Assembly: GCF_002914585.1 (NCBI RefSeq)
Contig: NZ_PDDM01000009.1
Span: 1-64,000, forward strand
DNA length: 64,000 nt
Direction of reading: 5' to 3'
From: Pseudanabaena sp. BC1403
GTDB lineage: Bacteria > Cyanobacteriota > Cyanobacteriia > Pseudanabaenales > Pseudanabaenaceae
In this document: positions 1 through 64,000 of the stretch, in pieces
Layout of the letters: the number at the start of each line of letters is the position of its first letter
Position numbering within the stretch: position 1 is the first letter of the stretch
Notes under the pieces: model-generated
Database searches by the model: none
Told to the model about the DNA's origin: nothing
What the model saw: only the letters and a program-made list of their open reading frames with translations
Position numbers and translations under genes: made by a program

Positions 1-194
1 TCTTCGCTGTAATAACCCAAAATTATTCCTTTTTTCTCTTTGTCTGAGCTTATCCTAATTTGCACAAGTTATTTATTTTTCATTCCTAAGTGGTGTCACT
101 GGAGCAGGAGGAGTTTTAATCAACCAACAGAAGGATAAATAATAAATAGCATTTACATCAGCTTGCCTATGACCATTGCAATCACATTGCCAAG

Positions 195-230
195 AAAAAA
201 GCACCCTAACCACATTGGTTAGAGTGCTTT
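195..230 (-). terminator. Intrinsic terminator of the small-peptide pair
   Basis: Read on the minus strand, a GC-containing hairpin (arms AAGCACTCTAACC and GGTTAGGGTGCTT) is followed by a run of T. It lies about 20 bp downstream of the last of two 30-codon ORFs on the same strand, which supports those ORFs being a transcribed unit. Confidence 0.75.
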
Positions 231-251
231 GACATTATTCAAGGAGAAAAC

Positions 252-344
252 TTAATAACTGTAAGCGGCGTTGGTTGCGACAAAGATTGCGATCGCACAA
301 CCCAAAAACTTAAAAGAAAAAATCAAGATTTGAAAAATATCCAT
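252..344 (-). CDS. 30-aa single-span membrane peptide A
   Basis: Short ORF of 30 codons, starting MDIFQIL and ending NAAYSY. The central part is hydrophobic and looks like one membrane helix after a Phe-Lys-Phe motif. It aligns without gaps to the next upstream ORF (363-455), sharing 11 of 30 residues including FKF, IA and NA at the same positions, so the two are tandem paralogues. No clear Shine-Dalgarno sequence precedes it, only 18 nt separate it from the upstream ORF, and a terminator follows. I compared it from memory with known small PSI, PSII, cytochrome b6f and NDH subunits and could not match it. Function unknown. Confidence 0.5.
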   Translation of the reverse strand: MDIFQILIFSFKFLGCAIAIFVATNAAYSY

Positions 345-362
345 TTTGGGAGGGGAGAACAA

Positions 363-455
363 TTAAAGGGTTGAGACTGCATTTGCCAAAACTAAAACGG
401 CGATCGAACCAGCGTAGAACTTGAAGATAAATCCGCCGAAGTGAAATACTGACAT
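363..455 (-). CDS. 30-aa single-span membrane peptide B, paralogue of A
   Basis: Thirty-codon ORF beginning MSVFHFGGF and ending NAVSTL, first of a two-gene unit with the 252-344 ORF. It has the same length, the same FKF motif at residues 11-13 and the same C-terminal Asn-Ala as its neighbour. The predicted product is one short hydrophobic helix. The ribosome site is weak (GAGCAG ahead of the ATG). Paralogy, shared strand and a downstream terminator are the evidence that it is real. Photosynthesis genes abound in this genome, so a small thylakoid subunit is possible, but nothing in the sequence proves it. Confidence 0.5.
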   Translation of the reverse strand: MSVFHFGGFIFKFYAGSIAVLVLANAVSTL

Positions 456-825
456 TAGTTCTGCTCTTTTTTTACTTATCTCTCGATGAATTAATTTAGT
501 GTCGAACTTTTTTAAGCGTCAGGTGGTGATGGCAGCATTGAGTTAGTTTGAATTTGATCACAGTAGTTTAGTGATTGCGATCACTAAACTACTCAAAACG
601 GTATTGCTTTTTGGAGCTTAGGACAGATCCAGCTATTCCAAATAAATAGCTGGATTGTATAGCTTTAGTTGCTCTAAAAATATGCAACCCAGAATGGAGT
701 TGTATATCTAACTTCTCTGGCTAAGGATATAAACGTATTTACAAAGTTTTGCGCACAAGCTGGAAAGTGTAACTACACTTTTGGGGATTGGTATTAGGAT
801 AGTGGGATAACAAAAATCAGTAAAT
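456..825. other. Intergenic region with two hairpins
   Basis: No gene seen in 370 bp. It holds a palindrome at 567-592 built around TTTAGTGA/TCACTAAA, and a second hairpin at about 627-656 (ATCCAGCTATT/AATAGCTGGAT). It separates the minus-strand peptide pair from the plus-strand FAD oxidase, so divergent promoters must lie here, but none stands out. Confidence 0.5.
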
Positions 826-2160
826 ATGCAAATATCTTTAGAAAATCTATTAGAAGAACTATCTGGCATCGAAGCGATCGCAAATCCTGCTCAAGTAGCT
901 AAACTCTCAGAGGATTATTTTCATTTTAGTCCAGTGCTTGTTCCGTTATTGACTGGCAAAGTTGGAGATATTGTAGTCCGTCCTAAAAATGAAAGTGAGG
1001 TATTGAGAATTGCTAAAGTCTGTGTAAAATATCAAATCCCTCTTACATTGCGCGGTAGTGGGACTGGGAACTATGGACAATCCACGCCACTCAAAGGCGG
1101 CATAATTTTAGAGACATTACGCCTACAAGAAATCAAATGGATTAAAGCGGGATTAGCTCGCGTAGAGACAGGCGTAAAACTAGCTACACTAGACAAAAAA
1201 GCTCAAGAAATTGGATGGGAATCACGTATGGTTCCATCTACCTATAGAATTGCTACAGTTGGTGGATTTATCTCTGGCGGAAGTGGTGGGATTGGCTCTG
1301 TTTTGTATGGGCAATTGCGCGATCGCGGTAACTTGAGATCTGTACGTGTAGTCACCCTCGAAGATGAGCCGCGCATCATTGAATTGCGAGGTGATGATGT
1401 CCAAAAGGTCAATCATGCTTATGGAACTAATGGCATTATTACCGAACTGGAAGTTCCCCTTGCGCCAGCCTATGCATGGATGGAATGTATTGTTAGCTTC
1501 ACCGATTTCATGACCGCAGCTAGATTTGGGCAAGCCCTCGGCAATAGCGATGGCATCATCAAAAAGATGATTAGCATTCATGCTGCCCCGATTCCAAGCT
1601 ATTTCGCGGCGTTGCAAAGCTATATTCCGACAGGTGCTCATTGTGCTCTAGTGCTAGTTGCTGAGAGCGATCGCGAGCCGTTTGCAAGCCTTGTTCAAGA
1701 ATTTCAGGGCGAGATTTGTTATGAAAAAAGCGCTCAAGAAGCTAGCAAAGGTATCAGTCTAGTTGAGTTCACTTGGAATCACACGACCCTACATGCTCGT
1801 GCTGTCGATCCTTCCCTAACTTATCTCCAGAGCCTATTTTTGAATGATCCGAAACTAGAACTTGTGCAGCAGATGTATGAGTTTTTTGGCGATGAAGTGA
1901 TGATGCATTTGGAGTTTATTAAGGTGAATGGAGTCGTAATTCCTGCGGCGATTCAAGTTGTGCGATTTACCGATAGCGATCGCCTAAATGCAATTATTCA
2001 ATATCACGAATCACAGGGCGTATTTATCGCTAATCCTCACACCTATATTCTCGAAGATGGAGGTATGAAGACAATTGATTACGATCAACTAAACTTCAAG
2101 CGCATGGTCGATCCATACGGACTTATGAACCCCGAAAAAATGAAAGCATGGCAGATGTAG
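826..2160 (+). CDS. FAD-binding oxidoreductase (GlcD/PCMH-type)
   Basis: 444-aa flavoprotein of the FAD-linked oxidase family (FAD_binding_4, PCMH fold), the family of glycolate oxidase GlcD and D-lactate dehydrogenase. The FAD pyrophosphate-binding stretch is visible at about residues 73-98 (LTLRGSGTGNYGQS) and the second Gly-rich segment at about 143-160 (TVGGFISGGSGGIGS). The C-terminal half ends with a typical DPYGLMNPEKM motif. The substrate cannot be told from sequence. There is no iron-sulfur domain or partner subunit next to it, so it appears to be single-subunit. A long palindrome follows the stop codon. Confidence 0.85.
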   Translation: MQISLENLLEELSGIEAIANPAQVAKLSEDYFHFSPVLVPLLTGKVGDIVVRPKNESEVLRIAKVCVKYQIPLTLRGSGTGNYGQSTPLKGGIILETLRLQEIKWIKAGLARVETGVKLATLDKKAQEIGWESRMVPSTYRIATVGGFISGGSGGIGSVLYGQLRDRGNLRSVRVVTLEDEPRIIELRGDDVQKVNHAYGTNGIITELEVPLAPAYAWMECIVSFTDFMTAARFGQALGNSDGIIKKMISIHAAPIPSYFAALQSYIPTGAHCALVLVAESDREPFASLVQEFQGEICYEKSAQEASKGISLVEFTWNHTTLHARAVDPSLTYLQSLFLNDPKLELVQQMYEFFGDEVMMHLEFIKVNGVVIPAAIQVVRFTDSDRLNAIIQYHESQGVFIANPHTYILEDGGMKTIDYDQLNFKRMVDPYGLMNPEKMKAWQM

Positions 2161-2245
2161 GGTGGGCAATGCTCACCTAACCGAAACTCTCTGGCTATAG
2201 GAAAACAAAGTAGGGTGGGTAATTACCCACCCTACTTTGTTTTCC
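2158..2245. repeat. Tandem GTAGGGTGGG-type palindromic repeats
   Basis: Two palindromes follow the FAD oxidase. The first (2158-2180, TAGGGTGGGCA then TGCTCACCTA) overlaps the stop codon and is imperfect. The second (2200-2245) is a perfect 46-bp palindrome of two 23-base arms containing TAGGGTGGGTAA. Both share the GTAGGGTGGG half-site, so they are copies of one repeat. The second could also act as a bidirectional terminator. Confidence 0.8.
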
Positions 2246-2306
2246 TATTTGTTGCGATCACAGGCTAAACTATACATAACTTTACAATGCGATCGCTTTG
2301 GCTGTC

Positions 2307-3728
2307 ATGACTGCAAATATTTTACTGAGAGAAAATCTTTACCATAACGATTCCCAAGCTCAAAGTTTACCTGCGGGCGGACTAGATCCTGATCGCTTTG
2401 ACTGGAAAGAGGTTTGGTATCCCGTCTTTTATATCGAAGACTTAGACAAAGCTAAACCGTCAAAATTCACCTTGTTAGAGAGAGATCTGGTGATTTGGTG
2501 GGATCGTCATACAAATGCATGGAAAGCCTTTGATGATCGCTGTCCCCATCGCCTCGTGCCTCTGTCGGAAGGTAGAATTGCTGAAGATGGCTTATTAGAA
2601 TGTCCCTATCACGGCTGGGCTTTTAAAGGTGATGGAAGCTGCGATCGCATTCCCCAGCAACCCGAAGGAGGAAATGCTCATACTTCTAAGCGAGCTTGTG
2701 TAGCAGCATTACCGACTGCTGTGCGTCAAGGACTGTTGTTTATTTACGCGGGCAACCCAGAAAACGCATCTCAAGTCAAAATCCCAATTATCGAACCTCT
2801 AGAAACCGAGACGGAAAAATGGACACTTTTTGGGACATTTCGTGACTTGCCCTATGATGCACTTACTCTTTTAGAAAACGTTCTTGATGCGAGTCATCTT
2901 CCATTTACGCATCATAAGTCAGTTGGTAATCGTGCCAATGCGGCTCCAATGGTATTAGAGATTCTTGAAAGCAATAAAAATGGATTTAATGGTACATGGG
3001 AAGAGGGGCCTAGACGTGGGAAATTAGGGAAACAAGATACTACTTTTATCGCTCCTGCGACAATGTGGCATGATCTCACTTCCAAACAATTTGGTAGAAC
3101 GATGACAGTGGTTTATGCCACTCCAACTCGCAAGGGGGAATGCCGTTTATTTGCCAGATTCCCTTTCCAATTCAGCTCTGCAATTCCGAGATTCTTCATT
3201 AGTATCACTCCGCGTTGGTATTCGCACATTGGCCAGAATGGAATTCTAGAAGACGATCAGATTTTTTTGCACTATCAAGAACGTTATCTAGAGCAAGCTC
3301 TTACTATGCCAGAGAGCAATGGGAATTATGCTAAAGCTTTTTATTTAGCAACTTCAGCTGATACCTATGTTTCTGAATTGCGCAAATGGGTTAACAGGTA
3401 TGAAGCTGATCCTTTTGCTGGAAAACAGCTAGCACTCCCTTTAATTAAAGAGGCGCTCTTAGATCGTTATCATTCTCATACTTCTAAATGTGCGAGTTGC
3501 AGTCAAGCGTTGAGAAATGTGCGACGAATTAAAACCGCAAGTAAAATTGTCGCCGCGATCGCATGGACTATAAGCCCATTAATTAGCTTCTTTTTTGCCC
3601 CCGCAAATTTGCTAGTAATTTTGTTGAGTTCTATTCCTATGGTAATCGCGATCGCTCTATGGTTAATATGCAACAACCTAGAGCAGAAGTTTATCTACGG
3701 TCAAGAAATTCCATTACGTAATTTATAG
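2307..3728 (+). CDS. Rieske 2Fe-2S oxygenase, pheophorbide a oxygenase-like
   Basis: 473-aa Rieske non-haem iron oxygenase of the PaO/Tic55/PTC52 group. The Rieske centre ligands are visible as CPH (residues 79-81) and CPYH (99-102). The mononuclear iron site is the LENVLDASHLPFTHH stretch. The PaO-type C-terminus has a CASC pair followed by two hydrophobic helices, so the enzyme is probably membrane-anchored. Plant relatives open the macrocycle of pheophorbide or oxidise chlorophyll precursors, and cyanobacterial homologues are mostly uncharacterised. The reading frame is open from a TTG at 2298, but the ATG at 2307 is the better start. Confidence 0.85.
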   Translation: MTANILLRENLYHNDSQAQSLPAGGLDPDRFDWKEVWYPVFYIEDLDKAKPSKFTLLERDLVIWWDRHTNAWKAFDDRCPHRLVPLSEGRIAEDGLLECPYHGWAFKGDGSCDRIPQQPEGGNAHTSKRACVAALPTAVRQGLLFIYAGNPENASQVKIPIIEPLETETEKWTLFGTFRDLPYDALTLLENVLDASHLPFTHHKSVGNRANAAPMVLEILESNKNGFNGTWEEGPRRGKLGKQDTTFIAPATMWHDLTSKQFGRTMTVVYATPTRKGECRLFARFPFQFSSAIPRFFISITPRWYSHIGQNGILEDDQIFLHYQERYLEQALTMPESNGNYAKAFYLATSADTYVSELRKWVNRYEADPFAGKQLALPLIKEALLDRYHSHTSKCASCSQALRNVRRIKTASKIVAAIAWTISPLISFFFAPANLLVILLSSIPMVIAIALWLICNNLEQKFIYGQEIPLRNL

Positions 3729-3742
3729 CGAAAGCTCCTTTA

Positions 3743-3793
3743 AAGCAAAAAAGAGAGAGGTAGAGCGAAGCTCTAGCTCTCTCTTTTTTGCTT
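3743..3793 (+). terminator. Hairpin terminator after Rieske gene
   Basis: Stem AGCAAAAAAGAGAGAG...CTCTCTCTTTTTTGCT with a GAA loop, beginning 15 bp after the stop codon and ending in a T-rich arm. Confidence 0.8.
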
Positions 3794-3913
3794 CATGCGA
3801 TCAGGGGAACATGCTGTGTCCCCTCGATCTTATATACTGGCGATTGCTTATCCGAAGATAGAGGTATCGCAAATCACTATCCTTGTCTTCTATAAATAAA
3901 TTGGAGAAAACCG

Positions 3914-4468
3914 ATGATAAAGCTCTATGGTGGCGCAAGAAGTCGCGCCTCAATTGTCAAATGGTATCTAGAAGAATTGCAAGCTCCCCATGAGTTTCAA
4001 TTGCTTGACATGCAAGTTGGACAACATTTACAGCCCGAATTCTTAGCAATTAATCCCTTTGGCAAAGTCCCTGCGATCGCAGATGGTGACTTTCTACTAT
4101 GGGAGTCAGGAGCAATTTTGCTGTACCTTGCCGATAAATATGCAGAGGTAAAAACTTTAGAAGAAAGAGCGATCGCTTCTCAATGGGTCTTATTTGCAAA
4201 TGCTACGCTTGGACCTGGATTGTTTGGCGAAGAGAACCGCGAAAAAGAAACGCCAAGATTGCTCGGCGGTATTAACAAGATTGTCGAAAATCAATCTTAT
4301 ATCGCAGGCGACAACTTCTCAGTCTCAGATGTGGCAGTTGCTGCGATTCTTGGTTATGCGATTTTGTTTATCAAAATATCCTACGCTGACTATCCTGCGA
4401 TCGATGCTTACATGAAACGAATTAGCGATCGCCCTGCATACAAAAAAGCAATTTTAGGGATTGAATAA
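3914..4468 (+). CDS. Glutathione S-transferase family protein
   Basis: 184-aa GST. The thioredoxin-like N-terminal half contains the cis-proline and substrate motif (NPFGKVPAI, about 48-56) and the glutathione gamma-Glu motif WESGAIL (about 64-70). The helical C-terminal half has the N-capping box SVSDVAVAAI (about 136-145). Near the start, SRAS supplies the usual Ser/Arg of bacterial classes. It is shorter than typical GSTs (about 200-220) but appears complete. GGAG at 3902-3905 is the ribosome site. Substrate unknown. Confidence 0.85.
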   Translation: MIKLYGGARSRASIVKWYLEELQAPHEFQLLDMQVGQHLQPEFLAINPFGKVPAIADGDFLLWESGAILLYLADKYAEVKTLEERAIASQWVLFANATLGPGLFGEENREKETPRLLGGINKIVENQSYIAGDNFSVSDVAVAAILGYAILFIKISYADYPAIDAYMKRISDRPAYKKAILGIE

Positions 4469-4502
4469 AAAAAAGGGAGCGAAATGCGCTCCCTTTTTTT
4501 TA
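4467..4502. terminator. Bidirectional terminator between GST and psbJ
   Basis: A-run, stem GGGAGCG/CGCTCCC, then T-run. The hairpin starts inside the GST stop codon and can serve both the GST gene and the psbEFLJ operon converging from the right. Confidence 0.8.
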
Positions 4503-4509
4503 TAGAAAT

Positions 4510-4629
4510 TTAGCTAGCAGATCCGAGTCCAACGTAGGAACCATAAAAGAATAGGCCGACAACAACCAGTACGCCAGTACCAGCAACCGTGGCAACTAGC
4601 CAAAGCGGAATACGTCCATTTTGAAGCAT
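4510..4629 (-). CDS. psbJ: Photosystem II protein J
   Basis: 39-aa single-span PSII subunit. The sequence matches PsbJ throughout: [20 protein letters not shown] then [12 protein letters not shown]. PsbJ sits near cytochrome b559 and the QB-plastoquinone channel and affects PSII assembly and electron flow. Last gene of psbE-F-L-J. A good Shine-Dalgarno (GGAGG) lies 9 bp upstream of the ATG. Confidence 0.97.
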
Positions 4630-4677
4630 GAATTAAACCTCCAAATAAAAATGATTTTTATGAAATGAATTGCAAAA

Positions 4678-4794
4678 CTAGTTGAAGAAATAGCTGGAAA
4701 AAAGTAGAACAGTCACGAAGATTAGCAGTAGTCCCAAAAAGAGAGAAGTACGGTTCAACTCTACAGGTTGGCTGTTAGGATTTTTAGGAGCCAT
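4678..4794 (-). CDS. psbL: Photosystem II protein L
   Basis: 38-aa single-span PSII subunit, N-terminal [14 protein letters not shown] followed by the hydrophobic helix and SSYFFN, an unmistakable PsbL. PsbL lies at the PSII dimer interface and is needed for QA function. It is in the psbE operon order, but it is separated from psbF by 85 bp holding a purine-rich tandem repeat, and the repeat's complement occupies the place of its ribosome site. Confidence 0.97.
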
Positions 4795-4806
4795 AGGTAG
4801 GGGGGA

Positions 4807-4841
4807 GGTAAAAGGAAAAAGGTAAAAGGAAAAAGGTAAAA
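4807..4841. repeat. 14-bp tandem repeat between psbF and psbL
   Basis: Two and a half exact copies of GGTAAAAGGAAAAA. The tract lies inside the psbEFLJ operon just ahead of the psbL start. On the coding strand it is a pyrimidine run, so no purine-rich ribosome site is visible there. Confidence 0.85.
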
Positions 4842-4879
4842 GTTTTGTTTTAAAAAAGCAAAACTGAAATGGGTTTCAA

Positions 4880-5014
4880 TTAGCGGCTGATGAATTGCAT
4901 AGCTGCGATCGCGCCGATGAAGAACACGGTAGGAACTCCTAGACCGTGAACTGCTAGCCAGCGGAAAGTGAATACGGGATATTGGATGGGTTGATTAGGA
5001 TTATTGCTTGCCAT
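4880..5014 (-). CDS. psbF: Cytochrome b559 subunit beta
   Basis: 44-aa Psb[21 protein letters not shown] then a single membrane helix ending MQFISR. The His in AVHGLGVP is the axial haem ligand, paired with the His of PsbE. Second gene of the psbE-F-L-J operon. Confidence 0.98.
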
Positions 5015-5119
5015 AGTTATTAATTAGTAGATGCGTTGATTTTGGTTGTTAATTTGGAGTCGTTAATTTAGAGCTTAAGTTTATATCTACAAAATTAACG
5101 AAATGCTTTGAGCCAAGCA

Positions 5120-5362
5120 CTATTTACCCATTTGAATATCTTTGGCGGGATTGTAGCGATCGGTTACAAGAGGTGCGGTCTGACGATCTTGAGCGTAGTA
5201 CTCGTTGGGTCGTGGTGTGCCAAATACGTCATAAGCTAAGCCTGTGCTTACAAATAGCCAACCTGCCAAAAACAACGCAGGAATGGTAAGGCTATGGATT
5301 AGCCAATAACGAACGCTAGTAATAATGTCGGAAAATGGGCGTTCTCCAGTAGTACCTGCCAT
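5120..5362 (-). CDS. psbE: Cytochrome b559 subunit alpha
   Basis: 80-aa PsbE with the expected N-terminus ([18 protein letters not shown]), the haem-ligand His in [10 protein letters not shown] and the lumenal [10 protein letters not shown] segment. Together with PsbF it forms cytochrome b559, essential for PSII assembly. First gene of the operon. The start is preceded by GAGG. In many cyanobacteria ycf48 and a rubredoxin gene lie directly upstream. Here a divergent acetyltransferase and two hairpins do. Confidence 0.98.
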
Positions 5363-5417
5363 AACAGTCCTCTAAATGTGTGATGTTTAAAATCTTTATC
5401 TTAAATAATAATTTACT

Positions 5418-5423
5418 ATTGTA
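5418..5423 (-). promoter_or_regulatory. Possible -10 element of psbEFLJ
   Basis: TACAAT on the minus strand about 55 bp upstream of the psbE ATG. No convincing -35 box is seen at the usual distance, so this is a weak call. Confidence 0.3.
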
Positions 5424-5464
5424 CATACTTGCCATCGCAAACCAGCAATTCTCATTATGAAACT

Positions 5465-5551
5465 GATTTTGGTGTTTCCAGAACCGAAGGCTCTGGAAAC
5501 ACCAAAATCGGTTTTCTGAAAGCTTGCCAACGGCGAGCTTTCAGAAAACCG
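5465..5551. repeat. Two back-to-back hairpins between psbE and the acetyltransferase
   Basis: The first hairpin (5465-5509) has arms GATTTTGGTGTTTCCAGA/TCTGGAAACACCAAAATC around a GAA loop. The second (5509-5551) has arms CGGTTTTCTGAAAGCT/AGCTTTCAGAAAACCG. They abut with no spacer in the divergent region. Confidence 0.85.
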
Positions 5552-5646
5552 ATTTTTATAATGAAAATTGCTGATCGCAAACATAAATCCACAGAGATAA
5601 GTAAGGATGCTTTGCACTGCCGCATCAATCTAAAAGCAACTAGTTC

Positions 5647-6885
5647 ATGAAAATTCGCAAAATCAATAATAATGAACGCCTTGAAATTCTCAAGGGGGAT
5701 TTGTATGCCTATTCGCGTTGGACTAATCAAGATTTGCCCCGATCGCATTTGACAGCGATAAATCCTGAGGAGGTCTTAGCTGCAGAAATAGATGGCAAGA
5801 TTGTGGCAGCGTTGCAATGTTTTAGTTTTCAGCAATCGGTGCGTGGCAGTCTTAAGACGATGGGGGGCATCGGTGGTGTCTGGACATATCCCGAATATCG
5901 TAATCAGGGCTGTGTGAAAGCCCTGATGAAAAGTTCATTTTTAGAAATGCGGATGCAAGGGATTTGCGTGAGTATGCTTACGCCATTTAAGGAAAGTTTT
6001 TATGGAGCCTTGGGCTATGCGATCGCCAATGCCACTAATGAGATCAATATTCCAATTTCTTCTTTAGTAAGTTATTTAAAATTACCAAATTCAGCTAATT
6101 TAACCTGCGATCGCATTCCTGCAACAGAAGTAAAGGATATTTTGTCTAATTTCCTTTACGAAAACCTGCGATCACAGACTCTTCAGCCCCACAGTCATGG
6201 ACTAGCAATTACTAATTTTACCTACGATCAATGGTGGCATTTGCATCGCCAAAAGCTCTGTGTGGTGATCAAACGCGATCGCCAACCTGTCGCCATCGCA
6301 ATCTATGCGATCGATAGCAGTGGCAATTTGCCGATGCGAGATCGCCAGATTGAAATTTCATCAATATTTTGGACAGATCTTGAGTCACGCGATCGCCTAT
6401 TGCACTTCTTCGCCAGTCATCGCGATCAAATTCATAGTCTAAAAATGCCCGTCCCATTAGGAGCAAATGTCCATTCATGGCTCAGTAATGCAGGACGCTT
6501 AGATTCATCGATGACTGAGCCTTGGATGGTCAGAGCGATCGATATTGTCGGCGCTTTGCATGGCTTACCGATCGCCTGTGAGCCTTTTACCTTTGTCCTT
6601 AAGGATCCTTGTTGTAACTGGAATGATGGTGTATTTGGAATTAGTGGAGATCTCCATGTTGATCGCAGTCAGCTTGCGGTCAAACGCTATGGTAACGGCG
6701 ATATGGGTAATCTAGCGATCGACTTTCGTACCACGATATCAGGTATGTCAGCTTTGATTTATGGTACTCAATCGATCGAGGAACTTGTTCATAGCCAATT
6801 GATTACCGACATCACTCCAGAAACATGCGATCGATTAGAAAAATGCTTTACACCATGTCTGATTTATAATCCTTTTAAGTTCTAA
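5647..6885 (+). CDS. GNAT family N-acetyltransferase, Eis-like
   Basis: 412-aa protein with an N-terminal GNAT domain: the acetyl-CoA loop is at about 74-92 (GIGGVWTYPEYRNQGCVKAL). Length and layout (two GNAT-like domains then a sterol-carrier-like C-terminal domain) match the Eis family, which acetylates aminoglycosides or lysines in mycobacteria. Eis members end with a free carboxylate that helps catalysis, and this one ends NPFKF. The cyanobacterial substrate is unknown. It is divergent from psbE and ends six bases before a hairpin upstream of the Fur gene. Confidence 0.75.
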   Translation: MKIRKINNNERLEILKGDLYAYSRWTNQDLPRSHLTAINPEEVLAAEIDGKIVAALQCFSFQQSVRGSLKTMGGIGGVWTYPEYRNQGCVKALMKSSFLEMRMQGICVSMLTPFKESFYGALGYAIANATNEINIPISSLVSYLKLPNSANLTCDRIPATEVKDILSNFLYENLRSQTLQPHSHGLAITNFTYDQWWHLHRQKLCVVIKRDRQPVAIAIYAIDSSGNLPMRDRQIEISSIFWTDLESRDRLLHFFASHRDQIHSLKMPVPLGANVHSWLSNAGRLDSSMTEPWMVRAIDIVGALHGLPIACEPFTFVLKDPCCNWNDGVFGISGDLHVDRSQLAVKRYGNGDMGNLAIDFRTTISGMSALIYGTQSIEELVHSQLITDITPETCDRLEKCFTPCLIYNPFKF

Positions 6886-6890
6886 CAATG

Positions 6891-6927
6891 TCAAAGTAGC
6901 AAAAGTCATAAGTCTTTGCTACTTTGA
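6891..6927 (+). terminator. Hairpin between acetyltransferase and Fur-family gene
   Basis: Stem TCAAAGTAGCAAA/TTTGCTACTTTGA. It follows the acetyltransferase stop and touches the first possible start of the Fur-family gene, which argues for the downstream ATG at 6942 being used. It could also be an operator-like palindrome. Confidence 0.55.
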
Positions 6928-6941
6928 TGAATAGCAAAAGC

Positions 6942-7334
6942 ATGAAAGAAAAACTCACTCGCAGTCAAGAACGAGTGCTCCATCTCCTCCAACATCACGA
7001 TCGCGCTGTATCAGCGCAAGATATTCACTCGGAGTTACGCAGTAGTGAAAACAGCGTGGGTCTAGCCACGGTCTATCGATCGCTAGATACTCTCAAGCTG
7101 CAAGGCTTAATCAAAGCTCTGACCTTACCCAATGGCGAAACCGTCTATAGCGTCACCCCTGCCGATAGACATCATCTTAATTGCCTCAATTGCGGTAAGT
7201 CTTTACCCATCGACTCTTGCCCCATCCATGATTTGGGTAATCAATTAGCTAAAAAACATACTTTTCAAATTTACTATCACACCCTTGAATTTTTTGGACT
7301 GTGTAGTGAATGTCAGCAGGAACCTCAAAGTTAG
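6942..7334 (+). CDS. Fur-family transcriptional regulator (Zur/PerR type)
   Basis: About 130-aa metalloregulator. The N-terminal winged helix includes the recognition helix VGLATVYRSLDTLKLQGL. The metal-binding dimerisation half has HHLNC-x2-C and a C-terminal CSEC, the structural zinc site, plus HTLEFFGLC. Cyanobacteria carry three such proteins (FurA, Zur/FurB, PerR/FurC) and I cannot say which this is. The short C-terminus favours Zur or PerR over FurA. The frame is open from a TTG at 6924 and has ATGs at 6927 and 6942. I prefer 6942, because the earlier starts lie in or at the edge of a hairpin. Confidence 0.8.
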   Translation: MKEKLTRSQERVLHLLQHHDRAVSAQDIHSELRSSENSVGLATVYRSLDTLKLQGLIKALTLPNGETVYSVTPADRHHLNCLNCGKSLPIDSCPIHDLGNQLAKKHTFQIYYHTLEFFGLCSECQQEPQS

Positions 7335-7366
7335 ATCGGCGAGCGAAGCTCGCCGATCTAACTTTG
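7326..7366 (+). terminator. Hairpin overlapping the Fur-gene stop
   Basis: Stem CAAAGTTAGATCGGCGAGC/GCTCGCCGATCTAACTTTG with a GAA loop, followed by GTTTTT. The left arm includes the last codons and stop of the CDS. Confidence 0.8.
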
Positions 7367-7389
7367 GTTTTTAATTTAATTGGTGAAAT

Positions 7390-7929
7390 ATGCGTACTGT
7401 ACTTGTTCCCCTCTTTGAAGGCTTTGAAGAAATAGAAGCGATCACGATTATCGATGTGTTGCGGCGTGCTGGTGTTGATGTGACTACCGCCAGCTTAGCT
7501 GCTCAAACCGTGATCGGTGCTCATGCGATCGCCATTATTGCCGATAAGCTTCTTGAACAAGTCGATGCTAGTCAATTTGATGCGATCGTCCTTGCTGGAG
7601 GTGCAGGTACTTTTCGGCTCAGAGAAGATTCCAGAATTACCAAAATATTAATAGCCCATGCCGCAGCAAACAAGCTGGTCGCAGCTATCTGTGCAGCTCC
7701 TAGTGTTCTCTCTGCCGCAGGATTACTCAAGGATAAACGTGCAACATCCTATCCATCGGTTAAAGATCAAATGCAAGTCGCGGAATATTTGACAATTCCT
7801 GTGGTCGTTGATGGCAATGTGGTGACCAGTCGTGGCGCAGGAACAGCGATGGCATTTGCGCTCAAGTTAGCGGAAATTTTGCAAGGTGAAGCGATCGCCA
7901 ATCAACTTGCTATAGACATGATTGTTTAA
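7390..7929 (+). CDS. DJ-1/PfpI family protein
   Basis: 179-aa DJ-1 subfamily protein. The nucleophile-elbow Cys is at residue 101 (AAICAAPSVL), with the conserved acidic residue in FEGFEEIEA near the N-terminus that lowers its pKa. Relatives (YajL, human DJ-1) act as oxidative-stress or glyoxalase/deglycase proteins, with debated activity. GGTGA stands before the ATG. It is co-directional with the Fur-family gene, but a terminator separates them. Confidence 0.88.
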   Translation: MRTVLVPLFEGFEEIEAITIIDVLRRAGVDVTTASLAAQTVIGAHAIAIIADKLLEQVDASQFDAIVLAGGAGTFRLREDSRITKILIAHAAANKLVAAICAAPSVLSAAGLLKDKRATSYPSVKDQMQVAEYLTIPVVVDGNVVTSRGAGTAMAFALKLAEILQGEAIANQLAIDMIV

Positions 7930-7967
7930 AGCAAGAGAGAGACAAAGCACATCTCTCTCTTGCTTTA
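7928..7967. terminator. Bidirectional terminator
   Basis: Stem AAAGCAAGAGAGAGA/TCTCTCTCTTGCTTT between convergent genes, A-rich on the left and T-rich on the right. Confidence 0.8.
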
Positions 7968-7977
7968 ATTTTTACTT

Positions 7978-8583
7978 TTATGTAAAAGCAAGCAGTCCAA
8001 AGTATAAAAATATGCCCAAGATCGGTATAAACGTTAACAAACCATAAAGCGATGATTTGCCGAGATTAACTGGCATAGCAAATAAGATGATAAAGGCAAT
8101 GACGATGTTAACGAGGGGAATAAAAAGTAAGATTAGCCACCATCCTGGTTTTCCTGCGGCGCGAACCATTACCCAAGCTTGAGCGATCGGAATCCATGCC
8201 AGCCAACTATTGGGAATACTGAGCTTATCGGCAATTTTCATCATACAGAAACTGGTGAAAACATAGATGACAAGACCAAAACCTCCTGCAAAAAGAAGGA
8301 TTTTGTCTGCAAGAGCTTTTTGTTCATCAGTTAGTGAATCATAAGTTACTCTACTGGGATTAGTTGCGTCGGTGGGGGTGTCTTGAGCAATGAGCCGATC
8401 GTTATTTTGGGCAATTATTGAAGATGAAGCGATCGCATTTGACAACGAACTAGAAGCAGAAAAACTAGGCTCAACAACAAAATGCTGTAATCCAATCACA
8501 GCAAACAAAGCAATCAAAAACAGAGAAATTCTACGCCACACCATACCCAGATGTGTAAAGCGTAGATATTTGGATACTTTCAC
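7978..8583 (-). CDS. DUF5684-type membrane protein
   Basis: About 201-aa membrane protein: a possible N-terminal signal or anchor helix (SLFLIALFAVIGLQHFVV), a Ser/Asn-rich exported linker, then about four hydrophobic helices in the C-terminal half. The motif NSWLAWIPIAQ followed by GKPGWW is typical of the DUF5684 family. Function unknown. The ORF is open from a GTG at 8598, but the GTG at 8583 has a GGGAG ribosome site at good spacing and is preferred. Confidence 0.6.
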   Translation of the reverse strand: MKVSKYLRFTHLGMVWRRISLFLIALFAVIGLQHFVVEPSFSASSSLSNAIASSSIIAQNNDRLIAQDTPTDATNPSRVTYDSLTDEQKALADKILLFAGGFGLVIYVFTSFCMMKIADKLSIPNSWLAWIPIAQAWVMVRAAGKPGWWLILLFIPLVNIVIAFIILFAMPVNLGKSSLYGLLTFIPILGIFLYFGLLAFT

Positions 8584-8701
8584 TTTTAATACTCCCACAA
8601 CCAGTTCAAGATAGAACTTCTGGTAATAGAGTAAGCCTATAGGAATATCTATCTAGTGCATTAAAGAACTTCAAGTTTCTTAATTCTAGATCAAATTAAC
8701 C

Positions 8702-9187
8702 CTACGGCAATTTGCCAATGTAATCGCGGATTACGGGTGTAAAGATTTTAACGACCTGTTGATAAACTTCTCTTTTAAATCTAACAATCGAATCAAGAGT
8801 CTTATCGATCGCCATAAATTGCACCACCCGAAACTCGCGATCGTGGATATCTAACTTACAGTCAGACGCAGGATGATCCCAATAAAAAGCAAACCAACGC
8901 TGTCTTTGTCCACAATAGTTAGCCCATTTTCCCGACAGTTTTAAGGTTGACGGGAAATCGTAATACAACCATTCAGGATGTACATAGGCTAAAACGGCAT
9001 CATTAATGCCTACTTCTTCATATAGTTCACGCAAAGCTGCTGCTTGAGGATCTTCACCCTCATCGATTCCGCCCTGCGGAAATTGCCATGAATCAGGCAC
9101 ACCGACACGTTCACCGACTAGCACTTCACCTTTGCGGTTAAAAACAATAATCCCCACATTTGGGCGATAAGATTTTTCTGGTGTCAT
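8702..9187 (-). CDS. rppH: RNA pyrophosphohydrolase / Nudix hydrolase
   Basis: 161-aa Nudix protein. The Nudix box spans about residues 39-61 (GGIDEGED then RELYEEVG) with all catalytic Glu present. PDSWQFPQGG before the box and the WANYCGQRQRWF segment match RppH/NudH and the plant NUDT25/27 Ap4A hydrolases. It likely removes pyrophosphate from 5'-triphosphate RNA or hydrolyses dinucleoside polyphosphates. Single gene, with hairpins downstream of neighbouring ilvB. Confidence 0.88.
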   Translation of the reverse strand: MTPEKSYRPNVGIIVFNRKGEVLVGERVGVPDSWQFPQGGIDEGEDPQAAALRELYEEVGINDAVLAYVHPEWLYYDFPSTLKLSGKWANYCGQRQRWFAFYWDHPASDCKLDIHDREFRVVQFMAIDKTLDSIVRFKREVYQQVVKIFTPVIRDYIGKLP

Positions 9188-9240
9188 AGATTTTCACGTA
9201 AACAAAGCAAAAGCATAGCACCGCCGCCAATTATCATCAA

Positions 9241-9385
9241 AAAGAGAAATCCTCACGCTGAGCGTGAGGATTTCTCTTTAATACCACAACACAAAATGGC
9301 TATGCCATTTTGTGCTTTTAAAACCCTTACTGGGTTCGGTTTTTAATTCACAAAAATGTCGTCATACTTTTGTGAATTGGCATAA
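9241..9385. repeat. Cluster of three palindromic intergenic elements
   Basis: 9241-9279 is a near-perfect hairpin (AAAGAGAAATCCTCACGCT and its complement). 9283-9318 has arms ACAAAATGGC/GCCATTTTGT. 9340-9385 has arms AATTCACAAAA/TTTTGTGAATT. The last two are joined by a linker containing AAACCCTTACTGGGTT and belong to the repeat family also seen near 16.0, 26.1, 53.9 and 63.1 kb. Confidence 0.8.
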
Positions 9386-9429
9386 TAGAGATAGGAGTGG
9401 CGTATAGCGCCGACCCGCAGATCGTGGAT

Positions 9430-11205
9430 CTAAACTAAAGCTCGTTCCAACTGAGCCACAGGCTCTAATATCTCAGGGCTTAGCCTCCGCTTAGGAGTTT
9501 GCAGCCCAACCATTTCCGCATTGCTTGCTCCTGGTGGAACCATCGGATAACAGTTCTCATTGCGCTTCACACGGAAATCAGCAAACACTGGCCCATCATA
9601 GGCAAGAATTTCCGCAACAGCAGATTGCAAATCACTTGGCTCAATAACCTTTATGCCCTTAATGCCAAAGGCTTCAGCAAGCTTCACAAAATCAGGCATA
9701 CCCACTTCCATATTAGAAGAGGAGTATCGCTCATCATAGAAACTTTCTTGCCACTGACGCACCATGCCTTGCCAACCATTATTAATAATGATCACTTTGA
9801 CCTTGATGCCATACTGCGCCAATGTGCCAAGCTCCTGAATATTCATCTGAATACTAGCATCGCCGCTAATACAGATCACTTGATCATCGGGAAGAGCTAC
9901 TTTTGCACCCATTGCCGCAGGCATTCCATAGCCCATCGTGCCAAGTCCAGCACTCGAAATCCACTTGCGAGGACCAGTTTTAATTAACTGCGCTGCCCAC
10001 ATTTGGTGCTGACCAACATCAGTAGTGAAATAAGCATTGGGCGCTTGCTTGCCGAATTCATAGATGACTTGTTGCGGAGATAGCACATTGTCATAGGCAG
10101 GGACTTCAAGTGGATAGTCTTCTTTCCACTCATCAAGCTGAACAAACCAATCCTTGGTTTGAATATTTTCTTCATAGCTTGTGGCTTCAAGAATTGCCTG
10201 CAATACTTCCTTTACATCGCCAACGATGGGCACGTCAGGTTTGCGGTTTTTACCAACTTCAGCAGGATCGATGTCTATGTGAATAACTTTGGCTTCAGGC
10301 GCAAATGTATCTAGGCGACCTGTAACGCGATCGTCAAATCTTGCCCCAACAGCAATTAATAGATCGCAACCCTGTACGGCAAAGTTAGCGTAGGCAGTAC
10401 CATGCATTCCCAACATGCCAACGGAAAGGTAATTATTTTCATCATAAGCACCTTTACCCATCAGGGTAGTGGTCACAGGCAACTGAAAGCGTTTGGCTAA
10501 TTCAGCAAGCTCAACATGGGCATCGGCAAGTACCGTACCGCCGCCTGCGTAAAGTAATGGTCTTTTGGCTTCACGAATCAACGCGATCGCTGCTGCAATT
10601 TGATGTAAATATCCTTTGACCTTGGTCTGATAACCAGGCAAATTAATCTTCACATCAGGATTATATTCAAATGATTGCTGCGCAATGTCCTTAGGAATAT
10701 CGATTAATACGGGGCCGGGGCGACCAGTCCCTGCAATGTGAAAAGCCTCAGTAACGATCCGCGCAATATCTTCAGCTCTACGAATCACATAGGAATGCTT
10801 AACAATTGGAAGAGTAATGCCCCAGATATCCGTTTCTTGAAATGCATCAGTACCGATCGCATAGGAAGGAACTTGCCCTGTGATCACCACCATTGGAATC
10901 GAGTCCATTTGCGCTGTAGCAATACCCGTCACCAGATTGGTTGCTCCAGGCCCTGAAGTCGCAACGCATACACCCACATTTCCAGTGGCACGAGCATATC
11001 CATCAGCAGCATGGACCGCTCCTTGCTCATGACGCACGAGGTAATGTTTAATTTCCCCTCTTGCCTCAGATTTATAAATTTCATCGTACACTGGCAGGAT
11101 TGCTCCACCAGGGTAGCCAAAAATATGCTTAACACCCTGTCGTCTCACACTATCGATGAGAGCAAATGCACCCGTTGTTCGCAAAGTAGCCTCCTCTAGA
11201 CTCAT
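9430..11205 (-). CDS. ilvB: Acetolactate synthase large subunit
   Basis: 591-aa thiamine-diphosphate enzyme, first step of branched-chain amino-acid synthesis (two pyruvate to acetolactate, or pyruvate plus 2-oxobutyrate to acetohydroxybutyrate). The activating Glu is in [19 protein letters not shown] near residue 60. The central FAD/ADP-type domain has [15 protein letters not shown]. The C-terminal ThDP motif runs [19 protein letters not shown] to IINN. The C-terminal PMVPPGASN segment is typical of this subunit. The regulatory subunit IlvH is not adjacent, as is common in cyanobacteria. Confidence 0.95.
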
Positions 11206-12542
<1,337 letters not shown>

Positions 12543-12544
<2 letters not shown>

Positions 12545-12600
12545 AACCTAAATAAAAAACAAAGGCTCGCATAGAGCCTTTGTTTTTTATTTTAGGTTTT
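12543..12600 (+). terminator. Terminator of petH
   Basis: Long hairpin overlapping the petH stop: AAACCTAAATAAAAAACAAAGGCTC pairs with its near complement, ending in a T-rich arm. Confidence 0.85.
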
Positions 12601-12649
12601 AACTCCCACTTGGTTTCATAATTAGAGCTGCTACTGCTCACCCGTAAAG

Positions 12650-13969
12650 ATGGAATTTTTCTGGTTACTTGTCGGAATTGGCATTGGTGCGATCGCTACT
12701 AGCGCTTGCTGGTTTAGCTGGAATTATGCCAAGCAAAGACAAAATCTTAGATTGCGTAAGCGATCGCGTCATGTATTTAAAGCAAAATCGATCCGTAGTT
12801 TTAAATTATGGACGCAGAATGTCCAACAAAATATTCGGCAGAGCTATAACGATCAATTTAATGCTCAATTTCAAATAACCGAGTCTAATGAAGATGAATA
12901 CGAGCGCTTACTGTGGGCAAAAGTTGTTGACCTATCTCCCATCGGCTATATCCAAGTCAATCAAGATAACCGCTTAGTGGTATGTAATCAACAAGCCGCA
13001 ACCATTATGGGGATTGCCAACCACCAACAAGGATTAATTCGTAAGCCATTTTTGCTGCAACTAATTCGCTCCTATGAGCTTGATCATCTTGTCGAACAAA
13101 CGCGATCGCAAAGTTTAGCCTCCAAAGTTGATTGGGTCTTTCATCCCGCCATTCCTGATCCTGTTGATCCCGTACCACAGGTAGGTAGACCGATTCGGGC
13201 TTGTAGTATTTACTTGGGGCATGGTCAAGTTGGTATTTTTTTGATAGATCGCCAAGAAGCAGTAGCGATTACTCAGCAACGCGATCGCTGGACTTCTGAC
13301 ATAGCCCATGAACTTAAAACACCTCTAACCTCGATTCGTCTGGTTGCGGAGACTCTTGAGCCCCGCGTTGATCCTGCAGCAAGAATTTGGGTGGAGCGAC
13401 TACTCAGCGAAATAGAGCGGATGACCAAACTTGTCCAAGACTTGCTCGAATTAGGACAGATGGATGTGGGGATTGAGTCTGTACTGAACCTAAGCGAGGT
13501 GAATTTATCGTCAATAGTGCGATCGGTCTGGGCAACCCTTGAGCCATTAGCAAATCGAAAACAAGTCAAACTCAGATATATTGGCAGCGAACAATTACTT
13601 TGGCAACTTGATGAATCACGCATTTATCGGCTTTTGCTGAACTTATTAGACAACAGTATTAAGCACAGTCCATCTCTTCAGTCGATTACAATCAAAACCA
13701 GCGTGTTAGACTCGACCTTAATAATAGAAATAATCGATGCAGGAGAGGGCTTTCCTGAAGAAGCTTTACCTCATGTTTTTGATCGTTTTTATAAAGTCGA
13801 TCTATCACGAACAAGATCGGGAATGGATCGTGGGGGGAATGGATTAGGCTTAGCGATCTCTCGTCAGATTGTTACATTACATAAAGGAGTGATCGCTGCC
13901 AAAAATCATCCTGAGACTGGTGGAGTATGGATTACGATCACGCTACCATATCAAAATCCTACAAAATAA
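12650..13969 (+). CDS. Sensor histidine kinase, SphS-like
   Basis: 439-aa kinase: one N-terminal hydrophobic segment (about 3-25), a basic linker, a PAS-like domain (about 90-200), then HisKA with phospho-acceptor His220 in SDIAHELKTPLTSIR, and an HATPase domain with NLLDNSIKH (N box), DAGEGFP (G1), FDRFYKVD (F box) and GGNGLGLAI (G2). The architecture and H-box resemble SphS/PhoR, the phosphate-starvation sensor, whose single N-terminal helix and PAS domain are arranged this way. No response regulator is adjacent, so that assignment rests on layout only. Confidence 0.7.
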   Translation: MEFFWLLVGIGIGAIATSACWFSWNYAKQRQNLRLRKRSRHVFKAKSIRSFKLWTQNVQQNIRQSYNDQFNAQFQITESNEDEYERLLWAKVVDLSPIGYIQVNQDNRLVVCNQQAATIMGIANHQQGLIRKPFLLQLIRSYELDHLVEQTRSQSLASKVDWVFHPAIPDPVDPVPQVGRPIRACSIYLGHGQVGIFLIDRQEAVAITQQRDRWTSDIAHELKTPLTSIRLVAETLEPRVDPAARIWVERLLSEIERMTKLVQDLLELGQMDVGIESVLNLSEVNLSSIVRSVWATLEPLANRKQVKLRYIGSEQLLWQLDESRIYRLLLNLLDNSIKHSPSLQSITIKTSVLDSTLIIEIIDAGEGFPEEALPHVFDRFYKVDLSRTRSGMDRGGNGLGLAISRQIVTLHKGVIAAKNHPETGGVWITITLPYQNPTK

Positions 13970-14005
13970 AAATTGTAAAGCTCTGAGCACTTTCATAACT
14001 AAATC

Positions 14006-14998
14006 ATGAGCGCAGAAAAACTTCTGAAAGAATATGCTTCTGGTCGGCGTGACTTTGCCAGCTTAAATCTAGCTAATGCCAATTTGTTTAATAGCGATTT
14101 AATCGGCGTTAACTTGACCAAAGCTGACATGAGGCGAGTGAATCTTGTATTTGCTTTTCTTAACAAGGTTACCTTTAATCATGCCAATTTATCGGGTGCA
14201 AAACTCGGTGGTGCAACGCTTAACCAAGCGATCATGATGAGTACCAATCTGTCCGAGGCGGATTTACATGGAGCAATGTTGCAACGGGTGAATCTATTTG
14301 GGGCAAATCTGTCCCTTGCCAACTTGATGGATGCTAATCTAAGTGAGGCAGATTTACGCAGCGCCAACCTCCGTGGCGCAAATTTACGCTGTGCAATATT
14401 AAGTGCCACTCTCATGAGAGAAGAGCGAGGCTATCCTCCTACAAGTATGAGTGGCGCAAATTTACGCAAGGCAGATTTACGCGGAGCAAACCTAAGTGGA
14501 GCCGATCTTACGGGAGTTGATCTTTCTGACGCAAATCTTAGTGAAGCAACTCTCTCAAGGGTTAATTTGCAAGGAGCTAATTTGAGTGGTGCGATCGCGA
14601 TCGGGGCAATTTTTACTGAGGCAAATCTGAGTAATGTAAATCTTACAGAGGCGAATCTTAAAGGTGCAAACCTGACAAAGGCTGATCTCAAAAATGCAAA
14701 CCTGCGTCTCGCTAATCTATTTGCAGCAAATCTCACTAAAGCGAATATGAGCATGACAACATTAAGTAGTGCAGGATTGATTCAGTCAATACTTAATGGT
14801 AGTGATCTATCGCGATCGCTGTTAGACAAAGCCAATCTTAGTCAAGCTAGTCTAGTTGATGCTTACTTAGTAAGAGCCAATCTTGATGGAGCCGATTTTA
14901 GTGATGCTGTGCTGACCAGAGCTGAGATGAGTGGAGCTAGCACTATTGGTACAATTTTTAGTGGCGCAACAATGCCTGATGGTAAATCTCACTCTTAA
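14006..14998 (+). CDS. Pentapeptide-repeat protein
   Basis: 330-aa protein made almost wholly of A(N/D)LxX pentapeptide repeats, interrupted near residue 140 by EERGYPPTSM. Such proteins fold as a right-handed four-sided beta-helix and are abundant in cyanobacteria, mostly with unknown role. The first 15 residues (SAEKLLKEYASGRRDF) are the usual cap motif before the helix. It follows the histidine kinase by 36 bp and could be co-transcribed. Confidence 0.85.
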   Translation: MSAEKLLKEYASGRRDFASLNLANANLFNSDLIGVNLTKADMRRVNLVFAFLNKVTFNHANLSGAKLGGATLNQAIMMSTNLSEADLHGAMLQRVNLFGANLSLANLMDANLSEADLRSANLRGANLRCAILSATLMREERGYPPTSMSGANLRKADLRGANLSGADLTGVDLSDANLSEATLSRVNLQGANLSGAIAIGAIFTEANLSNVNLTEANLKGANLTKADLKNANLRLANLFAANLTKANMSMTTLSSAGLIQSILNGSDLSRSLLDKANLSQASLVDAYLVRANLDGADFSDAVLTRAEMSGASTIGTIFSGATMPDGKSHS

Positions 14999-15185
14999 CT
15001 AAGTATTTCGGCGTAATTAAACCCCAGACTCAAAACCCTCGCAGCAGGCGGCGCAGGTTTTAGAGTTTTATATTTAATTGCGTCTAATTACTTAAAAGGT
15101 CGTATTTGTACAGCCTAAGATCCTTGACTTAGAATGCCTTCATCAATCAATATGTCAACTGAGCATTGCAGCGCACAACAAAAAT

Positions 15186-15911
15186 ATGGAAGATTTAAAT
15201 CTTCTAGAGGAAGTAATAGATAGCTTAGAGCAAGACAGCAATGTTCTTCGCATCAAACGACTGATCCTCTTTACCTGTCATGATTCTTGGTCAAACGATG
15301 TCAACGAAGTTAAATCGTTGCATATGAGTCTGCTCGTCCGAGACTTGATGATCATGTTTCCTGATCTCAATAGGCTCAAGCACAAGTTAAACAGCCAAGT
15401 TAAGCAACTTAGCAAGCAGTCAGACTATTTACTGGCTGCTGACAACATTATCGATAGTCTTGGATTTCTCTATACTCTGCGGGATGAAGGAAAACTTCCC
15501 CATAGTTTTTTAAACCTAGAGACATCTTCAGACTCTCAAAATGGATCTCTTCCAATTAGAGATGAGGGGGCTGAGAGAAACGATAGTGATACGATTCCCC
15601 ATAAACACAATCTTCAATATTTAACGAATCTATTTGATTTGCGTAATGATATTTCACGAAATGTCAGTCCTCTTCATGCCAAAATTCTGCTTTTTTCAAG
15701 TCTAAATTATCGTTTTAGCCCACAAGAACGTGACTGGTCAGCACTCTATACCTACGATATTGATGATTTGATTCAGCTTATCTTTCAAACCTATGAAACT
15801 GTTGAAGCCCTAGAAACAAGGCTAACTGAAGTAAGCCTAACGCTAGATCAACCTGAAGATGCTAAACGCGCCGCTGCTGTAATTTTACAAGCCATCAAAC
15901 CTTTCTATTAA
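15186..15911 (+). CDS. Conserved hypothetical protein
   Basis: 241-aa soluble protein I do not recognise. It is mostly alpha-helical in character, rich in Leu, Asp and Ser, with a polar linker around residues 118-138. No membrane segment or catalytic motif is evident. It stands alone between the pentapeptide gene and a transporter, and a 61-bp hairpin follows it. The start is the first ATG; no strong ribosome site is visible. Confidence 0.6.
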   Translation: MEDLNLLEEVIDSLEQDSNVLRIKRLILFTCHDSWSNDVNEVKSLHMSLLVRDLMIMFPDLNRLKHKLNSQVKQLSKQSDYLLAADNIIDSLGFLYTLRDEGKLPHSFLNLETSSDSQNGSLPIRDEGAERNDSDTIPHKHNLQYLTNLFDLRNDISRNVSPLHAKILLFSSLNYRFSPQERDWSALYTYDIDDLIQLIFQTYETVEALETRLTEVSLTLDQPEDAKRAAAVILQAIKPFY

Positions 15912-15934
15912 AAAGCTACAGTGCTTTTCAATCC

Positions 15935-15995
15935 CAAACCAAGAGGGCTTTTGAAAGTGTTGCTTTGCAACACTTTCAAAAGCCCTCTTGGTTTG
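15935..15995. terminator. Perfect 29-bp-stem hairpin
   Basis: Arms of 29 bases (CAAACCAAGAGGGCTTTTGA... and exact complement) around a TTT loop, 24 bp after the hypothetical gene. It is long for a terminator and lacks a clear T-tail. Confidence 0.75.
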
Positions 15996-16027
15996 TTTGA
16001 ACTGCTATAAAACTCTAATGGGATTTG

Positions 16028-16073
16028 GTTTTCAAAACACAAAAGTGTCGCCACACTTTTGTGTTTTGGGATA
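16028..16073. repeat. AAAAGTGT-type palindromic repeat
   Basis: Arms CAAAACACAAAAGTGT/ACACTTTTGTGTTTTG, preceded by CTCTAATGGGATTTGGTT. Same family as the copies at 9.3, 26.1 and 63.1 kb. It lies just before the transporter start. Confidence 0.8.
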
Positions 16074-16098
16074 ATATCAAGTTAAACGTCGAGGCAAA

Positions 16099-16989
16099 AT
16101 GACTAGTCCGCAAACTAAAGACGCGACTATGGGACTTGTTTATGGGCTTCTCGGTGTCATAATTTTTAGTATTACTTTGCCAGCAACCCGTATTGCTCTA
16201 ACTGAATTCGATCCAGTATTTGTGGGACTAGGACGAGCGGTAATTGCTACGGGATTGTCATTGATTTTACTAATTACCACAAGACAGCCAATCCCATCTT
16301 GGCGATTTCTACCCAGTTTTGCTGTTGTCGTAGTTGGTGCTGTTGTAGGATTTCCGTTACTCTCAACCCTAGCAATGCGCGACGCTTCTGCGTCCTATGG
16401 AGCTGTAATTATCGGTCTATTGCCGCTTGCTACGGCTTTGTTTGGAGTTTTGCGAGCAGGAGAGCGACCATCGGTAAAATTTTGGATTTTTGCGATCGCG
16501 GGTAGTGGATTGGTGATTACTTTTGCGCTGATATCTGGTACAGGGAATATTCGTTTTGCGGATTTGGCTTTGCTAGGAGCAGTTTTCGCCGCAAGTTTGA
16601 GCTATGCAGAGGGAACGGTGTTAGCGCGTACTTTTGGATCGTGGCAGGTCGTGTGTTGGGCTTTGGTCTTTTCCTTCCCGTTTGTGTTGCCGATTGTATT
16701 GCAACATTTGCCATCTTCTTTTACAACTATTTCTAGCAGTGCTTGGATAGGCTTCTTGTATGTCAGTTGTTTCAGCATGTTTTTGGGATTTTTTGCTTGG
16801 TATCGAGGTTTATTTTTAGGTGGCATTGCTCGGATTGGTCAGCTACAACTTTTTCAGCCATTTTTGACGATCATTGCCTCAGCGATATTGCTAGGAGAGC
16901 CAATGACTTTCACGACATTGGGTTTTGCTTCGGGGGTAGTAGTATGTGTAGCCTTGGGCAGAAGCTCTCAATTTAACTCTAGTAAATAG
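16099..16989 (+). CDS. DMT-superfamily (EamA) transporter
   Basis: 296-aa membrane protein with ten predicted helices in two EamA halves. Each half shows the family pattern, including the helix-4 type stretch ASYGAVIIGLLPLATALFG. Members export amino acids, metabolites or toxic compounds, and the substrate here cannot be inferred. GAGG precedes the ATG. The gene is single, bounded by palindromic repeats on both sides. Confidence 0.85.
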   Translation: MTSPQTKDATMGLVYGLLGVIIFSITLPATRIALTEFDPVFVGLGRAVIATGLSLILLITTRQPIPSWRFLPSFAVVVVGAVVGFPLLSTLAMRDASASYGAVIIGLLPLATALFGVLRAGERPSVKFWIFAIAGSGLVITFALISGTGNIRFADLALLGAVFAASLSYAEGTVLARTFGSWQVVCWALVFSFPFVLPIVLQHLPSSFTTISSSAWIGFLYVSCFSMFLGFFAWYRGLFLGGIARIGQLQLFQPFLTIIASAILLGEPMTFTTLGFASGVVVCVALGRSSQFNSSK

Positions 16990-17002
16990 GTAGGCACAAT
17001 TA

Positions 17003-17047
17003 AATACCAACCCTCAAAATGACGCTGCCATTTTGAGGGTTGGTATT
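17003..17047. repeat. TACCAACCCTCAAAATG palindrome
   Basis: Arms AATACCAACCCTCAAAATG/CATTTTGAGGGTTGGTATT after the transporter. It shares its CTCAAAATGGC..GCCATTTTGAG core with the copy at 20.2 kb. Confidence 0.8.
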
Positions 17048-17119
17048 AATTTAAGATTGACTATTGTTACGTAAATCAAGATAAGCTTCTACAAATATTA
17101 GTTTTCATATTGACAAGCA

Positions 17120-18463
17120 ATGGCAGCTACTTCCTCCCGACAGCCTAAGATTATTGTTCTTGATGACGATCCGACGGGTTCGCAAACGGTGCATAGCTGC
17201 CTACTGCTAACTAAATGGGATGTGGAAACTTTGCGGATCGGACTAGCCGATGCCTCGCCAATTATGTTTGTGCTGACAAATACGCGATCGCTTACGCCTG
17301 AAGATGCTACCAGCGTGACTCGCGAAGTTTGTCGTAACCTTAAGCCTGCGCTCGAAGCTGAAGGCATCCAAGAATTTATGATCGTTAGTCGCTCTGACTC
17401 GACGCTGCGGGGACATTATCCCATCGAGACGGATGCGATCGCTGAAGAGCTAGGTGATTTTGATGCACATTTTCTTGTGCCAGCATTTTTTGAAGGTGGG
17501 CGTTTCACCAAATCGAGTGTGCATTATTTAGTAGTTAACGGTATACCTACTCCAGTCCATGAAACGGAATTCGCTAAGGACTCTGTATTTGGCTATAAGC
17601 ACAGCTATTTGCCTGATTATGTCGAAGAAAAAACCAAGGGCAAAATTCTTGCCGCAGATGTCCAGCGATTTTTATTAGGAGAAATTCGTGCAGGTGTACG
17701 TCAGCGCTTAGCACGCTTGCATGACAATCAATGCGGTGTGGTAGATGCAGAAAACCAAGCCGATCTGAATCAATTTGCCTCGGATATTTTGGCAGTTGCT
17801 TCGACTGGTAAAAGGTTTTTATTCCGCAGCGCCGCGAGTTTACTAACTGCCCTTGCGAAGCTCCCGCCCCAGCCGATCGCTGCCGAGGACATGTCGAAAT
17901 ATATGCGATCGCACAAAGCGGGTGTAGCGATCGTTGGCTCCCATGTCAAAAAAACTACTGAGCAGTTAGAACATTTGCTCAAAGCACCCAATACAGTTCC
18001 TGTGGAGATTGATGTCTCGCGCCTATTAAATGATGCCGATGCTCAATCAGCAATGCTTAAACAAGAAGCGCTAGCCCAAGTTCAGCAAGCCCACGCATCG
18101 GGTAAAACCGCTGTGGTGTTTACCAGCCGAAAAGAATTGGAATTTGCCGATACATCTACCCGTCTTGCTTTTGGTCAGTCAGTCTCAGCGCTTTTGATGG
18201 CGATCGTGCAGGAATTACCCGCAGATATTGGATTCTTAATTAGTAAAGGGGGCATTACATCCAATGATGTTTTGAGTACGGGGTTGAATTTGCCAACGGC
18301 AAGACTGCTAGGACAAATACTTGCTGGTTGTTCCGTTGTGCGTACTCCCGAAGATCATCCTCGTTTCCCCGATTTACCCGTTGTCTTATTCCCTGGGAAT
18401 GTAGGTGATGCAAATGCATTGGCAACTGTATATACGAGACTTGCGATCGGTATCGAAACCTAA
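17120..18463 (+). CDS. Four-carbon acid sugar kinase family protein (DUF1537)
   Basis: 447-aa member of the DUF1537/OtnK/DenD family, which phosphorylates four-carbon acid sugars such as erythronate or threonate. The N-terminal substrate domain shows LDDDPTGSQTVH and SRSDSTLRGHYP. The C-terminal nucleotide domain shows ISKGGITSNDVL and VLFPGNVGD. No matching dehydrogenase, isomerase or aldolase is adjacent, so the substrate is open. Both this stop and that of the convergent pentapeptide gene lie within one shared hairpin. Confidence 0.85.
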   Translation: MAATSSRQPKIIVLDDDPTGSQTVHSCLLLTKWDVETLRIGLADASPIMFVLTNTRSLTPEDATSVTREVCRNLKPALEAEGIQEFMIVSRSDSTLRGHYPIETDAIAEELGDFDAHFLVPAFFEGGRFTKSSVHYLVVNGIPTPVHETEFAKDSVFGYKHSYLPDYVEEKTKGKILAADVQRFLLGEIRAGVRQRLARLHDNQCGVVDAENQADLNQFASDILAVASTGKRFLFRSAASLLTALAKLPPQPIAAEDMSKYMRSHKAGVAIVGSHVKKTTEQLEHLLKAPNTVPVEIDVSRLLNDADAQSAMLKQEALAQVQQAHASGKTAVVFTSRKELEFADTSTRLAFGQSVSALLMAIVQELPADIGFLISKGGITSNDVLSTGLNLPTARLLGQILAGCSVVRTPEDHPRFPDLPVVLFPGNVGDANALATVYTRLAIGIET

Positions 18464-18506
18464 AAAAGTGTAAGACGGCGCTCCGCGCCGTCTTACACTT
18501 TTTTAG
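18460..18506. terminator. Bidirectional terminator holding both stop codons
   Basis: Perfect stem CTAAAAAAGTGTAAGACGGC.../complement with a TCC loop between convergent genes. A-run on one side and T-run on the other, so it can work in both directions. Confidence 0.88.
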
Positions 18507-19090
18507 TAGCTGGCATTGCTGAGAGTTGTGCCATCTAGCAGAGCGTATTCAAAATTGCTTTTTATTAAATTTGCTCTATCCAGACATGCTTCAGTCAAAT
18601 TCGCATGTTGCAGATTGGCATAGCTGAGATTACAACCAAAACAATTAGCCCCCGTTAAGTCTGCCCCTTGTAAATTTGCAAATTCAAGACGAGCATTGCT
18701 CAGATTTGCACCCCGTAAATTTGCATTGCTCAGATTTGCTCCCCTCAAAATTGCCCCACTCAAATTGGCTCCCCCCAGATTTGCTTCTTTTAAATTCGCA
18801 TTACTCAAATCAGCATTAGTCAGATTAGTAAAGTTAAGAGTCGATCTCTCCAAATTTGTGCCCCGTAGGTCAGACTCACTTAAATCAGTCAGGTCAAGAT
18901 CAGCATTTCGCAAATCTGAACTGGTAAAACTAATAGATGAAAGCTTGCAGCAGGATAATTTCAGCCCTGAAAAATTTTCTGATTCAAAATCTTTACGCCC
19001 CATCTCATACAATTTTTTGATAGCCATCCCCATAGCGAGGGCATTAGTTGTCGGAGAGTGATGAGTTTTAGAATCTTGAGTGGACATCAT
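18503..19090 (-). CDS. Pentapeptide-repeat protein
   Basis: 195-aa protein. After a 45-residue N-terminal part (including AIKKLYEMGRKDF, similar to the cap of other family members) it consists of about 25 A(N/D)LxX repeats from DLRNADLDL onward. Cytosolic beta-helix protein of unknown function. It begins ATGATG, and either may be used. Not adjacent to the larger pentapeptide protein at 14.0 kb and not obviously a recent duplicate of it. Confidence 0.85.
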   Translation of the reverse strand: MMSTQDSKTHHSPTTNALAMGMAIKKLYEMGRKDFESENFSGLKLSCCKLSSISFTSSDLRNADLDLTDLSESDLRGTNLERSTLNFTNLTNADLSNANLKEANLGGANLSGAILRGANLSNANLRGANLSNARLEFANLQGADLTGANCFGCNLSYANLQHANLTEACLDRANLIKSNFEYALLDGTTLSNASY

Positions 19091-19296
19091 GACGATCGCT
19101 CTCTAGCTGGCACATTTAGCTGTTTGTAACTATTGATTCAAATATAAGGCGATCGCCATTAATTACACTTCACCCTATTGGATTGCATTGCTTTCGGGAT
19201 AAAGCCCACAGATTATTTAGGCTTAAGGTAGAATAATAGTAATAAGCGTTATTAAATAGTGCTTATTCTCGTTTTTTATCGACAGTGGAGAAAATA

Positions 19297-19392
19297 ATGT
19301 CTAAAGAACAAAAGGGCAATAAAGAGACCAAAAAACCGAAAAAAGATCCTTCTGAGAAGAAAGAGAAAAAAGATCCTAATAGATACAATTAA
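19297..19392 (+). CDS. 31-aa lysine-rich small protein
   Basis: Thirty-one codons, MSKEQKGNKETKKPKKDPSE onward, with a clear GGAG ribosome site seven bases ahead of the ATG. About 45 percent of residues are Lys. The EQKxGNKExKKPKK pattern resembles a widespread family of very small basic bacterial proteins of unknown function. Likely cytosolic and unstructured. It stands alone. Confidence 0.65.
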   Translation: MSKEQKGNKETKKPKKDPSEKKEKKDPNRYN

Positions 19393-19514
19393 TTTGAATT
19401 TAGAAGGTGAAAAATTAAGTTTTCTTATATCGAAAGGTTAATGCTAGTGATAGATAGTGCTGCTAGCATTGGTTATTAAATATTAAACTAGTTGTTTCAA
19501 TTCAAAAAAAGAAT

Positions 19515-19557
19515 AAAAGCCTTATCCTGACTGCTAAGCTGTCAGAATAAGGCTTTT
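19515..19557 (+). terminator. Hairpin terminator
   Basis: Stem AAAAGCCTTATCCTGAC/GTCAGAATAAGGCTTTT with one mismatch, ending in T's. It lies 120 bp after the small Lys-rich gene. Confidence 0.75.
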
Positions 19558-19612
19558 AGGTTTTTATATTTAATTATGTCTACCTTCTCATATCAGTAAA
19601 TTACAAATTGCT

Positions 19613-20032
19613 ATGCCAACGGATACTTTAAGTAAACAAAACAGCAAAGATTTTGCTGAATATGACCCACAAATATTACGAAGAGCCGAAGTAGCTTTAC
19701 GATGCGCTCCATTTACAGTGAAGTTGTTTGCAGATATGGCAACACATGGCGTAAATCTGAGGGCAATCGCTGGTAATGAGGGTATTGCAAATCAATATTT
19801 GACAAGTCCTACTAATTTAATTGGTGCGGAAAATGGTTTGTTATGGCTGATCCAAGTTGGCGTATTACGCCGTGAAGTTGATGGTCAGGGCATTACTGAT
19901 AGTTTTCGGCTGACACCGATGGGTCATTTGTTATTGGATAAATGGCGATCGCAACCAAGATTTCCGATCGCGAGTTTAGGCGATCGTTGCCAAAATTTTT
20001 GGGCGCAAATTCAAATATCGCGATTTCTCTAA
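19613..20032 (+). CDS. Npun_F0494-like conserved cyanobacterial protein
   Basis: 139-aa protein with a central winged-helix-like part: LLWLIQVGVLRREVDGQGIT then DSFRLTPMG. The N-terminal RRAEVALRCAPFTVKLFADM and C-terminal SLGDRCQN segments fit my memory of a conserved cyanobacterial hypothetical family (Npun_F0494), of unknown function. It ends close to a compound palindrome. Confidence 0.55.
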   Translation: MPTDTLSKQNSKDFAEYDPQILRRAEVALRCAPFTVKLFADMATHGVNLRAIAGNEGIANQYLTSPTNLIGAENGLLWLIQVGVLRREVDGQGITDSFRLTPMGHLLLDKWRSQPRFPIASLGDRCQNFWAQIQISRFL

Positions 20033-20461
20033 AATATTCTTACTCCCTTCCCACTAAAGAAATAGACATCAAAAACCAAGAATTAGCGTTGCGGCGCGAA
20101 GCGCCGCAACGTCTAATCCTTCGCTGGGAAGGGAGTATAGCGCTTTGTGCTGACACAAATCTTATCCAAATCATCGAGAGTGTGAACAAACTTTCGGGGA
20201 TTAAAAAACAAACCCAGTAAAGGTTTTAAATCCTCAAAATGGCTCTGCCATTTTGAGGATCGGTATTACTATAAAAATAAAAGCAGCCCTTTGGGCTGCT
20301 TTTATTTTTGGAATGGAACAAAAAAACAAGGAGATCGTCTGATTGTTAGAGACTTAATATGCCTATATCGTGACGTATTGTGCGCCAATATAGCCATGTG
20401 CCAACAAGCATAAGTTGACTCTAGCAAATCATGCAGTAAATCGAGCTAGGAATAAATAACG
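20033..20461. repeat. Repeat-filled intergenic region
   Basis: 429 bp with no gene. 20045-20137 is a nested palindrome: outer arms ACTCCCTTCCC/GGGAAGGGAGT enclose an inner hairpin GCGTTGCGGCGC/GCGCCGCAACG. 20228-20266 is an ATCCTCAAAATGGC/GCCATTTTGAGGAT repeat. 20273-20309 is a terminator-like hairpin (AAAATAAAAGCAGCCC and complement). The remaining 150 bp upstream of the next gene shows nothing clear. Confidence 0.75.
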
Positions 20462-22132
20462 ATGAATATTGTCAGTAAAAATTTTCGTAGTCAAATAGGC
20501 AAAAGATTCCAGAAGACATCTCTCTGTCTTCTTGCAGCAACTCTTACTACAGCATCTTTTCTAAATACTATAGAAGCGATCGCAGCTCCATCTGTTCCCC
20601 AAATAGTTGCTCAAGTTCCACAGGACTGGCAAACTGGGGTGCAGCTATTGCGTTTGCTGGACAACTCTGGCAACCTCTCAAGCATTGGTATTTTACTAGA
20701 TATTGCCAATAAGCCTTCTACTACCTACGCAAACGCTGTGTATCAGCTTTATGTAAAACGCGCTGGGGAATGGCGCGAAGTCTATACCAATTCAGGTGCA
20801 AGACTGCTCTCCAAAAATGCAGGGCGACAGTTTACAGCCGTAGAAGTGATATCCCTAAGTTCGCTGAGCGAAAAAATCTCCCTTGATGATATTTACAATG
20901 GGGATCTCAAGGCGGTTACTAGTGTTCGCTATGACTTACCCAATGGGGTCAAAGATTCGAGATTTGAGATCGAAGAAGTCAAATCTTTTACTTCAATTGC
21001 AACGGCTAGCGCATCCGAGGTGAAAGCGGGACGCATTTCTTCGGTATATACCAATACCAGCAACTCATCTAACAATTCTTCCAACAATTCCTCAAACAAC
21101 TCATCAAACAACTCCTCGAATAATTCCTCAAACAATTCCTCAAATAACTCATCTAACAATTCCTCAAACAATTCAGGGCTTTCCGATCGCGATTTGGGAA
21201 TTACAAATGGTTCTCAATCAACGACTACACAGTCTAGTCAAACAGTAGTCATTCAAAACACAAATGTCCAGACAGGTAGTTCTGTTAAACCAATGAAGCC
21301 CATTGTTGTCTCCAAAAAATATGAGGATGACGATGAAGATGATGACTATGATGACCGTAGCCGAACAGATCGCAAAGAACGGAAAGAGCGTGATGGTGTT
21401 GAGCTATCCAAGAAGAATCCTCATCGGGGGCATTTTAGCCTTGCCATTTTGCAAAATCAGCCCCGTCTATCTCAGGTGATTGCGCGGATATCGATCAAGT
21501 CGAAACGTTCTAACGGATTTCTTGTAGAGCGCTTTGTCGGTGATTATCGCTTTAATATTAATCAGAGGGCAACTTTCATCCGTGGGCTGAACCCTGGCGA
21601 TCGCCTAATCGTCCGTTTGTTCGATTTGAATAATCGTCCTCTGGGCTATAGCGAAGTGCAACTGCTTAAGAACTTCTCAACTATTAGTCTGATTTTGCCC
21701 AGTGATCCACAAGCCTATGGCACTATTCGTACCGTCTGTGGTATTGACTCTCAGCGCGTTGGCAAAATTGATCGCAATGTTAAAGTCTATGACTACTTTA
21801 CTCAAATCCAGACGACAACAACTCTCACTCAAACAGTTGCCCGCTTTTTGACAACATCTCAAGGTATTCCCCTTGGTTTGTTTAATGTTGCAGGGCTACC
21901 CCAAGCAACCAATCAATCTACCTATACTAATGCGTTTGCTAAAGGTGATTATTCGCTAATTAATCGCACAATTGAGGTGTTTACGAAGGATATGCCTCCT
22001 GTAATGCAAGTTCTACCAGGGCAGCTAGCCTCAGTAATTCCTATTACTGACTCGCAGTCTACCTTCGATGTAGTTCGCAAGATTCTAGATTTCAAAGATT
22101 TGCGTCCAAATGGCATTTCGACCTTGTTTTAG
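20462..22132 (+). CDS. Exported protein with Ser/Asn repeat linker
   Basis: 556-aa protein I do not recognise. Residues 1-40 form a signal peptide (basic, then LCLLAATLTTASFL, with probable cleavage after AIAAP). A folded N-terminal domain to about 190 is followed by a low-complexity run of NNSS units (about 198-238), a Thr/Gln/Ser linker, an acidic-then-basic stretch (DDDEDDD, RTDRKERKERD) and a C-terminal domain of about 240 residues. Probably periplasmic or cell-surface. The stop codon TAG is created by a MITE-like insertion: its G belongs to the element. Confidence 0.7.
   Translation: MNIVSKNFRSQIGKRFQKTSLCLLAATLTTASFLNTIEAIAAPSVPQIVAQVPQDWQTGVQLLRLLDNSGNLSSIGILLDIANKPSTTYANAVYQLYVKRAGEWREVYTNSGARLLSKNAGRQFTAVEVISLSSLSEKISLDDIYNGDLKAVTSVRYDLPNGVKDSRFEIEEVKSFTSIATASASEVKAGRISSVYTNTSNSSNNSSNNSSNNSSNNSSNNSSNNSSNNSSNNSSNNSGLSDRDLGITNGSQSTTTQSSQTVVIQNTNVQTGSSVKPMKPIVVSKKYEDDDEDDDYDDRSRTDRKERKERDGVELSKKNPHRGHFSLAILQNQPRLSQVIARISIKSKRSNGFLVERFVGDYRFNINQRATFIRGLNPGDRLIVRLFDLNNRPLGYSEVQLLKNFSTISLILPSDPQAYGTIRTVCGIDSQRVGKIDRNVKVYDYFTQIQTTTTLTQTVARFLTTSQGIPLGLFNVAGLPQATNQSTYTNAFAKGDYSLINRTIEVFTKDMPPVMQVLPGQLASVIPITDSQSTFDVVRKILDFKDLRPNGISTLF
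21060..21175. repeat. 12-bp microsatellite encoding NNSS
   Basis: About nine imperfect copies of a 12-mer AACAAYTCMTCN in frame in the exported protein. Synonymous changes differ between units, so the run is not brand new. Copy number may vary by slippage. Confidence 0.85.
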
Positions 22133-22271
22133 AAACCATTTAAGAATTGTCTAGATCCCCCCCAGCCCCCCTTAAAAAGGGGGGAGAATTAAATTCTTCC
22201 CCCTTTTTAAGGGGGATTGAGGGGGATCTCTTAGAGCTTTTGACCACAGAAAATATTTCTTAAATGGTTTC
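22132..22271 (+). mobile_element. 140-bp MITE-like element, copy 1
   Basis: Begins GAAACCATTTAAGAA and ends with the inverted complement TTCTTAAATGGTTTC. It is flanked on both sides by TTA (22129-22131 and 22272-22274). The inside is a foldback of C-run and G-run arms around CTTAAAAAGG...CCTTTTTAAG. No ORF. The second copy at 25905-26044 has the same length, the opposite orientation and about three differences. Confidence 0.85.
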
Positions 22272-22656
22272 TTAACTAAAGAAGGGACGCTTAGCGTTCC
22301 TTCTTTAGTTTAATTCTCGAAAGTGTGATTACACTTTTGAGAATTAAGAACCAAACCCAGCGAGATTTTTATAGCTATACCCAAAAGAGAGTCTCGACGC
22401 AAAGCGCCGAGACTCTCTTTTGGGTTTGAAGTCTTACAGTAATTTTCGAGCATAAAGAACCACAATAAATTTTTCAAAAGTGTTGATTTACAATACTTTT
22501 GAGAAATTTATTGGTTTGGACTAGATTGCATTGAGTTAAGCATTGTAGCGATCGCTACACAAAGCCCACATAAACATCTCAAAGGTGTCAAGATTAATTC
22601 TAAGGATAGAAAGCACTAAGCAGCGCCTATCCTCTGACTATTCAAAGTGCAACTAT
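22272..22656. repeat. Palindromic repeat cluster before PIN-PhoH gene
   Basis: Three or four hairpins follow the MITE: 22276-22309 (CTAAAGAAGG/CCTTCTTTAG), 22313-22348 (TTCTCGAAAGTGT/ACACTTTTGAGAA), 22380-22427 (CCCAAAAGAGAGTCTCG and complement), and 22470-22510 (AATTTTTCAAAAGT/ACTTTTGAGAAATT). About 150 bp of plain sequence remains before the gene. Confidence 0.75.
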
Positions 22657-24009
22657 ATGAAAAAGATTTTTGTGCTTGATACTAATGTGCTGTTGTACGA
22701 TCCAACTGCAATGAAACGCTTTGAAGATAATGAAGTCGTCTTACCGATGACGATTATTGAAGAACTTGATCGCTTTAAAAAACAGCCTGAGATGATCGGA
22801 CGCAATGCGCGTCAGGTGTCACGATCCTTAGACGAATTGAGAATTCAAGGGAATATTATCAAAGGCATTGATCTCGAAAATGGGGGACTACTGCGAGTTG
22901 CCCTGTGCGATCGCGAAACTTTAAAAACCTTGCCTATTGAACTTGAAGGCGATCGCAATGACAATGCTATTCTTGCAGTTGCGCTCGAACTCAAGCGCAG
23001 TTGTCAATGTCGAGTCGTCATGGTCAGCAAGGATACCAACCTTCGCATCAAAGCCGATGCTTTAGGACTGGAAGCCCAAGATTACGAGACCAATAAGGTT
23101 GATATTTCAGAACTCTATACAGGTATTACTGAAGTAACCGTAGATCCGACAAAAATCGATCAACTTTTTAAAAATGACGCGATTACAATTGATGGCGAAC
23201 GCTGCCCTAATCAAGCAGTGATGCTAGTTGATCAATTCAATCCATCTCATACTGCGCTAGCGATCGCCAGTAATAGCAGCCAAAATTCTACCAAACTCGT
23301 AGCCATCAATAAGCTGGTCAATTCAGGGATTGTAGGCATCAATGCGCGTAATCGCGAACAGAAATTTGCCCTCGATCTTTTGCTCAATGATGCAATTCCC
23401 TTGGTTACTCTCGTTGGTAAAGCTGGTACTGGGAAGACTTTGTTAGCGATCGCGGTGGGATTGCACAAAGTTGCCGATGAGCGAGTATATACTAGACTGC
23501 TGATCTCGCGTCCTGTAATTCCTATGGGTAAAGACATTGGCTTTCTCCCAGGGGACATCAAAGAAAAACTCACACCTTGGATGCAACCGATTTACGATAA
23601 TTTTGATCTGATTTTTGGCTCGCAGTCTCCTAAAGGTCCTAAAGAAAAGCGTAGTCTTCATCCCCATACTCGGCGAGGACATGAAGATCTAATGGAAAGA
23701 GGACTGCTTCAGATTGAACCTCTCACTTACATTCGAGGACGAACTATTCCTCAGCAATTTCTGATTGTGGATGAAGCCCAAAACCTCACGCCCCATGAGC
23801 TTAAAACTATTCTTACCCGTGCTGGTGAAGGGACAAAAGTAGTTCTAACTGGTGACCCTGAACAAATTGATAATCCCTATATCGACGCTGCAAGTAACGG
23901 GCTAACCTATGTGGTTGAACGATTTAAAAATGATCCTCTGGCGGGGCATATTACCCTTAGTAAGGGTGAACGCTCTCAGTTAGCAGAACGTTCTACCGAA
24001 CTTCTTTAA
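22657..24009 (+). CDS. PhoH-like ATPase with N-terminal PIN domain
   Basis: 450-aa protein fusing a PIN ribonuclease domain (KKIFVLDTNVLLYDP, acidic residues through GDRNDNAILAVA and SKDTNLRIKA, about 1-150) to a PhoH-type ATPase (Walker [12 protein letters not shown], Walker B FLIVDEAQNL, and TGDPEQID near the end). This is the PhoH2/YlaK layout, which in mycobacteria acts as an RNA helicase-RNase. It probably processes RNA in the cytosol. The frame opens at a GTG at 22585, but the ATG at 22657 starts directly before the PIN domain. Confidence 0.88.
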   Translation: MKKIFVLDTNVLLYDPTAMKRFEDNEVVLPMTIIEELDRFKKQPEMIGRNARQVSRSLDELRIQGNIIKGIDLENGGLLRVALCDRETLKTLPIELEGDRNDNAILAVALELKRSCQCRVVMVSKDTNLRIKADALGLEAQDYETNKVDISELYTGITEVTVDPTKIDQLFKNDAITIDGERCPNQAVMLVDQFNPSHTALAIASNSSQNSTKLVAINKLVNSGIVGINARNREQKFALDLLLNDAIPLVTLVGKAGTGKTLLAIAVGLHKVADERVYTRLLISRPVIPMGKDIGFLPGDIKEKLTPWMQPIYDNFDLIFGSQSPKGPKEKRSLHPHTRRGHEDLMERGLLQIEPLTYIRGRTIPQQFLIVDEAQNLTPHELKTILTRAGEGTKVVLTGDPEQIDNPYIDAASNGLTYVVERFKNDPLAGHITLSKGERSQLAERSTELL

Positions 24010-24011
24010 GC

Positions 24012-24057
24012 CCAAAAAGATGAGAGGCGGCACAAAGTGCCGCCTCTCATCTTTTTG
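24012..24057 (+). terminator. Hairpin terminator after PIN-PhoH
   Basis: Perfect stem CAAAAAGATGAGAGGCGGCA/complement with a CAAAG loop and a TTT tail, three bases after the stop codon. Confidence 0.85.
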
Positions 24058-24151
24058 TTTTTATGCGACGATGATGCAACAAGGAAAAAAGCTAAACTAA
24101 GGCAGTAATTTGTTGTTGTAGATCCAATCATTCTTCTTGAGTCAATTCTTC

Positions 24152-25120
24152 ATGAGCTATCTCGAAACTACTGCCGAATTTTATGCGGAAGCCGCAAAAA
24201 CTCCACAAGTTGGTTTGTGCTGCATCAGTACACCACCACTGCAATATCCAAATCTCAAAATCCCTCAAATCATTGAGCAGATGAACTATGGCTGTGGGAC
24301 AACCATCCATCCTACAGAATTACGGGGTAACCCAACAGTCCTGTATATTGGCGTTGGCGGTGGTTTAGAGGCTCTTCAATTTGCGTATTTCTGTCGTCGA
24401 AAAGGAGGTGTTATTGCCGTCGATCCTGTCGCGGCGATGCGTGAAGTTGCTGGTCATAATTTACAATTAGCAGCTCAAGAGAATGATTGGTTTGATCCTG
24501 ATTTTGTAAATATCCTAGAAGGAGATGCTTTTGCCTTACCCGTTGCCGATGCCTCAGTAGATGTGGTTGCCCAAAACTGTCTATTTAATATTTTTGAGCC
24601 TCAAGACTTACAACGAGCTTTAAAAGAAGTCTATCGAGTTCTCAAGCCTAAGGGAAGATTAATTATGAGTGACCCGATCGCAACTCGTCCTATTCCCACC
24701 AACCTCCAATCTGATGAACGTCTCCGCGCCATGTGTCTATCAGGAGCATTAACCTATGATCAATATATTCATTATCTCGTTGAAGTAGGATTTGGACAGA
24801 TAGAAGTCCGTGCTCGTCGTCCCTATCGTTTGCTTGATACTCATAGCTTTGATTTGGATACACCGCTAATGTTAGAGAGCTTAGATTCCGTATCATTTAA
24901 GGTTCCCATTCCTAGTGATGGAGCCTGCGTGTTTACAGGTAAAACCGCAGTTTATAGCGGCTCTGACTCATCTTTAGATGATCGTGCTGGGCATGTTTTG
25001 CAGCGTGGTAACCCGCTTTCTGTATGCGATAAAACCGCTTCAAAACTTGCGGAGAAGTTTCCTCAAGAGGTGATGATCACAGATTCCACTTGGCACTACA
25101 ACGGTGGTGGATGTTGCTAA
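24152..25120 (+). CDS. arsM: Arsenite methyltransferase, arsenosugar type
   Basis: 322-aa SAM-dependent methyltransferase. The SAM motif I is VLYIGVGGGLEAL; the active-site cysteines of ArsM enzymes match CC near residue 23, NCLFNIF, and RAMCLSG. The C-terminal NGGGCC adds a possible As(III)-binding pair. This matches the cyanobacterial ArsM used in arsenosugar synthesis, which methylates As(III). The radical-SAM partner ArsS is not seen in the window. Its last codons overlap the TVP38/TMEM64 gene, so the two are translationally coupled. The ATG at 24152 is preferred to an upstream TTG. Confidence 0.82.
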   Translation: MSYLETTAEFYAEAAKTPQVGLCCISTPPLQYPNLKIPQIIEQMNYGCGTTIHPTELRGNPTVLYIGVGGGLEALQFAYFCRRKGGVIAVDPVAAMREVAGHNLQLAAQENDWFDPDFVNILEGDAFALPVADASVDVVAQNCLFNIFEPQDLQRALKEVYRVLKPKGRLIMSDPIATRPIPTNLQSDERLRAMCLSGALTYDQYIHYLVEVGFGQIEVRARRPYRLLDTHSFDLDTPLMLESLDSVSFKVPIPSDGACVFTGKTAVYSGSDSSLDDRAGHVLQRGNPLSVCDKTASKLAEKFPQEVMITDSTWHYNGGGCC

Positions 25121-25905
25121 TTAATAAGAAAGCCCTCACTCCTAGTTTCTCTCCCAGAGACAAAAGGGAGCAACACTTTTATGCATCTTCGTATTTGCTG
25201 CTCTTTCTTTTTGTAGCGATCGCATTTTTATTGAGCAATGGATTTATGGTTAGTCCTGCCTTTGCACAAGATCCCGCTATCCAAAACTTCAATCCCCAAG
25301 AGCTAATTCGCTCAGCCTTGAAATGGGTAGAAAGCCTAGGCTATATTGGTGGGCTTGTCTTTGTGCTCATTTATATTGTTTCTACGGTCGCCTTCATTCC
25401 AGGTTCGCTTTTGACTTTAGGTGCAGGCGTGCTATTTGGCGTTGTCTTAGGCTCTCTCTATGTTTTTGTTGGTGCGACTTTGGGTGCGATCGCAGCTTTT
25501 CTGGTTGGGCGATATTTAGCCCGTGACTGGATTGGCAAGAAGATTGAAGGCAACGAAAAATTTGCTGCGATCGATCGAGCTGTTGCCCATGAGGGATTCA
25601 AAATCGTTCTCTTAACGCGACTATCCCCAGTATTTCCATTTAATTTACTTAACTATGCATTTGGTGTCACGGGAGTTACGCTCAAAGACTATGCTCTAGC
25701 CTCAGTGGGCATGTTCCCTGGAACGGTGATGTATGTCTATATCGGTTCTCTGGCTGGAGATATTGCCCGTATTGGCAGCGAAAATCAGCCTACAGATTCC
25801 ACAATTCAGTGGGTAATTCGGATTGTTGGTTTTATTGCCACAGTTGCTGTAACGCTATATGTGACAAGCATTGCGCGTAAGGCGATCTCTGAAATCAGCA
25901 ATTAG
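25111..25905 (+). CDS. TVP38/TMEM64 family membrane protein
   Basis: 264-aa DedA/VTT-superfamily membrane protein with five to six helices. The conserved signature runs SLLTLGAGVLFG, then GATLGAIAAFLVGRYLARDW, and later LTRLSPVFPFNLLNYAFG. The family is linked to lipid scrambling or export, and in cyanobacteria it recurs beside arsenic-methylation genes. Its ATG lies inside the end of arsM (10-bp overlap). The frame opens at a TTG at 25090 but the ATG is better. Its TAG stop is completed by the first base of the second MITE-like element. Confidence 0.85.
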   Translation: MLLINKKALTPSFSPRDKREQHFYASSYLLLFLFVAIAFLLSNGFMVSPAFAQDPAIQNFNPQELIRSALKWVESLGYIGGLVFVLIYIVSTVAFIPGSLLTLGAGVLFGVVLGSLYVFVGATLGAIAAFLVGRYLARDWIGKKIEGNEKFAAIDRAVAHEGFKIVLLTRLSPVFPFNLLNYAFGVTGVTLKDYALASVGMFPGTVMYVYIGSLAGDIARIGSENQPTDSTIQWVIRIVGFIATVAVTLYVTSIARKAISEISN

Positions 25906-26044
25906 AAACCATTTAAGAAATACTTTCTGCGGTCAAAAGCTCTAAGAGATCCCCCTCAATCCCCCTTAAAAAGGGGGAAGAATTTAATTCTCCCCCCTTT
26001 TTAAGGGTGGCTGGGGGGGATCTAGACAATTCTTAAATGGTTTC
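25905..26044 (-). mobile_element. 140-bp MITE-like element, copy 2 (inverted)
   Basis: Same 15-bp terminal inverted repeats and the same 140-bp length as copy 1 but in the opposite orientation. Flanked by TTA at 25902-25904 and 26045-26047. Compared with copy 1 I see three substitutions. No coding capacity. Confidence 0.85.
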
Positions 26045-26048
26045 TTAA

Positions 26049-26179
26049 GTAATACCAATTCACAAAAGTGTCGTCACATTTTTGTAAATTAAAACCAAAC
26101 CCTGTTTGGATAAAAAATGGCTACGCCATTTTTTTATCCAAACAGGCAAAGCACCTGCTTAGCAGGTGCTTTGCCTGTT
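26049..26179. repeat. Three consecutive palindromic elements
   Basis: 26054-26091 is an AATTCACAAAAGTGT-type repeat followed by the AAACCAAACCC linker. 26101-26146 has arms CCTGTTTGGATAAAAAATGGC and complement. 26140-26179 has arms AACAGGCAAAGCACCTGCTT and complement. The last two share AACAGG, so only one can fold fully at a time. They lie downstream of hrcA (minus strand) and may end its transcript. Confidence 0.75.
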
Positions 26180-26182
26180 GAT

Positions 26183-27247
26183 CTACCATTTACTAATCGC
26201 ATCAGTTAGATGTAACGCGGCGGCTTGTACAGAAGCGATCGCCCTTGTGTAACCCAATCTGGTTGGACCTAATACGCCCACTGTCCCTACGGGCTTATCA
26301 TCACAGAGATAAGTACTAGAAATAAATGTACAGTTTTGAATTGGCTCAATTGAAATTTCGGAACCAATTCTGATGCTTACGGAATTTGCGGAAGGAGTGG
26401 GCTGATCGATAATTAGCGCCATTAACGAAGCGCGATCTGCTTCTAGTAACTGCACAATATTTTGCACCTGACGCAGATTAGAAAACTCAGGTTGGCGTAA
26501 TAACTCCGTTAAGCCACTAATAAACATTTGTCCCAGAGCGGTGCGATCGCATAGTTTCATAAGCTGTTGCAAGGACTGCTGTAACAACACCGCATAATTC
26601 TGAAACTGGCGATCAAGATCGTCCCACTGCAAAGCGCTATTTAGCTCCGACCAGTTCTTATCACGCAAATGTTCATTCAAGAAATTATTAAGAATATTTA
26701 ATTCGCCTTCCAAAACTTCGGGCTTAGTTTCGGTGGGTAAATCCATCGTTACTGAGGCAGTGTGATAAGTATCGCTAACTGCGATCGCCATGACTTTGCA
26801 ATCATCCACCATTACTAATTGCAAATGCCGTATCCGCATCGTTTGCATATTTGGAGATGTAATTACAGCGATGCAACCGCTCAGGGTTGCTAGAATCTGA
26901 GCAACATCACGCATCACCCCATCTAGACTGGACTTGCCGAGGCGATCGCTCTTACTAGCAAGAAACTGATGCGTACTATAGGTTAGCTCGCTGGCAGGAT
27001 CGATCAATTCATCGACATAGACTCGATAGCCAGAGTCCGAGGGGACTCGCCCCGCTGATGTGTGCGGCTGAAATAGCAAACCACTGCGATCGAGCATATT
27101 CATCACATTGCGAATCGTGGCAGGGCTAATATCAAAGTCATAACCTGACACCAAAGCCTTAGAGCCAACTGGTTCTGCTGTTAAAATATAGTGATCGATA
27201 GTTGCCCAAAGAACTTTTTGTTCGCGATTGGTGAGGTGTTGCTTCAT
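26183..27247 (-). CDS. hrcA: Heat-inducible transcription repressor HrcA
   Basis: 354-aa HrcA. The N-terminal winged helix shows VGSKALVSGYDFDISPATIRNVMNMLDRSGLL, and the HTSAGRVPSDSGYRVYVD stretch is diagnostic. The C-terminal HrcA domain ends GVLGPTRLGYTRAI. It represses groE-type operons by binding CIRCE elements; no CIRCE inverted repeat is visible in this window. It is not linked to grpE-dnaK-dnaJ here. Confidence 0.95.
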   Translation of the reverse strand: MKQHLTNREQKVLWATIDHYILTAEPVGSKALVSGYDFDISPATIRNVMNMLDRSGLLFQPHTSAGRVPSDSGYRVYVDELIDPASELTYSTHQFLASKSDRLGKSSLDGVMRDVAQILATLSGCIAVITSPNMQTMRIRHLQLVMVDDCKVMAIAVSDTYHTASVTMDLPTETKPEVLEGELNILNNFLNEHLRDKNWSELNSALQWDDLDRQFQNYAVLLQQSLQQLMKLCDRTALGQMFISGLTELLRQPEFSNLRQVQNIVQLLEADRASLMALIIDQPTPSANSVSIRIGSEISIEPIQNCTFISSTYLCDDKPVGTVGVLGPTRLGYTRAIASVQAAALHLTDAISKW

Positions 27248-27693
27248 GGGTTAAGGCAGTGAAATAATGTTGAAAAATTTATAAAAAAGGTTTTGATAAA
27301 AATCGAAAAAATAAATCAAAAAAATAAATGGAATAAAAAAAGTAAGTATTAAATTTTTACTGTTAAATTAAACTTTTGATTAAAGTCTAAGTACTAGAAT
27401 AACCAGATTCTAAAGAAATCTGGTAACAAGTTGTACAGTCATCTAACATTTGTAGATTTGAACGCCCCAAAACAAGATGTAAATCCATAAAAATAGTCTC
27501 GCTGTTTCGCTACAATAGCCAAATGTTTATTGAACAAACAGGTCAAACTTCTAATTTATTGGTAGATATCGCTTAGAGCCGCTTATCCTGACCTTAAATT
27601 TGTTACTGTAAATAAATTCTAAGACACCTGAGCTTTTCGCTATATTCTTCCCTAAGTCCACCACACAATTTTGGTAAGCGATCAATAATCTTC
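27248..27693. other. AT-rich divergent region hrcA - phosphatase
   Basis: 446 bp without a gene. The 100 bp nearest hrcA are extremely A/T-rich with runs of A. A small hairpin CCAGATT/AATCTGG lies at about 27401-27422. Promoters for both divergent genes are expected, none is clear. No CIRCE element. Confidence 0.5.
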
Positions 27694-29583
27694 ATGGAAA
27701 AACAAGATCAGGCTACGGCAGTTGAGCAGCAATATCTTTGGGCAGTTGGTCTTGATACCGATGCATTTCCGCCCAATGCGCTGATTGGCGATCGCTATCG
27801 TGTCCTCTCCTCACAAATTGTTGTTGATACGGATACATACTCACTGCCAGAGTTGCCACTTGAATTTCAGACCTATGTGGTGTCTTATTTGAAGCTGTCT
27901 AGACTGAGCTTGCATTTACCCCGACCATATGGCTTATTGCTAATGGGCGAAGAACTAAGTATTTCTGAAATATTTTTATTAGAAAATGTGCCGATCGATC
28001 GCAAAGGCAATCTTTGCCCGACCTTGGCTGAGGTATGGGCGGAAGCATCAGCTTTGCGGCAAATTAATTTGCTCTGGCAAGTCCTAAACCTCTGGGAACC
28101 TCTGGCTGAGCAAAATATGGCGCGTACCTTGATCGATCCCAAATTAGTGCGGGTCGATGGCATGTGGGTGCGCTTGTTGGAATTGCAAGCAGATGTTGCC
28201 GCCGTGCATATCTCGCAATTAGGTGATATATGGGTGCAATGGCTGGATCTGGCTAAGCCTGAGATCGCGGAACCGATCGCTGAATTTTTCTATAGTCTGG
28301 GGCGTGGCGAATATGACATCAATAGTGCGATCGCCTATCTCGATCAAATGTCACTCAAGGTGATGGAAAATCAACCCCTCACAGTGCGAATAGCCAGTGC
28401 TAGTGATGTCGGACAGCAGCGTGAACATAATGAAGATGCTTGCTATCCTGATGTGAAACGCCAAAAGCGCTCTGAACAGGTTGATAGTCTACGCGATCGC
28501 TTAGCGATCGTTTGTGATGGTCTGGGAGGACATGAGGGCGGTGAAGTGGCAAGTTCTCTCGCAATTAAGACCCTCGAACAACAACTGAAAACTTTATTAC
28601 AACAAGCTGAAAACGATCCCGATTTTTCTGCTCAGGGTTTTATTGCCCAATTGGAAATGGTGGCTCGCGTTGTTAACAATCAAATTGTGGCAATTAATGA
28701 CCAGCAGCAGCGTCATGCTCAGCAACGCATGGGGACAACGCTGGTGATGGCAGTCATGCCTCGTCCTAACGGCAATAACAGCAATGAGGTCTATGTCGTG
28801 CATGTCGGCGATAGCCGTCTGTACTGCGTCACTAAAGACAATTTACGTCAAGTCACCCTCGATGATGATGTGGCTACTCGCGAAACCACTCTTGGCTATA
28901 ACTTTTATGCCTATTCTTCCCAACGCATCGATGGCGGCGCTTTGATTCAGGCTTTAGGAACAAGAGGTTCCGATATGCTAGTGCCGCGAGTGCAGAGATT
29001 TTTCATTGATGAAGATTGCCTCTTGCTGCTTTGCTCTGATGGGTTGAGTGACTTTGATCGGGTCGAGCAAATTTATGATGGCTATCTCCTCCCTGTTGTA
29101 AGTGAAAATAAGCCTCTTGACCGTAGTTGCCAAGATCTGATTGATAAGGCAAATGAACTTAATGGACATGACAATATTACGGTTGCACTGATGCGCTGTC
29201 GATTTGCACCCGCCGATGCTGATGAGGATTTGGCAACCGAAAATAGTATCCCCGCATCAACTCATAGTTCTGAAGAAGATATAGATACTGAAGACATCCA
29301 GCCTGAGTCTGGAGATGCCGCAGGCGCACTGGCTTTGACTTCACCAAACTCTAAAGATTCAGAAGAGACCGAGTTTGAGATGGAAGATAATGCTAAATCT
29401 ATCGATATCGATTCGGCTAAGACAGAGTTTGCAGTGCCAAAGCAAACCAATAGTACTTTTATTATCATTTTGATTTTAGTGGCTCTGATTTTGGGTAGTG
29501 GCTTAGCAGCAATGCAGTTTCCTGAAGTTAAGAACTGGGTGCGTCAAAACTTACCGACTAGTCTCCAGAGATTCGTTCCTTAA
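27694..29583 (+). CDS. PP2C-type Ser/Thr phosphatase with C-terminal membrane anchor
   Basis: 629-aa protein. All PPM/PP2C motifs are present: DVGQQREHNEDA, VCDGLGGHEGGEVAS, MGTTLVMAV, HVGDSRLYCV, LLLCSDGLSDF and GHDNITVALM, carrying the metal-binding aspartates. About 230 residues precede the domain and look like a degenerate kinase-like or accessory domain. After it come an acidic Ser/Glu/Asp-rich linker and one hydrophobic helix near residues 595-615, so the enzyme is probably membrane-tethered. Its stop overlaps the start of the next gene. Confidence 0.85.
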   Translation: MEKQDQATAVEQQYLWAVGLDTDAFPPNALIGDRYRVLSSQIVVDTDTYSLPELPLEFQTYVVSYLKLSRLSLHLPRPYGLLLMGEELSISEIFLLENVPIDRKGNLCPTLAEVWAEASALRQINLLWQVLNLWEPLAEQNMARTLIDPKLVRVDGMWVRLLELQADVAAVHISQLGDIWVQWLDLAKPEIAEPIAEFFYSLGRGEYDINSAIAYLDQMSLKVMENQPLTVRIASASDVGQQREHNEDACYPDVKRQKRSEQVDSLRDRLAIVCDGLGGHEGGEVASSLAIKTLEQQLKTLLQQAENDPDFSAQGFIAQLEMVARVVNNQIVAINDQQQRHAQQRMGTTLVMAVMPRPNGNNSNEVYVVHVGDSRLYCVTKDNLRQVTLDDDVATRETTLGYNFYAYSSQRIDGGALIQALGTRGSDMLVPRVQRFFIDEDCLLLLCSDGLSDFDRVEQIYDGYLLPVVSENKPLDRSCQDLIDKANELNGHDNITVALMRCRFAPADADEDLATENSIPASTHSSEEDIDTEDIQPESGDAAGALALTSPNSKDSEETEFEMEDNAKSIDIDSAKTEFAVPKQTNSTFIIILILVALILGSGLAAMQFPEVKNWVRQNLPTSLQRFVP

Positions 29584-31121
29584 TGAATAGTCTTCTCTCC
29601 GCACAGGCGATCGCTACGGCTGCACAAGTGCAAGCGATCGAGAATTTGATTTTTCAGGCAGGTATGCCCGTAGCTGCCCTAATGGAAAAGGTCGCCTTGC
29701 GGATTAGCCAAAGGTTAACCGAACTCTATCCTGCTCAATCCTATGGGCGGATTGGTGTACTAGTTGGCTCTGGTCATAATGGCGGTGATGCCTTGGTGAT
29801 CGCGAGAGAACTACATCATCAAGGGCGACAGGTCAAAATTTATACCCCGTTCACAAAATCTAAACCTTTAACACGAGTTCATGGGTGCTATGCCAAAAGT
29901 TTAGGTATTCCTTTTGTGAGTTTGGAAGCATTGCAAGATTGCGATTTGCTAATCGATGGTATCTTTGGCTTTGGATTAGAGCGGGATGTGGTTGGCGATG
30001 TCGCGATCGCGATCAACACGATCAATAATAATTGGCAAATCCCAGTTCTCAGCATTGATCTGCCATCAGGAATCCACACCGATCGCGGTGATGTAATGGG
30101 AACGGCGATTTGTGCTACCAATACCTTTTGTTTAGGCTTATGGAAGCGAGGCTTGCTGACAGAAGCTGCTACGCCATATGTTGGTAATCTCGAAAGGATC
30201 GGGTTTGATATTCCCGAAAAATTTGTACTTCAGATCCTTGGTGAGCAACATCCATTATGGCGAATTAATCCTAAAGCAGTAATGCGCGATCGCCTTCCTA
30301 TGACACGTAATCCCATAACTCATAAGTATGAAGTTGGGCATTTACTGCTAGTTGTTGGTTCTCAGAAATATGGTGGTGCTGCCCTTCTTGCCTCTATGGG
30401 CGCAAAGGCTACAGGGGTGGGCATGTTATCGATCGCTGTTCCAAATTCTCTCAAATCTTTGATTCTTGCCCAAGTTCCTGATGCTCTCATCATTGGCTGT
30501 CCTGAAACAGAATCTGGAGCGATCGCCTCATTGCCTGATCTCGATTTACGAAAATATCAAGCGATCGCTTGTGGTTGTGGGCTTTCTGCTGAGGCTTTCC
30601 CAATTGTGGAACAGATGATAGATAGCGATCGCCCTTTAGTTCTGGATGCCGATGGATTAAATGCTTTAGCTACAATGCGTAAATCTCAAATTACCAAAAA
30701 ATTGAGTCAGCGTAATAGTGCGCTGATTATGACACCACATTGGGGTGAGTTCTGTCGCTTATTTCCAGAGCTGAGTGAAGTTGAAAGATTAGAGGCTCTG
30801 CAAACTGCGGTCAATCAAACACAAGCAACTATTTTACTTAAGGGTGCAAGAACGGCGATCGCGTTTCCTCAGGGCAAAACATCACAGACATGGGTCAATC
30901 CAGAAAGCACACCAGCTTTGGCAAGAGGAGGCAGTGGTGATGTTCTAGCAGGTATGATTGGTGGGATTTTAGCGCAAGGCATGGCAGCAAGTGATGTAGC
31001 GATCGCGGCGACAGTTTGGCATTCTCAAGCAGCGATCTGGCTAGCAAGTCAGCGCACGGAAATGGGCGTTGATCCTGTGACTCTTGCTCAAAATTTATTG
31101 CCATTTGAGAGAATCAATTAA
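29583..31121 (+). CDS. nnr: Bifunctional NAD(P)H-hydrate epimerase/dehydratase
   Basis: 512-aa fusion of NnrE (YjeF_N, about 1-215; VGSGHNGGDALVIAREL and SIDLPSGIHTDRG) and NnrD (carbohydrate-kinase-like, about 225-505; VVGSQKYGGAALLA, TPHWGEFCRLFP and ARGGSGDVLAGMIGG). It repairs NADHX/NADPHX to NAD(P)H. The ATG shares its A with the TAA of the phosphatase gene, so the pair is an operon. Confidence 0.93.
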   Translation: MNSLLSAQAIATAAQVQAIENLIFQAGMPVAALMEKVALRISQRLTELYPAQSYGRIGVLVGSGHNGGDALVIARELHHQGRQVKIYTPFTKSKPLTRVHGCYAKSLGIPFVSLEALQDCDLLIDGIFGFGLERDVVGDVAIAINTINNNWQIPVLSIDLPSGIHTDRGDVMGTAICATNTFCLGLWKRGLLTEAATPYVGNLERIGFDIPEKFVLQILGEQHPLWRINPKAVMRDRLPMTRNPITHKYEVGHLLLVVGSQKYGGAALLASMGAKATGVGMLSIAVPNSLKSLILAQVPDALIIGCPETESGAIASLPDLDLRKYQAIACGCGLSAEAFPIVEQMIDSDRPLVLDADGLNALATMRKSQITKKLSQRNSALIMTPHWGEFCRLFPELSEVERLEALQTAVNQTQATILLKGARTAIAFPQGKTSQTWVNPESTPALARGGSGDVLAGMIGGILAQGMAASDVAIAATVWHSQAAIWLASQRTEMGVDPVTLAQNLLPFERIN

Positions 31122-31162
31122 CGTTAGGCAAATTGAATCTCCCAATACATTAGGACAGCAAA

Positions 31163-32035
31163 TCAGATGTGCTTTTCAGTCGTGACAACTCCAAAGATGC
31201 CATTTTCTTCCATTTGTACCTGAAAGTTTTGAAAACCAGCCGCTTCAGCCCATTGACGAATGAGTTCCCAAGAACGCACCCGCATTATCCAAGGAAGTCC
31301 CGTATGTGCTGGCAAAGTACGGGCAATCATTTCTAGTTGAGGATGCTGTGGCTGAATCGTGAAAATCAGTGTCCCTGATGCATCGAGAATCCGATAAAGT
31401 TGCTGAAAGTGATTTTTAATCAGCGCATCATTGGGCAAAATCTCATGCAGTCCAGACACAATTACCAAGTTTGGTCTTGGTAGTACCCGATCTAGATCTT
31501 CGTCATTGAACGCATCAGCCTGTTCGATCTGGGCATCAACTCCGAACTGGGTTGCTAGTTGACGAGCCTTGGTAACATTCTCTAATTTGTAATCGCGTAG
31601 GGTTGCTGCGATCGCATTATTCCCCAATTCTTGTTCAAATTCTTGCAACACCTCTAGATCGTAGCGACCACCACCGCAAGCAACATCCAACAAATGACAA
31701 GGAATATTTTGTTGTTGATAGGACTGTAAAACTCTGTGGAGTGTGGTTTTCATCAACTGCGATCGCGATCTAATGCCGCGCCATCCCTGAGAATTGAGAT
31801 AGAACCAGTCAATGAGAGTTCCTAGAGGAGTAATGCCACTGGGCTGATTTTTATAAACATACTCCAGCATCACACCTGAATCAAAACCATACTGAAATCC
31901 GATCTGAATGCCTCGCGATAGTTTGCCAATGGTTTTGAGAGAAAGATTCATCAATCCGTAGTACCAAGCTTTAGGATTCCAGATTGGTAGAGGGAGCAAA
32001 AGTTGTTCGTAGGTGGGAAATGTTTTTTGTAGCAT
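31163..32035 (-). CDS. Class I SAM-dependent methyltransferase (YnbC C-terminal-like)
   Basis: About 290-aa methyltransferase; SAM motif I is LLDVACGGGRYDLEVL, with later motifs VIVSGLHEILP and GTLIFTIQPQHPQ. It resembles the methyltransferase half of E. coli YnbC and ends a phospholipid-gene operon. Two starts are possible: 32146, whose ATG overlaps the acyltransferase stop (ATGA), and 32035, which has AGAGG upstream. The 37 extra codons of the longer form run through a hairpin (32119-32142) and a purine-rich tract and look non-native, so I prefer 32035. The substrate is probably a lipid head group (inference). Confidence 0.75.
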   Translation of the reverse strand: MLQKTFPTYEQLLLPLPIWNPKAWYYGLMNLSLKTIGKLSRGIQIGFQYGFDSGVMLEYVYKNQPSGITPLGTLIDWFYLNSQGWRGIRSRSQLMKTTLHRVLQSYQQQNIPCHLLDVACGGGRYDLEVLQEFEQELGNNAIAATLRDYKLENVTKARQLATQFGVDAQIEQADAFNDEDLDRVLPRPNLVIVSGLHEILPNDALIKNHFQQLYRILDASGTLIFTIQPQHPQLEMIARTLPAHTGLPWIMRVRSWELIRQWAEAAGFQNFQVQMEENGIFGVVTTEKHI

Positions 32036-32142
32036 AATAACCTCTGTTGGGAAGGAAAAAGGAAAAAGTATATTCAATCTGAAGTATTCTTTAGGCCACT
32101 TCAGTGGACTTGAGCTTTTAGCCAAGAACTTGAGTTCTTGGC

Positions 32143-32784
32143 TCATTTTTCTGCTGACAGCGCCTGAACGCGCTCTGTTAGTTGCTGGAGAAAGGTTTGT
32201 TTTTGTCCATTCCAGTACATGGCTTCACCAATGCAGATCGAGCAGAGTAATGGGACGATGAGAAAGTCGCCTTTGGGGAGAGCTTTGCCTAGACCATGTA
32301 GAAAAATGGGAACGATCGGTACATGAGGATGTTGCTTGGCTAGATGGGCGATGCCACTTCTAAACTCACCGATGCTTTCAGGAGTGCCTCTAGTGCCTTC
32401 AGGATAGAGAATAAGAATCTGATTTTCGGCGATCGCATCGGCACAGTTTTTAAAGAAATTGCGATGGTTGCTGCAATTATCTCGACAGTTACCCGATTCA
32501 GTTGAAACGGGAATAATATGTAGAATGTGACGTGCAAACCATGCTAAGCAAGGGTTTTGCTGGAGAAAATACTCCTCATTGGCGACGGGGCGAAGATGCT
32601 GCACCTTTGACAAAGGGAAAAGTGACAAGAGAACAAGGGTATCTAGATGGCTATTGTGATTTGCGACAAGAATGGCGGGGCCAGTTGTGGGTAATCTCTC
32701 ACGATGTTGAATGCGTAATCCTAGCAGGACTAAGACAATGATTTTTGTGGTTAGAAAGAAGATAACGCTAATAATTTGTTTCAT
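32143..32784 (-). CDS. Lysophospholipid acyltransferase family protein
   Basis: 213-aa PlsC-type acyltransferase. The catalytic HX4D motif is His43-Asp48 (ANHNSHLDT) and the substrate motif is YPEGTRG. An N-terminal helix would anchor it in the membrane. It acylates a lysophosphatidate-like acceptor. The start overlaps the cdsA-like stop by ATGA, so it is translated in tandem with it. Confidence 0.88.
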   Translation of the reverse strand: MKQIISVIFFLTTKIIVLVLLGLRIQHRERLPTTGPAILVANHNSHLDTLVLLSLFPLSKVQHLRPVANEEYFLQQNPCLAWFARHILHIIPVSTESGNCRDNCSNHRNFFKNCADAIAENQILILYPEGTRGTPESIGEFRSGIAHLAKQHPHVPIVPIFLHGLGKALPKGDFLIVPLLCSICIGEAMYWNGQKQTFLQQLTERVQALSAEK

Positions 32785-33734
32785 AGCAATTGTCCTTGGA
32801 AGTAAAAATAAACTGTGAAGTGGAAAAATAGAGGAGCTGTGTAAGTAAGGCTATCAATGCGATCCAAAATGCCACCATGTCCAGGCAGCAGATTGCCGCT
32901 ATCTTTAATGCCCAAATCTCTTTTCAGAGCAGAGATATTCACATCTCCGATAAATCCTGTCAGGCTGAGCAATAGCCCTAGAAAACCAGCATGGATTAAA
33001 TCAAAAGGAGTCAACCAAGGTGCTAAGGCGATTGCTAACCCAGTAGTTGTCAAAACTCCTCCTAGCAATCCTTCAACGGTTTTATTGGGACTGACTTTGG
33101 GAATGATTTTATGGCGACCAAATAGCTTGCCAAAGATATATTGAGAAATATCGTTGATTTCCGTCAGCAGCAATAGATAAACTAATAAGCCTGTACCACC
33201 TGCGATCGGATTGCCGCTTGATGGCAGCATGATTAGGTAAGAGAGGTGGCTAATCGTATATACATTCAGCATCAGCCCCCAATGGATTGTCCCGATCGCA
33301 TTTAAAAAACCTTCGGTTTCACCATTGAGCAACATGCGCATTGGAAGGAGCAAGAACATATAGATGGGAATGAAAATTAAAAACATTCCGTACCAACCAA
33401 TATAAATCCAGAAGTATTGGAGAACTATGGCAAGGTATGCCCAGAGTAAAACGCGGCGATCGCTAAATCGAGTGGGAATTACTGAAAGATATTCTCGGAG
33501 AGCGATAAAACTGAGAAACATAAAGAAGATGATAGAAGCGGGATGTTTTAGTAATATGGCGAGACTAAAAATAGTTACCATCACCCACCAAGATTTGATA
33601 CGAGCGTTTAGTTCGCTATAGTCTGTATCCCAATGACTGAGCGCTAAACCGAGGACGGTAAGGGTAGCGATCGCAAGTAGTCCAAAAATTCCAGCGAGGG
33701 TAATTAACACTGGTGCAGCTAAATTTATTTCCAT
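32781..33734 (-). CDS. Phosphatidate cytidylyltransferase family protein
   Basis: 317-aa CDP-diglyceride synthase with about eight helices. The family signature is intact near the C-terminus: SALKRDLGIKDSGNLLPGHG followed by GILDRIDS. SPNKTVEG is also present. It makes CDP-diacylglycerol from CTP and phosphatidate. As the second gene of a YnbABC-like operon it probably supplies the neighbouring CDP-alcohol transferase rather than being the housekeeping CdsA (inference). Ten-base overlap with the upstream gene. Confidence 0.88.
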   Translation of the reverse strand: MEINLAAPVLITLAGIFGLLAIATLTVLGLALSHWDTDYSELNARIKSWWVMVTIFSLAILLKHPASIIFFMFLSFIALREYLSVIPTRFSDRRVLLWAYLAIVLQYFWIYIGWYGMFLIFIPIYMFLLLPMRMLLNGETEGFLNAIGTIHWGLMLNVYTISHLSYLIMLPSSGNPIAGGTGLLVYLLLLTEINDISQYIFGKLFGRHKIIPKVSPNKTVEGLLGGVLTTTGLAIALAPWLTPFDLIHAGFLGLLLSLTGFIGDVNISALKRDLGIKDSGNLLPGHGGILDRIDSLTYTAPLFFHFTVYFYFQGQLL

Positions 33735-34363
33735 GCTTCTACCTCCTGTAACATTCCTTGAGTGCGATTAATAATTGTCCAAATTTGCAGAAAAATCACT
33801 CCAATTAAAAGGATATTGAGCCATTGAGTGGGAGCAATTCCTAAACCGAGGATCAAGCCGATTACACCAAATACTAAGGCGCGATCGCTTTTGCCCATTG
33901 GGCCTTCGTAATGGCGTTTACGGTCAATCTCATAACCTAAGACCCCGACCATTTCCGAAGCGATCGCTAATATTACAATTCCAACAATCAAGGGAGCAGA
34001 AATATCAGCAATTAGCGCAAATGGTAGATAGAGAAAAACATCGGAAATGACATCTCCCATCTCATTGAGAATGCAGCCCAAGGCTGATTTCTGATCATGT
34101 TCGCGAGCTAGCATTCCATCGATCGCATTCAGCCCCATACGGACTAATAAGGCGATCGGCAGAGAGCAAAGAACCTGTTGCGTCGTGGGCAAAAAAGGAT
34201 GCGCGAGTTGCGTACTTTGCACAAGTGCTAGTCCCGTCACCCCTGACAAAAAAATCGCTGCTCCCGTAACTTGATTAGGAGAAATTTGCCATGTTGCCAA
34301 TTGGACTACTAATGGGCGGAGCAGATTTTGAAAGGCTGATTTGCATTGGTAGATTGAAATCAT
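33725..34363 (-). CDS. CDP-alcohol phosphatidyltransferase family protein
   Basis: 212-aa membrane enzyme, first gene of the operon. The CDP-OH-PT motif is recognisable as DGMLAREHDQKSALG followed by CILNEMGDVISD. Compared with the consensus DGx2ARx8Gx3Dx3D, the third acidic position is Asn instead of Asp. This Asn may be normal for the YnbA-like subgroup, but it is a departure at a metal or catalytic position. It transfers a phosphatidyl group from CDP-DAG to an unknown alcohol. Confidence 0.82.
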   Translation of the reverse strand: MISIYQCKSAFQNLLRPLVVQLATWQISPNQVTGAAIFLSGVTGLALVQSTQLAHPFLPTTQQVLCSLPIALLVRMGLNAIDGMLAREHDQKSALGCILNEMGDVISDVFLYLPFALIADISAPLIVGIVILAIASEMVGVLGYEIDRKRHYEGPMGKSDRALVFGVIGLILGLGIAPTQWLNILLIGVIFLQIWTIINRTQGMLQEVEAWK

Positions 34364-34586
34364 TAGCTTCTCCGAAAACTCATGAGCTAATCATGCAACC
34401 TGTACCTTTGTAGTGAGAATGACTTGATCGAGCAGACTGCGATCGCCTAGAAGTGTGAAGAAGTAGGTCGAAGTAGATCGAAGTAGATCGAAGTTTTTTG
34501 AAAAAGCTTGTTATATTTGATTAATAAATCCCAATAGTTTTTTGCCGAAGGCAAAAAAACTTGGATCTCCAGCTAATTGGTAACTT
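34364..34586. repeat. Divergent spacer with 10-bp tandem repeat and hairpin
   Basis: 34461-34494 is AAGTAGRTCG repeated 3.4 times. 34537-34560 is a hairpin GTTTTTTGCC/GGCAAAAAAC with a GAA loop, lying 27 bp before the next plus-strand start. It could be a terminator or attenuator. Confidence 0.8.
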
Positions 34587-35609
34587 ATGTTAGGTTCGCC
34601 AGCAATTCGACCTGAAGCCCTTGAGCAATGGCTTTCAGAAACAATCCAACAACATTATGTAGCGCTGCTACTTAAAAGAATCGGGATGACTCGGCGCAGA
34701 GCCGATTGTTTTGTGCGACTAGCACTCTACCTATTTTTAAAAGATTGCCAAGCGCGAAAAGTACTCCCGAAACCACCACTTACAGAGTTATCGTTTCCTC
34801 AAGGATGGGTTGAATGTAGTTGTCTTGAGGCAGCTGATGTGTTTTATAGCGACAAAGAGCGTGGAGGCGATCGCTCGGCGGGGATGATGCTGAATAAACT
34901 AGTTGATTTGGGGCTAATTCAAAAACAGTTTGACGGCAACTGCACCCAAGTAAAAATTCAACCACTTCCAGATCTGCTTAAAAGTGATAATCAAGACTCA
35001 AATATAAGCTTTGCGATCGATGCCTTTGACCCGCGTAGTGATGCGATCCCGATCGCAAATTTGTTAGCTAGTAACTACAACTGGCTCAATCGCAATAACG
35101 ATGCAGTCACCTATCGCATTGCCAATATTCTCCGCGATTGGGCTGGTCAATATGCGACAGGCTTAAGGGTATTGCGTCGTAGTGACAATCAAAACCCTGT
35201 TGGTTTCTATGCTTTCTATCCGACTAAACGGGAATCAGAAATAAAGTTTTTTGAACCGCCAAGTCGCGGACTGCATTTGAGTCAAGTTTCTGATATCGAT
35301 CCTTTTCAGATGGCTTTGGCAGGAGATGAAACTTGTCAGTCTATTTTTGTGAGAAGCTGGGTGATTGATAGTGAATATCGACAAGCATCTCAGCCTAGTC
35401 TTTTGCTGGATTCTCAACAAACTCTCCAGCGAATGCAGCAAGATTTCCCAAATCTATGGGATATGTACACTTTAATCATTCATCCCAATTATGCCGCGTT
35501 AGCAGGAGGCTTAGGATTTCAGAAAACTAGTTCTGATCCGAAGATGCCTCTCTATTGGATGTATCAAGCAGTGGATCGCTTTCTCAAACTTGACATGCAA
35601 AAGTTATAA
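34587..35609 (+). CDS. Conserved hypothetical protein, possible GNAT-like C-terminus
   Basis: 340-aa soluble protein I do not recognise with certainty. The N-terminal third is helical and basic with a winged-helix look (RRADCFVRLALYLFLKD). The C-terminal third has IIHPNYAALAGGLGFQK, which recalls the end of an acetyltransferase fold, so a degenerate GNAT domain is possible (inference). It stands alone, bounded by hairpins. Confidence 0.6.
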   Translation: MLGSPAIRPEALEQWLSETIQQHYVALLLKRIGMTRRRADCFVRLALYLFLKDCQARKVLPKPPLTELSFPQGWVECSCLEAADVFYSDKERGGDRSAGMMLNKLVDLGLIQKQFDGNCTQVKIQPLPDLLKSDNQDSNISFAIDAFDPRSDAIPIANLLASNYNWLNRNNDAVTYRIANILRDWAGQYATGLRVLRRSDNQNPVGFYAFYPTKRESEIKFFEPPSRGLHLSQVSDIDPFQMALAGDETCQSIFVRSWVIDSEYRQASQPSLLLDSQQTLQRMQQDFPNLWDMYTLIIHPNYAALAGGLGFQKTSSDPKMPLYWMYQAVDRFLKLDMQKL

Positions 35610-35646
35610 AAGATAATTGTCGCGCTTCGCGCCGCAATTATCTTTT
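35608..35646. terminator. Bidirectional hairpin
   Basis: Stem AAAAGATAATTGTCGCGC/GCGCCGCAATTATCTTTT with a TTC loop between convergent genes. Confidence 0.8.
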
Positions 35647-35651
35647 GGGTT

Positions 35652-36674
35652 TTACCGCTGAAATTGCGATAAAAACTCTAACATCAACTCCTCTTCCGTC
35701 ATTTGCTGCTGCATTAAATCTGTAGGCACCCTCAAAAACTCTTGAATTGTGATGCGGCGATCGCGAAAATCAAGCACAAATTTATGTAATTGTTCAACGA
35801 CTTCGACATGAGCCTCAACCTCAAATAGAGCTTCACCAATAGGATCTCCGCCATATTTAGTGATCTTCTTAAAAACAGCAGTCATTTCGCCCTGTTGAGT
35901 TTTCTTTGTGAGTTTAAGTTGCTGCTTGAGCGTAGCAAGCTGTTCTTTGAGAAAAGAATTTTCTGACTCCACCTTTGCGCAATGTCGGGTCAGATCATCG
36001 GAACTATCGCGATCGATCAATGCCTCCAACTCCTGCTGCTTTTCGATCTCCAAAAGCCTAGCCAAATCGCCATTTTGATAAGCCAGATTAATTTCCTTCA
36101 TCACCTCAGTACGAAAAGCTTTTTCCACTTCATCAGTAACTTTGTCGGGATGAAAGCGATCGGCTAGGCGCAAAAAAAGCTGGCGAATCTTTTTTAGATC
36201 ATCTCGATCGGGTCTTGCAATATCTTCCATAACTTCCTGATGCGATCTCCTCTCATAGCCTCTCCATTCCGACTCATCCTCAGAATCATCAACTTCCACA
36301 TCAGCAGCAGTAGGCAACTTTTGAGGACTGATCAGCCCATCTGCTTGGAGATGATAGTAAACTGACTCGATATCTTTTCGAGATTTCTTCCCTAACTTTC
36401 TGCCAGCAAAGATTTCCTTAAATACATCATGAATTTGGTGATCGAGTTCCAATATTTTTTGACGAAAAGGGGCGATGCGTTGAGCGATCTGAATCCCAAC
36501 ATCCTTAATGCTATCGTTGAGATTGTTTAACTTAGTACGGTTTGACTCAATTTGTTTGAGCAGTTTATCATTTTCCTTTTCCAAAAAATTGAGCCGATTC
36601 CTCAAGTCAGAAAGCCCAAGATAACCTTGAGAAGAGGTAGCAGCAGGATTAGTGGATTTAGATTGTCGCGCCAT
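35652..36674 (-). CDS. J-domain (DnaJ-like) protein with coiled coils
   Basis: 340-aa protein. The J-domain is internal, with HPD at residues 175-177 (LRLADRFHPDKVTDE) and the helix IV region EINLAYQNGDLARLLEIE. Long coiled coils lie before (about 25-65) and after (about 220-260) it. This resembles J-domain co-chaperones that recruit Hsp70 through the HPD. No Gly/Phe or zinc-finger region is present, so it is not a canonical DnaJ. Cytosolic. Confidence 0.75.
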   Translation of the reverse strand: MARQSKSTNPAATSSQGYLGLSDLRNRLNFLEKENDKLLKQIESNRTKLNNLNDSIKDVGIQIAQRIAPFRQKILELDHQIHDVFKEIFAGRKLGKKSRKDIESVYYHLQADGLISPQKLPTAADVEVDDSEDESEWRGYERRSHQEVMEDIARPDRDDLKKIRQLFLRLADRFHPDKVTDEVEKAFRTEVMKEINLAYQNGDLARLLEIEKQQELEALIDRDSSDDLTRHCAKVESENSFLKEQLATLKQQLKLTKKTQQGEMTAVFKKITKYGGDPIGEALFEVEAHVEVVEQLHKFVLDFRDRRITIQEFLRVPTDLMQQQMTEEELMLEFLSQFQR

Positions 36675-37155
36675 AGATGTTAAATAAGGAGGAGATAAGT
36701 GTCAAAACTGTCATCCAGTAGAATCGTACCATCAGTTATAATACCAAACTTCAAAATGGCAATGCCGTTTTGAAGTTTATTCAAGATAAGTGGATGCGCG
36801 AAGCGCCCAAATTATCTTTTGCTCCGCAGGAAACATCGATAACTAGACTCATTGATTTAACAAATATTAATTGCGATCGCTATGTTAGCGTCATTATACT
36901 AGTTCAGTCTTAAAGGAATGTCAGATTTAGCGATCGCCCAATTTCTATGTTTGAAAATAATGGCGATCGCTTGCCTGTGCCATCCTTTGCAAAATCATTT
37001 CAGCTTGCAATGGATGAATTAGTTGAAAGATTAAGCTTGCTGTTCAAGGCATAAGCTAATGAGTAGGCTATATTACACTTACAGTATGTTTTTATTTCTC
37101 ATTACTAGTATCGATGCTGAGTGATATTCCTTTAGTGTTGTAACAGTCTAAAGAT
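36675..37155. other. Intergenic region: palindromes, priA remnant, tiny ORF
   Basis: 481 bp. 36741-36780 is a palindrome (CTTCAAAATGGCA/TGCCGTTTTGAAG). 36785-36822 is a degenerate hairpin with a GCGCGAAGCGC core. 36849-36920 is a deleted piece of priA, listed separately. 36947-37054 is an open frame of 35 codons (MFENNGDRLPVP...) with no ribosome site, of doubtful reality. Confidence 0.6.
36849..36920 (+). pseudogene. Deleted remnant of priA 5' region
   Basis: 36852-36885 is identical over 34 bases to 42718-42751, codons 4-15 of the intact priA. Just after it, 36895-36918 matches 43237-43260 (TATACTAGTTCAG then CTTAAAGGAA) with one mismatch. The two blocks are in the same order as in priA but lack about 490 bp between them, so this is a decayed partial copy and not chance similarity. 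Confidence 0.85.
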
Positions 37156-38172
37156 ATGACAATTGAAGTTACAGAAGATTATCGAAGTTTGTTAGTGGCG
37201 GTGAAGTATCGGATTCGTGCTGCTCAGTATGAGGCTTTAAAGGCGGTTAATCGAGAGTTAATGGCGCTTTATTGGGATATTGGTGAGTTGATCGTTACTC
37301 GTCAAGAGAGCACTGGTTGGGGTAAGTCAGTGGTGGAACAATTAGCTCAGGATTTGCAGGTCGAGTTTCATGGGATGGCTGGATTTTCGGCGCGAAATAT
37401 TTGGAATATGCGAAATTTTTATGTAACCTACCGCACAAATGAAAAACTGCAACCATTGGTTGCAGAAATTGGCTGGACTCATAATTTGGTGATCTTAGAG
37501 AAGTGTAAGGACGATTTGCAGAGAGAGTTTTACATTCGCATGACACAAAAATTTGGCTGGACAAAAAATGTGTTGATTCACCAAATTGAGAACAAGACCT
37601 ACGAAAAAACTTTGCTGAATCAAACAAATTTCGATCACACTTTGTCAGAGGAGATGCGCGATCGCGCCAAACTTGCGGTTAAGGATGTATACACATTTGA
37701 TTTTCTGGAATTAGCGGATGAACATAGTGAACGCGAACTTGAGAAGGCGATTTTGACAAGGGTGGAACCATTTTTACAAGAGATGGGTGGGATGTTTACT
37801 TTTGTGGGTAGTCAATATCGTCTAGAGATTAGTGATGAGGAGTATTTTATTGATTTGTTGTTGTATCACCGTGGGCTGAAGTGTTTGGTGGCGGTTGAGT
37901 TAAAAATCGGGAAGTTTTTGCCTGAATATGTGGGGAAGATGCAGTTCTATTTGGCGGCTTTGGACGATCGCGTGAGGTTGGAGGGTGAGAATGCGGCGAT
38001 TGGGATTATTCTTTGTAAGTCGAAGGATCGGACGATTGTGGAGTATGCGCTGCGGCAGTCGAATCAAGCGATCGGGGTTGCCACTTATCAAATTGTGTCG
38101 TCTTTGCCGTTGGAGTTGCAGGGACAGTTGCCTGCTCCAGAGCAGGTGGCTAGGTTGTTAGGGGAAATGTAG
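37156..38172 (+). CDS. YhcG/DUF1016 PDDEXK nuclease family protein
   Basis: 338-aa protein of the YhcG family. The N-terminal DUF1016_N helical domain (ALYWDIGELIVTRQ, GWGKSVVEQLAQDL, FSARNIWNMRNFY) precedes a C-terminal PDDEXK-type nuclease: YFIDLLLYHRGLKCLVAVELK carries the Asp and the E-x-K, followed by GKMQFYL. These proteins are common in accessory islands near restriction and toxin genes, with a presumed DNA- or RNA-cleaving role. It is the first gene to the right of the priA remnant and converges on the NB-ARC gene. Confidence 0.88.
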   Translation: MTIEVTEDYRSLLVAVKYRIRAAQYEALKAVNRELMALYWDIGELIVTRQESTGWGKSVVEQLAQDLQVEFHGMAGFSARNIWNMRNFYVTYRTNEKLQPLVAEIGWTHNLVILEKCKDDLQREFYIRMTQKFGWTKNVLIHQIENKTYEKTLLNQTNFDHTLSEEMRDRAKLAVKDVYTFDFLELADEHSERELEKAILTRVEPFLQEMGGMFTFVGSQYRLEISDEEYFIDLLLYHRGLKCLVAVELKIGKFLPEYVGKMQFYLAALDDRVRLEGENAAIGIILCKSKDRTIVEYALRQSNQAIGVATYQIVSSLPLELQGQLPAPEQVARLLGEM

Positions 38173-38212
38173 GCGTTTTTAGTTTGATGAGAATGTTGGG
38201 TATGCGATCGTA

Positions 38213-38335
38213 TCAGCCTTGCCGAAATTTCAAACATTTGACTTCTATTTCTATCGCATTAATCAAAACCTGATCAGGTAAAGGATTTTGAACTGTGGGA
38301 GCTGCGATATTTTCTACAGCTTCAATGATTGGCAA
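38213..38335 (-). CDS. Possible 40-aa small protein after NB-ARC gene
   Basis: Open frame starting TTG three bases after the NB-ARC stop, with GGAAG at good spacing, encoding PIIEAVENIAAPTVQNPLPD and on to KFRQG. Amphipathic, no membrane helix. Its only support is the ribosome site, the close spacing and sequence that reads like protein. It may equally be the left-over end of a longer gene. Confidence 0.35.
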   Translation of the reverse strand: MPIIEAVENIAAPTVQNPLPDQVLINAIEIEVKCLKFRQG

Positions 38336-38338
38336 TAT

Positions 38339-41300
38339 TTACTTCCACTGGCTACAGACTTGCCTCATGGCATCGATAACACCACTTACTGCTGCTGTGC
38401 CTCCGAGGTGAAGAATCGCGGGATAGAGGGTAACAAAATCTTTCATCAAGTCTGAACGCTGACGGTGAGCGAGGATATGGAGGTGAGTTTGCCACTCAGC
38501 GTAAGGTGGAGACAGTTGAGAGATGTAACTACTAATGGCTTCGGCGCGACTGGGTTTGTGAACAATCGCAAGGATTGCCTCATAGATGTTAGAAAGAAAG
38601 TTTTGAGGAGATTGCTTAGCCAGTTTGCTCAATACCCATGCCCGACTGTGCTCACTCTTAATTTCCCTAGCTGCTTGCAACAGCACATCAAAGTAAGCAG
38701 AATCGCTCTCAGCCAGTTCGCTCAATACCCATGCCCGACTGTCCTCATCCTTAATTTCCCTAGCTGCTTGCAAAGCTTCATCAAAGTAAGCAGAATTGAT
38801 CTTAGCCAGTTCGCTCAATACCCATGCCCGCCTGAACTCATCCTTAATTTCCCTAGCTGCTTGTAAAGCTTCATCAAAGTAAGCAGAATCGATCTTAGCC
38901 AGTTTGCTCAATACCCATGCCCGCCTGAACTCATCCTTAATTTCCCTAGCTGCTTGCAAAGCTTCATCAAAGTAAGCAGAATCGATCTCAGCCAGTTCGC
39001 TCAATACCGATGCCCGACTGGACTCATCCTTAATTTCCCTAGCTGCTTGCAAAGCTTCATCAAAGTAAGCGGAATCGATCTTAGCCAGTTCGCTCAATAC
39101 TGATGCCCGCCTGGACTCATCCTTAATTTCCCTAGCTGCTTGCAACAGCACATCAAAGTAAGCAGAATCGATCTCAGCCAGTTCGCTCAATACCGATGCC
39201 CGACTGTACTCACCCTTAATTTCCCTAGCTGCTTGCAAAGCTTCATCAAAGTAAGCAGAATCGATCTTAGCCAGTTTGCTCAATACCGATGCCCGACCGT
39301 CCTCATCCTCCATTTTCCTAGCTGCTTGCAAAGCTTCATCAAAGTAAGCGGAATCGATCTTAGCCAGTTCGCTCAATACTGATGCCCGCCTGGACTCATC
39401 CTTAATTTCCCTAGCTGCTTGCAACAGCACATCAAAGTAAGCAGAATCGATCTCAGCCAGTTCGCTCAATACCGATGCCCGACTGTACTCACCCTTAATT
39501 TCCCTAGCTGCTTGCAAAGCTTCATCAAAGTAAGCAGAATCGATCTTAGCCAGTTTGCTCAATACCGATGCCCGACCGTCCTCATCCTCCATTTTCCTAG
39601 CTGCTTGCAAAGCTTCATCAAAGTAAGCGGAATCGATCTTAGCCAGTTCGCTCAATACTGATGCCCGCCTGGACTCATCCTTAATTTCCCTAGCTGCTTG
39701 CAACAGCACATCAAAGTAAGCAGAATCGATCTTAGCCAGTTCGCTCAATACCGATGCCCGACTGTACTCACCCTTAATTTCCCTAGCTGCTTGCAAAGCT
39801 TCATCAAAGTAAGCAGAATCGATCTCAGCCAGTTTGCTCAATACCCATGCCCGACTGTACTCATCCTTAATTTCCCTAGCTGCTTGCAAAGCTTCATCAA
39901 AGTAAGCAGAATCGATCTTAGCCAGTTTTCTCAATACCCATGCCCGACTGGACTCATCCTTAATTTCCCTAGCTGCTTGCAAAGCTTCATCAAAGTAAGC
40001 AGAATCGATCTCAGCCAGTTCGCTCAATACCCTTGCCCGACTGTACTCATCCTTTATTTCCCTAGCTGTTTGCAAAGCTTCATCAAAGTAAGCGGAATCG
40101 CTCTTAGCCAGTTCGCTCAATACCCTTGCCCGACTGTACTCATCCTTTATTTCCCTAGCTGTTTGCAAAGCTACTTGAAACAATGACTTGGATAGATAGG
40201 ATACTAATGCTCGAATAGATTCTGAGATCTTGTGCTCATTTTGCATTTGCTCCACATAAGCCCAAGCCTGCTCTACCGTCCAAAAGCTTTGCTTAACAAA
40301 CTCCGCCATCATGTCGATCGGCAAATTCTCCACCAAACTATTCAACGTTGCCGTAATCAGCGCATACCGACATTGCAAGACGATCGCCCCAGCCCGATTG
40401 CCTTCGTAACCACGCTCCGCAATTTTCCAGCCCCGCGCCACATCATCCACAAAAATCGCAGGTTGCCCAAGGCGATCGCACGCTTCAAACCAAGCATTGC
40501 GTCCTTTAGCATCACTCATCGACATCAGAGCATGGAGTTCATCATCCCAATTCGCCTGTTCCAAATGCCAAGTCAAATGACGATGAATATAGCCATCATT
40601 AGGCAATCCATCCCAACGGTGATTTGATGCGCGTTCTCGATAGCGTTCCAGAAATTGCCGATGGGCAAGTTGTAACGGCGGAACAGGCTCAGAGCTAAGA
40701 AGCCCCTCTTCGTTCAGGCTACGCGCCATATCATGCATGAGATCATGTACTCGATAGGTCGGCTCCTCCGCGATCGTCGCCACCCCATCCGTCAGGAACG
40801 AGCGATTTCGTAGCATGATCAATATCTTCTTTGCTTGCAACGGTGGTAAATCCCATAGCACCTCAGCCATGCGACTATTGAGATTCACATCCTCTGGTAA
40901 CACCCCCAACCAAGCAAATTGTTGCAATTGATCGTGATTCAGCCGCTTTAGACTCAAATTAAAACAAGCTTGCAAACTATATTTACGCTGGGCATTCTCA
41001 TCCAAATCATCCCATTTCTCAGAAGAGTCCAACAGATTTAGCGCCCGCGATCGCCGCCCAATCCCCGATACCACCGATCGCCGCTCTGCCTCAAACTCCG
41101 ATCGCAACTCCTCCCAACTCAAACCATCGCGCACCTGATTTGTCGCTAAATCTAACGCCAAGGGCAAACGACCCAATAACTTAGCAAAGGCTTTAACCTC
41201 CACCTCCTGCTCAGACCGCCACTTGGTTCCTAACTTTTGCCTCACCAGTGCGATCGCCTCAGATTCTGACATCAACGCTAAGGAATAAGTGTCCGCACCC

Positions 41301-42151
41301 TCGATCTGAGCCTCCCGTGTCGTCACCAATACCCGACAGCCCTCACCCCCAACCCGAAACCATTCCGCATGGGCGGCATTCCAGACATCATCCACCACCA
41401 GCAACATTTGCCGCTCCGCCAGCAGATTGTGCAAATATCGCGAGGCTGACTCTAAAGTGTTGGCGCTAAAAGCTTCCCGTGACTTATCCAACTCCCTGAT
41501 CCAATCCCCCAACAAAGTCTGGAGATCGGGACTCTGCCCCAAAGTCACCCACAAAATCCCATCCGCAAACCGCGCCTGTACCTCTAGATCCTGCACCAAC
41601 GCCGCCGCTAAGACCGACTTCCCCAGACCTCCCAAACCCGCGATCGCGCTAACCACCAACGTCCGCTCATCTACCGCCAAGAGTTTTGCCTTCACCGCCT
41701 TCAAGGCATCTGTTCGCTCCACAAAGTTATCAGGCAACCGTACCCTTGGAAATGGTGCACCCGCTTTGAGTGGTGATTTTTGGGTAGTTTGCAGACTGCT
41801 CTTGCTCTCTAAGCTTTCTAACTCTGGCGGAATTTGAGCATTAATTTCCGCCTCGATCTTTTGGTTTGAGGCAGCTTCTTTACAGGCTTTCTTCAGACAA
41901 GCCCGTAGCTCTATTAGCTTTCCACGACTCTCGATCTTCGCTAATGACGGAAACTCTCGACCTGCGCGATCGTAAATTTCGCTCATGTGTTTCTTTAGAG
42001 CTGATACACCAATTCTGAGTTGAGTTGCAATCATAGCGTCACCCTCTTCAAAATTCTCATCGGCTAGTCGCTCTAAAAAGACCCTACGCTGCTCTGGAGT
42101 CAGGCGTAAGCGATCGCTCATATCTTCAAGAAAAGTTTTCCAATCCATCAA
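38339..42151 (-). CDS. NB-ARC STAND NTPase with seventeen 31-aa repeats
   Basis: 1270-aa protein. About 1-95: small helical domain with an HTH look (ATQLRIGVSALKKHMSEIYD). About 140-500: NB-ARC NTPase with Walker A GLGGLGKS (172-179), Walker B LLVVDDVW (250-257), GxP-type LGRLPLALDLA (326-336) and MHD-like VHDLMHDMA (468-476). Residues 658-1184: seventeen near-identical 31-residue units with consensus FDEALQAAREIKDE then SRASVLSELAKIDSAY, an alpha-solenoid sensor. STAND proteins of this layout act in apoptosis, plant immunity and bacterial phage defence. No separate toxic effector domain is evident. It lies in an accessory block between priA copies. Confidence 0.85.
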   Translation of the reverse strand: MMDWKTFLEDMSDRLRLTPEQRRVFLERLADENFEEGDAMIATQLRIGVSALKKHMSEIYDRAGREFPSLAKIESRGKLIELRACLKKACKEAASNQKIEAEINAQIPPELESLESKSSLQTTQKSPLKAGAPFPRVRLPDNFVERTDALKAVKAKLLAVDERTLVVSAIAGLGGLGKSVLAAALVQDLEVQARFADGILWVTLGQSPDLQTLLGDWIRELDKSREAFSANTLESASRYLHNLLAERQMLLVVDDVWNAAHAEWFRVGGEGCRVLVTTREAQIEGADTYSLALMSESEAIALVRQKLGTKWRSEQEVEVKAFAKLLGRLPLALDLATNQVRDGLSWEELRSEFEAERRSVVSGIGRRSRALNLLDSSEKWDDLDENAQRKYSLQACFNLSLKRLNHDQLQQFAWLGVLPEDVNLNSRMAEVLWDLPPLQAKKILIMLRNRSFLTDGVATIAEEPTYRVHDLMHDMARSLNEEGLLSSEPVPPLQLAHRQFLERYRERASNHRWDGLPNDGYIHRHLTWHLEQANWDDELHALMSMSDAKGRNAWFEACDRLGQPAIFVDDVARGWKIAERGYEGNRAGAIVLQCRYALITATLNSLVENLPIDMMAEFVKQSFWTVEQAWAYVEQMQNEHKISESIRALVSYLSKSLFQVALQTAREIKDEYSRARVLSELAKSDSAYFDEALQTAREIKDEYSRARVLSELAEIDSAYFDEALQAAREIKDESSRAWVLRKLAKIDSAYFDEALQAAREIKDEYSRAWVLSKLAEIDSAYFDEALQAAREIKGEYSRASVLSELAKIDSAYFDVLLQAAREIKDESRRASVLSELAKIDSAYFDEALQAARKMEDEDGRASVLSKLAKIDSAYFDEALQAAREIKGEYSRASVLSELAEIDSAYFDVLLQAAREIKDESRRASVLSELAKIDSAYFDEALQAARKMEDEDGRASVLSKLAKIDSAYFDEALQAAREIKGEYSRASVLSELAEIDSAYFDVLLQAAREIKDESRRASVLSELAKIDSAYFDEALQAAREIKDESSRASVLSELAEIDSAYFDEALQAAREIKDEFRRAWVLSKLAKIDSAYFDEALQAAREIKDEFRRAWVLSELAKINSAYFDEALQAAREIKDEDSRAWVLSELAESDSAYFDVLLQAAREIKSEHSRAWVLSKLAKQSPQNFLSNIYEAILAIVHKPSRAEAISSYISQLSPPYAEWQTHLHILAHRQRSDLMKDFVTLYPAILHLGGTAAVSGVIDAMRQVCSQWK
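38600..40180 (-). repeat. 93-bp tandem repeat array, 17 units
   Basis: Seventeen in-frame 93-bp units encoding the 31-residue solenoid repeats. Within it, units 6-8 and 9-11 form two nearly identical 279-bp triplets, so a three-unit block was duplicated recently. Antisense ORFs with the same 93- and 279-bp period are by-products of the repeat. Confidence 0.92.
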
Positions 42152-42281
42152 GCAGTGGGCTATCTACTAAAGTTCTACATAGTATGTACCAATTTTTCTA
42201 CCTCGCGCAACTTTCAGGGGATCTCCGCCCAAGTTAGCAGCCATAAGCTTGATTCATAAAGAAATACGAGGTAACTCAATC

Positions 42282-42521
42282 ATGATGAATCACACAGAAG
42301 GCAAGGCAATTCAAACCATCGACCCCGCACAGCCCACACATTCAAACCTAGAATTACCAAACTTCGCGATCGACCCCACTAATCCACTGGCTTGGGTTTT
42401 AGCGACTACCATGCTTCTAAAGCACACTGCCCAAACAATCAATGCTGTGACTAGGCTAATTCAAGCGATCGCACCACGCAAAAATGGTAATGAGAAAAGA
42501 AGCGATCGTAAAGGGCATTAA
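42282..42521 (+). CDS. Small protein divergent from NB-ARC gene
   Basis: 79-aa product from the ATG at 42282 (CGAGGT precedes it), reading MMNHTEGKAIQTIDPAQ and so on. The middle (DPTNPLAWVLATTMLLKHTA) is hydrophobic to amphipathic and could insert in a membrane. The C-terminus is basic (RKNGNEKRSDRKGH). I do not recognise it. It is transcribed away from the NB-ARC gene and ends at a terminator, so it may be a partner. Confidence 0.5.
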   Translation: MMNHTEGKAIQTIDPAQPTHSNLELPNFAIDPTNPLAWVLATTMLLKHTAQTINAVTRLIQAIAPRKNGNEKRSDRKGH

Positions 42522-42532
42522 ATGCCACCGTT

Positions 42533-42568
42533 AAACAAAGCGGCTCTCTTGAGGGAGCCGCTTTGTTT
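42533..42568 (+). terminator. Hairpin terminator
   Basis: Stem AAACAAAGCGGCTC/GAGCCGCTTTGTTT followed by T's, 12 bp after the small gene. Confidence 0.85.
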
Positions 42569-42707
42569 TAGAAGAAATCTCAGAACGGTAGATTTTAAGA
42601 ACAGTTGATATTAGCCGCTTGTATTTACTTATTCTATAACAAGCCACTCGCCAACGAAACCAGTTGCAAATATAATAGCGCCTACGCTTGGGAAAACTGC
42701 TGCAAAC

Positions 42708-45203
42708 ATGGAACTATTTGATTTAACAAATATTAATTGCGATCGCTATGTCAGCGTTATCGTTGATTGTATTGGTATTGAGGATTTGCTGACCTATCGC
42801 ATTCCTGAAGATATTAATATTCAAATAGGAGATATTCTCAGCGTTCCATTAGGTACTCGTCATGTAGGCGCGATCGCATTAAAAATTTCTGACACCTCTG
42901 CGATCGCGAATTTAGATACAGAGATTAAATCAGTTAGTGCCGTAGTTAGTTCAGGCATTTTCCCAAGGACTTATTGGGAGATGTTGATTCGCACAGCGGA
43001 TTATTATCGTACCCCTGTCATGCAGACGGTAAAAACTGCTCTTCCTCCTAAGTTGCTCGATCAGTCTCATTACCGAATCAAAGTAAAACATGAGAATTTA
43101 GTTCCGCCTGCGGCGGAACCAAATTCTCAACTAAGACTACCCAAAGCAGCACAAATGGTTTGGGATTTTTTGCAAGAGCATAAGCATAATCCCAAGGGAA
43201 TTAGTCGTCGTTATATTCAGCAAAAACTTGGTAGATATACTAGTTCAGGCTTAAAGGAACTTCAAAAATTAGAATGGATTGATACAGTTCTAGAACTGCC
43301 AAATCGTCCACAGCCTAAGTATGAAGATGTAGTCATTTTACTGAAAGCCCCAGATAGTGAAGTCACTATAAGACAAGCAGAGATTCTCACGATTTTGCAG
43401 CATCAAGGTGGGGAATGTTTAAAAACACAATTATGTAAAATCGCGAAGACCTCAGTTTCGGTTATCCAAACTCTGGCGAATAAAGGCTACGTCACGATCG
43501 CTAAACAAGAGTCGCTACGATTAGGTGGTAAAAGCCATACGGTCAAACGCGATCGCCCTAAAGATCTCACACCCGATCAAGATGTGGCATTGCAACAAAT
43601 TTTGAAGGCGATCGCAGATCAAACCGCACCGCATTTTCTCTTACATGGAGTCACAGGCTCAGGTAAAACAGAAGTATATCTGCAAGCGATCGCCCCAGTC
43701 CTCGAAGCAGGAAAATCGGCACTAGTTCTCGTTCCTGAAATTGGCTTAACTCCACAACTGACCGATCGCTTTCGCGCGAGATTTGGTGATGCGAAAGTAA
43801 ATGTTTATCATAGTCAATTATCCGAGGGTGAGCGCTTTGATACATGGCGATTGATGCTCACGGGTGAAGCTCAAATTGTCATCGGTACGCGATCGGCAGT
43901 GTTTGCACCACTCTCAAATTTAGGCTTAATTGTGATGGATGAGGAGCATGACAATAGTTTTAAGCAAGATCAGCCTCAGCCCTGTTACCATGCGCGCACG
44001 ATCGCAGAATGGCGATCGCAATTAGAAAATATCCCCCTTGTCCTTGGTTCCGCAACTCCTTCAGCGGAAGTAATCTATGCTCATCAAGAAGGTAAATCTA
44101 TCTATCTAGAACTTCCACACCGCATTGGCAACAAAGACATGCCACCGATTGAAGTTGTGGATATGCGTGATGAATTTAAAGCTGGCAATTATTCAATTTT
44201 GAGTCGCAAGTTGCAAAATGCGATCGCGGAGATGCTCGAAGCCAAACAGCAAGGAATTCTCTTCATCCATCGACGCGGCTATAGTACTTTTGTATCCTGT
44301 AGATCATGTGGCTACGTAGCGGAATGCCCTAACTGTGATGTTTCACTCTCCTATCACGATCCCATCTCACCTACTGCCCATCAACCAAAATCTGCCCATT
44401 TACGCTGCCATTATTGTAACTACACTCTAATTCAGCCCAAGGCTTGTCCTGAATGCGGTTCACCATATTTCAAGCATTTTGGTAGTGGAACTCAAAAAGT
44501 GGAACAGGAACTCGCAAAATTATTCCCAAATATTCGCTTGATTCGCTTTGACAGTGATACAACGCGCAATAAGGATCAGCATCGCTTATTAATCGATCAG
44601 TTTCGGGCTGGAGAAGCAGATTTATTAGTGGGAACGCAAATGCTAACTAAGGGTTTAGATATTCCTCAAGTAACTTTAGTGGGTGTAGTATCGGCAGATG
44701 GATTATTAAACTTCTCGGATTATCGCGCAGGAGAGAGAGCCGCCCAAACCTTGCTACAGGTGGCAGGTCGCGCAGGTCGTGGCGAAGAAGATGGCAAAGT
44801 AATCATGCAAACCTATACGCCTGAACATCCTGCCATGCAAGCGGTACAAACCTATCAACTAGAAGCATTTATGCAGACTGAGTTAGAAATGCGTGCTGCT
44901 TTGCGCTATCCACCGATGGGACAGATGGTGTTGATTCATCTCAGTAGTGAGAGTGATACCGCCGTTGAGAAGTCAGCTAATGAATTAGCGGAATATTTGC
45001 GTCAATTAGAGAATGATTGGGACATTTTAGGAGCAACTCCCGCCACGATCGCTAAGGTTGCAAATCGTTATCGTTGGCAGATTTTGCTTAAGTTTGCTCC
45101 TGAAATTTTGCCTGATGTCCCAAGTCTAGAAGAGTTGCGAATGTTGGTTAATTCTAAGGCTGTGCGAGTTGCGATCGATGTCGATCCACTCACCATTTTG
45201 TAG
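42708..45203 (+). CDS. priA: Primosomal protein N' (replication restart helicase)
   Basis: 831-aa PriA. The N-terminal DNA-binding domain begins at the ATG (VIVDCIGIEDLLTYRIPED). The helicase core has Walker A GVTGSGKTEVY, DEEH box (VMDEEHDNSFKQD), GSATPSAE, and motif VI AGRAGRGEEDG. Two zinc sites are formed by CRSCGYVAECPNCD and CHYCN...CPECG. It reloads the replisome at stalled forks. A partial, deleted copy of its 5' region lies 5.9 kb upstream at 36.85 kb, at the other side of the accessory block. Confidence 0.95.
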   Translation: MELFDLTNINCDRYVSVIVDCIGIEDLLTYRIPEDINIQIGDILSVPLGTRHVGAIALKISDTSAIANLDTEIKSVSAVVSSGIFPRTYWEMLIRTADYYRTPVMQTVKTALPPKLLDQSHYRIKVKHENLVPPAAEPNSQLRLPKAAQMVWDFLQEHKHNPKGISRRYIQQKLGRYTSSGLKELQKLEWIDTVLELPNRPQPKYEDVVILLKAPDSEVTIRQAEILTILQHQGGECLKTQLCKIAKTSVSVIQTLANKGYVTIAKQESLRLGGKSHTVKRDRPKDLTPDQDVALQQILKAIADQTAPHFLLHGVTGSGKTEVYLQAIAPVLEAGKSALVLVPEIGLTPQLTDRFRARFGDAKVNVYHSQLSEGERFDTWRLMLTGEAQIVIGTRSAVFAPLSNLGLIVMDEEHDNSFKQDQPQPCYHARTIAEWRSQLENIPLVLGSATPSAEVIYAHQEGKSIYLELPHRIGNKDMPPIEVVDMRDEFKAGNYSILSRKLQNAIAEMLEAKQQGILFIHRRGYSTFVSCRSCGYVAECPNCDVSLSYHDPISPTAHQPKSAHLRCHYCNYTLIQPKACPECGSPYFKHFGSGTQKVEQELAKLFPNIRLIRFDSDTTRNKDQHRLLIDQFRAGEADLLVGTQMLTKGLDIPQVTLVGVVSADGLLNFSDYRAGERAAQTLLQVAGRAGRGEEDGKVIMQTYTPEHPAMQAVQTYQLEAFMQTELEMRAALRYPPMGQMVLIHLSSESDTAVEKSANELAEYLRQLENDWDILGATPATIAKVANRYRWQILLKFAPEILPDVPSLEELRMLVNSKAVRVAIDVDPLTIL

Positions 45204-45288
45204 CTTCTCAATTACGAATTACGAATTACGTTTTTGTAGTTATTATGAGAATCCTTAGTGAGCGGCTTCGCTGGGTACTAAAGATTCT

Positions 45289-46020
45289 TTATTTAGGCAG
45301 TTCGCCAAAGCGATCGCGATATTGTTTAAGCATCGCTTCCATTTCATTAAGTTGTTCTGAGGCTTGCTCAGCTCGTTGGCGTTCTTGCTCAGCCCGTAAA
45401 AACTCCTGCTCAGCCCTGAGACTCTCTTGATTTGCGCGTAAGCATTCCTGCTCCAGCATAGTATTGATTTCGATATAAGAATAAAACTTAGTTCCGTCTG
45501 GACGATAAATTTGTAGCTCATCGGTGAGATCAAAGCGAATACCTAATCGAGGGCTCACCCAATCATGAGATTCGGGAATGCGATCCAAATTGCCATCGTT
45601 TCTAATCAAAACTTCTAGATCGTTATTGTCAGGATTGTAGATGTAATATTCTTCAACGCCGTAGCGATCATAAAAAAGTAGCTTTCTTGCCATGTCTACA
45701 GATTTATTGCTAGGCGAGAGAATCTCAAAGACAACTTGAGGAGCAATATTATTCTCTTCCCATTGTTTGTATGATCCGCGATCGCCTTTAGGACGACCAA
45801 ATATCACCATCGTGTCAGGAGCCGCAGTAGTTTGGGGTTGTCCCTCAACGGGATACCAAAGTAAGTCGCCAGCAACGAATACTTGAGGATCATTACTGTA
45901 TAGCCAGTCAATATTTTGCTGGATTGTCAAAATCCATCGAAACTGCTTAGTATTGTCTGCCATAGGTTTCCCGTCACTTTCGGGATAGATGATGTCAGGC
46001 TTGCTCAGTTGGCTAACCAT
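45289..46020 (-). CDS. Uma2 family endonuclease with coiled-coil tail
   Basis: 243-aa Uma2 (DUF820) protein. The restriction-endonuclease-like core shows VAGDLLWYPVEG, DTMVIFGRPKGDRGSY and PQVVFEILSPSNKSVDM, then EEYYIYNP. After about residue 190 comes an extended coiled coil rich in AEQE/RAEQ. Uma2 proteins are heavily expanded in cyanobacteria, and their role is unproven. AGGAG precedes the ATG. Confidence 0.85.
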   Translation of the reverse strand: MVSQLSKPDIIYPESDGKPMADNTKQFRWILTIQQNIDWLYSNDPQVFVAGDLLWYPVEGQPQTTAAPDTMVIFGRPKGDRGSYKQWEENNIAPQVVFEILSPSNKSVDMARKLLFYDRYGVEEYYIYNPDNNDLEVLIRNDGNLDRIPESHDWVSPRLGIRFDLTDELQIYRPDGTKFYSYIEINTMLEQECLRANQESLRAEQEFLRAEQERQRAEQASEQLNEMEAMLKQYRDRFGELPK

Positions 46021-46104
46021 CGGCTTTGGCTCCTGAACTTATGGGTTGTTTTGATTATACAGCGATTTTTATTGAGGTTAATTCTGGCTTGCCCCGTGGT
46101 TGCT

Positions 46105-46150
46105 GATAGATAAGGATGGGCGGCGCTTCGCGCCGCCCATCCTTATCTAT
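46105..46150. repeat. Perfect GCGCTTCGCGC-loop hairpin
   Basis: Stem GATAAGGATGGGCGGCGC/GCGCCGCCCATCCTTATC with a TTC loop between divergent genes. It is not at a transcript end, so termination does not explain it. Confidence 0.8.
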
Positions 46151-46217
46151 TTATCACTACCCCGTGGTTTTATAGTTGGGTTACACTATGATGTATTTTT
46201 CATTTAGGGTAAATATC

Positions 46218-47078
46218 GTGACACAACGTACAGCAAGGCAATGGATTATTAACGGTGTCTTAATCGTAGTTACGCTCTCGTTTTTAGGCGTATCGATCGC
46301 ACCACTGATCGGTGGGTTATTTTCATCACCTAATCCGCAAGCAGCTAATAACGCCAACGCAAATACCTCAGAGCAAGATCGGATCAAAATCCAGATCGAG
46401 GGTTTTGAAGCCGTACTAAAAAGCGATCCTAAAAATCAAACTGCGCTGATTGGCCTTGTAAATCTCAGAAACCAACTTGGCAAGACGAAAGAAACCATTG
46501 AACCATTACAAACCCTTGCTGATACTTTTCCTGATCAGCCCGAATATCGGATGACCTTAGCGCGTACTTACATTGAGCTTAAAGACCCTAAAAATGCGTC
46601 AGCAGAGTATCGCAAGATTTTGACCACCAAACCAGGGTTTATTCCCGCCATCCAAAGTATCGTTAGCATTGAGCTAACCGACAAGCGCCCTGAAGCCGCG
46701 ATCGGTATTCTCCAAGATACTCTCAAGACTGCGGAAACAGCCAACAAAGTTCAAGCAAATGCTGTGGATACTGGTTCAGTTCGTTGGATTTTAGGTGAAG
46801 TCTATCGTCAACAAGATCGTATTGATGAGGCGATCGCTACTTATGATCAAATGATCAAAGAAAGCGCTAAAGACTTTCGTCCTTATGTTGGCAAGGCACA
46901 ATTGAGACAAATCCAAGGTAAAGAAGATGAAGCCAAGAAATTGTTTGATAAAGGCTTAGAGTTGGCTCCTGCTGAATTTAAAGACGAGGTAAAGCGTCTT
47001 GCTGCTCTTTCTCCACAAAAGGCTCCATTCACTAATCCAGCGCAAGCACCTAGTAATGCTCCTGTTAAGAAACCATAA
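46218..47078 (+). CDS. TPR protein with N-terminal membrane anchor
   Basis: 286-aa protein. One membrane helix near the N-terminus (GVLIVVTLSFLGVSIAPLI), a Pro/Asn-rich linker, then four to five TPR motifs (DPKNQTALIGLVNLRNQLG onward) and a Pro-rich tail. Conserved cyanobacterial type, possibly a thylakoid assembly factor. The frame is open from a TTG at 46176 and passes two ATGs, but the GTG at 46218 (AGGG upstream) gives the usual short N-terminus MTQRTARQW. Confidence 0.75.
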   Translation: MTQRTARQWIINGVLIVVTLSFLGVSIAPLIGGLFSSPNPQAANNANANTSEQDRIKIQIEGFEAVLKSDPKNQTALIGLVNLRNQLGKTKETIEPLQTLADTFPDQPEYRMTLARTYIELKDPKNASAEYRKILTTKPGFIPAIQSIVSIELTDKRPEAAIGILQDTLKTAETANKVQANAVDTGSVRWILGEVYRQQDRIDEAIATYDQMIKESAKDFRPYVGKAQLRQIQGKEDEAKKLFDKGLELAPAEFKDEVKRLAALSPQKAPFTNPAQAPSNAPVKKP

Positions 47079-47120
47079 AATTAGGGCTTACGCAAAAAAG
47101 ACTTAAAACCCGCATTTCAA

Positions 47121-47150
47121 CGTAGGGGCAATTCATGAATTGCCCCTACG
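47121..47150. terminator. CGTAGGGGCAATTCA palindrome
   Basis: Perfect 30-bp palindrome followed by TTTTGCTTTTT, between convergent genes. The GTAGGGGCAATTCATGAATT core is, from memory, a widely scattered cyanobacterial repeat. Confidence 0.8.
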
Positions 47151-47159
47151 TTTTGCTTT

Positions 47160-48107
47160 TTATGAAAGAGATTCACCGATCGCAATTCTTGCGCCATTAA
47201 CAAAATCCCAACCTGACTGCAATTTCTTACCCGCAGGTTGTACTTCTTTAATTAGCAATAGCCCTTTCCCAGTCTGCACCACAAATCCTTTCCCTTTACG
47301 AATCTCTATCACTTTTCCCACAGGAGCAAGACTCTCGCTTTCGGCAATAACTTCTGTCTTCGTGACTTTCAATCTTTGCCCACGAAAATCTGTGTAGCAA
47401 TTTGGATAGAAAGCACGAATACGATTATGCAATGCGATCGCCTCTAGATTCCAGTCAAGTTCCCAATCCTCTCGCCCAATCATTGGCGAATAGCAAGATA
47501 AAGCATCATCCTGAGCCTCAGGCGTAATCGTATCTAATCGACGCAGAGTATCAATTAACAAATTTGCGCCTAAATTAGCTAATTTCAAACTCAAAGTATC
47601 CGTATTATCTTCAGGCAATATTTCTAGTTCTGCTTTGAGTAACATTGCACCTGTATCAATGCCCGCATCCATTTGCATGGTCGTAATGCCTGTGAACTTT
47701 TCGCCATTAGCGATCGCCCATTGAATCGGAGCTGCACCACGATATTTTGGCAAGAGTGAGCCATGTACATTAATGCACCCATGCTTCGGCATATTCAGTA
47801 TTTTTTGCGAGAGAATCTGTCCATAGGCAACTACTACAAATACATCAGCCTCGAGCGCCTCAAGTGCCTCATGTACAGTTTTATCTTTTTTGAGGCGATC
47901 GGGCTGCCAGATTTTGAGATCAGAGCCAAGATCAAGAGTTTTTGCGATCGCGGCGGCTTTTACTGGTGGTGGACTAACTTGGTTGCCGCGACCACGCCTT
48001 GTATCGGGTTGCGATACCACGCCCACCACTTCAAAATCTGGCTCGGACAATAATTTTTCTAAGGTCGGAACAGCAAAATCGGGAGTTCCAAAAAATACAA
48101 TACGCAT
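47160..48107 (-). CDS. fmt: Methionyl-tRNA formyltransferase
   Basis: 315-aa Fmt, formylating initiator Met-tRNA with 10-formyl-tetrahydrofolate. FFGTPDFAVPTLE at the start, the catalytic region NVHGSLLPKYRGAAPIQWAI and MDAGIDTGAMLL carry the conserved Asn, His and Asp. The C-terminal OB-fold part begins near residue 215. Confidence 0.95.
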   Translation of the reverse strand: MRIVFFGTPDFAVPTLEKLLSEPDFEVVGVVSQPDTRRGRGNQVSPPPVKAAAIAKTLDLGSDLKIWQPDRLKKDKTVHEALEALEADVFVVVAYGQILSQKILNMPKHGCINVHGSLLPKYRGAAPIQWAIANGEKFTGITTMQMDAGIDTGAMLLKAELEILPEDNTDTLSLKLANLGANLLIDTLRRLDTITPEAQDDALSCYSPMIGREDWELDWNLEAIALHNRIRAFYPNCYTDFRGQRLKVTKTEVIAESESLAPVGKVIEIRKGKGFVVQTGKGLLLIKEVQPAGKKLQSGWDFVNGARIAIGESLS

Positions 48108-48120
48108 AATAAATTCAAAT

Positions 48121-48165
48121 AATAAATCAGCTATGCTGCACTTCGCGCAACACAGCTGATTTATT
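48121..48165 (-). terminator. Hairpin upstream of fmt / after DUF389 gene
   Basis: Stem AATAAATCAGCT/AGCTGATTTATT with inner TGCTGCACTTCGCGCAACA. Its right end abuts the DUF389 stop codon on the minus strand, so it probably ends that transcript. Confidence 0.7.
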
Positions 48166-49957
48166 ATCCCTCTTTTGGCTTAACCGCAAACTGAAATAAC
48201 ACTTTCCCATCCTGTTGTAAATTTTGGGATTCGGAACCTGTGATATTGAGATTTTGAGTAATATCTGAACGATCATTGGGAATTTGCCATTTAGATTCTA
48301 AATATGAGGCGATCGCCTGAGTTCGCACTTTTCTTAATGCATTACTCTCTAGATTCCGCAAACTGACTGACATCAATAACTTGAGATTGGGATAACGTTT
48401 TAGTAAACTCCCAATCTGATCGAGTTTCGTATTAGCGTCAGGAGGTAATGATGTTTTATTCTCCTCAAAAATAATCTCTCCCCCATTGGTATTGATATAT
48501 TCTAAATTTATCTTGGCACTAGCTATGCCGATCCTTGTCTTCACATCCTGAATTACTAAGGCTTGGGCATCAGCACTAATTTGGCGATCGCTTAAATAAG
48601 TAATTGCTAATAACATGGACTGAGATTTGCCCGTAGTCATGGCATAGTCGAGTAATTGTGCATTGGGTGGCAAAGATAAATCGGCGATCGTCGTATCCAG
48701 ATCCTGTAAAAGATTAAACTGCAATTCACTGAGACTAGGTGGTTTAATCGCCACAGGCAAAGTAACTTCTTCCTTCTTAGCCAAAATCTCATTAGAAGCA
48801 GTGGGAATCTCAGTCAAAATAAATTGAATTTGTTGAGGTTTTTTGCCAAGTTTTTGAGCTAGTTCTTGAACATACTGTTCTTTTTCAGACGCAGAATAAA
48901 GCTTGCTAGTAAATACATTTAATCGTAAAGTCACAAACTGATTTTGTTCTGTAATCGAGATTCGCTCTATAGAAGAGCGCAACTGACCATCTGGATCACT
49001 ACTAAATCTAGCTTGCCAAATATTAGTTGCATTACGGCGCAGAGTGTTTTGTTGTTGTTTCTGAGTGACCTCTTCGCCTAATCGACCAAAGGCACTGCTG
49101 AGGGGAACTAAAAGAGCCAAGATGGTCAATATTGCTACCAAGAGCCTTCCTGGTAGGCTTCCAATTGGGCGTAACCTTTTCAAGAAAACATAACGACCCA
49201 AGAAATTCTGCACAGCTAGACTTTCTAGATCGCTAGATTCCCATAGTTTTACTGTTTCGCGCACTGTTTCTGTGTCAATGTGCAGCATCAGAAAAACTAA
49301 CAAAGACGCAAAGGAAATTGCCACTAAGTTAGTCACGAATAACAAAGCGCCACCCTTAGCAATCTGTAAACCCTCATTCCAATTTAGACTGAAAGAAACA
49401 CCAACGCCAAAGCCGACTACACACAATGGTGGCATTAGAGCTACAGCGATCGATACCCCTGGAATGGAAGTAACTACTCCTTTTACAGGACGGCAAATAG
49501 CGATCGCCCCGATCGCACCCGAAAACAGAGCCACACCCAAGTCCAATGTATTTGGCTGTGTTCGTGCCAAGATTTCACTAGTTGCTTCCTTAAATGGCAG
49601 TGTGAAAATTAGCAGTATTGCAAAACTAATTGCCACAGAACAACTCAAGGTAAGATTAGCGATTGTCCTTGCTAACAAAATAAAATCCCCAGCCGCCAAA
49701 GCCAATCCAAGCGAAAGAATTGGTCCCATCAAAGGGGAAATCAACATTGCCCCAATAATTACCGCAGGACTATTTAGCACCAAACCTAATGTCGCGATTC
49801 CTGCCGCAAAAATGATTTGCAACCAATAGGTTGTATCTCTCAAAGTTGCTGCTTGCGAAATTTCTAAGTACACCTCAGTTTTTCGTTGCTCATCTACCCC
49901 CATTTGTGCGGCAAGGCGATCACGATAAGTTTGCCAGAAGTCTATATATTTAGCCAT
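48164..49957 (-). CDS. DUF389 membrane protein with OmpA-like C-terminus
   Basis: 597-aa protein. The N-terminal half is a DUF389 (TIGR00341-type) integral membrane domain with about six helices: NSPAVIIGAMLISPLMGPIL and VALMPPLCVVGFGV. It is followed by about 320 soluble residues. The last about 120 (GEIIFEENKTSLPPDANTKL, VRTQAIASYLESK) resemble an OmpA/MotB-like periplasmic domain. DUF389 function is unknown. The fusion suggests peptidoglycan or envelope contact (inference). Confidence 0.75.
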   Translation of the reverse strand: MAKYIDFWQTYRDRLAAQMGVDEQRKTEVYLEISQAATLRDTTYWLQIIFAAGIATLGLVLNSPAVIIGAMLISPLMGPILSLGLALAAGDFILLARTIANLTLSCSVAISFAILLIFTLPFKEATSEILARTQPNTLDLGVALFSGAIGAIAICRPVKGVVTSIPGVSIAVALMPPLCVVGFGVGVSFSLNWNEGLQIAKGGALLFVTNLVAISFASLLVFLMLHIDTETVRETVKLWESSDLESLAVQNFLGRYVFLKRLRPIGSLPGRLLVAILTILALLVPLSSAFGRLGEEVTQKQQQNTLRRNATNIWQARFSSDPDGQLRSSIERISITEQNQFVTLRLNVFTSKLYSASEKEQYVQELAQKLGKKPQQIQFILTEIPTASNEILAKKEEVTLPVAIKPPSLSELQFNLLQDLDTTIADLSLPPNAQLLDYAMTTGKSQSMLLAITYLSDRQISADAQALVIQDVKTRIGIASAKINLEYINTNGGEIIFEENKTSLPPDANTKLDQIGSLLKRYPNLKLLMSVSLRNLESNALRKVRTQAIASYLESKWQIPNDRSDITQNLNITGSESQNLQQDGKVLFQFAVKPKEG

Positions 49958-50184
49958 ATTGGTAAATTATCGGTTTTTAGTGTCTAAAAAAACAATTAAA
50001 CCCCAATATTAACGAGTTGGGCTTAGCTCGCCTTGATAAATTGCGATCGCCCTACTATCGATCCAAAGACGGATTCTACGTTGACTTGGACAGATCCTAG
50101 ACCGCTTGCGTTAAGATTAGTTAATTAAATCATTCGTTCTTGGCAAAATCGTCTAGGAACACCTCTATTGATGGAGCAGTAGTA

Positions 50185-52056
50185 GTGAAAAGCAATAATA
50201 AAAACGACAATAATAATAAAAAGTGGAAAAATTTTGGTTTATACGCACTGCTTGGCATTGTCGTCATTACCTTAGGAACAACCCTGCTCGATAGTCAGCC
50301 AGCCACACAAGGCGAATGGCGCTATAGCAAGCTAATCGAAGAAGTCAGAAAGAAACCAGCAGGTGTCTCCAGAATCACCCTTAGTCCTGATCGCTCTTTT
50401 GCGGAAGTAACTGTCCCTGGTGGGCCAGAAGGTAAGAAAAAAGTTCGAGTAAATCTTCCTAACGACCCTGAGTTTACTAAAACTGTTAGAGAAAACAACA
50501 TTGAACTAGATGTCGCCCCCCGTCGTACCGATGGCGCTTTAGTGCAAACCTTGAGCAGTTTGATTTTGCCAATTTTGCTATTAGTCGGTTTGTTTTTCCT
50601 ACTACGTCGTGCTCAATCTGGACCTGGCAACCAAGCCATGAACTTTGGTAAGTCCCGCGCTCGTGTGCAAATGGAGCCTCAAACCCAAGTTACATTTACC
50701 GATGTTGCTGGTATTGAGCAAGCCAAATTTGAACTTACTGAAGTTGTTGACTTCCTCAAAAACCCTGATCGCTTCACTGCTGTCGGCGCAAAGATTCCCA
50801 AAGGCGTATTGCTAGTTGGTCCCCCTGGTACTGGTAAAACCTTGCTAGCCCGTGCGGTTGCAGGTGAAGCTGGCGTACCATTCTTTAGCATCTCTGGTTC
50901 TGAATTTGTGGAAATGTTCGTTGGTGTGGGCGCATCCCGTGTGCGTGACCTATTCGAGCAAGCAAAGGCTAATGCACCTTGTATCGTCTTCATCGATGAA
51001 ATTGATGCGGTCGGTCGTCAGCGTGGCGCTGGGCTTGGTGGTGGTAACGATGAGCGCGAGCAAACCTTGAACCAATTGCTTACTGAAATGGATGGCTTTG
51101 AAGGTAACACAGGTATCATCATTGTCGCGGCAACTAACCGTCCTGATGTCCTTGATGCGGCTCTATTACGTCCAGGTCGTTTCGATCGCCAAGTTGTGGT
51201 CGATCGCCCCGACTTCGCAGGTCGTTTGGAAATTCTCGGAGTCCATGCACGCGGCAAAACCTTATCGAAGGATGTCGATCTTGAAAAGATTGCCCGTCGT
51301 ACCCCAGGTTTCACTGGTGCTGACCTTTCTAACTTGTTGAACGAAGCTGCTATTCTCGCTGCTCGCCGTAACTTGACCGAAATCTCTATGGATGAAATCA
51401 ATGATGCTGTAGATCGCGTCTTGGTTGGTCCAGAGAAGAAAGATCGCGTCATGAGCGAAAAGCGTAAAGAATTAGTTGCTTACCATGAAGCTGGACATGC
51501 TCTGGTTGGAGCATTGATGCCCGACTATGACGCAATCCAAAAGGTGACGATCATTCCTCGCGGTCGTGCTGGTGGTTTGACATGGTTCTTGCCTACTGAA
51601 GAAAGAATGCAAAGCCGCGCCTATTTGCAAAACCAGATGGCAGTTGCCCTCGGTGGTCGCATCGCTGAAGAAATCGTCTTTGGTGATGAAGAAGTTACTA
51701 CTGGTGCATCTAGCGATCTTCAACAAGTTGCTTCCACTGCTCGACAAATGGTAATGCGTTTTGGCATGAGCGAGAAGCTTGGTCCAGTTGCACTTGGTCG
51801 TTCCAATGGCAATATGTTCCTCGGTCGTGACATTGCTGCTGAGCGTGATTTTTCCGAAGAAACCGCAGCTACTATCGATGAAGAAGTTGGCATTTTGGTG
51901 GCTGATGCTTACCGTCGCGCCAAGCAACTTCTTGTTGATAACCGTCATGTTCTCGATAAGATTGCCCATGATTTGATTGAACGCGAAACTGTTGATGCTG
52001 AAGAGCTTCAGCAGATTCTTGAAACTAGCGACTTGAAGTTAGCGGCAGCACTTTAA
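50185..52056 (+). CDS. ftsH: ATP-dependent zinc metalloprotease FtsH
   Basis: 623-aa FtsH, a membrane AAA+ protease for PSII repair and protein quality control. Two N-terminal helices ([17 protein letters not shown] and [18 protein letters not shown]) flank the lumenal domain. Walker A GPPGTGKT, Walker [32 protein letters not shown] and the zinc motif HEAGH are all present. GRAGGLTWF places it near the FtsH1/FtsH3 group. The frame opens at a TTG (50140), but the GTG at 50185 has GGAG at good spacing. Which paralogue it is remains open. Confidence 0.93.
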
Positions 52057-52095
52057 GAATAAGAAGGCGCTTTGCGTCGTCGTAATTCTGTGGTA

Positions 52096-52129
52096 ACAAA
52101 AAAGCCTTGCTCAGCAAGGCTTTTTTTAA
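52096..52129 (+). terminator. Terminator of ftsH
   Basis: AAAAAAGCCTTGCT then AGCAAGGCTTTTTTT, a classic hairpin with a T tail, 40 bp after the stop. Confidence 0.9.
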
Positions 52130-52164
52130 TTGTTTTTTATGAGAGCGCGAGGCGCTACAAGTTT

Positions 52165-52842
52165 ATGATGATCTTAGATAGCATTGTCCCGTTTGGCCGA
52201 TCGCAAAAAGAATATGAATTGATGTTTGCGCTGTCGGAAAGCGATCGCACTAAATCGATCATTGGCATTGGTGATGGGCCAGCAAGCTTTAATGCCGAAA
52301 TGAACGCCGCTGGTTTGACCGTCATTTCCATTGATCCGATTTATCAATTTACGGGCGAAGAAATCAAGAGTCGCTTTGATGCTTGTGTTGATAGCATTAT
52401 CGAACAGGTGCGCAATACACCGAATAATTGGATCTGGAGCTACCACAAATCCCCAGAAGATTTACGCGCCAATCGCGAAAAAGCGATTTCTCTATTTCTC
52501 GAAGATTACGATCGCGGCAAAATCGAAGGTAGATATCATAACGCTGAATTACCCAAACTAGATTTTCAAGATAAGCAATTTCAGCTTGCTCTATGTTCAC
52601 ATTTTCTATTTCTCTATTCTGAGCATCTCAGTTTTGAGTTCCATTTAGACTCAATTCGTGAGCTATGCCGCATTGCTGAAGAAGTAAGAATATTTCCACT
52701 ATTAACTCTTGCCCAAGCGCGATCGCCCTACATCGATGAGATATCTAGCACATTAGCCAAAGAAGGAATTAGCTCGGAAATCATCCAAGTTCCCTACGAG
52801 TTACAAAAAGGCGGTAATCAAGCGATCATCTTTCGGTCATAA
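52165..52842 (+). CDS. SAM-dependent methyltransferase-like protein
   Basis: 225-aa protein. SIIGIGDGPASFNAEM and the acidic TVISIDPIYQF look like SAM-binding motifs I and II. ALCSHFLFLYSEHLSFEFH and RIFPLLTLAQARSPYIDEI follow. It resembles a conserved group of bacterial methyltransferase-like proteins of unknown substrate. The frame opens at 52072, but that would run through the ftsH terminator, so the ATGATG at 52165 is the start. Confidence 0.65.
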   Translation: MMILDSIVPFGRSQKEYELMFALSESDRTKSIIGIGDGPASFNAEMNAAGLTVISIDPIYQFTGEEIKSRFDACVDSIIEQVRNTPNNWIWSYHKSPEDLRANREKAISLFLEDYDRGKIEGRYHNAELPKLDFQDKQFQLALCSHFLFLYSEHLSFEFHLDSIRELCRIAEEVRIFPLLTLAQARSPYIDEISSTLAKEGISSEIIQVPYELQKGGNQAIIFRS

Positions 52843-52872
52843 AAAAGGCTCGCCATGCGAGCCTTTTTTATT
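52841..52872. terminator. Bidirectional terminator
   Basis: AAAAAAGGCTCGC/GCGAGCCTTTTTT between the methyltransferase and the converging tRNA gene. Confidence 0.88.
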
Positions 52873-52878
52873 GATTAA

Positions 52879-52960
52879 TGCGGAACGGGGGACTTGAACC
52901 CCCAAGTCTTTCAACACATGTACCTGAAACATGCGCGTCTACCAATTCCGCCAGTTCCGC
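52879..52960 (-). tRNA. tRNA-Leu (CAG)
   Basis: On the minus strand: acceptor GCGGAAC/GTTCCGC with discriminator A, D-arm with TTGGTAGACGC, anticodon stem CATGT/ACATG around loop TTCAGGT (anticodon CAG), a long class-II variable arm, and T-arm GGGGGTTCAAGTCCCCC. CCA is not encoded. 82 nt. Confidence 0.95.
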
Positions 52961-53041
52961 AATTTGGATGTTAGCTAGATTAATTGGTTTCTAACTGGCA
53001 GTTATTAAGTCTGCTGTAAAAATTGCACAATGTCAATAATT

Positions 53042-53098
53042 ATTAAACCCAAAAATGTTGTGGCGGGCGCAGCCCGCCACAACATTTTTGGGTTTAAT
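53042..53098. repeat. Perfect hairpin, GGCGGGC-GCA-GCCCGCC
   Basis: 27-bp perfect stem starting ATTAAACCCAAAAATGTTG. It lies upstream of the tRNA (minus) and upstream of the peroxiredoxin gene (plus), i.e. between two divergent genes, so it is not a simple terminator. Confidence 0.85.
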
Positions 53099-53227
53099 AA
53101 TTGTTTTGTGTCATAATCTACAGTAAAGCGATGGGAATACCGCCCTATAGGGCTAGCGATTTTTCCTGTAATCTTGTATCTTAGATTTGTAACAAAGAAG
53201 ACTGAACTCAAACAGCAAATTAAAACT

Positions 53228-53869
53228 ATGACACTGCGTTTAGGCGATACCGTACCCGATTTTACTCAAGACTCCACCGAAGGCGTAATTAACTTCCATG
53301 ACTGGATCGGCGATAAATGGGCGATTCTATTTTCTCACCCCAAAGATTTCACCCCTGTTTGCACTACCGAGCTAGGAACCGTTGCTAAGCTCAAGCCAGA
53401 ATTCGATAAGCGCAATATTAAGGCGATCGCCTTGAGCGTCGATGGCGTTGAGTCCCATAAAGGATGGGTTGGAGATATTGAAGAAACTCAAAATGCTACC
53501 CTTAACTACCCGATTCTTGCTGATGAAGACAAAAAAGTTTCCGAACTTTATGACATGATTCACCCCAACTCGGCAACAGGTAATACCTTGACCGTGCGAT
53601 CGGTGTTTATCATTGACTCCAACAAGAAACTTCGCCTCAGCTTGACCTATCCTGCTAGCACAGGTCGTAACTTTGACGAGATCTTGCGCGTGATTGACTC
53701 GCTACAACTTACCGACAACTATAGTGTTGCGACACCTGCTAACTGGAAAGATGGTGATGATTGTGTGATTGTGCCTTCAGTTTCCAACGAAGAAGCTAAG
53801 ACCAAATTCCCTAAAGGTTTCAATCCGATCAAGCCATATTTGCGTATGACTCCTCAGCCAAACAAATAA
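53228..53869 (+). CDS. 1-Cys peroxiredoxin (Prx6 type)
   Basis: 213-aa peroxiredoxin. The peroxidatic Cys is Cys45 in FTPVCTTELG, preceded by the HPKD motif. The C-terminal arm (PANWKDGDDCVIVPSVSNEE, KFPKGF) is typical of Prx6-like 1-Cys enzymes. It reduces H2O2 and organic peroxides in the cytosol. The frame opens further upstream, but the ATG at 53228 matches the family start. Confidence 0.93.
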   Translation: MTLRLGDTVPDFTQDSTEGVINFHDWIGDKWAILFSHPKDFTPVCTTELGTVAKLKPEFDKRNIKAIALSVDGVESHKGWVGDIEETQNATLNYPILADEDKKVSELYDMIHPNSATGNTLTVRSVFIIDSNKKLRLSLTYPASTGRNFDEILRVIDSLQLTDNYSVATPANWKDGDDCVIVPSVSNEEAKTKFPKGFNPIKPYLRMTPQPNK

Positions 53870-53870
53870 T

Positions 53871-54030
53871 ACCAAAACAAAAAATAGCAATGCCATTTTT
53901 TGTTTTAAAACCCAGTGAGGGTTTTGAATTTTTAAAATGGCATTGCTACTTTGAGAATTGGTATATCAAGGAGCTTAAGCTTCTTGAATAAAAATAAAAA
54001 AGGCTTGCTTAGCAAGCCTTTTTTATTTTT
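53871..54030. repeat. Palindromic repeats and terminator
   Basis: 53871-53964 is a composite of a CAAAAAATAGCAATGCCATTTTTTG hairpin, the linker AAAACCCAGTGAGGGTTTT and a second half-palindrome ending GAGAATTGGTAT. 53967-53986 is CAAGGAGCTTAAGCTTCTTG. 53991-54030 is a strong hairpin AAAATAAAAAAGGCTTGCT/complement that can end the NIL gene on the minus strand. Confidence 0.75.
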
Positions 54031-54381
54031 TTACCAGCTTTCGTCTTCGACAGCCGTTTTATCCCAAATTTCTAAATCTAGCTCTTCTAGATAAATGATT
54101 CCGCTTTGAATCTGCTGTGTTGTTCCAGTAAGCTCCAAGGTAAACCAGCCGTCATCTTCTGGACTTTCGCCAAGAAGTGCGGCAATAATGGTCACCGTTA
54201 ATCCATGTTCACAAGAGAGGCGAGAAATGATTGGTTCCCCGAAGCAGCTTCTCGGTACGCGCATAGCAATGCGTGTAGTCGTTCGTCGCTTTTCCTCAAT
54301 ATTTATTGGTGCTCTGGAATCGATACATTCCGCCGCTAGCATTGAAGTTTCTCCAGTGCAAATGTCTTGATGATTTGACAT
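54031..54381 (-). CDS. NIL domain-containing protein
   Basis: 116-aa protein. From about residue 33 it is a NIL domain (ACT-like ferredoxin fold): TRIAMRVPRSCFGEPIISRL, GLTVTIIAALLGESPEDDGW, FTLELTGTTQQIQSGIIYL, then EELDLEIW. NIL domains sense or bind small ligands in methionine ABC transporters. Stand-alone versions are common in cyanobacteria near sulfur or metal genes. An N-terminal 30-residue extension has two Cys. Confidence 0.85.
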   Translation of the reverse strand: MSNHQDICTGETSMLAAECIDSRAPINIEEKRRTTTRIAMRVPRSCFGEPIISRLSCEHGLTVTIIAALLGESPEDDGWFTLELTGTTQQIQSGIIYLEELDLEIWDKTAVEDESW

Positions 54382-54471
54382 TTAACATCATAGCTAAAGT
54401 TTTACGGAATTGGAAGTGACTCAGGTCACTAAATCTGTAAAACGTATAAATTCACACTATAGTCAACAGCC

Positions 54472-54828
54472 ATGAGTAGTAATACCCAAACAACTTACGA
54501 TCGCATTTATGAAATTGTCCGACAAATTCCCCAAGGACGAGTTGCGACCTATGGGCAAGTTGCGGAACTGGCAAGTTTGGCTGGAAAAGCGCGTTTAGTT
54601 GGCTATGCTCTCTATCGAGTTGATATGAAAACTTCAGGGATTCCTTGGCAGCGTGTGGTGAATGCTAAGGGTGAAATTTCACTTTCGCCTTTGCGATTTG
54701 GTACGGACTATTTGCAGCGATCGCTATTGGAAAACGAAGGAATTAGCTTTAATGATGCAGGCAAGATTGATCTGCGAAAATATCTATGGCAACCAAACCT
54801 CAATAGTTTTGTTAAATCTATTGCTTAG
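54472..54828 (+). CDS. Alkyltransferase-like (ATL) MGMT-family protein
   Basis: 118-aa MGMT-fold protein. The active-site PCHR of O6-methylguanine methyltransferase is replaced by IPWQRVVNAKG, the hallmark of ATL proteins, which bind O6-alkylguanine and flag it for nucleotide excision repair without transferring the alkyl group. GRVATYGQVAELA is the DNA-binding helix. A hairpin overlaps the 3' end of the gene. Confidence 0.9.
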   Translation: MSSNTQTTYDRIYEIVRQIPQGRVATYGQVAELASLAGKARLVGYALYRVDMKTSGIPWQRVVNAKGEISLSPLRFGTDYLQRSLLENEGISFNDAGKIDLRKYLWQPNLNSFVKSIA

Positions 54829-54851
54829 CAATAGATTTAACAAAACTATTG
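54801..54851. terminator. Hairpin overlapping ATL stop codon
   Basis: Stem CAATAGTTTTGTTAAATCTA.../complement, 24 bp, with the last nine codons of the gene in the left arm. Confidence 0.8.
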
Positions 54852-54889
54852 AATTTTCACTTAAGCGTAAAGCGCCGTAGAATGCGGCA

Positions 54890-55771
54890 ATGAACACTAT
54901 GACTACTGCGACTCTACTTGTTTCTTGTCCTGACCAAAAAGGCTTAGTGGCAAAAATTTCAGACTGGGTGTTTTCCCATGATGGCAACATTCTCCATGCT
55001 GATCAACATTCGGATAGTACGGCTGGGCTATTTTTGATGCGGGTTGAGTGGGAGTTAGATACTTTTGATCTCAAAAGGGAAGAAATTGCTCCGACTTTCG
55101 AGAAATTGGCAACCGAAATTAAAGCAAAATGGAGCATTCAGTTTTCTGATTACGTGCGCCGCATTGCCATTTTTGTCTCGAAACAAGATCATTGTCTATA
55201 TGACTTGATTTTGCGGCAGCGATCACATGAACTATCGGCTGTGATCCCTGTAGTAATTAGCAATCATCCTGATTTAGAAAAGGTCGCGCATAACTTTGGG
55301 ATTAATTACCATCACATTGCGATCGCGCCTGAGAATAAGTTGGAGCAGGAAAAACAGCAACTAGCAATTTTAAAGCAGTACCAAATTGACTTAGTGGTTC
55401 TCGCAAAATATATGCAGGTTTTGAGCCCCGAATTCCTCTCTCAGTTCTCGAAGGTCATTAATATTCACCATTCATTCTTGCCAGCCTTTGCAGGTGCAAA
55501 TCCTTATCATCGCGCCTATAAGCGAGGTGTAAAAATTATTGGTGCGACTGCTCATTATGTGACCGATGAACTTGATGAGGGGCCAATTATCGAGCAGGAT
55601 GTGATTCGGGTTTCGCACCGTGATTCGGTTACGGATCTGATTCGCAAAGGCAAAGACTTAGAGCGGATTGTGTTAGCCAGAGCCGTCAGACAACATTTAG
55701 AAAACCGTGTATTAATTTATGGACAATCGGCAAGCTCAGGTTTGGGGCTGAGAACTGTTGTATTTGATTAA
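54890..55771 (+). CDS. purU: Formyltetrahydrofolate deformylase
   Basis: 293-aa PurU, hydrolysing 10-formyl-THF to THF and formate. An N-terminal ACT domain (LVSCPDQKGLVAKISDWVF) precedes the formyltransferase fold with VLAKYMQVLSPEFL, NIHHSFLPAFAGANPYHRAY and GATAHYVTDELDEGPIIEQD. Both ATGs (54890, 54899) are possible starts. Confidence 0.94.
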   Translation: MNTMTTATLLVSCPDQKGLVAKISDWVFSHDGNILHADQHSDSTAGLFLMRVEWELDTFDLKREEIAPTFEKLATEIKAKWSIQFSDYVRRIAIFVSKQDHCLYDLILRQRSHELSAVIPVVISNHPDLEKVAHNFGINYHHIAIAPENKLEQEKQQLAILKQYQIDLVVLAKYMQVLSPEFLSQFSKVINIHHSFLPAFAGANPYHRAYKRGVKIIGATAHYVTDELDEGPIIEQDVIRVSHRDSVTDLIRKGKDLERIVLARAVRQHLENRVLIYGQSASSGLGLRTVVFD

Positions 55772-55783
55772 GCTGTAAACCAA

Positions 55784-55814
55784 GCAAATGTGTTGCAAAG
55801 CAATGCATTTGCTA
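55784..55814 (+). terminator. Short hairpin after purU
   Basis: AGCAAATG(T/C)..TTGC/GCAA..CATTTGCT hairpin 12 bp after the stop, without a clear T run. Confidence 0.5.
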
Positions 55815-55898
55815 TCCATAGGCAATGATTTTGAGCTATGTTAATACAAATATACTTTTAATAAAGTTTTTCAAAATTTGAAATCAAGGTTTAACAAA

Positions 55899-56243
55899 AT
55901 GACAGCAAGGCTACAGTTAACACGCGGCGTTGATGAAGAAGCAACAGACGTAAAGATTACAAGATCTAAAGATGGAGATACCAGTGTTGCTGTGTTTATC
56001 TTCGATGTGCCTAACTGTATGACTGGCGAAAATGCGTCCACTAACGAGATTTTAGGGATGTATATGATTGATGAAGAAGGTGAGATGATTACCCGTAATG
56101 TCAACGCCAAATTTATCAATGGTAAGCCTGCGGGTATCGAAGCAATCCATAAAATCGAGGGCGATCGCGATTGGCAACGTTTTTTGAGATTTATGAATCG
56201 TTATGCTGAGTCAAATGGCATGACGCTCAACAAACCTGCTTAA
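55899..56243 (+). CDS. psb28: Photosystem II assembly factor Psb28
   Basis: 114-aa Psb28. It has the family core: MTARLQLTRGVDEEATDVKI, EILGMYMIDEEGEM, NAKFINGKP and FMNRYAESNGM. Psb28 binds PSII assembly intermediates on the cytosolic side near QB. The frame opens at a TTG at 55878; the ATG at 55899 matches the family. Confidence 0.93.
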   Translation: MTARLQLTRGVDEEATDVKITRSKDGDTSVAVFIFDVPNCMTGENASTNEILGMYMIDEEGEMITRNVNAKFINGKPAGIEAIHKIEGDRDWQRFLRFMNRYAESNGMTLNKPA

Positions 56244-56275
56244 ATTTGGTGATTTCTCATTTAAGATTTACCCAA

Positions 56276-56326
56276 TCCAAAAAGAATAATGGCGGCGCTT
56301 CGCGCCGCCATTATTCTTTTTTGGAT
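56276..56326. terminator. Bidirectional hairpin with GCGCTTCGCGC tip
   Basis: Stem TCCAAAAAGAATAATGGCGG.../near complement between convergent psb28 and the next minus-strand gene. The stop codon of the latter is in the right arm. Confidence 0.85.
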
Positions 56327-56736
56327 GCTTCTGGATTGATGTAATCGCAAAAGATGTTGATACCTACTTTGAGAATATAGAGAACGACGACGGTTGCGAT
56401 CGCAGGATCAATGGGAAAACCAACTGAGTGAACGACGGAAACAATTAATCCTGTGAGTAATGGAGCGCTAGTAGGATTTTTGTTATATTCTTTGACTTGA
56501 TTTTGAAAGCCTTCTTTGCCACAAAGTTCTTGACGGAAGACGGTGACTGTAGATTGCCAAAGTTTGGTTTTGTCGAAGTCCTGTTGTCCATGTTGTTCTG
56601 TCCATAGCTCCTCAAAGCTCTTTTCAAGATCGCCATTAGTTTCGTTTAGCAGGTTTAAGGTCTTTTGAGCAGGGGCATAGTCTTGCAAAAGTTGGCTAAT
56701 GTTTTGGATTTCGGTTGCAGTTAGTTGAGTAGTCAT
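56311..56736 (-). CDS. Hypothetical protein with hydrophobic C-terminal hairpin
   Basis: 141-aa protein I do not recognise. Residues 1-90 are polar and helical (QNISQLLQDYAPAQKTLNLL, KLWQSTVTVFRQELCG). Residues 92-130 hold two hydrophobic stretches split by PIDP (LLTGLIVSVVHSVGF and ATVVVLYILKVGINIF). A small helical adaptor-like domain followed by a membrane-inserting hairpin is a pattern seen in effector proteins, but this is inference. Last gene of the minus-strand accessory cluster. Confidence 0.55.
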   Translation of the reverse strand: MTTQLTATEIQNISQLLQDYAPAQKTLNLLNETNGDLEKSFEELWTEQHGQQDFDKTKLWQSTVTVFRQELCGKEGFQNQVKEYNKNPTSAPLLTGLIVSVVHSVGFPIDPAIATVVVLYILKVGINIFCDYINPEASKKE

Positions 56737-56787
56737 AATTTTTAGAATGTGTGAGATAAAGCGCGATCGCTCACCATTGAATCATAG

Positions 56788-57510
56788 CTATAACTGTGGC
56801 TCTATTCCCGCAGCGCGAAGTTGTGTCATCAAGGTTTCAACTTTCTGGCGTTCCTGCTCGGAGGTTTCCCAGCCTGTCAGTAGTAGATTACCAGATGAGT
56901 CCCACCAACGCAGCCAAGGCAAATCTAGGTTTTGATAGATTCCTTGCCAAATGCCAAGTTCTACGCCCAGTCCATCAATGGGATAATGTCCGCGCTCATT
57001 GGCAGCAACTAATTCAAATTTATTGGCTACATGGCGATATAACTCAATGTTCGATTTCTCTACTTCGTAAATACCGTAAAAAGCAGGACGAATCACTTGC
57101 TCATAGATGAAGAATTTACCGACCCAAGGTGTGCGATCGCGTTCTTCTTTACCACTACCTGAGACAAATTCTAGAACAATCAAAGGGGCAATGAATTCTT
57201 GCCAAAGCACATAGGAACGGCGGGGTTTTCCATCGAGGTTGGGAGGTACATTCGGCACATAAAACCAATCAGGCGCTTCTGCACCTTTTTCGGGTGGTTC
57301 GGTCATGCGCCAATAGATTCCTGAATCTTGCCCGATCGCATACTGCCCGTCAGGATGCTGTTTTTGTAAATGTGGCTCAATGGAGTCGGTCAGTAAAATA
57401 CTTTGTGGGTGTTCTTGAAAGTTTTTCACAAATGTACCGTCAGAGTCTGGAAGTTGTGTATGGTCTGGCAGGATGACAGGATTGGTAGACGGATCTAAGG
57501 TGAAGGTCAT
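56788..57510 (-). CDS. Uma2 family endonuclease
   Basis: 240-aa Uma2/DUF820 protein. The core includes APDWFYVPNVPPNLDGKPRR, IAPLIVLEFVSGSGKEERD and IRPAFYGIYEV. The C-terminal part ends in a short charged helix (TSEQERQKVETLMTQLRAAG). Member of an expanded cyanobacterial family; not closely similar to the Uma2 gene at 45.3 kb. It lies 28 bp downstream of the DUF4926 gene. Confidence 0.85.
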   Translation of the reverse strand: MTFTLDPSTNPVILPDHTQLPDSDGTFVKNFQEHPQSILLTDSIEPHLQKQHPDGQYAIGQDSGIYWRMTEPPEKGAEAPDWFYVPNVPPNLDGKPRRSYVLWQEFIAPLIVLEFVSGSGKEERDRTPWVGKFFIYEQVIRPAFYGIYEVEKSNIELYRHVANKFELVAANERGHYPIDGLGVELGIWQGIYQNLDLPWLRWWDSSGNLLLTGWETSEQERQKVETLMTQLRAAGIEPQL

Positions 57511-57537
57511 ATTATTTATGCACTTTTTTCAAATTAA

Positions 57538-57786
57538 CTAACTTGCTAGGGCGAGAGTACGAACGCTAAAGATTTGGTTGGATTGTAATGGAATAACCCA
57601 AGACTTAGGAATAGCAACAATATGAATGGACTCACCCAATGCGTTGAATACTTCCAAAATACAGCCTTCTTCTTGATTGTGAGGATGGGGTACAAAGTCG
57701 ATTAGTGTGGCGATATCGCCTTTTTTTAGTTGATATTCTGGCAGATCGTGGTTCAGATAAACTTGTTGATATAGTTCGAGATTCAT
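57538..57786 (-). CDS. DUF4926 domain-containing protein
   Basis: 82-aa small protein matching DUF4926: a beta-rich domain with LPEYQLKKGDIATLIDFVPH and EEGCILEVFNALGESI. The family is found beside nuclease, toxin or DUF6883-type genes, with unknown function. Strong ribosome site AAGGAGAG. It lies between a toxin gene and a Uma2 gene on the same strand. Confidence 0.75.
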   Translation of the reverse strand: MNLELYQQVYLNHDLPEYQLKKGDIATLIDFVPHPHNQEEGCILEVFNALGESIHIVAIPKSWVIPLQSNQIFSVRTLALAS

Positions 57787-57839
57787 GATTTTCTCTCCTT
57801 GTATGGTTTCAGGGTAATAAATTGAAACTTTTGATCCAA

Positions 57840-58121
57840 TTAGTAAACTTCGTCATGTGTGCCAATTGTCTCTAAAAGAATTGCCTGTGATTCTTCATGT
57901 TCTACAAACTTAAAAATAATTCTCAAATCATATCCGCCACTACATGACCATGATTCTAGAAATCCTCCTTTTAGTTTATGAGTTCTTAAACGAGGGTGAA
58001 ATGGATCGGTTGACAGTAGTTCTAAAGTGTTTTGAATATTTGAGGCTAATTCTGGTTGTTTTTTTAGGGTTTTTCGAGCCGCACGGACAAAGGCGTTGGA
58101 GCGCAATAGTACATACTTCAC
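57840..58121 (-). CDS. Type II toxin, RelE/YafQ-like mRNA interferase
   Basis: 93-aa RelE-superfamily toxin. FVRAARKTLKKQPELASNIQ, HPRLRTHKLKG and the C-terminal YDLRIIFKFV strand and LETIGTHDEVY match YafQ/YoeB-type ribosome-dependent RNases; the late His in GTHDEVY fits the catalytic position. It starts with a GTG that overlaps the antitoxin stop (GTGA), the usual antitoxin-toxin coupling. Confidence 0.88.
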   Translation of the reverse strand: MKYVLLRSNAFVRAARKTLKKQPELASNIQNTLELLSTDPFHPRLRTHKLKGGFLESWSCSGGYDLRIIFKFVEHEESQAILLETIGTHDEVY

Positions 58122-58339
58122 GCGAGAAGTTCCTCCATGAGTTGTGATGGTGTTACGGGTTTACATTCTCCTAGTGCAAATTCTTGTTGAGCTTCTTGTA
58201 CGTCTTGAATTAGTTCGGCTCTGCGTCTGTCGCGTAGTCGATTTTGCAAAATCCGAATCAAGTCTTCTTGATCTTCTAATTGAAGGCGATCGGCTGCTTC
58301 TAAAATTTTAGTAAAGGTCGTTTCGGGGATGGTGGTCAT
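58118..58339 (-). CDS. Type II antitoxin
   Basis: 73-aa acidic and helical protein upstream of, and overlapping, the RelE-like toxin gene. EAADRLQLEDQEDLIRILQN followed by RLRDRRRAELIQDVQ resembles the ribbon-less helical antitoxins of cyanobacterial RelE pairs. The C-terminal half would wrap the toxin. It lacks an obvious DNA-binding domain. Confidence 0.8.
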   Translation of the reverse strand: MTTIPETTFTKILEAADRLQLEDQEDLIRILQNRLRDRRRAELIQDVQEAQQEFALGECKPVTPSQLMEELLA

Positions 58340-58422
58340 GTTTTTGGACAGCTAAACACTTGAATTTATTATACTTCAGCTAAATCGCGATAAATATCAT
58401 CATCCATTTTTTCCTTTTTCCT

Positions 58423-58618
58423 TTTTAATTTTGCCTTGATAAGATCGCCTGTTGATAGTTTTGTCGCGCTTCTCCATATTCTCGCAATTCTTGGGCAACA
58501 GTTCCCAACTGGTGGTATGTGCGGGCTTGGGAGTAACGATCGCCAAATTCGATCTTGATCGAGATCGCCTGTTGATAGTTTTGCCGCGCTTCTCCATATT
58601 CTCGCAATTCATCAAATT
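58423..58618 (-). pseudogene. Out-of-frame TPR remnant after CHAT gene
   Basis: Directly downstream of the CHAT-TPR stop, in another frame, about one and a half further 40-aa TPR units can be read: LREYGEARQNYQQAISIKIE and a second ELREYGEARQNYQQAI, ending in a stop beside a purine-rich tract. It has no start of its own and is near-identical in DNA to the array in the gene. Confidence 0.8.
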
Positions 58619-61600
58619 TTAAGTTGACTCTAACTTTTGTCGAACTTCCTCAATAGTTATTCCTAAAACCTGAGAAATCTCTTCTAATAGGCTCTGGTCT
58701 TGGGTGGCTTGATAAAGTCGAGAGAGATTAGGAATAGAATAGGTTTGTATGTTGTATTCATCCTTAAATTTGTGACAAATCCGCAAAGCTTGTAAGAAAT
58801 TATTTTTTGCTTCTGGAAACTCTTCTAATTCTTCCGCAACGCGACCTAAACCTTCATAGGTAATGGCTTGGGAATAGCGATCACCAAATTCGATCAAGAT
58901 CGAGAGAGCCTGCTGATAGTTTTGTCTTGCTTCTCCATATTCTCGCAAATCTTGAGCTACATAACCCAAATTGTGGTATGTGCTGGCTTGATAGTAGCGA
59001 TCGCCAAATTCGATATAGATTGCGAGAGCCTGTTGATAGTTTTGTCTTGCTTCTTCATATTCTCGCAATTCTTGAGCGACGATTCCCAAATTTTGGTATG
59101 TGCTGGCTTGGGAGTAGCGATCACCAAATTCGATTTTGATCGCAAGAGCCTGTTGATAGTTTTGCCGCGCTTCTCCATATTCTCGCAATTTTTCGGCGAC
59201 TCTGCCCAACTGGTGGTATGTGCTGGCTTGGGAGTAGCGATTACCAAATTCGATCTTGATTGCGAGAGCCTGTTGATAGTTTTGCCGCGCTTCTCCATAT
59301 TCTCGCAATTCTTCGGCTACCCTTCCCAACTGGTGGTAGGTGATGGCTTGGGAGTAGAGATCGCCAAATTCGATCTTGATTGCGAGAGCCTGTTGATAGT
59401 TTTGCCGCGCTTCTTCATATTCTCGCAATTCTAGTGCAACAGTTCCCAACTGGTGGTAGGTGATGGCTTGGGAGTAGCGATCGCCAAATTCGATATAGAT
59501 TGCGAGAGCCTGTTGATAGTTTTGTCTTGCTTCTTCATATTCTCGCAATTCTTGAGCGACGATTCCCAAATTTTGGTATGTGCTGGCTTGGGAGTAGCGA
59601 TCTCCAAATTCAATATAGATTGCGAGAGCCTGTTGATAGTTTTGCCGCGCTTCTTCATATTCTCGCAATTCTAGGGCAACAGTTCCCAATTCTTGGTAGG
59701 TGCTGGCTTGGGTGTGGCGATCTCCAAATTCGATAAAGATCGCGAGAGCCTGTTGATAGTTTTGCCGCGCTTCTCCATATTCTCGCAATTCTCTGGCTAA
59801 GATTCCCAACTGGTGGTAGGTGAGAGCTTGGGAGTAGCGATCGCCAAATTCGATTTTGATCTCCAGAGCCTGTTGATAGTTTTGCCGCGCTTCTCCATAT
59901 TCTCGCAATTCTTGGGCTAACCTTCCCAACTCGTGGTAGGTGCTGGCTTGGGAGTAGCGATCGCCAAATTCGATATCGATCGCGAGAGCCTGTTGATAGT
60001 TTTGCCGCGCTTCTCCATATTCTCGCAAATCTTTGGCTACTGCTCCTAAATTATTGTAGGTGCTGGCACTCCAAATCTTCTTGTCTTTTTCTTCTGTTTC
60101 TTTTAGAACTTTATAAGACTCTAAGGCTTTCTCATAATAAATCTTTGCTTGTTGGTATTGCTTAGTTTCTTGATACCTGCTAGCAAGGGTGTGAAGGGCA
60201 AAGCCAATCTGATAACCATATTCACCTTCTCTTATTCTAGTTGAGTAGGATTCCTGTGCTTTACAAACAAATTCTGATAGTTTGAGATTGCTTTGAATAT
60301 CGTTAATAACTTCAAAATATTCATCCAAACAGAAGAAAATATCAATAGTTTCTTGATTAGCCAAACAAGTTTGCAGCGCATTGTAGAGATTTTCGTATTC
60401 CAATCGACAAAGGAAGATCCCTATCTGACGTTGTTGCGGATCTTTGGATTTCATTAACTGATTGTAGTAAGCTGAACCAATTTGATAGTGATTCTTAAAC
60501 CCCTCTTGCAGTGCCTTACGAGGTGGTTCATCCAAACTTGCTAACTTAGTTTTTAGGAAATAGGGGAAAATCGGTTGAATTGTCAGCAGACGATTTGCCT
60601 CATCCATTCCTTCCAATAAACCCCAATTAATCGCCTCCTGAATCGCCGCATCAAAATTCGCAAAGTCATAATCCTGAAACGATTCTAACTTTTGTAATTC
60701 TTCTGCATACTTGGGAATCGCATCTCGACTAATAAACCCTGTAAACGGAGCGAGACAAATCAATAACCTTTGAGCATCGGGCGACAAATTACTGTGGGAA
60801 TATTCCACACACTTCAAAATACTCTTGGTTTTATCCTCACTCCCACTATCCAAATCAAAATCCGCCGCCTGCAACGCCTCCAAAACCTGCGAAGGCGATT
60901 GACCTTTCAGATTGGGCAACACCACCTCCAGCGCCAACGGATACCCCGCCAACACCTTCATTAACCTTGTAAACTCAGGATCGGCTTCGATCGCCTTCAC
61001 CCTCTGCGGCACATGACGCGCCAAAATCCTTTGCGCCAACAGCGTCCTTGCCTCTTGGTCTAGCCCCCGCAACCCATACACATTTTGCTGAAAAGTCGCC
61101 GCCTTCAGCCAATCCTCACCACAGCGCGACCCAAAAACTACCCGCGTCTTGCCCCCCGCCAACTTCTTCAGAAAATCTCGCAACTTCACCTGTTCAGCTT
61201 GCGGCAAAGTATTCGGAATCGCCAAGGGTTCCCCCGTCACCGACTCCAAATTATCCAAGATCAACACATGACCCGCACCCCGCAACAGCGCCACCATCTT
61301 CGGCACTTGCGCCGCCTGACTCATCGCCTGAAACCTACCCATCTCAAAGCGGTCATACAGCCTCTGTCCCAACGCAAATAAAATCTGCTCTAGCGTCCAA
61401 GCCCGCTCATCGTAACCAAAATAGAAAATCTGCTCCCCCTTCTCACCATCTGCAAAATGCGTCTTCTCCCACCATTCCCGCAAAAAATTTAACAGCGTCG
61501 TCTTACCCGTACCGCCCATCCCCTGCAACAGCAGCATATTGTGCCGCGCCAACGCCTTCTCAATCCTGAGAATATCCAAATCTCGCCCCACAAACTCATA

Positions 61601-62887
61601 CTCAGGCTGCACAAACTGAAACGCCCGACCCAACGACTCAAAATAAGCCTCCTCTTCTCGCGCCGTAAACTCCCGCAAATTCAAATCCACCTGCTGCGTG
61701 CCATACACCACAGGCAACAACCAATCCTCCAACGGAATTGCATAATTAAAATAAGCACTCCGTTCCTTCTGGTTAAACAACTCGCGCCGCCCCAACCGCA
61801 CCGCATCTTCCAATAGCTTCTTATTGAAAATCTGCTCATACACCGCCGCCATCATCACCTTCGCCGCCGTCACCGTCACGCTATAGCCCATCGCCACTAC
61901 CATCTGCATACCCGCCGCCATCAGCAGACTACCAAGACTCGTCTCGCGATAGTTCTCTACTAACCCAGTCTCCGTTCCCAACTGTTTCCCCGACTGACAA
62001 GCATTCAGCATACAGACAGGAATCCGCTTTCCCGTCAGCAAATCCGCCAACTCCGTCGCCTCCACTAAGTCCTCTTCGCCATCCTCATTCCCCTCCAATA
62101 CTAAAAATGCCTTCACGCCGCTATAGGCTGCAATCTGAGTCCTGCCATACCGTTGCTTAAAGGTCAGTGCATCCGCTCCCGCCTTATTCTCGACATTGCA
62201 CTGGTCATAGGTCAACAAAGCCCCATGACAATCAAAATGAATCATGTGATAATGACCTGCTCCCCTATCTTCCAAATGCCTTGACAAACCCTCAAAGGTG
62301 GCAGGACGCAACAAATCGATCTTCACAGGCAACTGACTATTGCCCAAAGCCTCAATCAAAGGACGCGAAATCACCCGATAAGCCACATCGTTTTTAGAAG
62401 GTCGCGCCGTCACCATCAACACATTCAGTGTCGGCGACTGATTTACCGCCGCCATCACCGCCGTTGGTCTGGTACTTTTTCGCACCATCACACAATCAAC
62501 TGCCAAGGGGTACGGCAACTCCGCATCTCGCATCGCCTCCCAATGCCAAGCCTGAAACTCTGGATTGATTGCCTCAATCTCAAACCGCAAAGTCCCCAGA
62601 TTGTCCCTTAATCGCAAATAGTCAGCATAAGCCTTTCTGTCCGCAAAAATCTGATCAAACAACCGCGTGCCATATTCCCTGATACTCGCCGCCACATCCG
62701 CTGCCCTAGTCGTATCCAGCATCGGAAACCGCAACCACTGCTCGAAATACCACTCCAGCCGAGCCTCCTCCGACTTCAAAAAAGGATCGCTAATCTTGAT
62801 ATTTGGATAATCGCGACCATCAATCCGCAAAGTGGCAAGAAAGCCATCATCCACCTGTTGCTCTTCACGAATCGTAATTACAGGCAT
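58619..62887 (-). CDS. CHAT protease - STAND NTPase - TPR protein
   Basis: 1422-aa protein. About 150-400: CHAT (caspase-like) peptidase with catalytic His221 in IHFDCHGALL and Cys297 in VCMLNACQSG. About 430-700: NTPase with Walker A GMGGTGKT (456-463), Walker B HVLILDNLE, and GYPLALEVV. About 700-940: helical region. About 941-1380: ten near-identical 40-aa TPR units and one diverged unit, then a capping tail. CHAT domains are cysteine proteases of the separase/caspase clan, and with STAND and TPR sensors they form prokaryotic cell-death or phage-sensing proteins. GAGGGG precedes the ATG. Neighbouring toxin-antitoxin, Uma2 and DUF4926 genes follow on the same strand. Confidence 0.88.
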   Translation of the reverse strand: MPVITIREEQQVDDGFLATLRIDGRDYPNIKISDPFLKSEEARLEWYFEQWLRFPMLDTTRAADVAASIREYGTRLFDQIFADRKAYADYLRLRDNLGTLRFEIEAINPEFQAWHWEAMRDAELPYPLAVDCVMVRKSTRPTAVMAAVNQSPTLNVLMVTARPSKNDVAYRVISRPLIEALGNSQLPVKIDLLRPATFEGLSRHLEDRGAGHYHMIHFDCHGALLTYDQCNVENKAGADALTFKQRYGRTQIAAYSGVKAFLVLEGNEDGEEDLVEATELADLLTGKRIPVCMLNACQSGKQLGTETGLVENYRETSLGSLLMAAGMQMVVAMGYSVTVTAAKVMMAAVYEQIFNKKLLEDAVRLGRRELFNQKERSAYFNYAIPLEDWLLPVVYGTQQVDLNLREFTAREEEAYFESLGRAFQFVQPEYEFVGRDLDILRIEKALARHNMLLLQGMGGTGKTTLLNFLREWWEKTHFADGEKGEQIFYFGYDERAWTLEQILFALGQRLYDRFEMGRFQAMSQAAQVPKMVALLRGAGHVLILDNLESVTGEPLAIPNTLPQAEQVKLRDFLKKLAGGKTRVVFGSRCGEDWLKAATFQQNVYGLRGLDQEARTLLAQRILARHVPQRVKAIEADPEFTRLMKVLAGYPLALEVVLPNLKGQSPSQVLEALQAADFDLDSGSEDKTKSILKCVEYSHSNLSPDAQRLLICLAPFTGFISRDAIPKYAEELQKLESFQDYDFANFDAAIQEAINWGLLEGMDEANRLLTIQPIFPYFLKTKLASLDEPPRKALQEGFKNHYQIGSAYYNQLMKSKDPQQRQIGIFLCRLEYENLYNALQTCLANQETIDIFFCLDEYFEVINDIQSNLKLSEFVCKAQESYSTRIREGEYGYQIGFALHTLASRYQETKQYQQAKIYYEKALESYKVLKETEEKDKKIWSASTYNNLGAVAKDLREYGEARQNYQQALAIDIEFGDRYSQASTYHELGRLAQELREYGEARQNYQQALEIKIEFGDRYSQALTYHQLGILARELREYGEARQNYQQALAIFIEFGDRHTQASTYQELGTVALELREYEEARQNYQQALAIYIEFGDRYSQASTYQNLGIVAQELREYEEARQNYQQALAIYIEFGDRYSQAITYHQLGTVALELREYEEARQNYQQALAIKIEFGDLYSQAITYHQLGRVAEELREYGEARQNYQQALAIKIEFGNRYSQASTYHQLGRVAEKLREYGEARQNYQQALAIKIEFGDRYSQASTYQNLGIVAQELREYEEARQNYQQALAIYIEFGDRYYQASTYHNLGYVAQDLREYGEARQNYQQALSILIEFGDRYSQAITYEGLGRVAEELEEFPEAKNNFLQALRICHKFKDEYNIQTYSIPNLSRLYQATQDQSLLEEISQVLGITIEEVRQKLEST
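58868..60067 (-). repeat. 120-bp tandem repeat array encoding TPRs
   Basis: Ten in-frame 120-bp units encoding LREYGEARQNYQQALAI-type TPRs, highly alike at DNA level including third positions. This indicates recent expansion or ongoing gene conversion. Confidence 0.92.
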
Positions 62888-62950
62888 AACCCCTCGATGA
62901 TCAGCAGTGACATCTAATAATCATATAAGTTCTTACGCAAAATAAATTAC

Positions 62951-63131
62951 CCAAACCCGTAAAGTTGTGCCCCGCAGTGGTGCAACTTTACGGGTTTGGA
63001 TGTGTAATCAATTATGACTAGCTACTTATACCAATTCACAAAAGTGTGACAACACCTCTGTGAATTAAAAAGCAAACCCCGTAAGGGTTTTAAAAACACA
63101 AAGTGGTGTAGTCACTTTGTGTTTTGGTATT
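62951..63131. repeat. Palindromic repeats between CHAT gene and mfd
   Basis: 62951-62999 is a hairpin with arms CCAAACCCGTAAAGTTG/CAACTTTACGGGTTTGG. 63030-63131 is the full modular element: TACCAATTCACAAAAGTGTG hairpin, the linker AAACCCCGTAAGGGTTTT, then ACACAAAGTG..CACTTTGTGTTTTGGTA. It follows mfd on the minus strand. Confidence 0.8.
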
Positions 63132-63133
63132 AC

Positions 63134-64000
63134 CTAGCTGCCCAGTGCTTCGGCTTTTGCAAGATGCATTTTATCTAGCCACTCAATCAGGCTATCAAGC
63201 TGTTTGTCATGGGATAGTGAGCCTAATCCTCTTACTGTGACATTACCTTGACTATAAACAAAGCGTGACTGCAAATGGCTTGGTAAATGCTGATGGAGTA
63301 ATTTCCATGCAGGTTCCTCCATCTTCGACTCTAGGACAACATGTTGTTTGCCTTCAGGCTTGATCCGCGAGAAGCCAATTCTCTTAGCGATTAATTTTAA
63401 TTCCATTACTTTGAGAAGTTGCATCGCAGGAGCAGGAACCTTCCCATAGCAATCTTGCCAATCTTCGATGATTTGAGCAAGTTCGCGGCGTGAAGTCACC
63501 GAAGAAACGGCGCGATATGCACTCATTTTGCGATCGCCGTCGGGAATATACTCGGCAGGGATAAAGGCGGTAATCGGCAAATCGATCTGCGTATCATCGA
63601 CTTCAGGAATCTCTGAGCCACGTATTTCCGCGATCGCTTCTTGCAGCATCTCCATGTAAAGATCAAAGCCAATCGTGTTGATTTGTCCAGACTGTTCCGC
63701 ACCTAAGAGATTACCCACACCGCGAATCTCCATATCGCGCATTGCTAATTGATAGCCTGATCCTAGATGCGTAAATTCCTGAATCGCTTTAAGCCGCTTG
63801 CGTGCAACATCGGTTAGTTCACCCTTTTCTTGATAAAACAACCATGCATGGGCTTGAATGCCAGCCCGACCGACGCGACCGCGCAATTGATAGAGTTGTG
63901 CAAGTCCAAATCTTTGGGCATCTTCGATGATGATCGTGTTCACGCGCGGAATATCTAGCCCTGATTCAATAATTGTGGTGCAAATCATCATGTCTGATTC
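63134..64000 (-). CDS. mfd: Transcription-repair coupling factor, C-terminal part
   Basis: Partial: the gene runs off the right edge, 289 codons visible, starting in the helicase domain. [20 protein letters not shown] and [20 protein letters not shown] are helicase motifs V and [22 protein letters not shown] is diagnostic of Mfd (and RecG-like TRG motif). The C-terminal TRCF domain ([20 protein letters not shown]) follows. Mfd removes stalled RNA polymerase at lesions and recruits UvrA. Confidence 0.95.

Follow-up and report, generated by a model that had tools for sequence, protein, structure and literature searches.

The window, the whole stretch of 64,000 nucleotides analysed here, forms the beginning of contig C9 in its own genome, Pseudanabaena sp. 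BC1403 (G000). Near its beginning, two open reading frames of equal length lie head-to-tail, as the first-pass annotation had pointed out; the strand, which it had left unstated, is the minus strand. The upstream frame encodes peptide A (MSVFHFGGFIFKFYAGSIAVLVLANAVSTL; 363–455, 30 residues plus stop) and the downstream frame its paralogue, peptide B (MDIFQILIFSFKFLGCAIAIFVATNAAYSY; 252–344, also 30 residues plus stop), with a gap of 18 nt between the A stop and the B start in this copy. The two peptides are identical in register at 11 of 30 positions, the same count as originally given, and this value was matched by 12 of 100,000 shuffles of B; the test was made on a single selected pair and takes no account of how many ORF pairs a window contains, and taken alone it would be modest evidence of paralogy. 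The terminator that had been noted right after the second frame consists of a 15-pair stem and a T-run (198–230, minus strand) and closes the A-B unit. B folded together with this terminator gives −43.1 kcal/mol (z −5.28). The terminator could be aligned in 13 units, the window's among them, and a scan around the locus found a terminator-like site on one strand only.

The region upstream of A contains a series of further elements on the same strand. A degraded Shine-Dalgarno sequence, AGAG, is located at 464–467, and its duplex energy is −2.2 kcal/mol compared to a mean of −7.7 kcal/mol. A putative −10-like box, GACACT, follows at 498–503, for which GATACT is the commonest form in relatives, and an ATCAC half-site at 526–530 places its TCAC end 22 nt before this box. 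Farther up are a proximal CRP-type site, TGTGATCAAATTCAAA (547–562), with 9 of 10 consensus bases and its centre at about −63.5, and a distal CRP-type palindrome, AGTGATCGCAATCACT (570–585), with 8 of 10 consensus bases and its centre at about −86.5. A 32-base near-perfect palindrome (562–593), seen as an opposite-strand self-match, surrounds the distal site and exceeds what an operator needs.

Relatives of A are found mainly within the genus. With E≤1e-5, the window peptide A used alone as a single-sequence query has matches in 19 of the 26 genomes of the genus, its own included; the tally of the same search at E≤1 is 25 of 97 genomes, some by chance. A profile search (profile A1) detects the peptides in 20 of the 38 genomes of the taxonomic family (E≤0.1) and in 20 of the 388 genomes of the class (E≤0.01), the latter belonging to 2 of 160 genera, and since this profile contains sequences from genomes that it then found, the independent count is that of the single-sequence search (19 of 26). 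On these counts, the family is nearly confined to the genus Pseudanabaena. The A start occurs in eleven named stretches; apart from one record of Phormidium tenue and one of an uncultured cyanobacterium, they come from Pseudanabaena strains or bins. The profile finds no copy in 7 of the 26 genus genomes, two of which are only 76–82% complete, and the peptides are therefore dispensable. Outside the genus, G029 carries two 30-residue ORFs arranged in the A-B style, 61 nt apart. This genome contributed a row to the original profile; with a profile lacking it, the first ORF is retrieved with an E-value of 0.0033 among 18,172 ORFs (0.58 against window A alone), and the second 30-residue ORF, a Shine-Dalgarno sequence and a CRP-type site matching 9 of 10 bases provide further support.

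Tandem A-B pairs are present at 16 loci, including a second pair on contig C18 of the same genome. A has 30 residues at all listed loci except in G003 (31 residues), and B has 30 at all 16 tandem loci. The genomic settings vary: 12 of 30 loci are positioned just downstream of a gene cluster that contains what we take to be a sulfite-oxidase-like gene, the others lie beside differing genes, and no neighbour is common to all copies, so that a function derived from the neighbours is unsupported. A phage or plasmid origin was also considered and set aside, as a tblastn search with one A peptide against phages and plasmids gave no match; one DNA pattern, searched exactly against viral contigs, gave none either.

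The pattern of substitutions is that of protein-coding sequence. Among nine A genes of the commonest type, which were our own choice, 2, 0 and 16 of 29 columns vary at codon positions 1, 2 and 3, respectively. The corresponding numbers are 14, 10 and 27 for 24 A genes, and 20, 15 and 26 for 16 B genes, and pN/pS is 0.275 for 23 distinct A sequences and 0.377 for 15 distinct B sequences. One close pair of B genes (G018 and G008a) differs by one synonymous and three non-synonymous changes. Judged by these substitutions, A and B are real genes, A is under strong purifying selection, and B is a faster-evolving, less stable and less constrained paralogue. Since the selection covers nearly all of A, the constraint suggests a fixed binding surface. 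The first-pass annotation had proposed that conservation with synonymous changes would support the pair, and the relatives, the codon-position counts and pN/pS agree in showing it. The opposite outcome that it had named, a lack of homologues or the presence of frameshifts and stops, does not apply to A but applies in part to B, which carries a frameshift in the draft genome G009, is interrupted in the second G008 copy, and is not found next to several of the A genes.

A profile built from 12 A peptides retrieves 9 of the 16 B genes among 18,172 ORFs, with E-values from 6e-5 to 0.05; window B scores 0.17, and the remainder are weaker or unlisted. Because an A-only profile recovers B genes, and because tandem pairs occur at 16 loci, A and B are, on this profile evidence, homologous, and the original description of a paralogous pair holds.

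In a 22-row alignment of the peptides, Met1 and Lys12 are invariant, and Phe9, Phe13, Ile18, Leu21, Asn25 and Ala26 are nearly so. The two peptides are strongly hydrophobic (GRAVY 1.47 and 1.40), and AlphaFold2, run on A alone as a single sequence, predicts one helix spanning residues 4–29 with a mean pLDDT of 93.4, a result expected for such a sequence and uninformative on partners. The earlier label of membrane peptides thus stands as a prediction from hydrophobicity and a single predicted helix, but not as an observation. Searches of 22 members against Pfam and NCBIfam at E≤1 yielded only chance-level matches of single members, consistent with the earlier remark that neither peptide resembles a small photosynthetic or NDH subunit. 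No PDB chain matched at E≤10, none of the PHROG families fits, and the single Rfam match is far below its gathering score; identity with a known family was rejected on the basis of the Pfam, NCBIfam, PHROG and PDB results. The peptides resemble small photosynthetic subunits such as PetN (29 residues), PetL and PsaM in their length of about 30 residues, their one hydrophobic helix and their cyanobacterial origin. However, those subunits are conserved across cyanobacteria, whereas the A/B family is nearly restricted to one genus, dispensable and multi-copy, lacks a Pfam or NCBIfam match, and has a CRP-type promoter. A core gene for a small photosynthetic or NDH subunit is ruled out by the presence of the family in 20 of 388 class genomes and 2 of 160 genera. 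The family and its cassette, with the repeated CRP-type promoter, look new, small one-helix membrane proteins being known as a kind. In the literature searched, which left most subscription papers beyond reach, we came across no account of these peptides.

The two genes differ markedly in their translation signals. An anti-Shine-Dalgarno duplex of −6 kcal/mol or lower precedes 25 of 27 A genes but 0 of 16 B genes, compared to 9% of random 20-mers, and the mean duplex energies are −7.7 kcal/mol for A and −0.5 kcal/mol for B. The B start lies 12–19 nt past the A stop at the 16 loci, and coupling of B translation to that of A would be the natural reading, although Shine-Dalgarno-independent starts exist. 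The window copy is one of the two exceptions to the strong A Shine-Dalgarno sequence, with both of its ORFs intact. With only AGAG left of this sequence (−2.2 kcal/mol) and GACACT as its −10 box, the window copy may be expressed weakly. Good signals are present in the C18 copy of the same genome, namely a Shine-Dalgarno duplex of −8.5 kcal/mol and a GATACT −10 box. The degraded signals of the window copy, the second copy and the regulatory module that the loci share are all additions to the first-pass annotation.

The copies have in common an upstream sequence, despite their differing neighbour genes, in the order palindrome(s), ATCAC, an A-rich stretch, GATACTA, AGGAGCAA and ATG. According to the accessible text of PMC2633013, the cyanobacterial CRP consensus is TGTGAN6TCACA, with the −10 element about 22 bp downstream. 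At least 9 of the 10 consensus bases are matched at 18 of 30 loci and at least 8 at 27 of 30. The corresponding shares are 0.3% and 7% in 2,336 control windows, most of them coding DNA, and 0.6% and 9.5% after dinucleotide shuffling. A GATACT-like −10 box is recognisable at 27 of the 30 loci with a loose pattern, which was relaxed between the first and the later count and so admitted two more loci; the second copy of G011, G017 and G029 fall outside the 27. The TCAC end is exactly 22 nt before the −10 box at 24 of these 27 loci, and at 24 of 27 at least one site matching 8 bases or more has its centre at −63.5, −86.5 or −87.5 (11, 12 and 6 loci, respectively). At −41.5, none of the 27 loci reaches 8 of 10 bases, and a half-site alone is present. 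As the loci share descent, the conservation of sites across them is not independent. The promoter alignment omits G029, G017 and one identical row, and alignment A2 (22 rows) further drops G004, the first and third copies of G005, the second copy of G011, and G015.

At the sequence level, the locus shows both marks of a CRP/FNR-type unit, namely an upstream site at promoter-like spacing and a CRP-type protein encoded in the genome. The latter (L092), which contains an RETVTR helix, matches solved structures of the CRP family, including E. coli CAP, and a CRP-type protein at least 91% identical is present in 25 of 26 genus genomes, the missing one being an 82%-complete genome. We take L092 to resemble SyCRP1, and presume that a general recognition-helix rule applies to its RETVTR helix. 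Since seven CRP/FNR-type helix-turn-helix proteins pass the cut-off in G000, L092 is one candidate regulator of A-B among several. The genome as a whole shows no excess of perfect TGTGAN6TCACA sites (5 places, compared to 3 for the reversed pattern), GTGATCNNNATCAC is found 5 times, including once before window A, compared to 2, and the ORFs adjoining the other sites form no coherent regulon as judged by eye. In the accessible text of PMC2633013, SyCRP1 targets such as slr1667 of Synechocystis have TGTGAN6TCACA operators and a −10 element that follows the proximal element at a distance of about 22 bp, as in A/B. In contrast to these targets, A/B have the half-site alone at −41.5 together with one or two full sites further up, and they are orphan peptides that this text does not mention.

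The promoter is not restricted to A-B pairs. A model derived solely from the sequences of 22 promoters was searched over 38 family genomes, its weak matches being probably due to chance. Among 20 match regions examined, out of a much larger number, 7 precede a gene for an 81-residue protein, 6 precede a peptide that we designate class C, and 7 precede neither or a broken copy. Class C peptides have 27 residues, begin MTExTIGGFIFKSYA, and are A homologues without the last three residues, under the same type of promoter (L128, L129, L131, L132, L134 and L136). They are placed in nine genomes by the matches, with sequences seen for seven; position 12, the invariant lysine of A and B, is glutamine in 4 of these 7. 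The class C profile (A3) includes two A rows, and its 19 of 388 genomes mostly counts A. The 81-residue family (MI(L/F)NSLNQVRSIVINT...) is represented in G000 by L140 (C16:48460–48702) and L141 (C39:33469–33711). It is soluble-looking and unrelated to A/B, with a layout of operator and −10 box like that of the peptides, and it occurs in 42 of 388 genomes, including 24 of 26 of the genus. NCBIfam and PDB searches gave no match for it and Pfam a chance-level one only; in some distant relatives, the common domain is followed by FRG-type repeats. A class C gene lies upstream of the 81-residue gene on the same strand in G014 (212 bases) and G020 (319 bases), and the promoter model matches between the two genes with an E-value of 2e-5 in G014 and, weakly, 0.19 in G020. 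At L130 (G010:C55:198167–198299), the promoter is intact but the A-like reading frame that begins behind it terminates within a few codons, and by its sequence this locus is a decayed cassette. The promoter is also kept before ORFs other than this broken peptide.

The reading that we favour, with slightly more belief than doubt, is that of a lineage-specific cassette in which a pair of homologous microproteins, each with one membrane helix and probably accessory to a membrane partner, is placed under CRP-type control. The CRP-type operators, −10 box, A, B and terminator would form a self-contained unit. Bound to operators about 22–23 bp apart, an activator of the CRP/FNR family would switch this unit on; the conserved CRP-type protein, acting in response to cAMP, is the likeliest one. 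The strong Shine-Dalgarno sequence would then drive the synthesis of much A, and B, which lacks one, would be made at a lower level by coupling or reinitiation just after A. Both peptides would be inserted as single helices, with Lys12 predicted to lie near the membrane surface, and would act as accessory or regulatory subunits that adjust or complete a membrane partner. Several findings count against this proposal: several genomes have lost B or carry it in broken form, the window copy lacks a good Shine-Dalgarno sequence and a consensus −10 box, an A-like peptide is broken at L130, Lys12 is replaced by glutamine in four of the seven class C peptides, and the sites are not enriched genome-wide. 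KdpF, CydX and MgtS of enterobacteria are single short helices, regulated by condition, that modulate a membrane partner. They serve here as a working analogy: A and B would likewise be single short helices, but they form a tandem paralogous pair and have no Pfam or NCBIfam match.

The main rival, which we judge unlikely, is that A and B are type I toxins, small hydrophobic membrane peptides that are silenced by an antisense RNA and are tandem, multi-copy and movable. Type I toxin families such as Ibs and Ldr are short, hydrophobic peptides in tandem or multiple copies with a patchy presence. A and B resemble these families and the MsoT1 candidate, which the accessible text of PMC12390103 reports as a first cyanobacterial type I candidate, in their size (below 60 residues), hydrophobicity and one predicted helix, their tandem and multiple copies at differing places, and their absence from some genomes. 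They differ in their strong protein conservation with synonymous change, in their activator-type promoter, and in an mRNA start that has no unusual structure (z +1.1, +0.6 and −0.5 for three A regions), for which reason a structured mRNA around the A start was rejected. The strong Shine-Dalgarno sequence at most loci, the confinement of the terminator-like site to one strand, and the lack of an Rfam match above threshold also argue against a toxin. No sigma-70-like promoter was found on either strand of 1–900, a weak argument, as the scan also misses the inferred A promoter.

The remaining alternatives are less attractive. A secreted or processed peptide, which we regard as improbable, would explain the likeness to a short signal peptide, a hydrophobic stretch followed by ANA or TNA that we take to be a cleavage motif, with the C-terminal tetrapeptide (e.g. 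VSTL or AYSY) released as a signal; the Asn-Ala at 25–26 is nearly invariant and most A rows end in LSTL, VSTL or ISTL, but class C homologues end at 27 residues without this tail, and no neighbour gene accompanies all copies. Likewise improbable is a dual-function transcript whose 3' end, carrying UCUCC before the terminator, would base-pair with Shine-Dalgarno sequences in the manner of a small RNA. In 21 of 36 units, UCUCC occurs no more than 60 nt past the last stop, compared to a background of 4%, a few of the 21 lying inside other features such as B remains or the terminator stem. Yet the 3' region ahead of the terminator is no more conserved (0.62) than the third positions of B (0.60), and pairing with the unit's own Shine-Dalgarno sequence has a probability above 0.5 in just 2 of 21, so that such self-pairing was rejected. 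That the frames are chance ORFs or leaders in a conserved but untranslated RNA or regulatory element is strongly disfavoured and barely credible: the small size and the likewise conserved upstream region would allow it, but the commonest A type varies mainly at the third codon position (2/0/16), synonymous substitutions dominate, and the A genes keep 30 codons at all but one locus and a Shine-Dalgarno sequence at 25 of 27.

A wider form of the cassette reading, possible but doubtful in our view, is that one fixed three-position CRP-type promoter has been copied before several orphan genes (A-B pairs, class C and the 81-residue family) as movable 'operator-microprotein' cassettes, which would constitute a lineage-specific cAMP regulon, with A and B in an unequal heteromeric membrane assembly. 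The peptides represent a conserved, unnamed and probably membrane-located family of 27–30 residues, at the lower size limit of known cyanobacterial proteins, and they come with a candidate regulator open to testing. In the accessible text of PMC5126843, PetN, at 29 residues, is the shortest annotated conserved cyanobacterial protein, and genes of such size are often left unannotated. The common promoter provides a handle for finding the rest of a CRP-type regulon in the genus, and for learning in what condition the peptides are produced.

Two other features of the window were observed near the pair. Ten other contigs of G000 carry the first ~90 bases (1–90) again, at 13 places in all and with 99–100% identity, and these places are contig ends wherever the position can be told; for this reason, a multi-copy repeat, perhaps the end of an insertion sequence, probably broke the assembly there. 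About 4 kb upstream of the peptides, on the same strand, four small ORFs lie in a row (4510–5362, minus strand), which we take to be psbJ, psbL, psbF and psbE.
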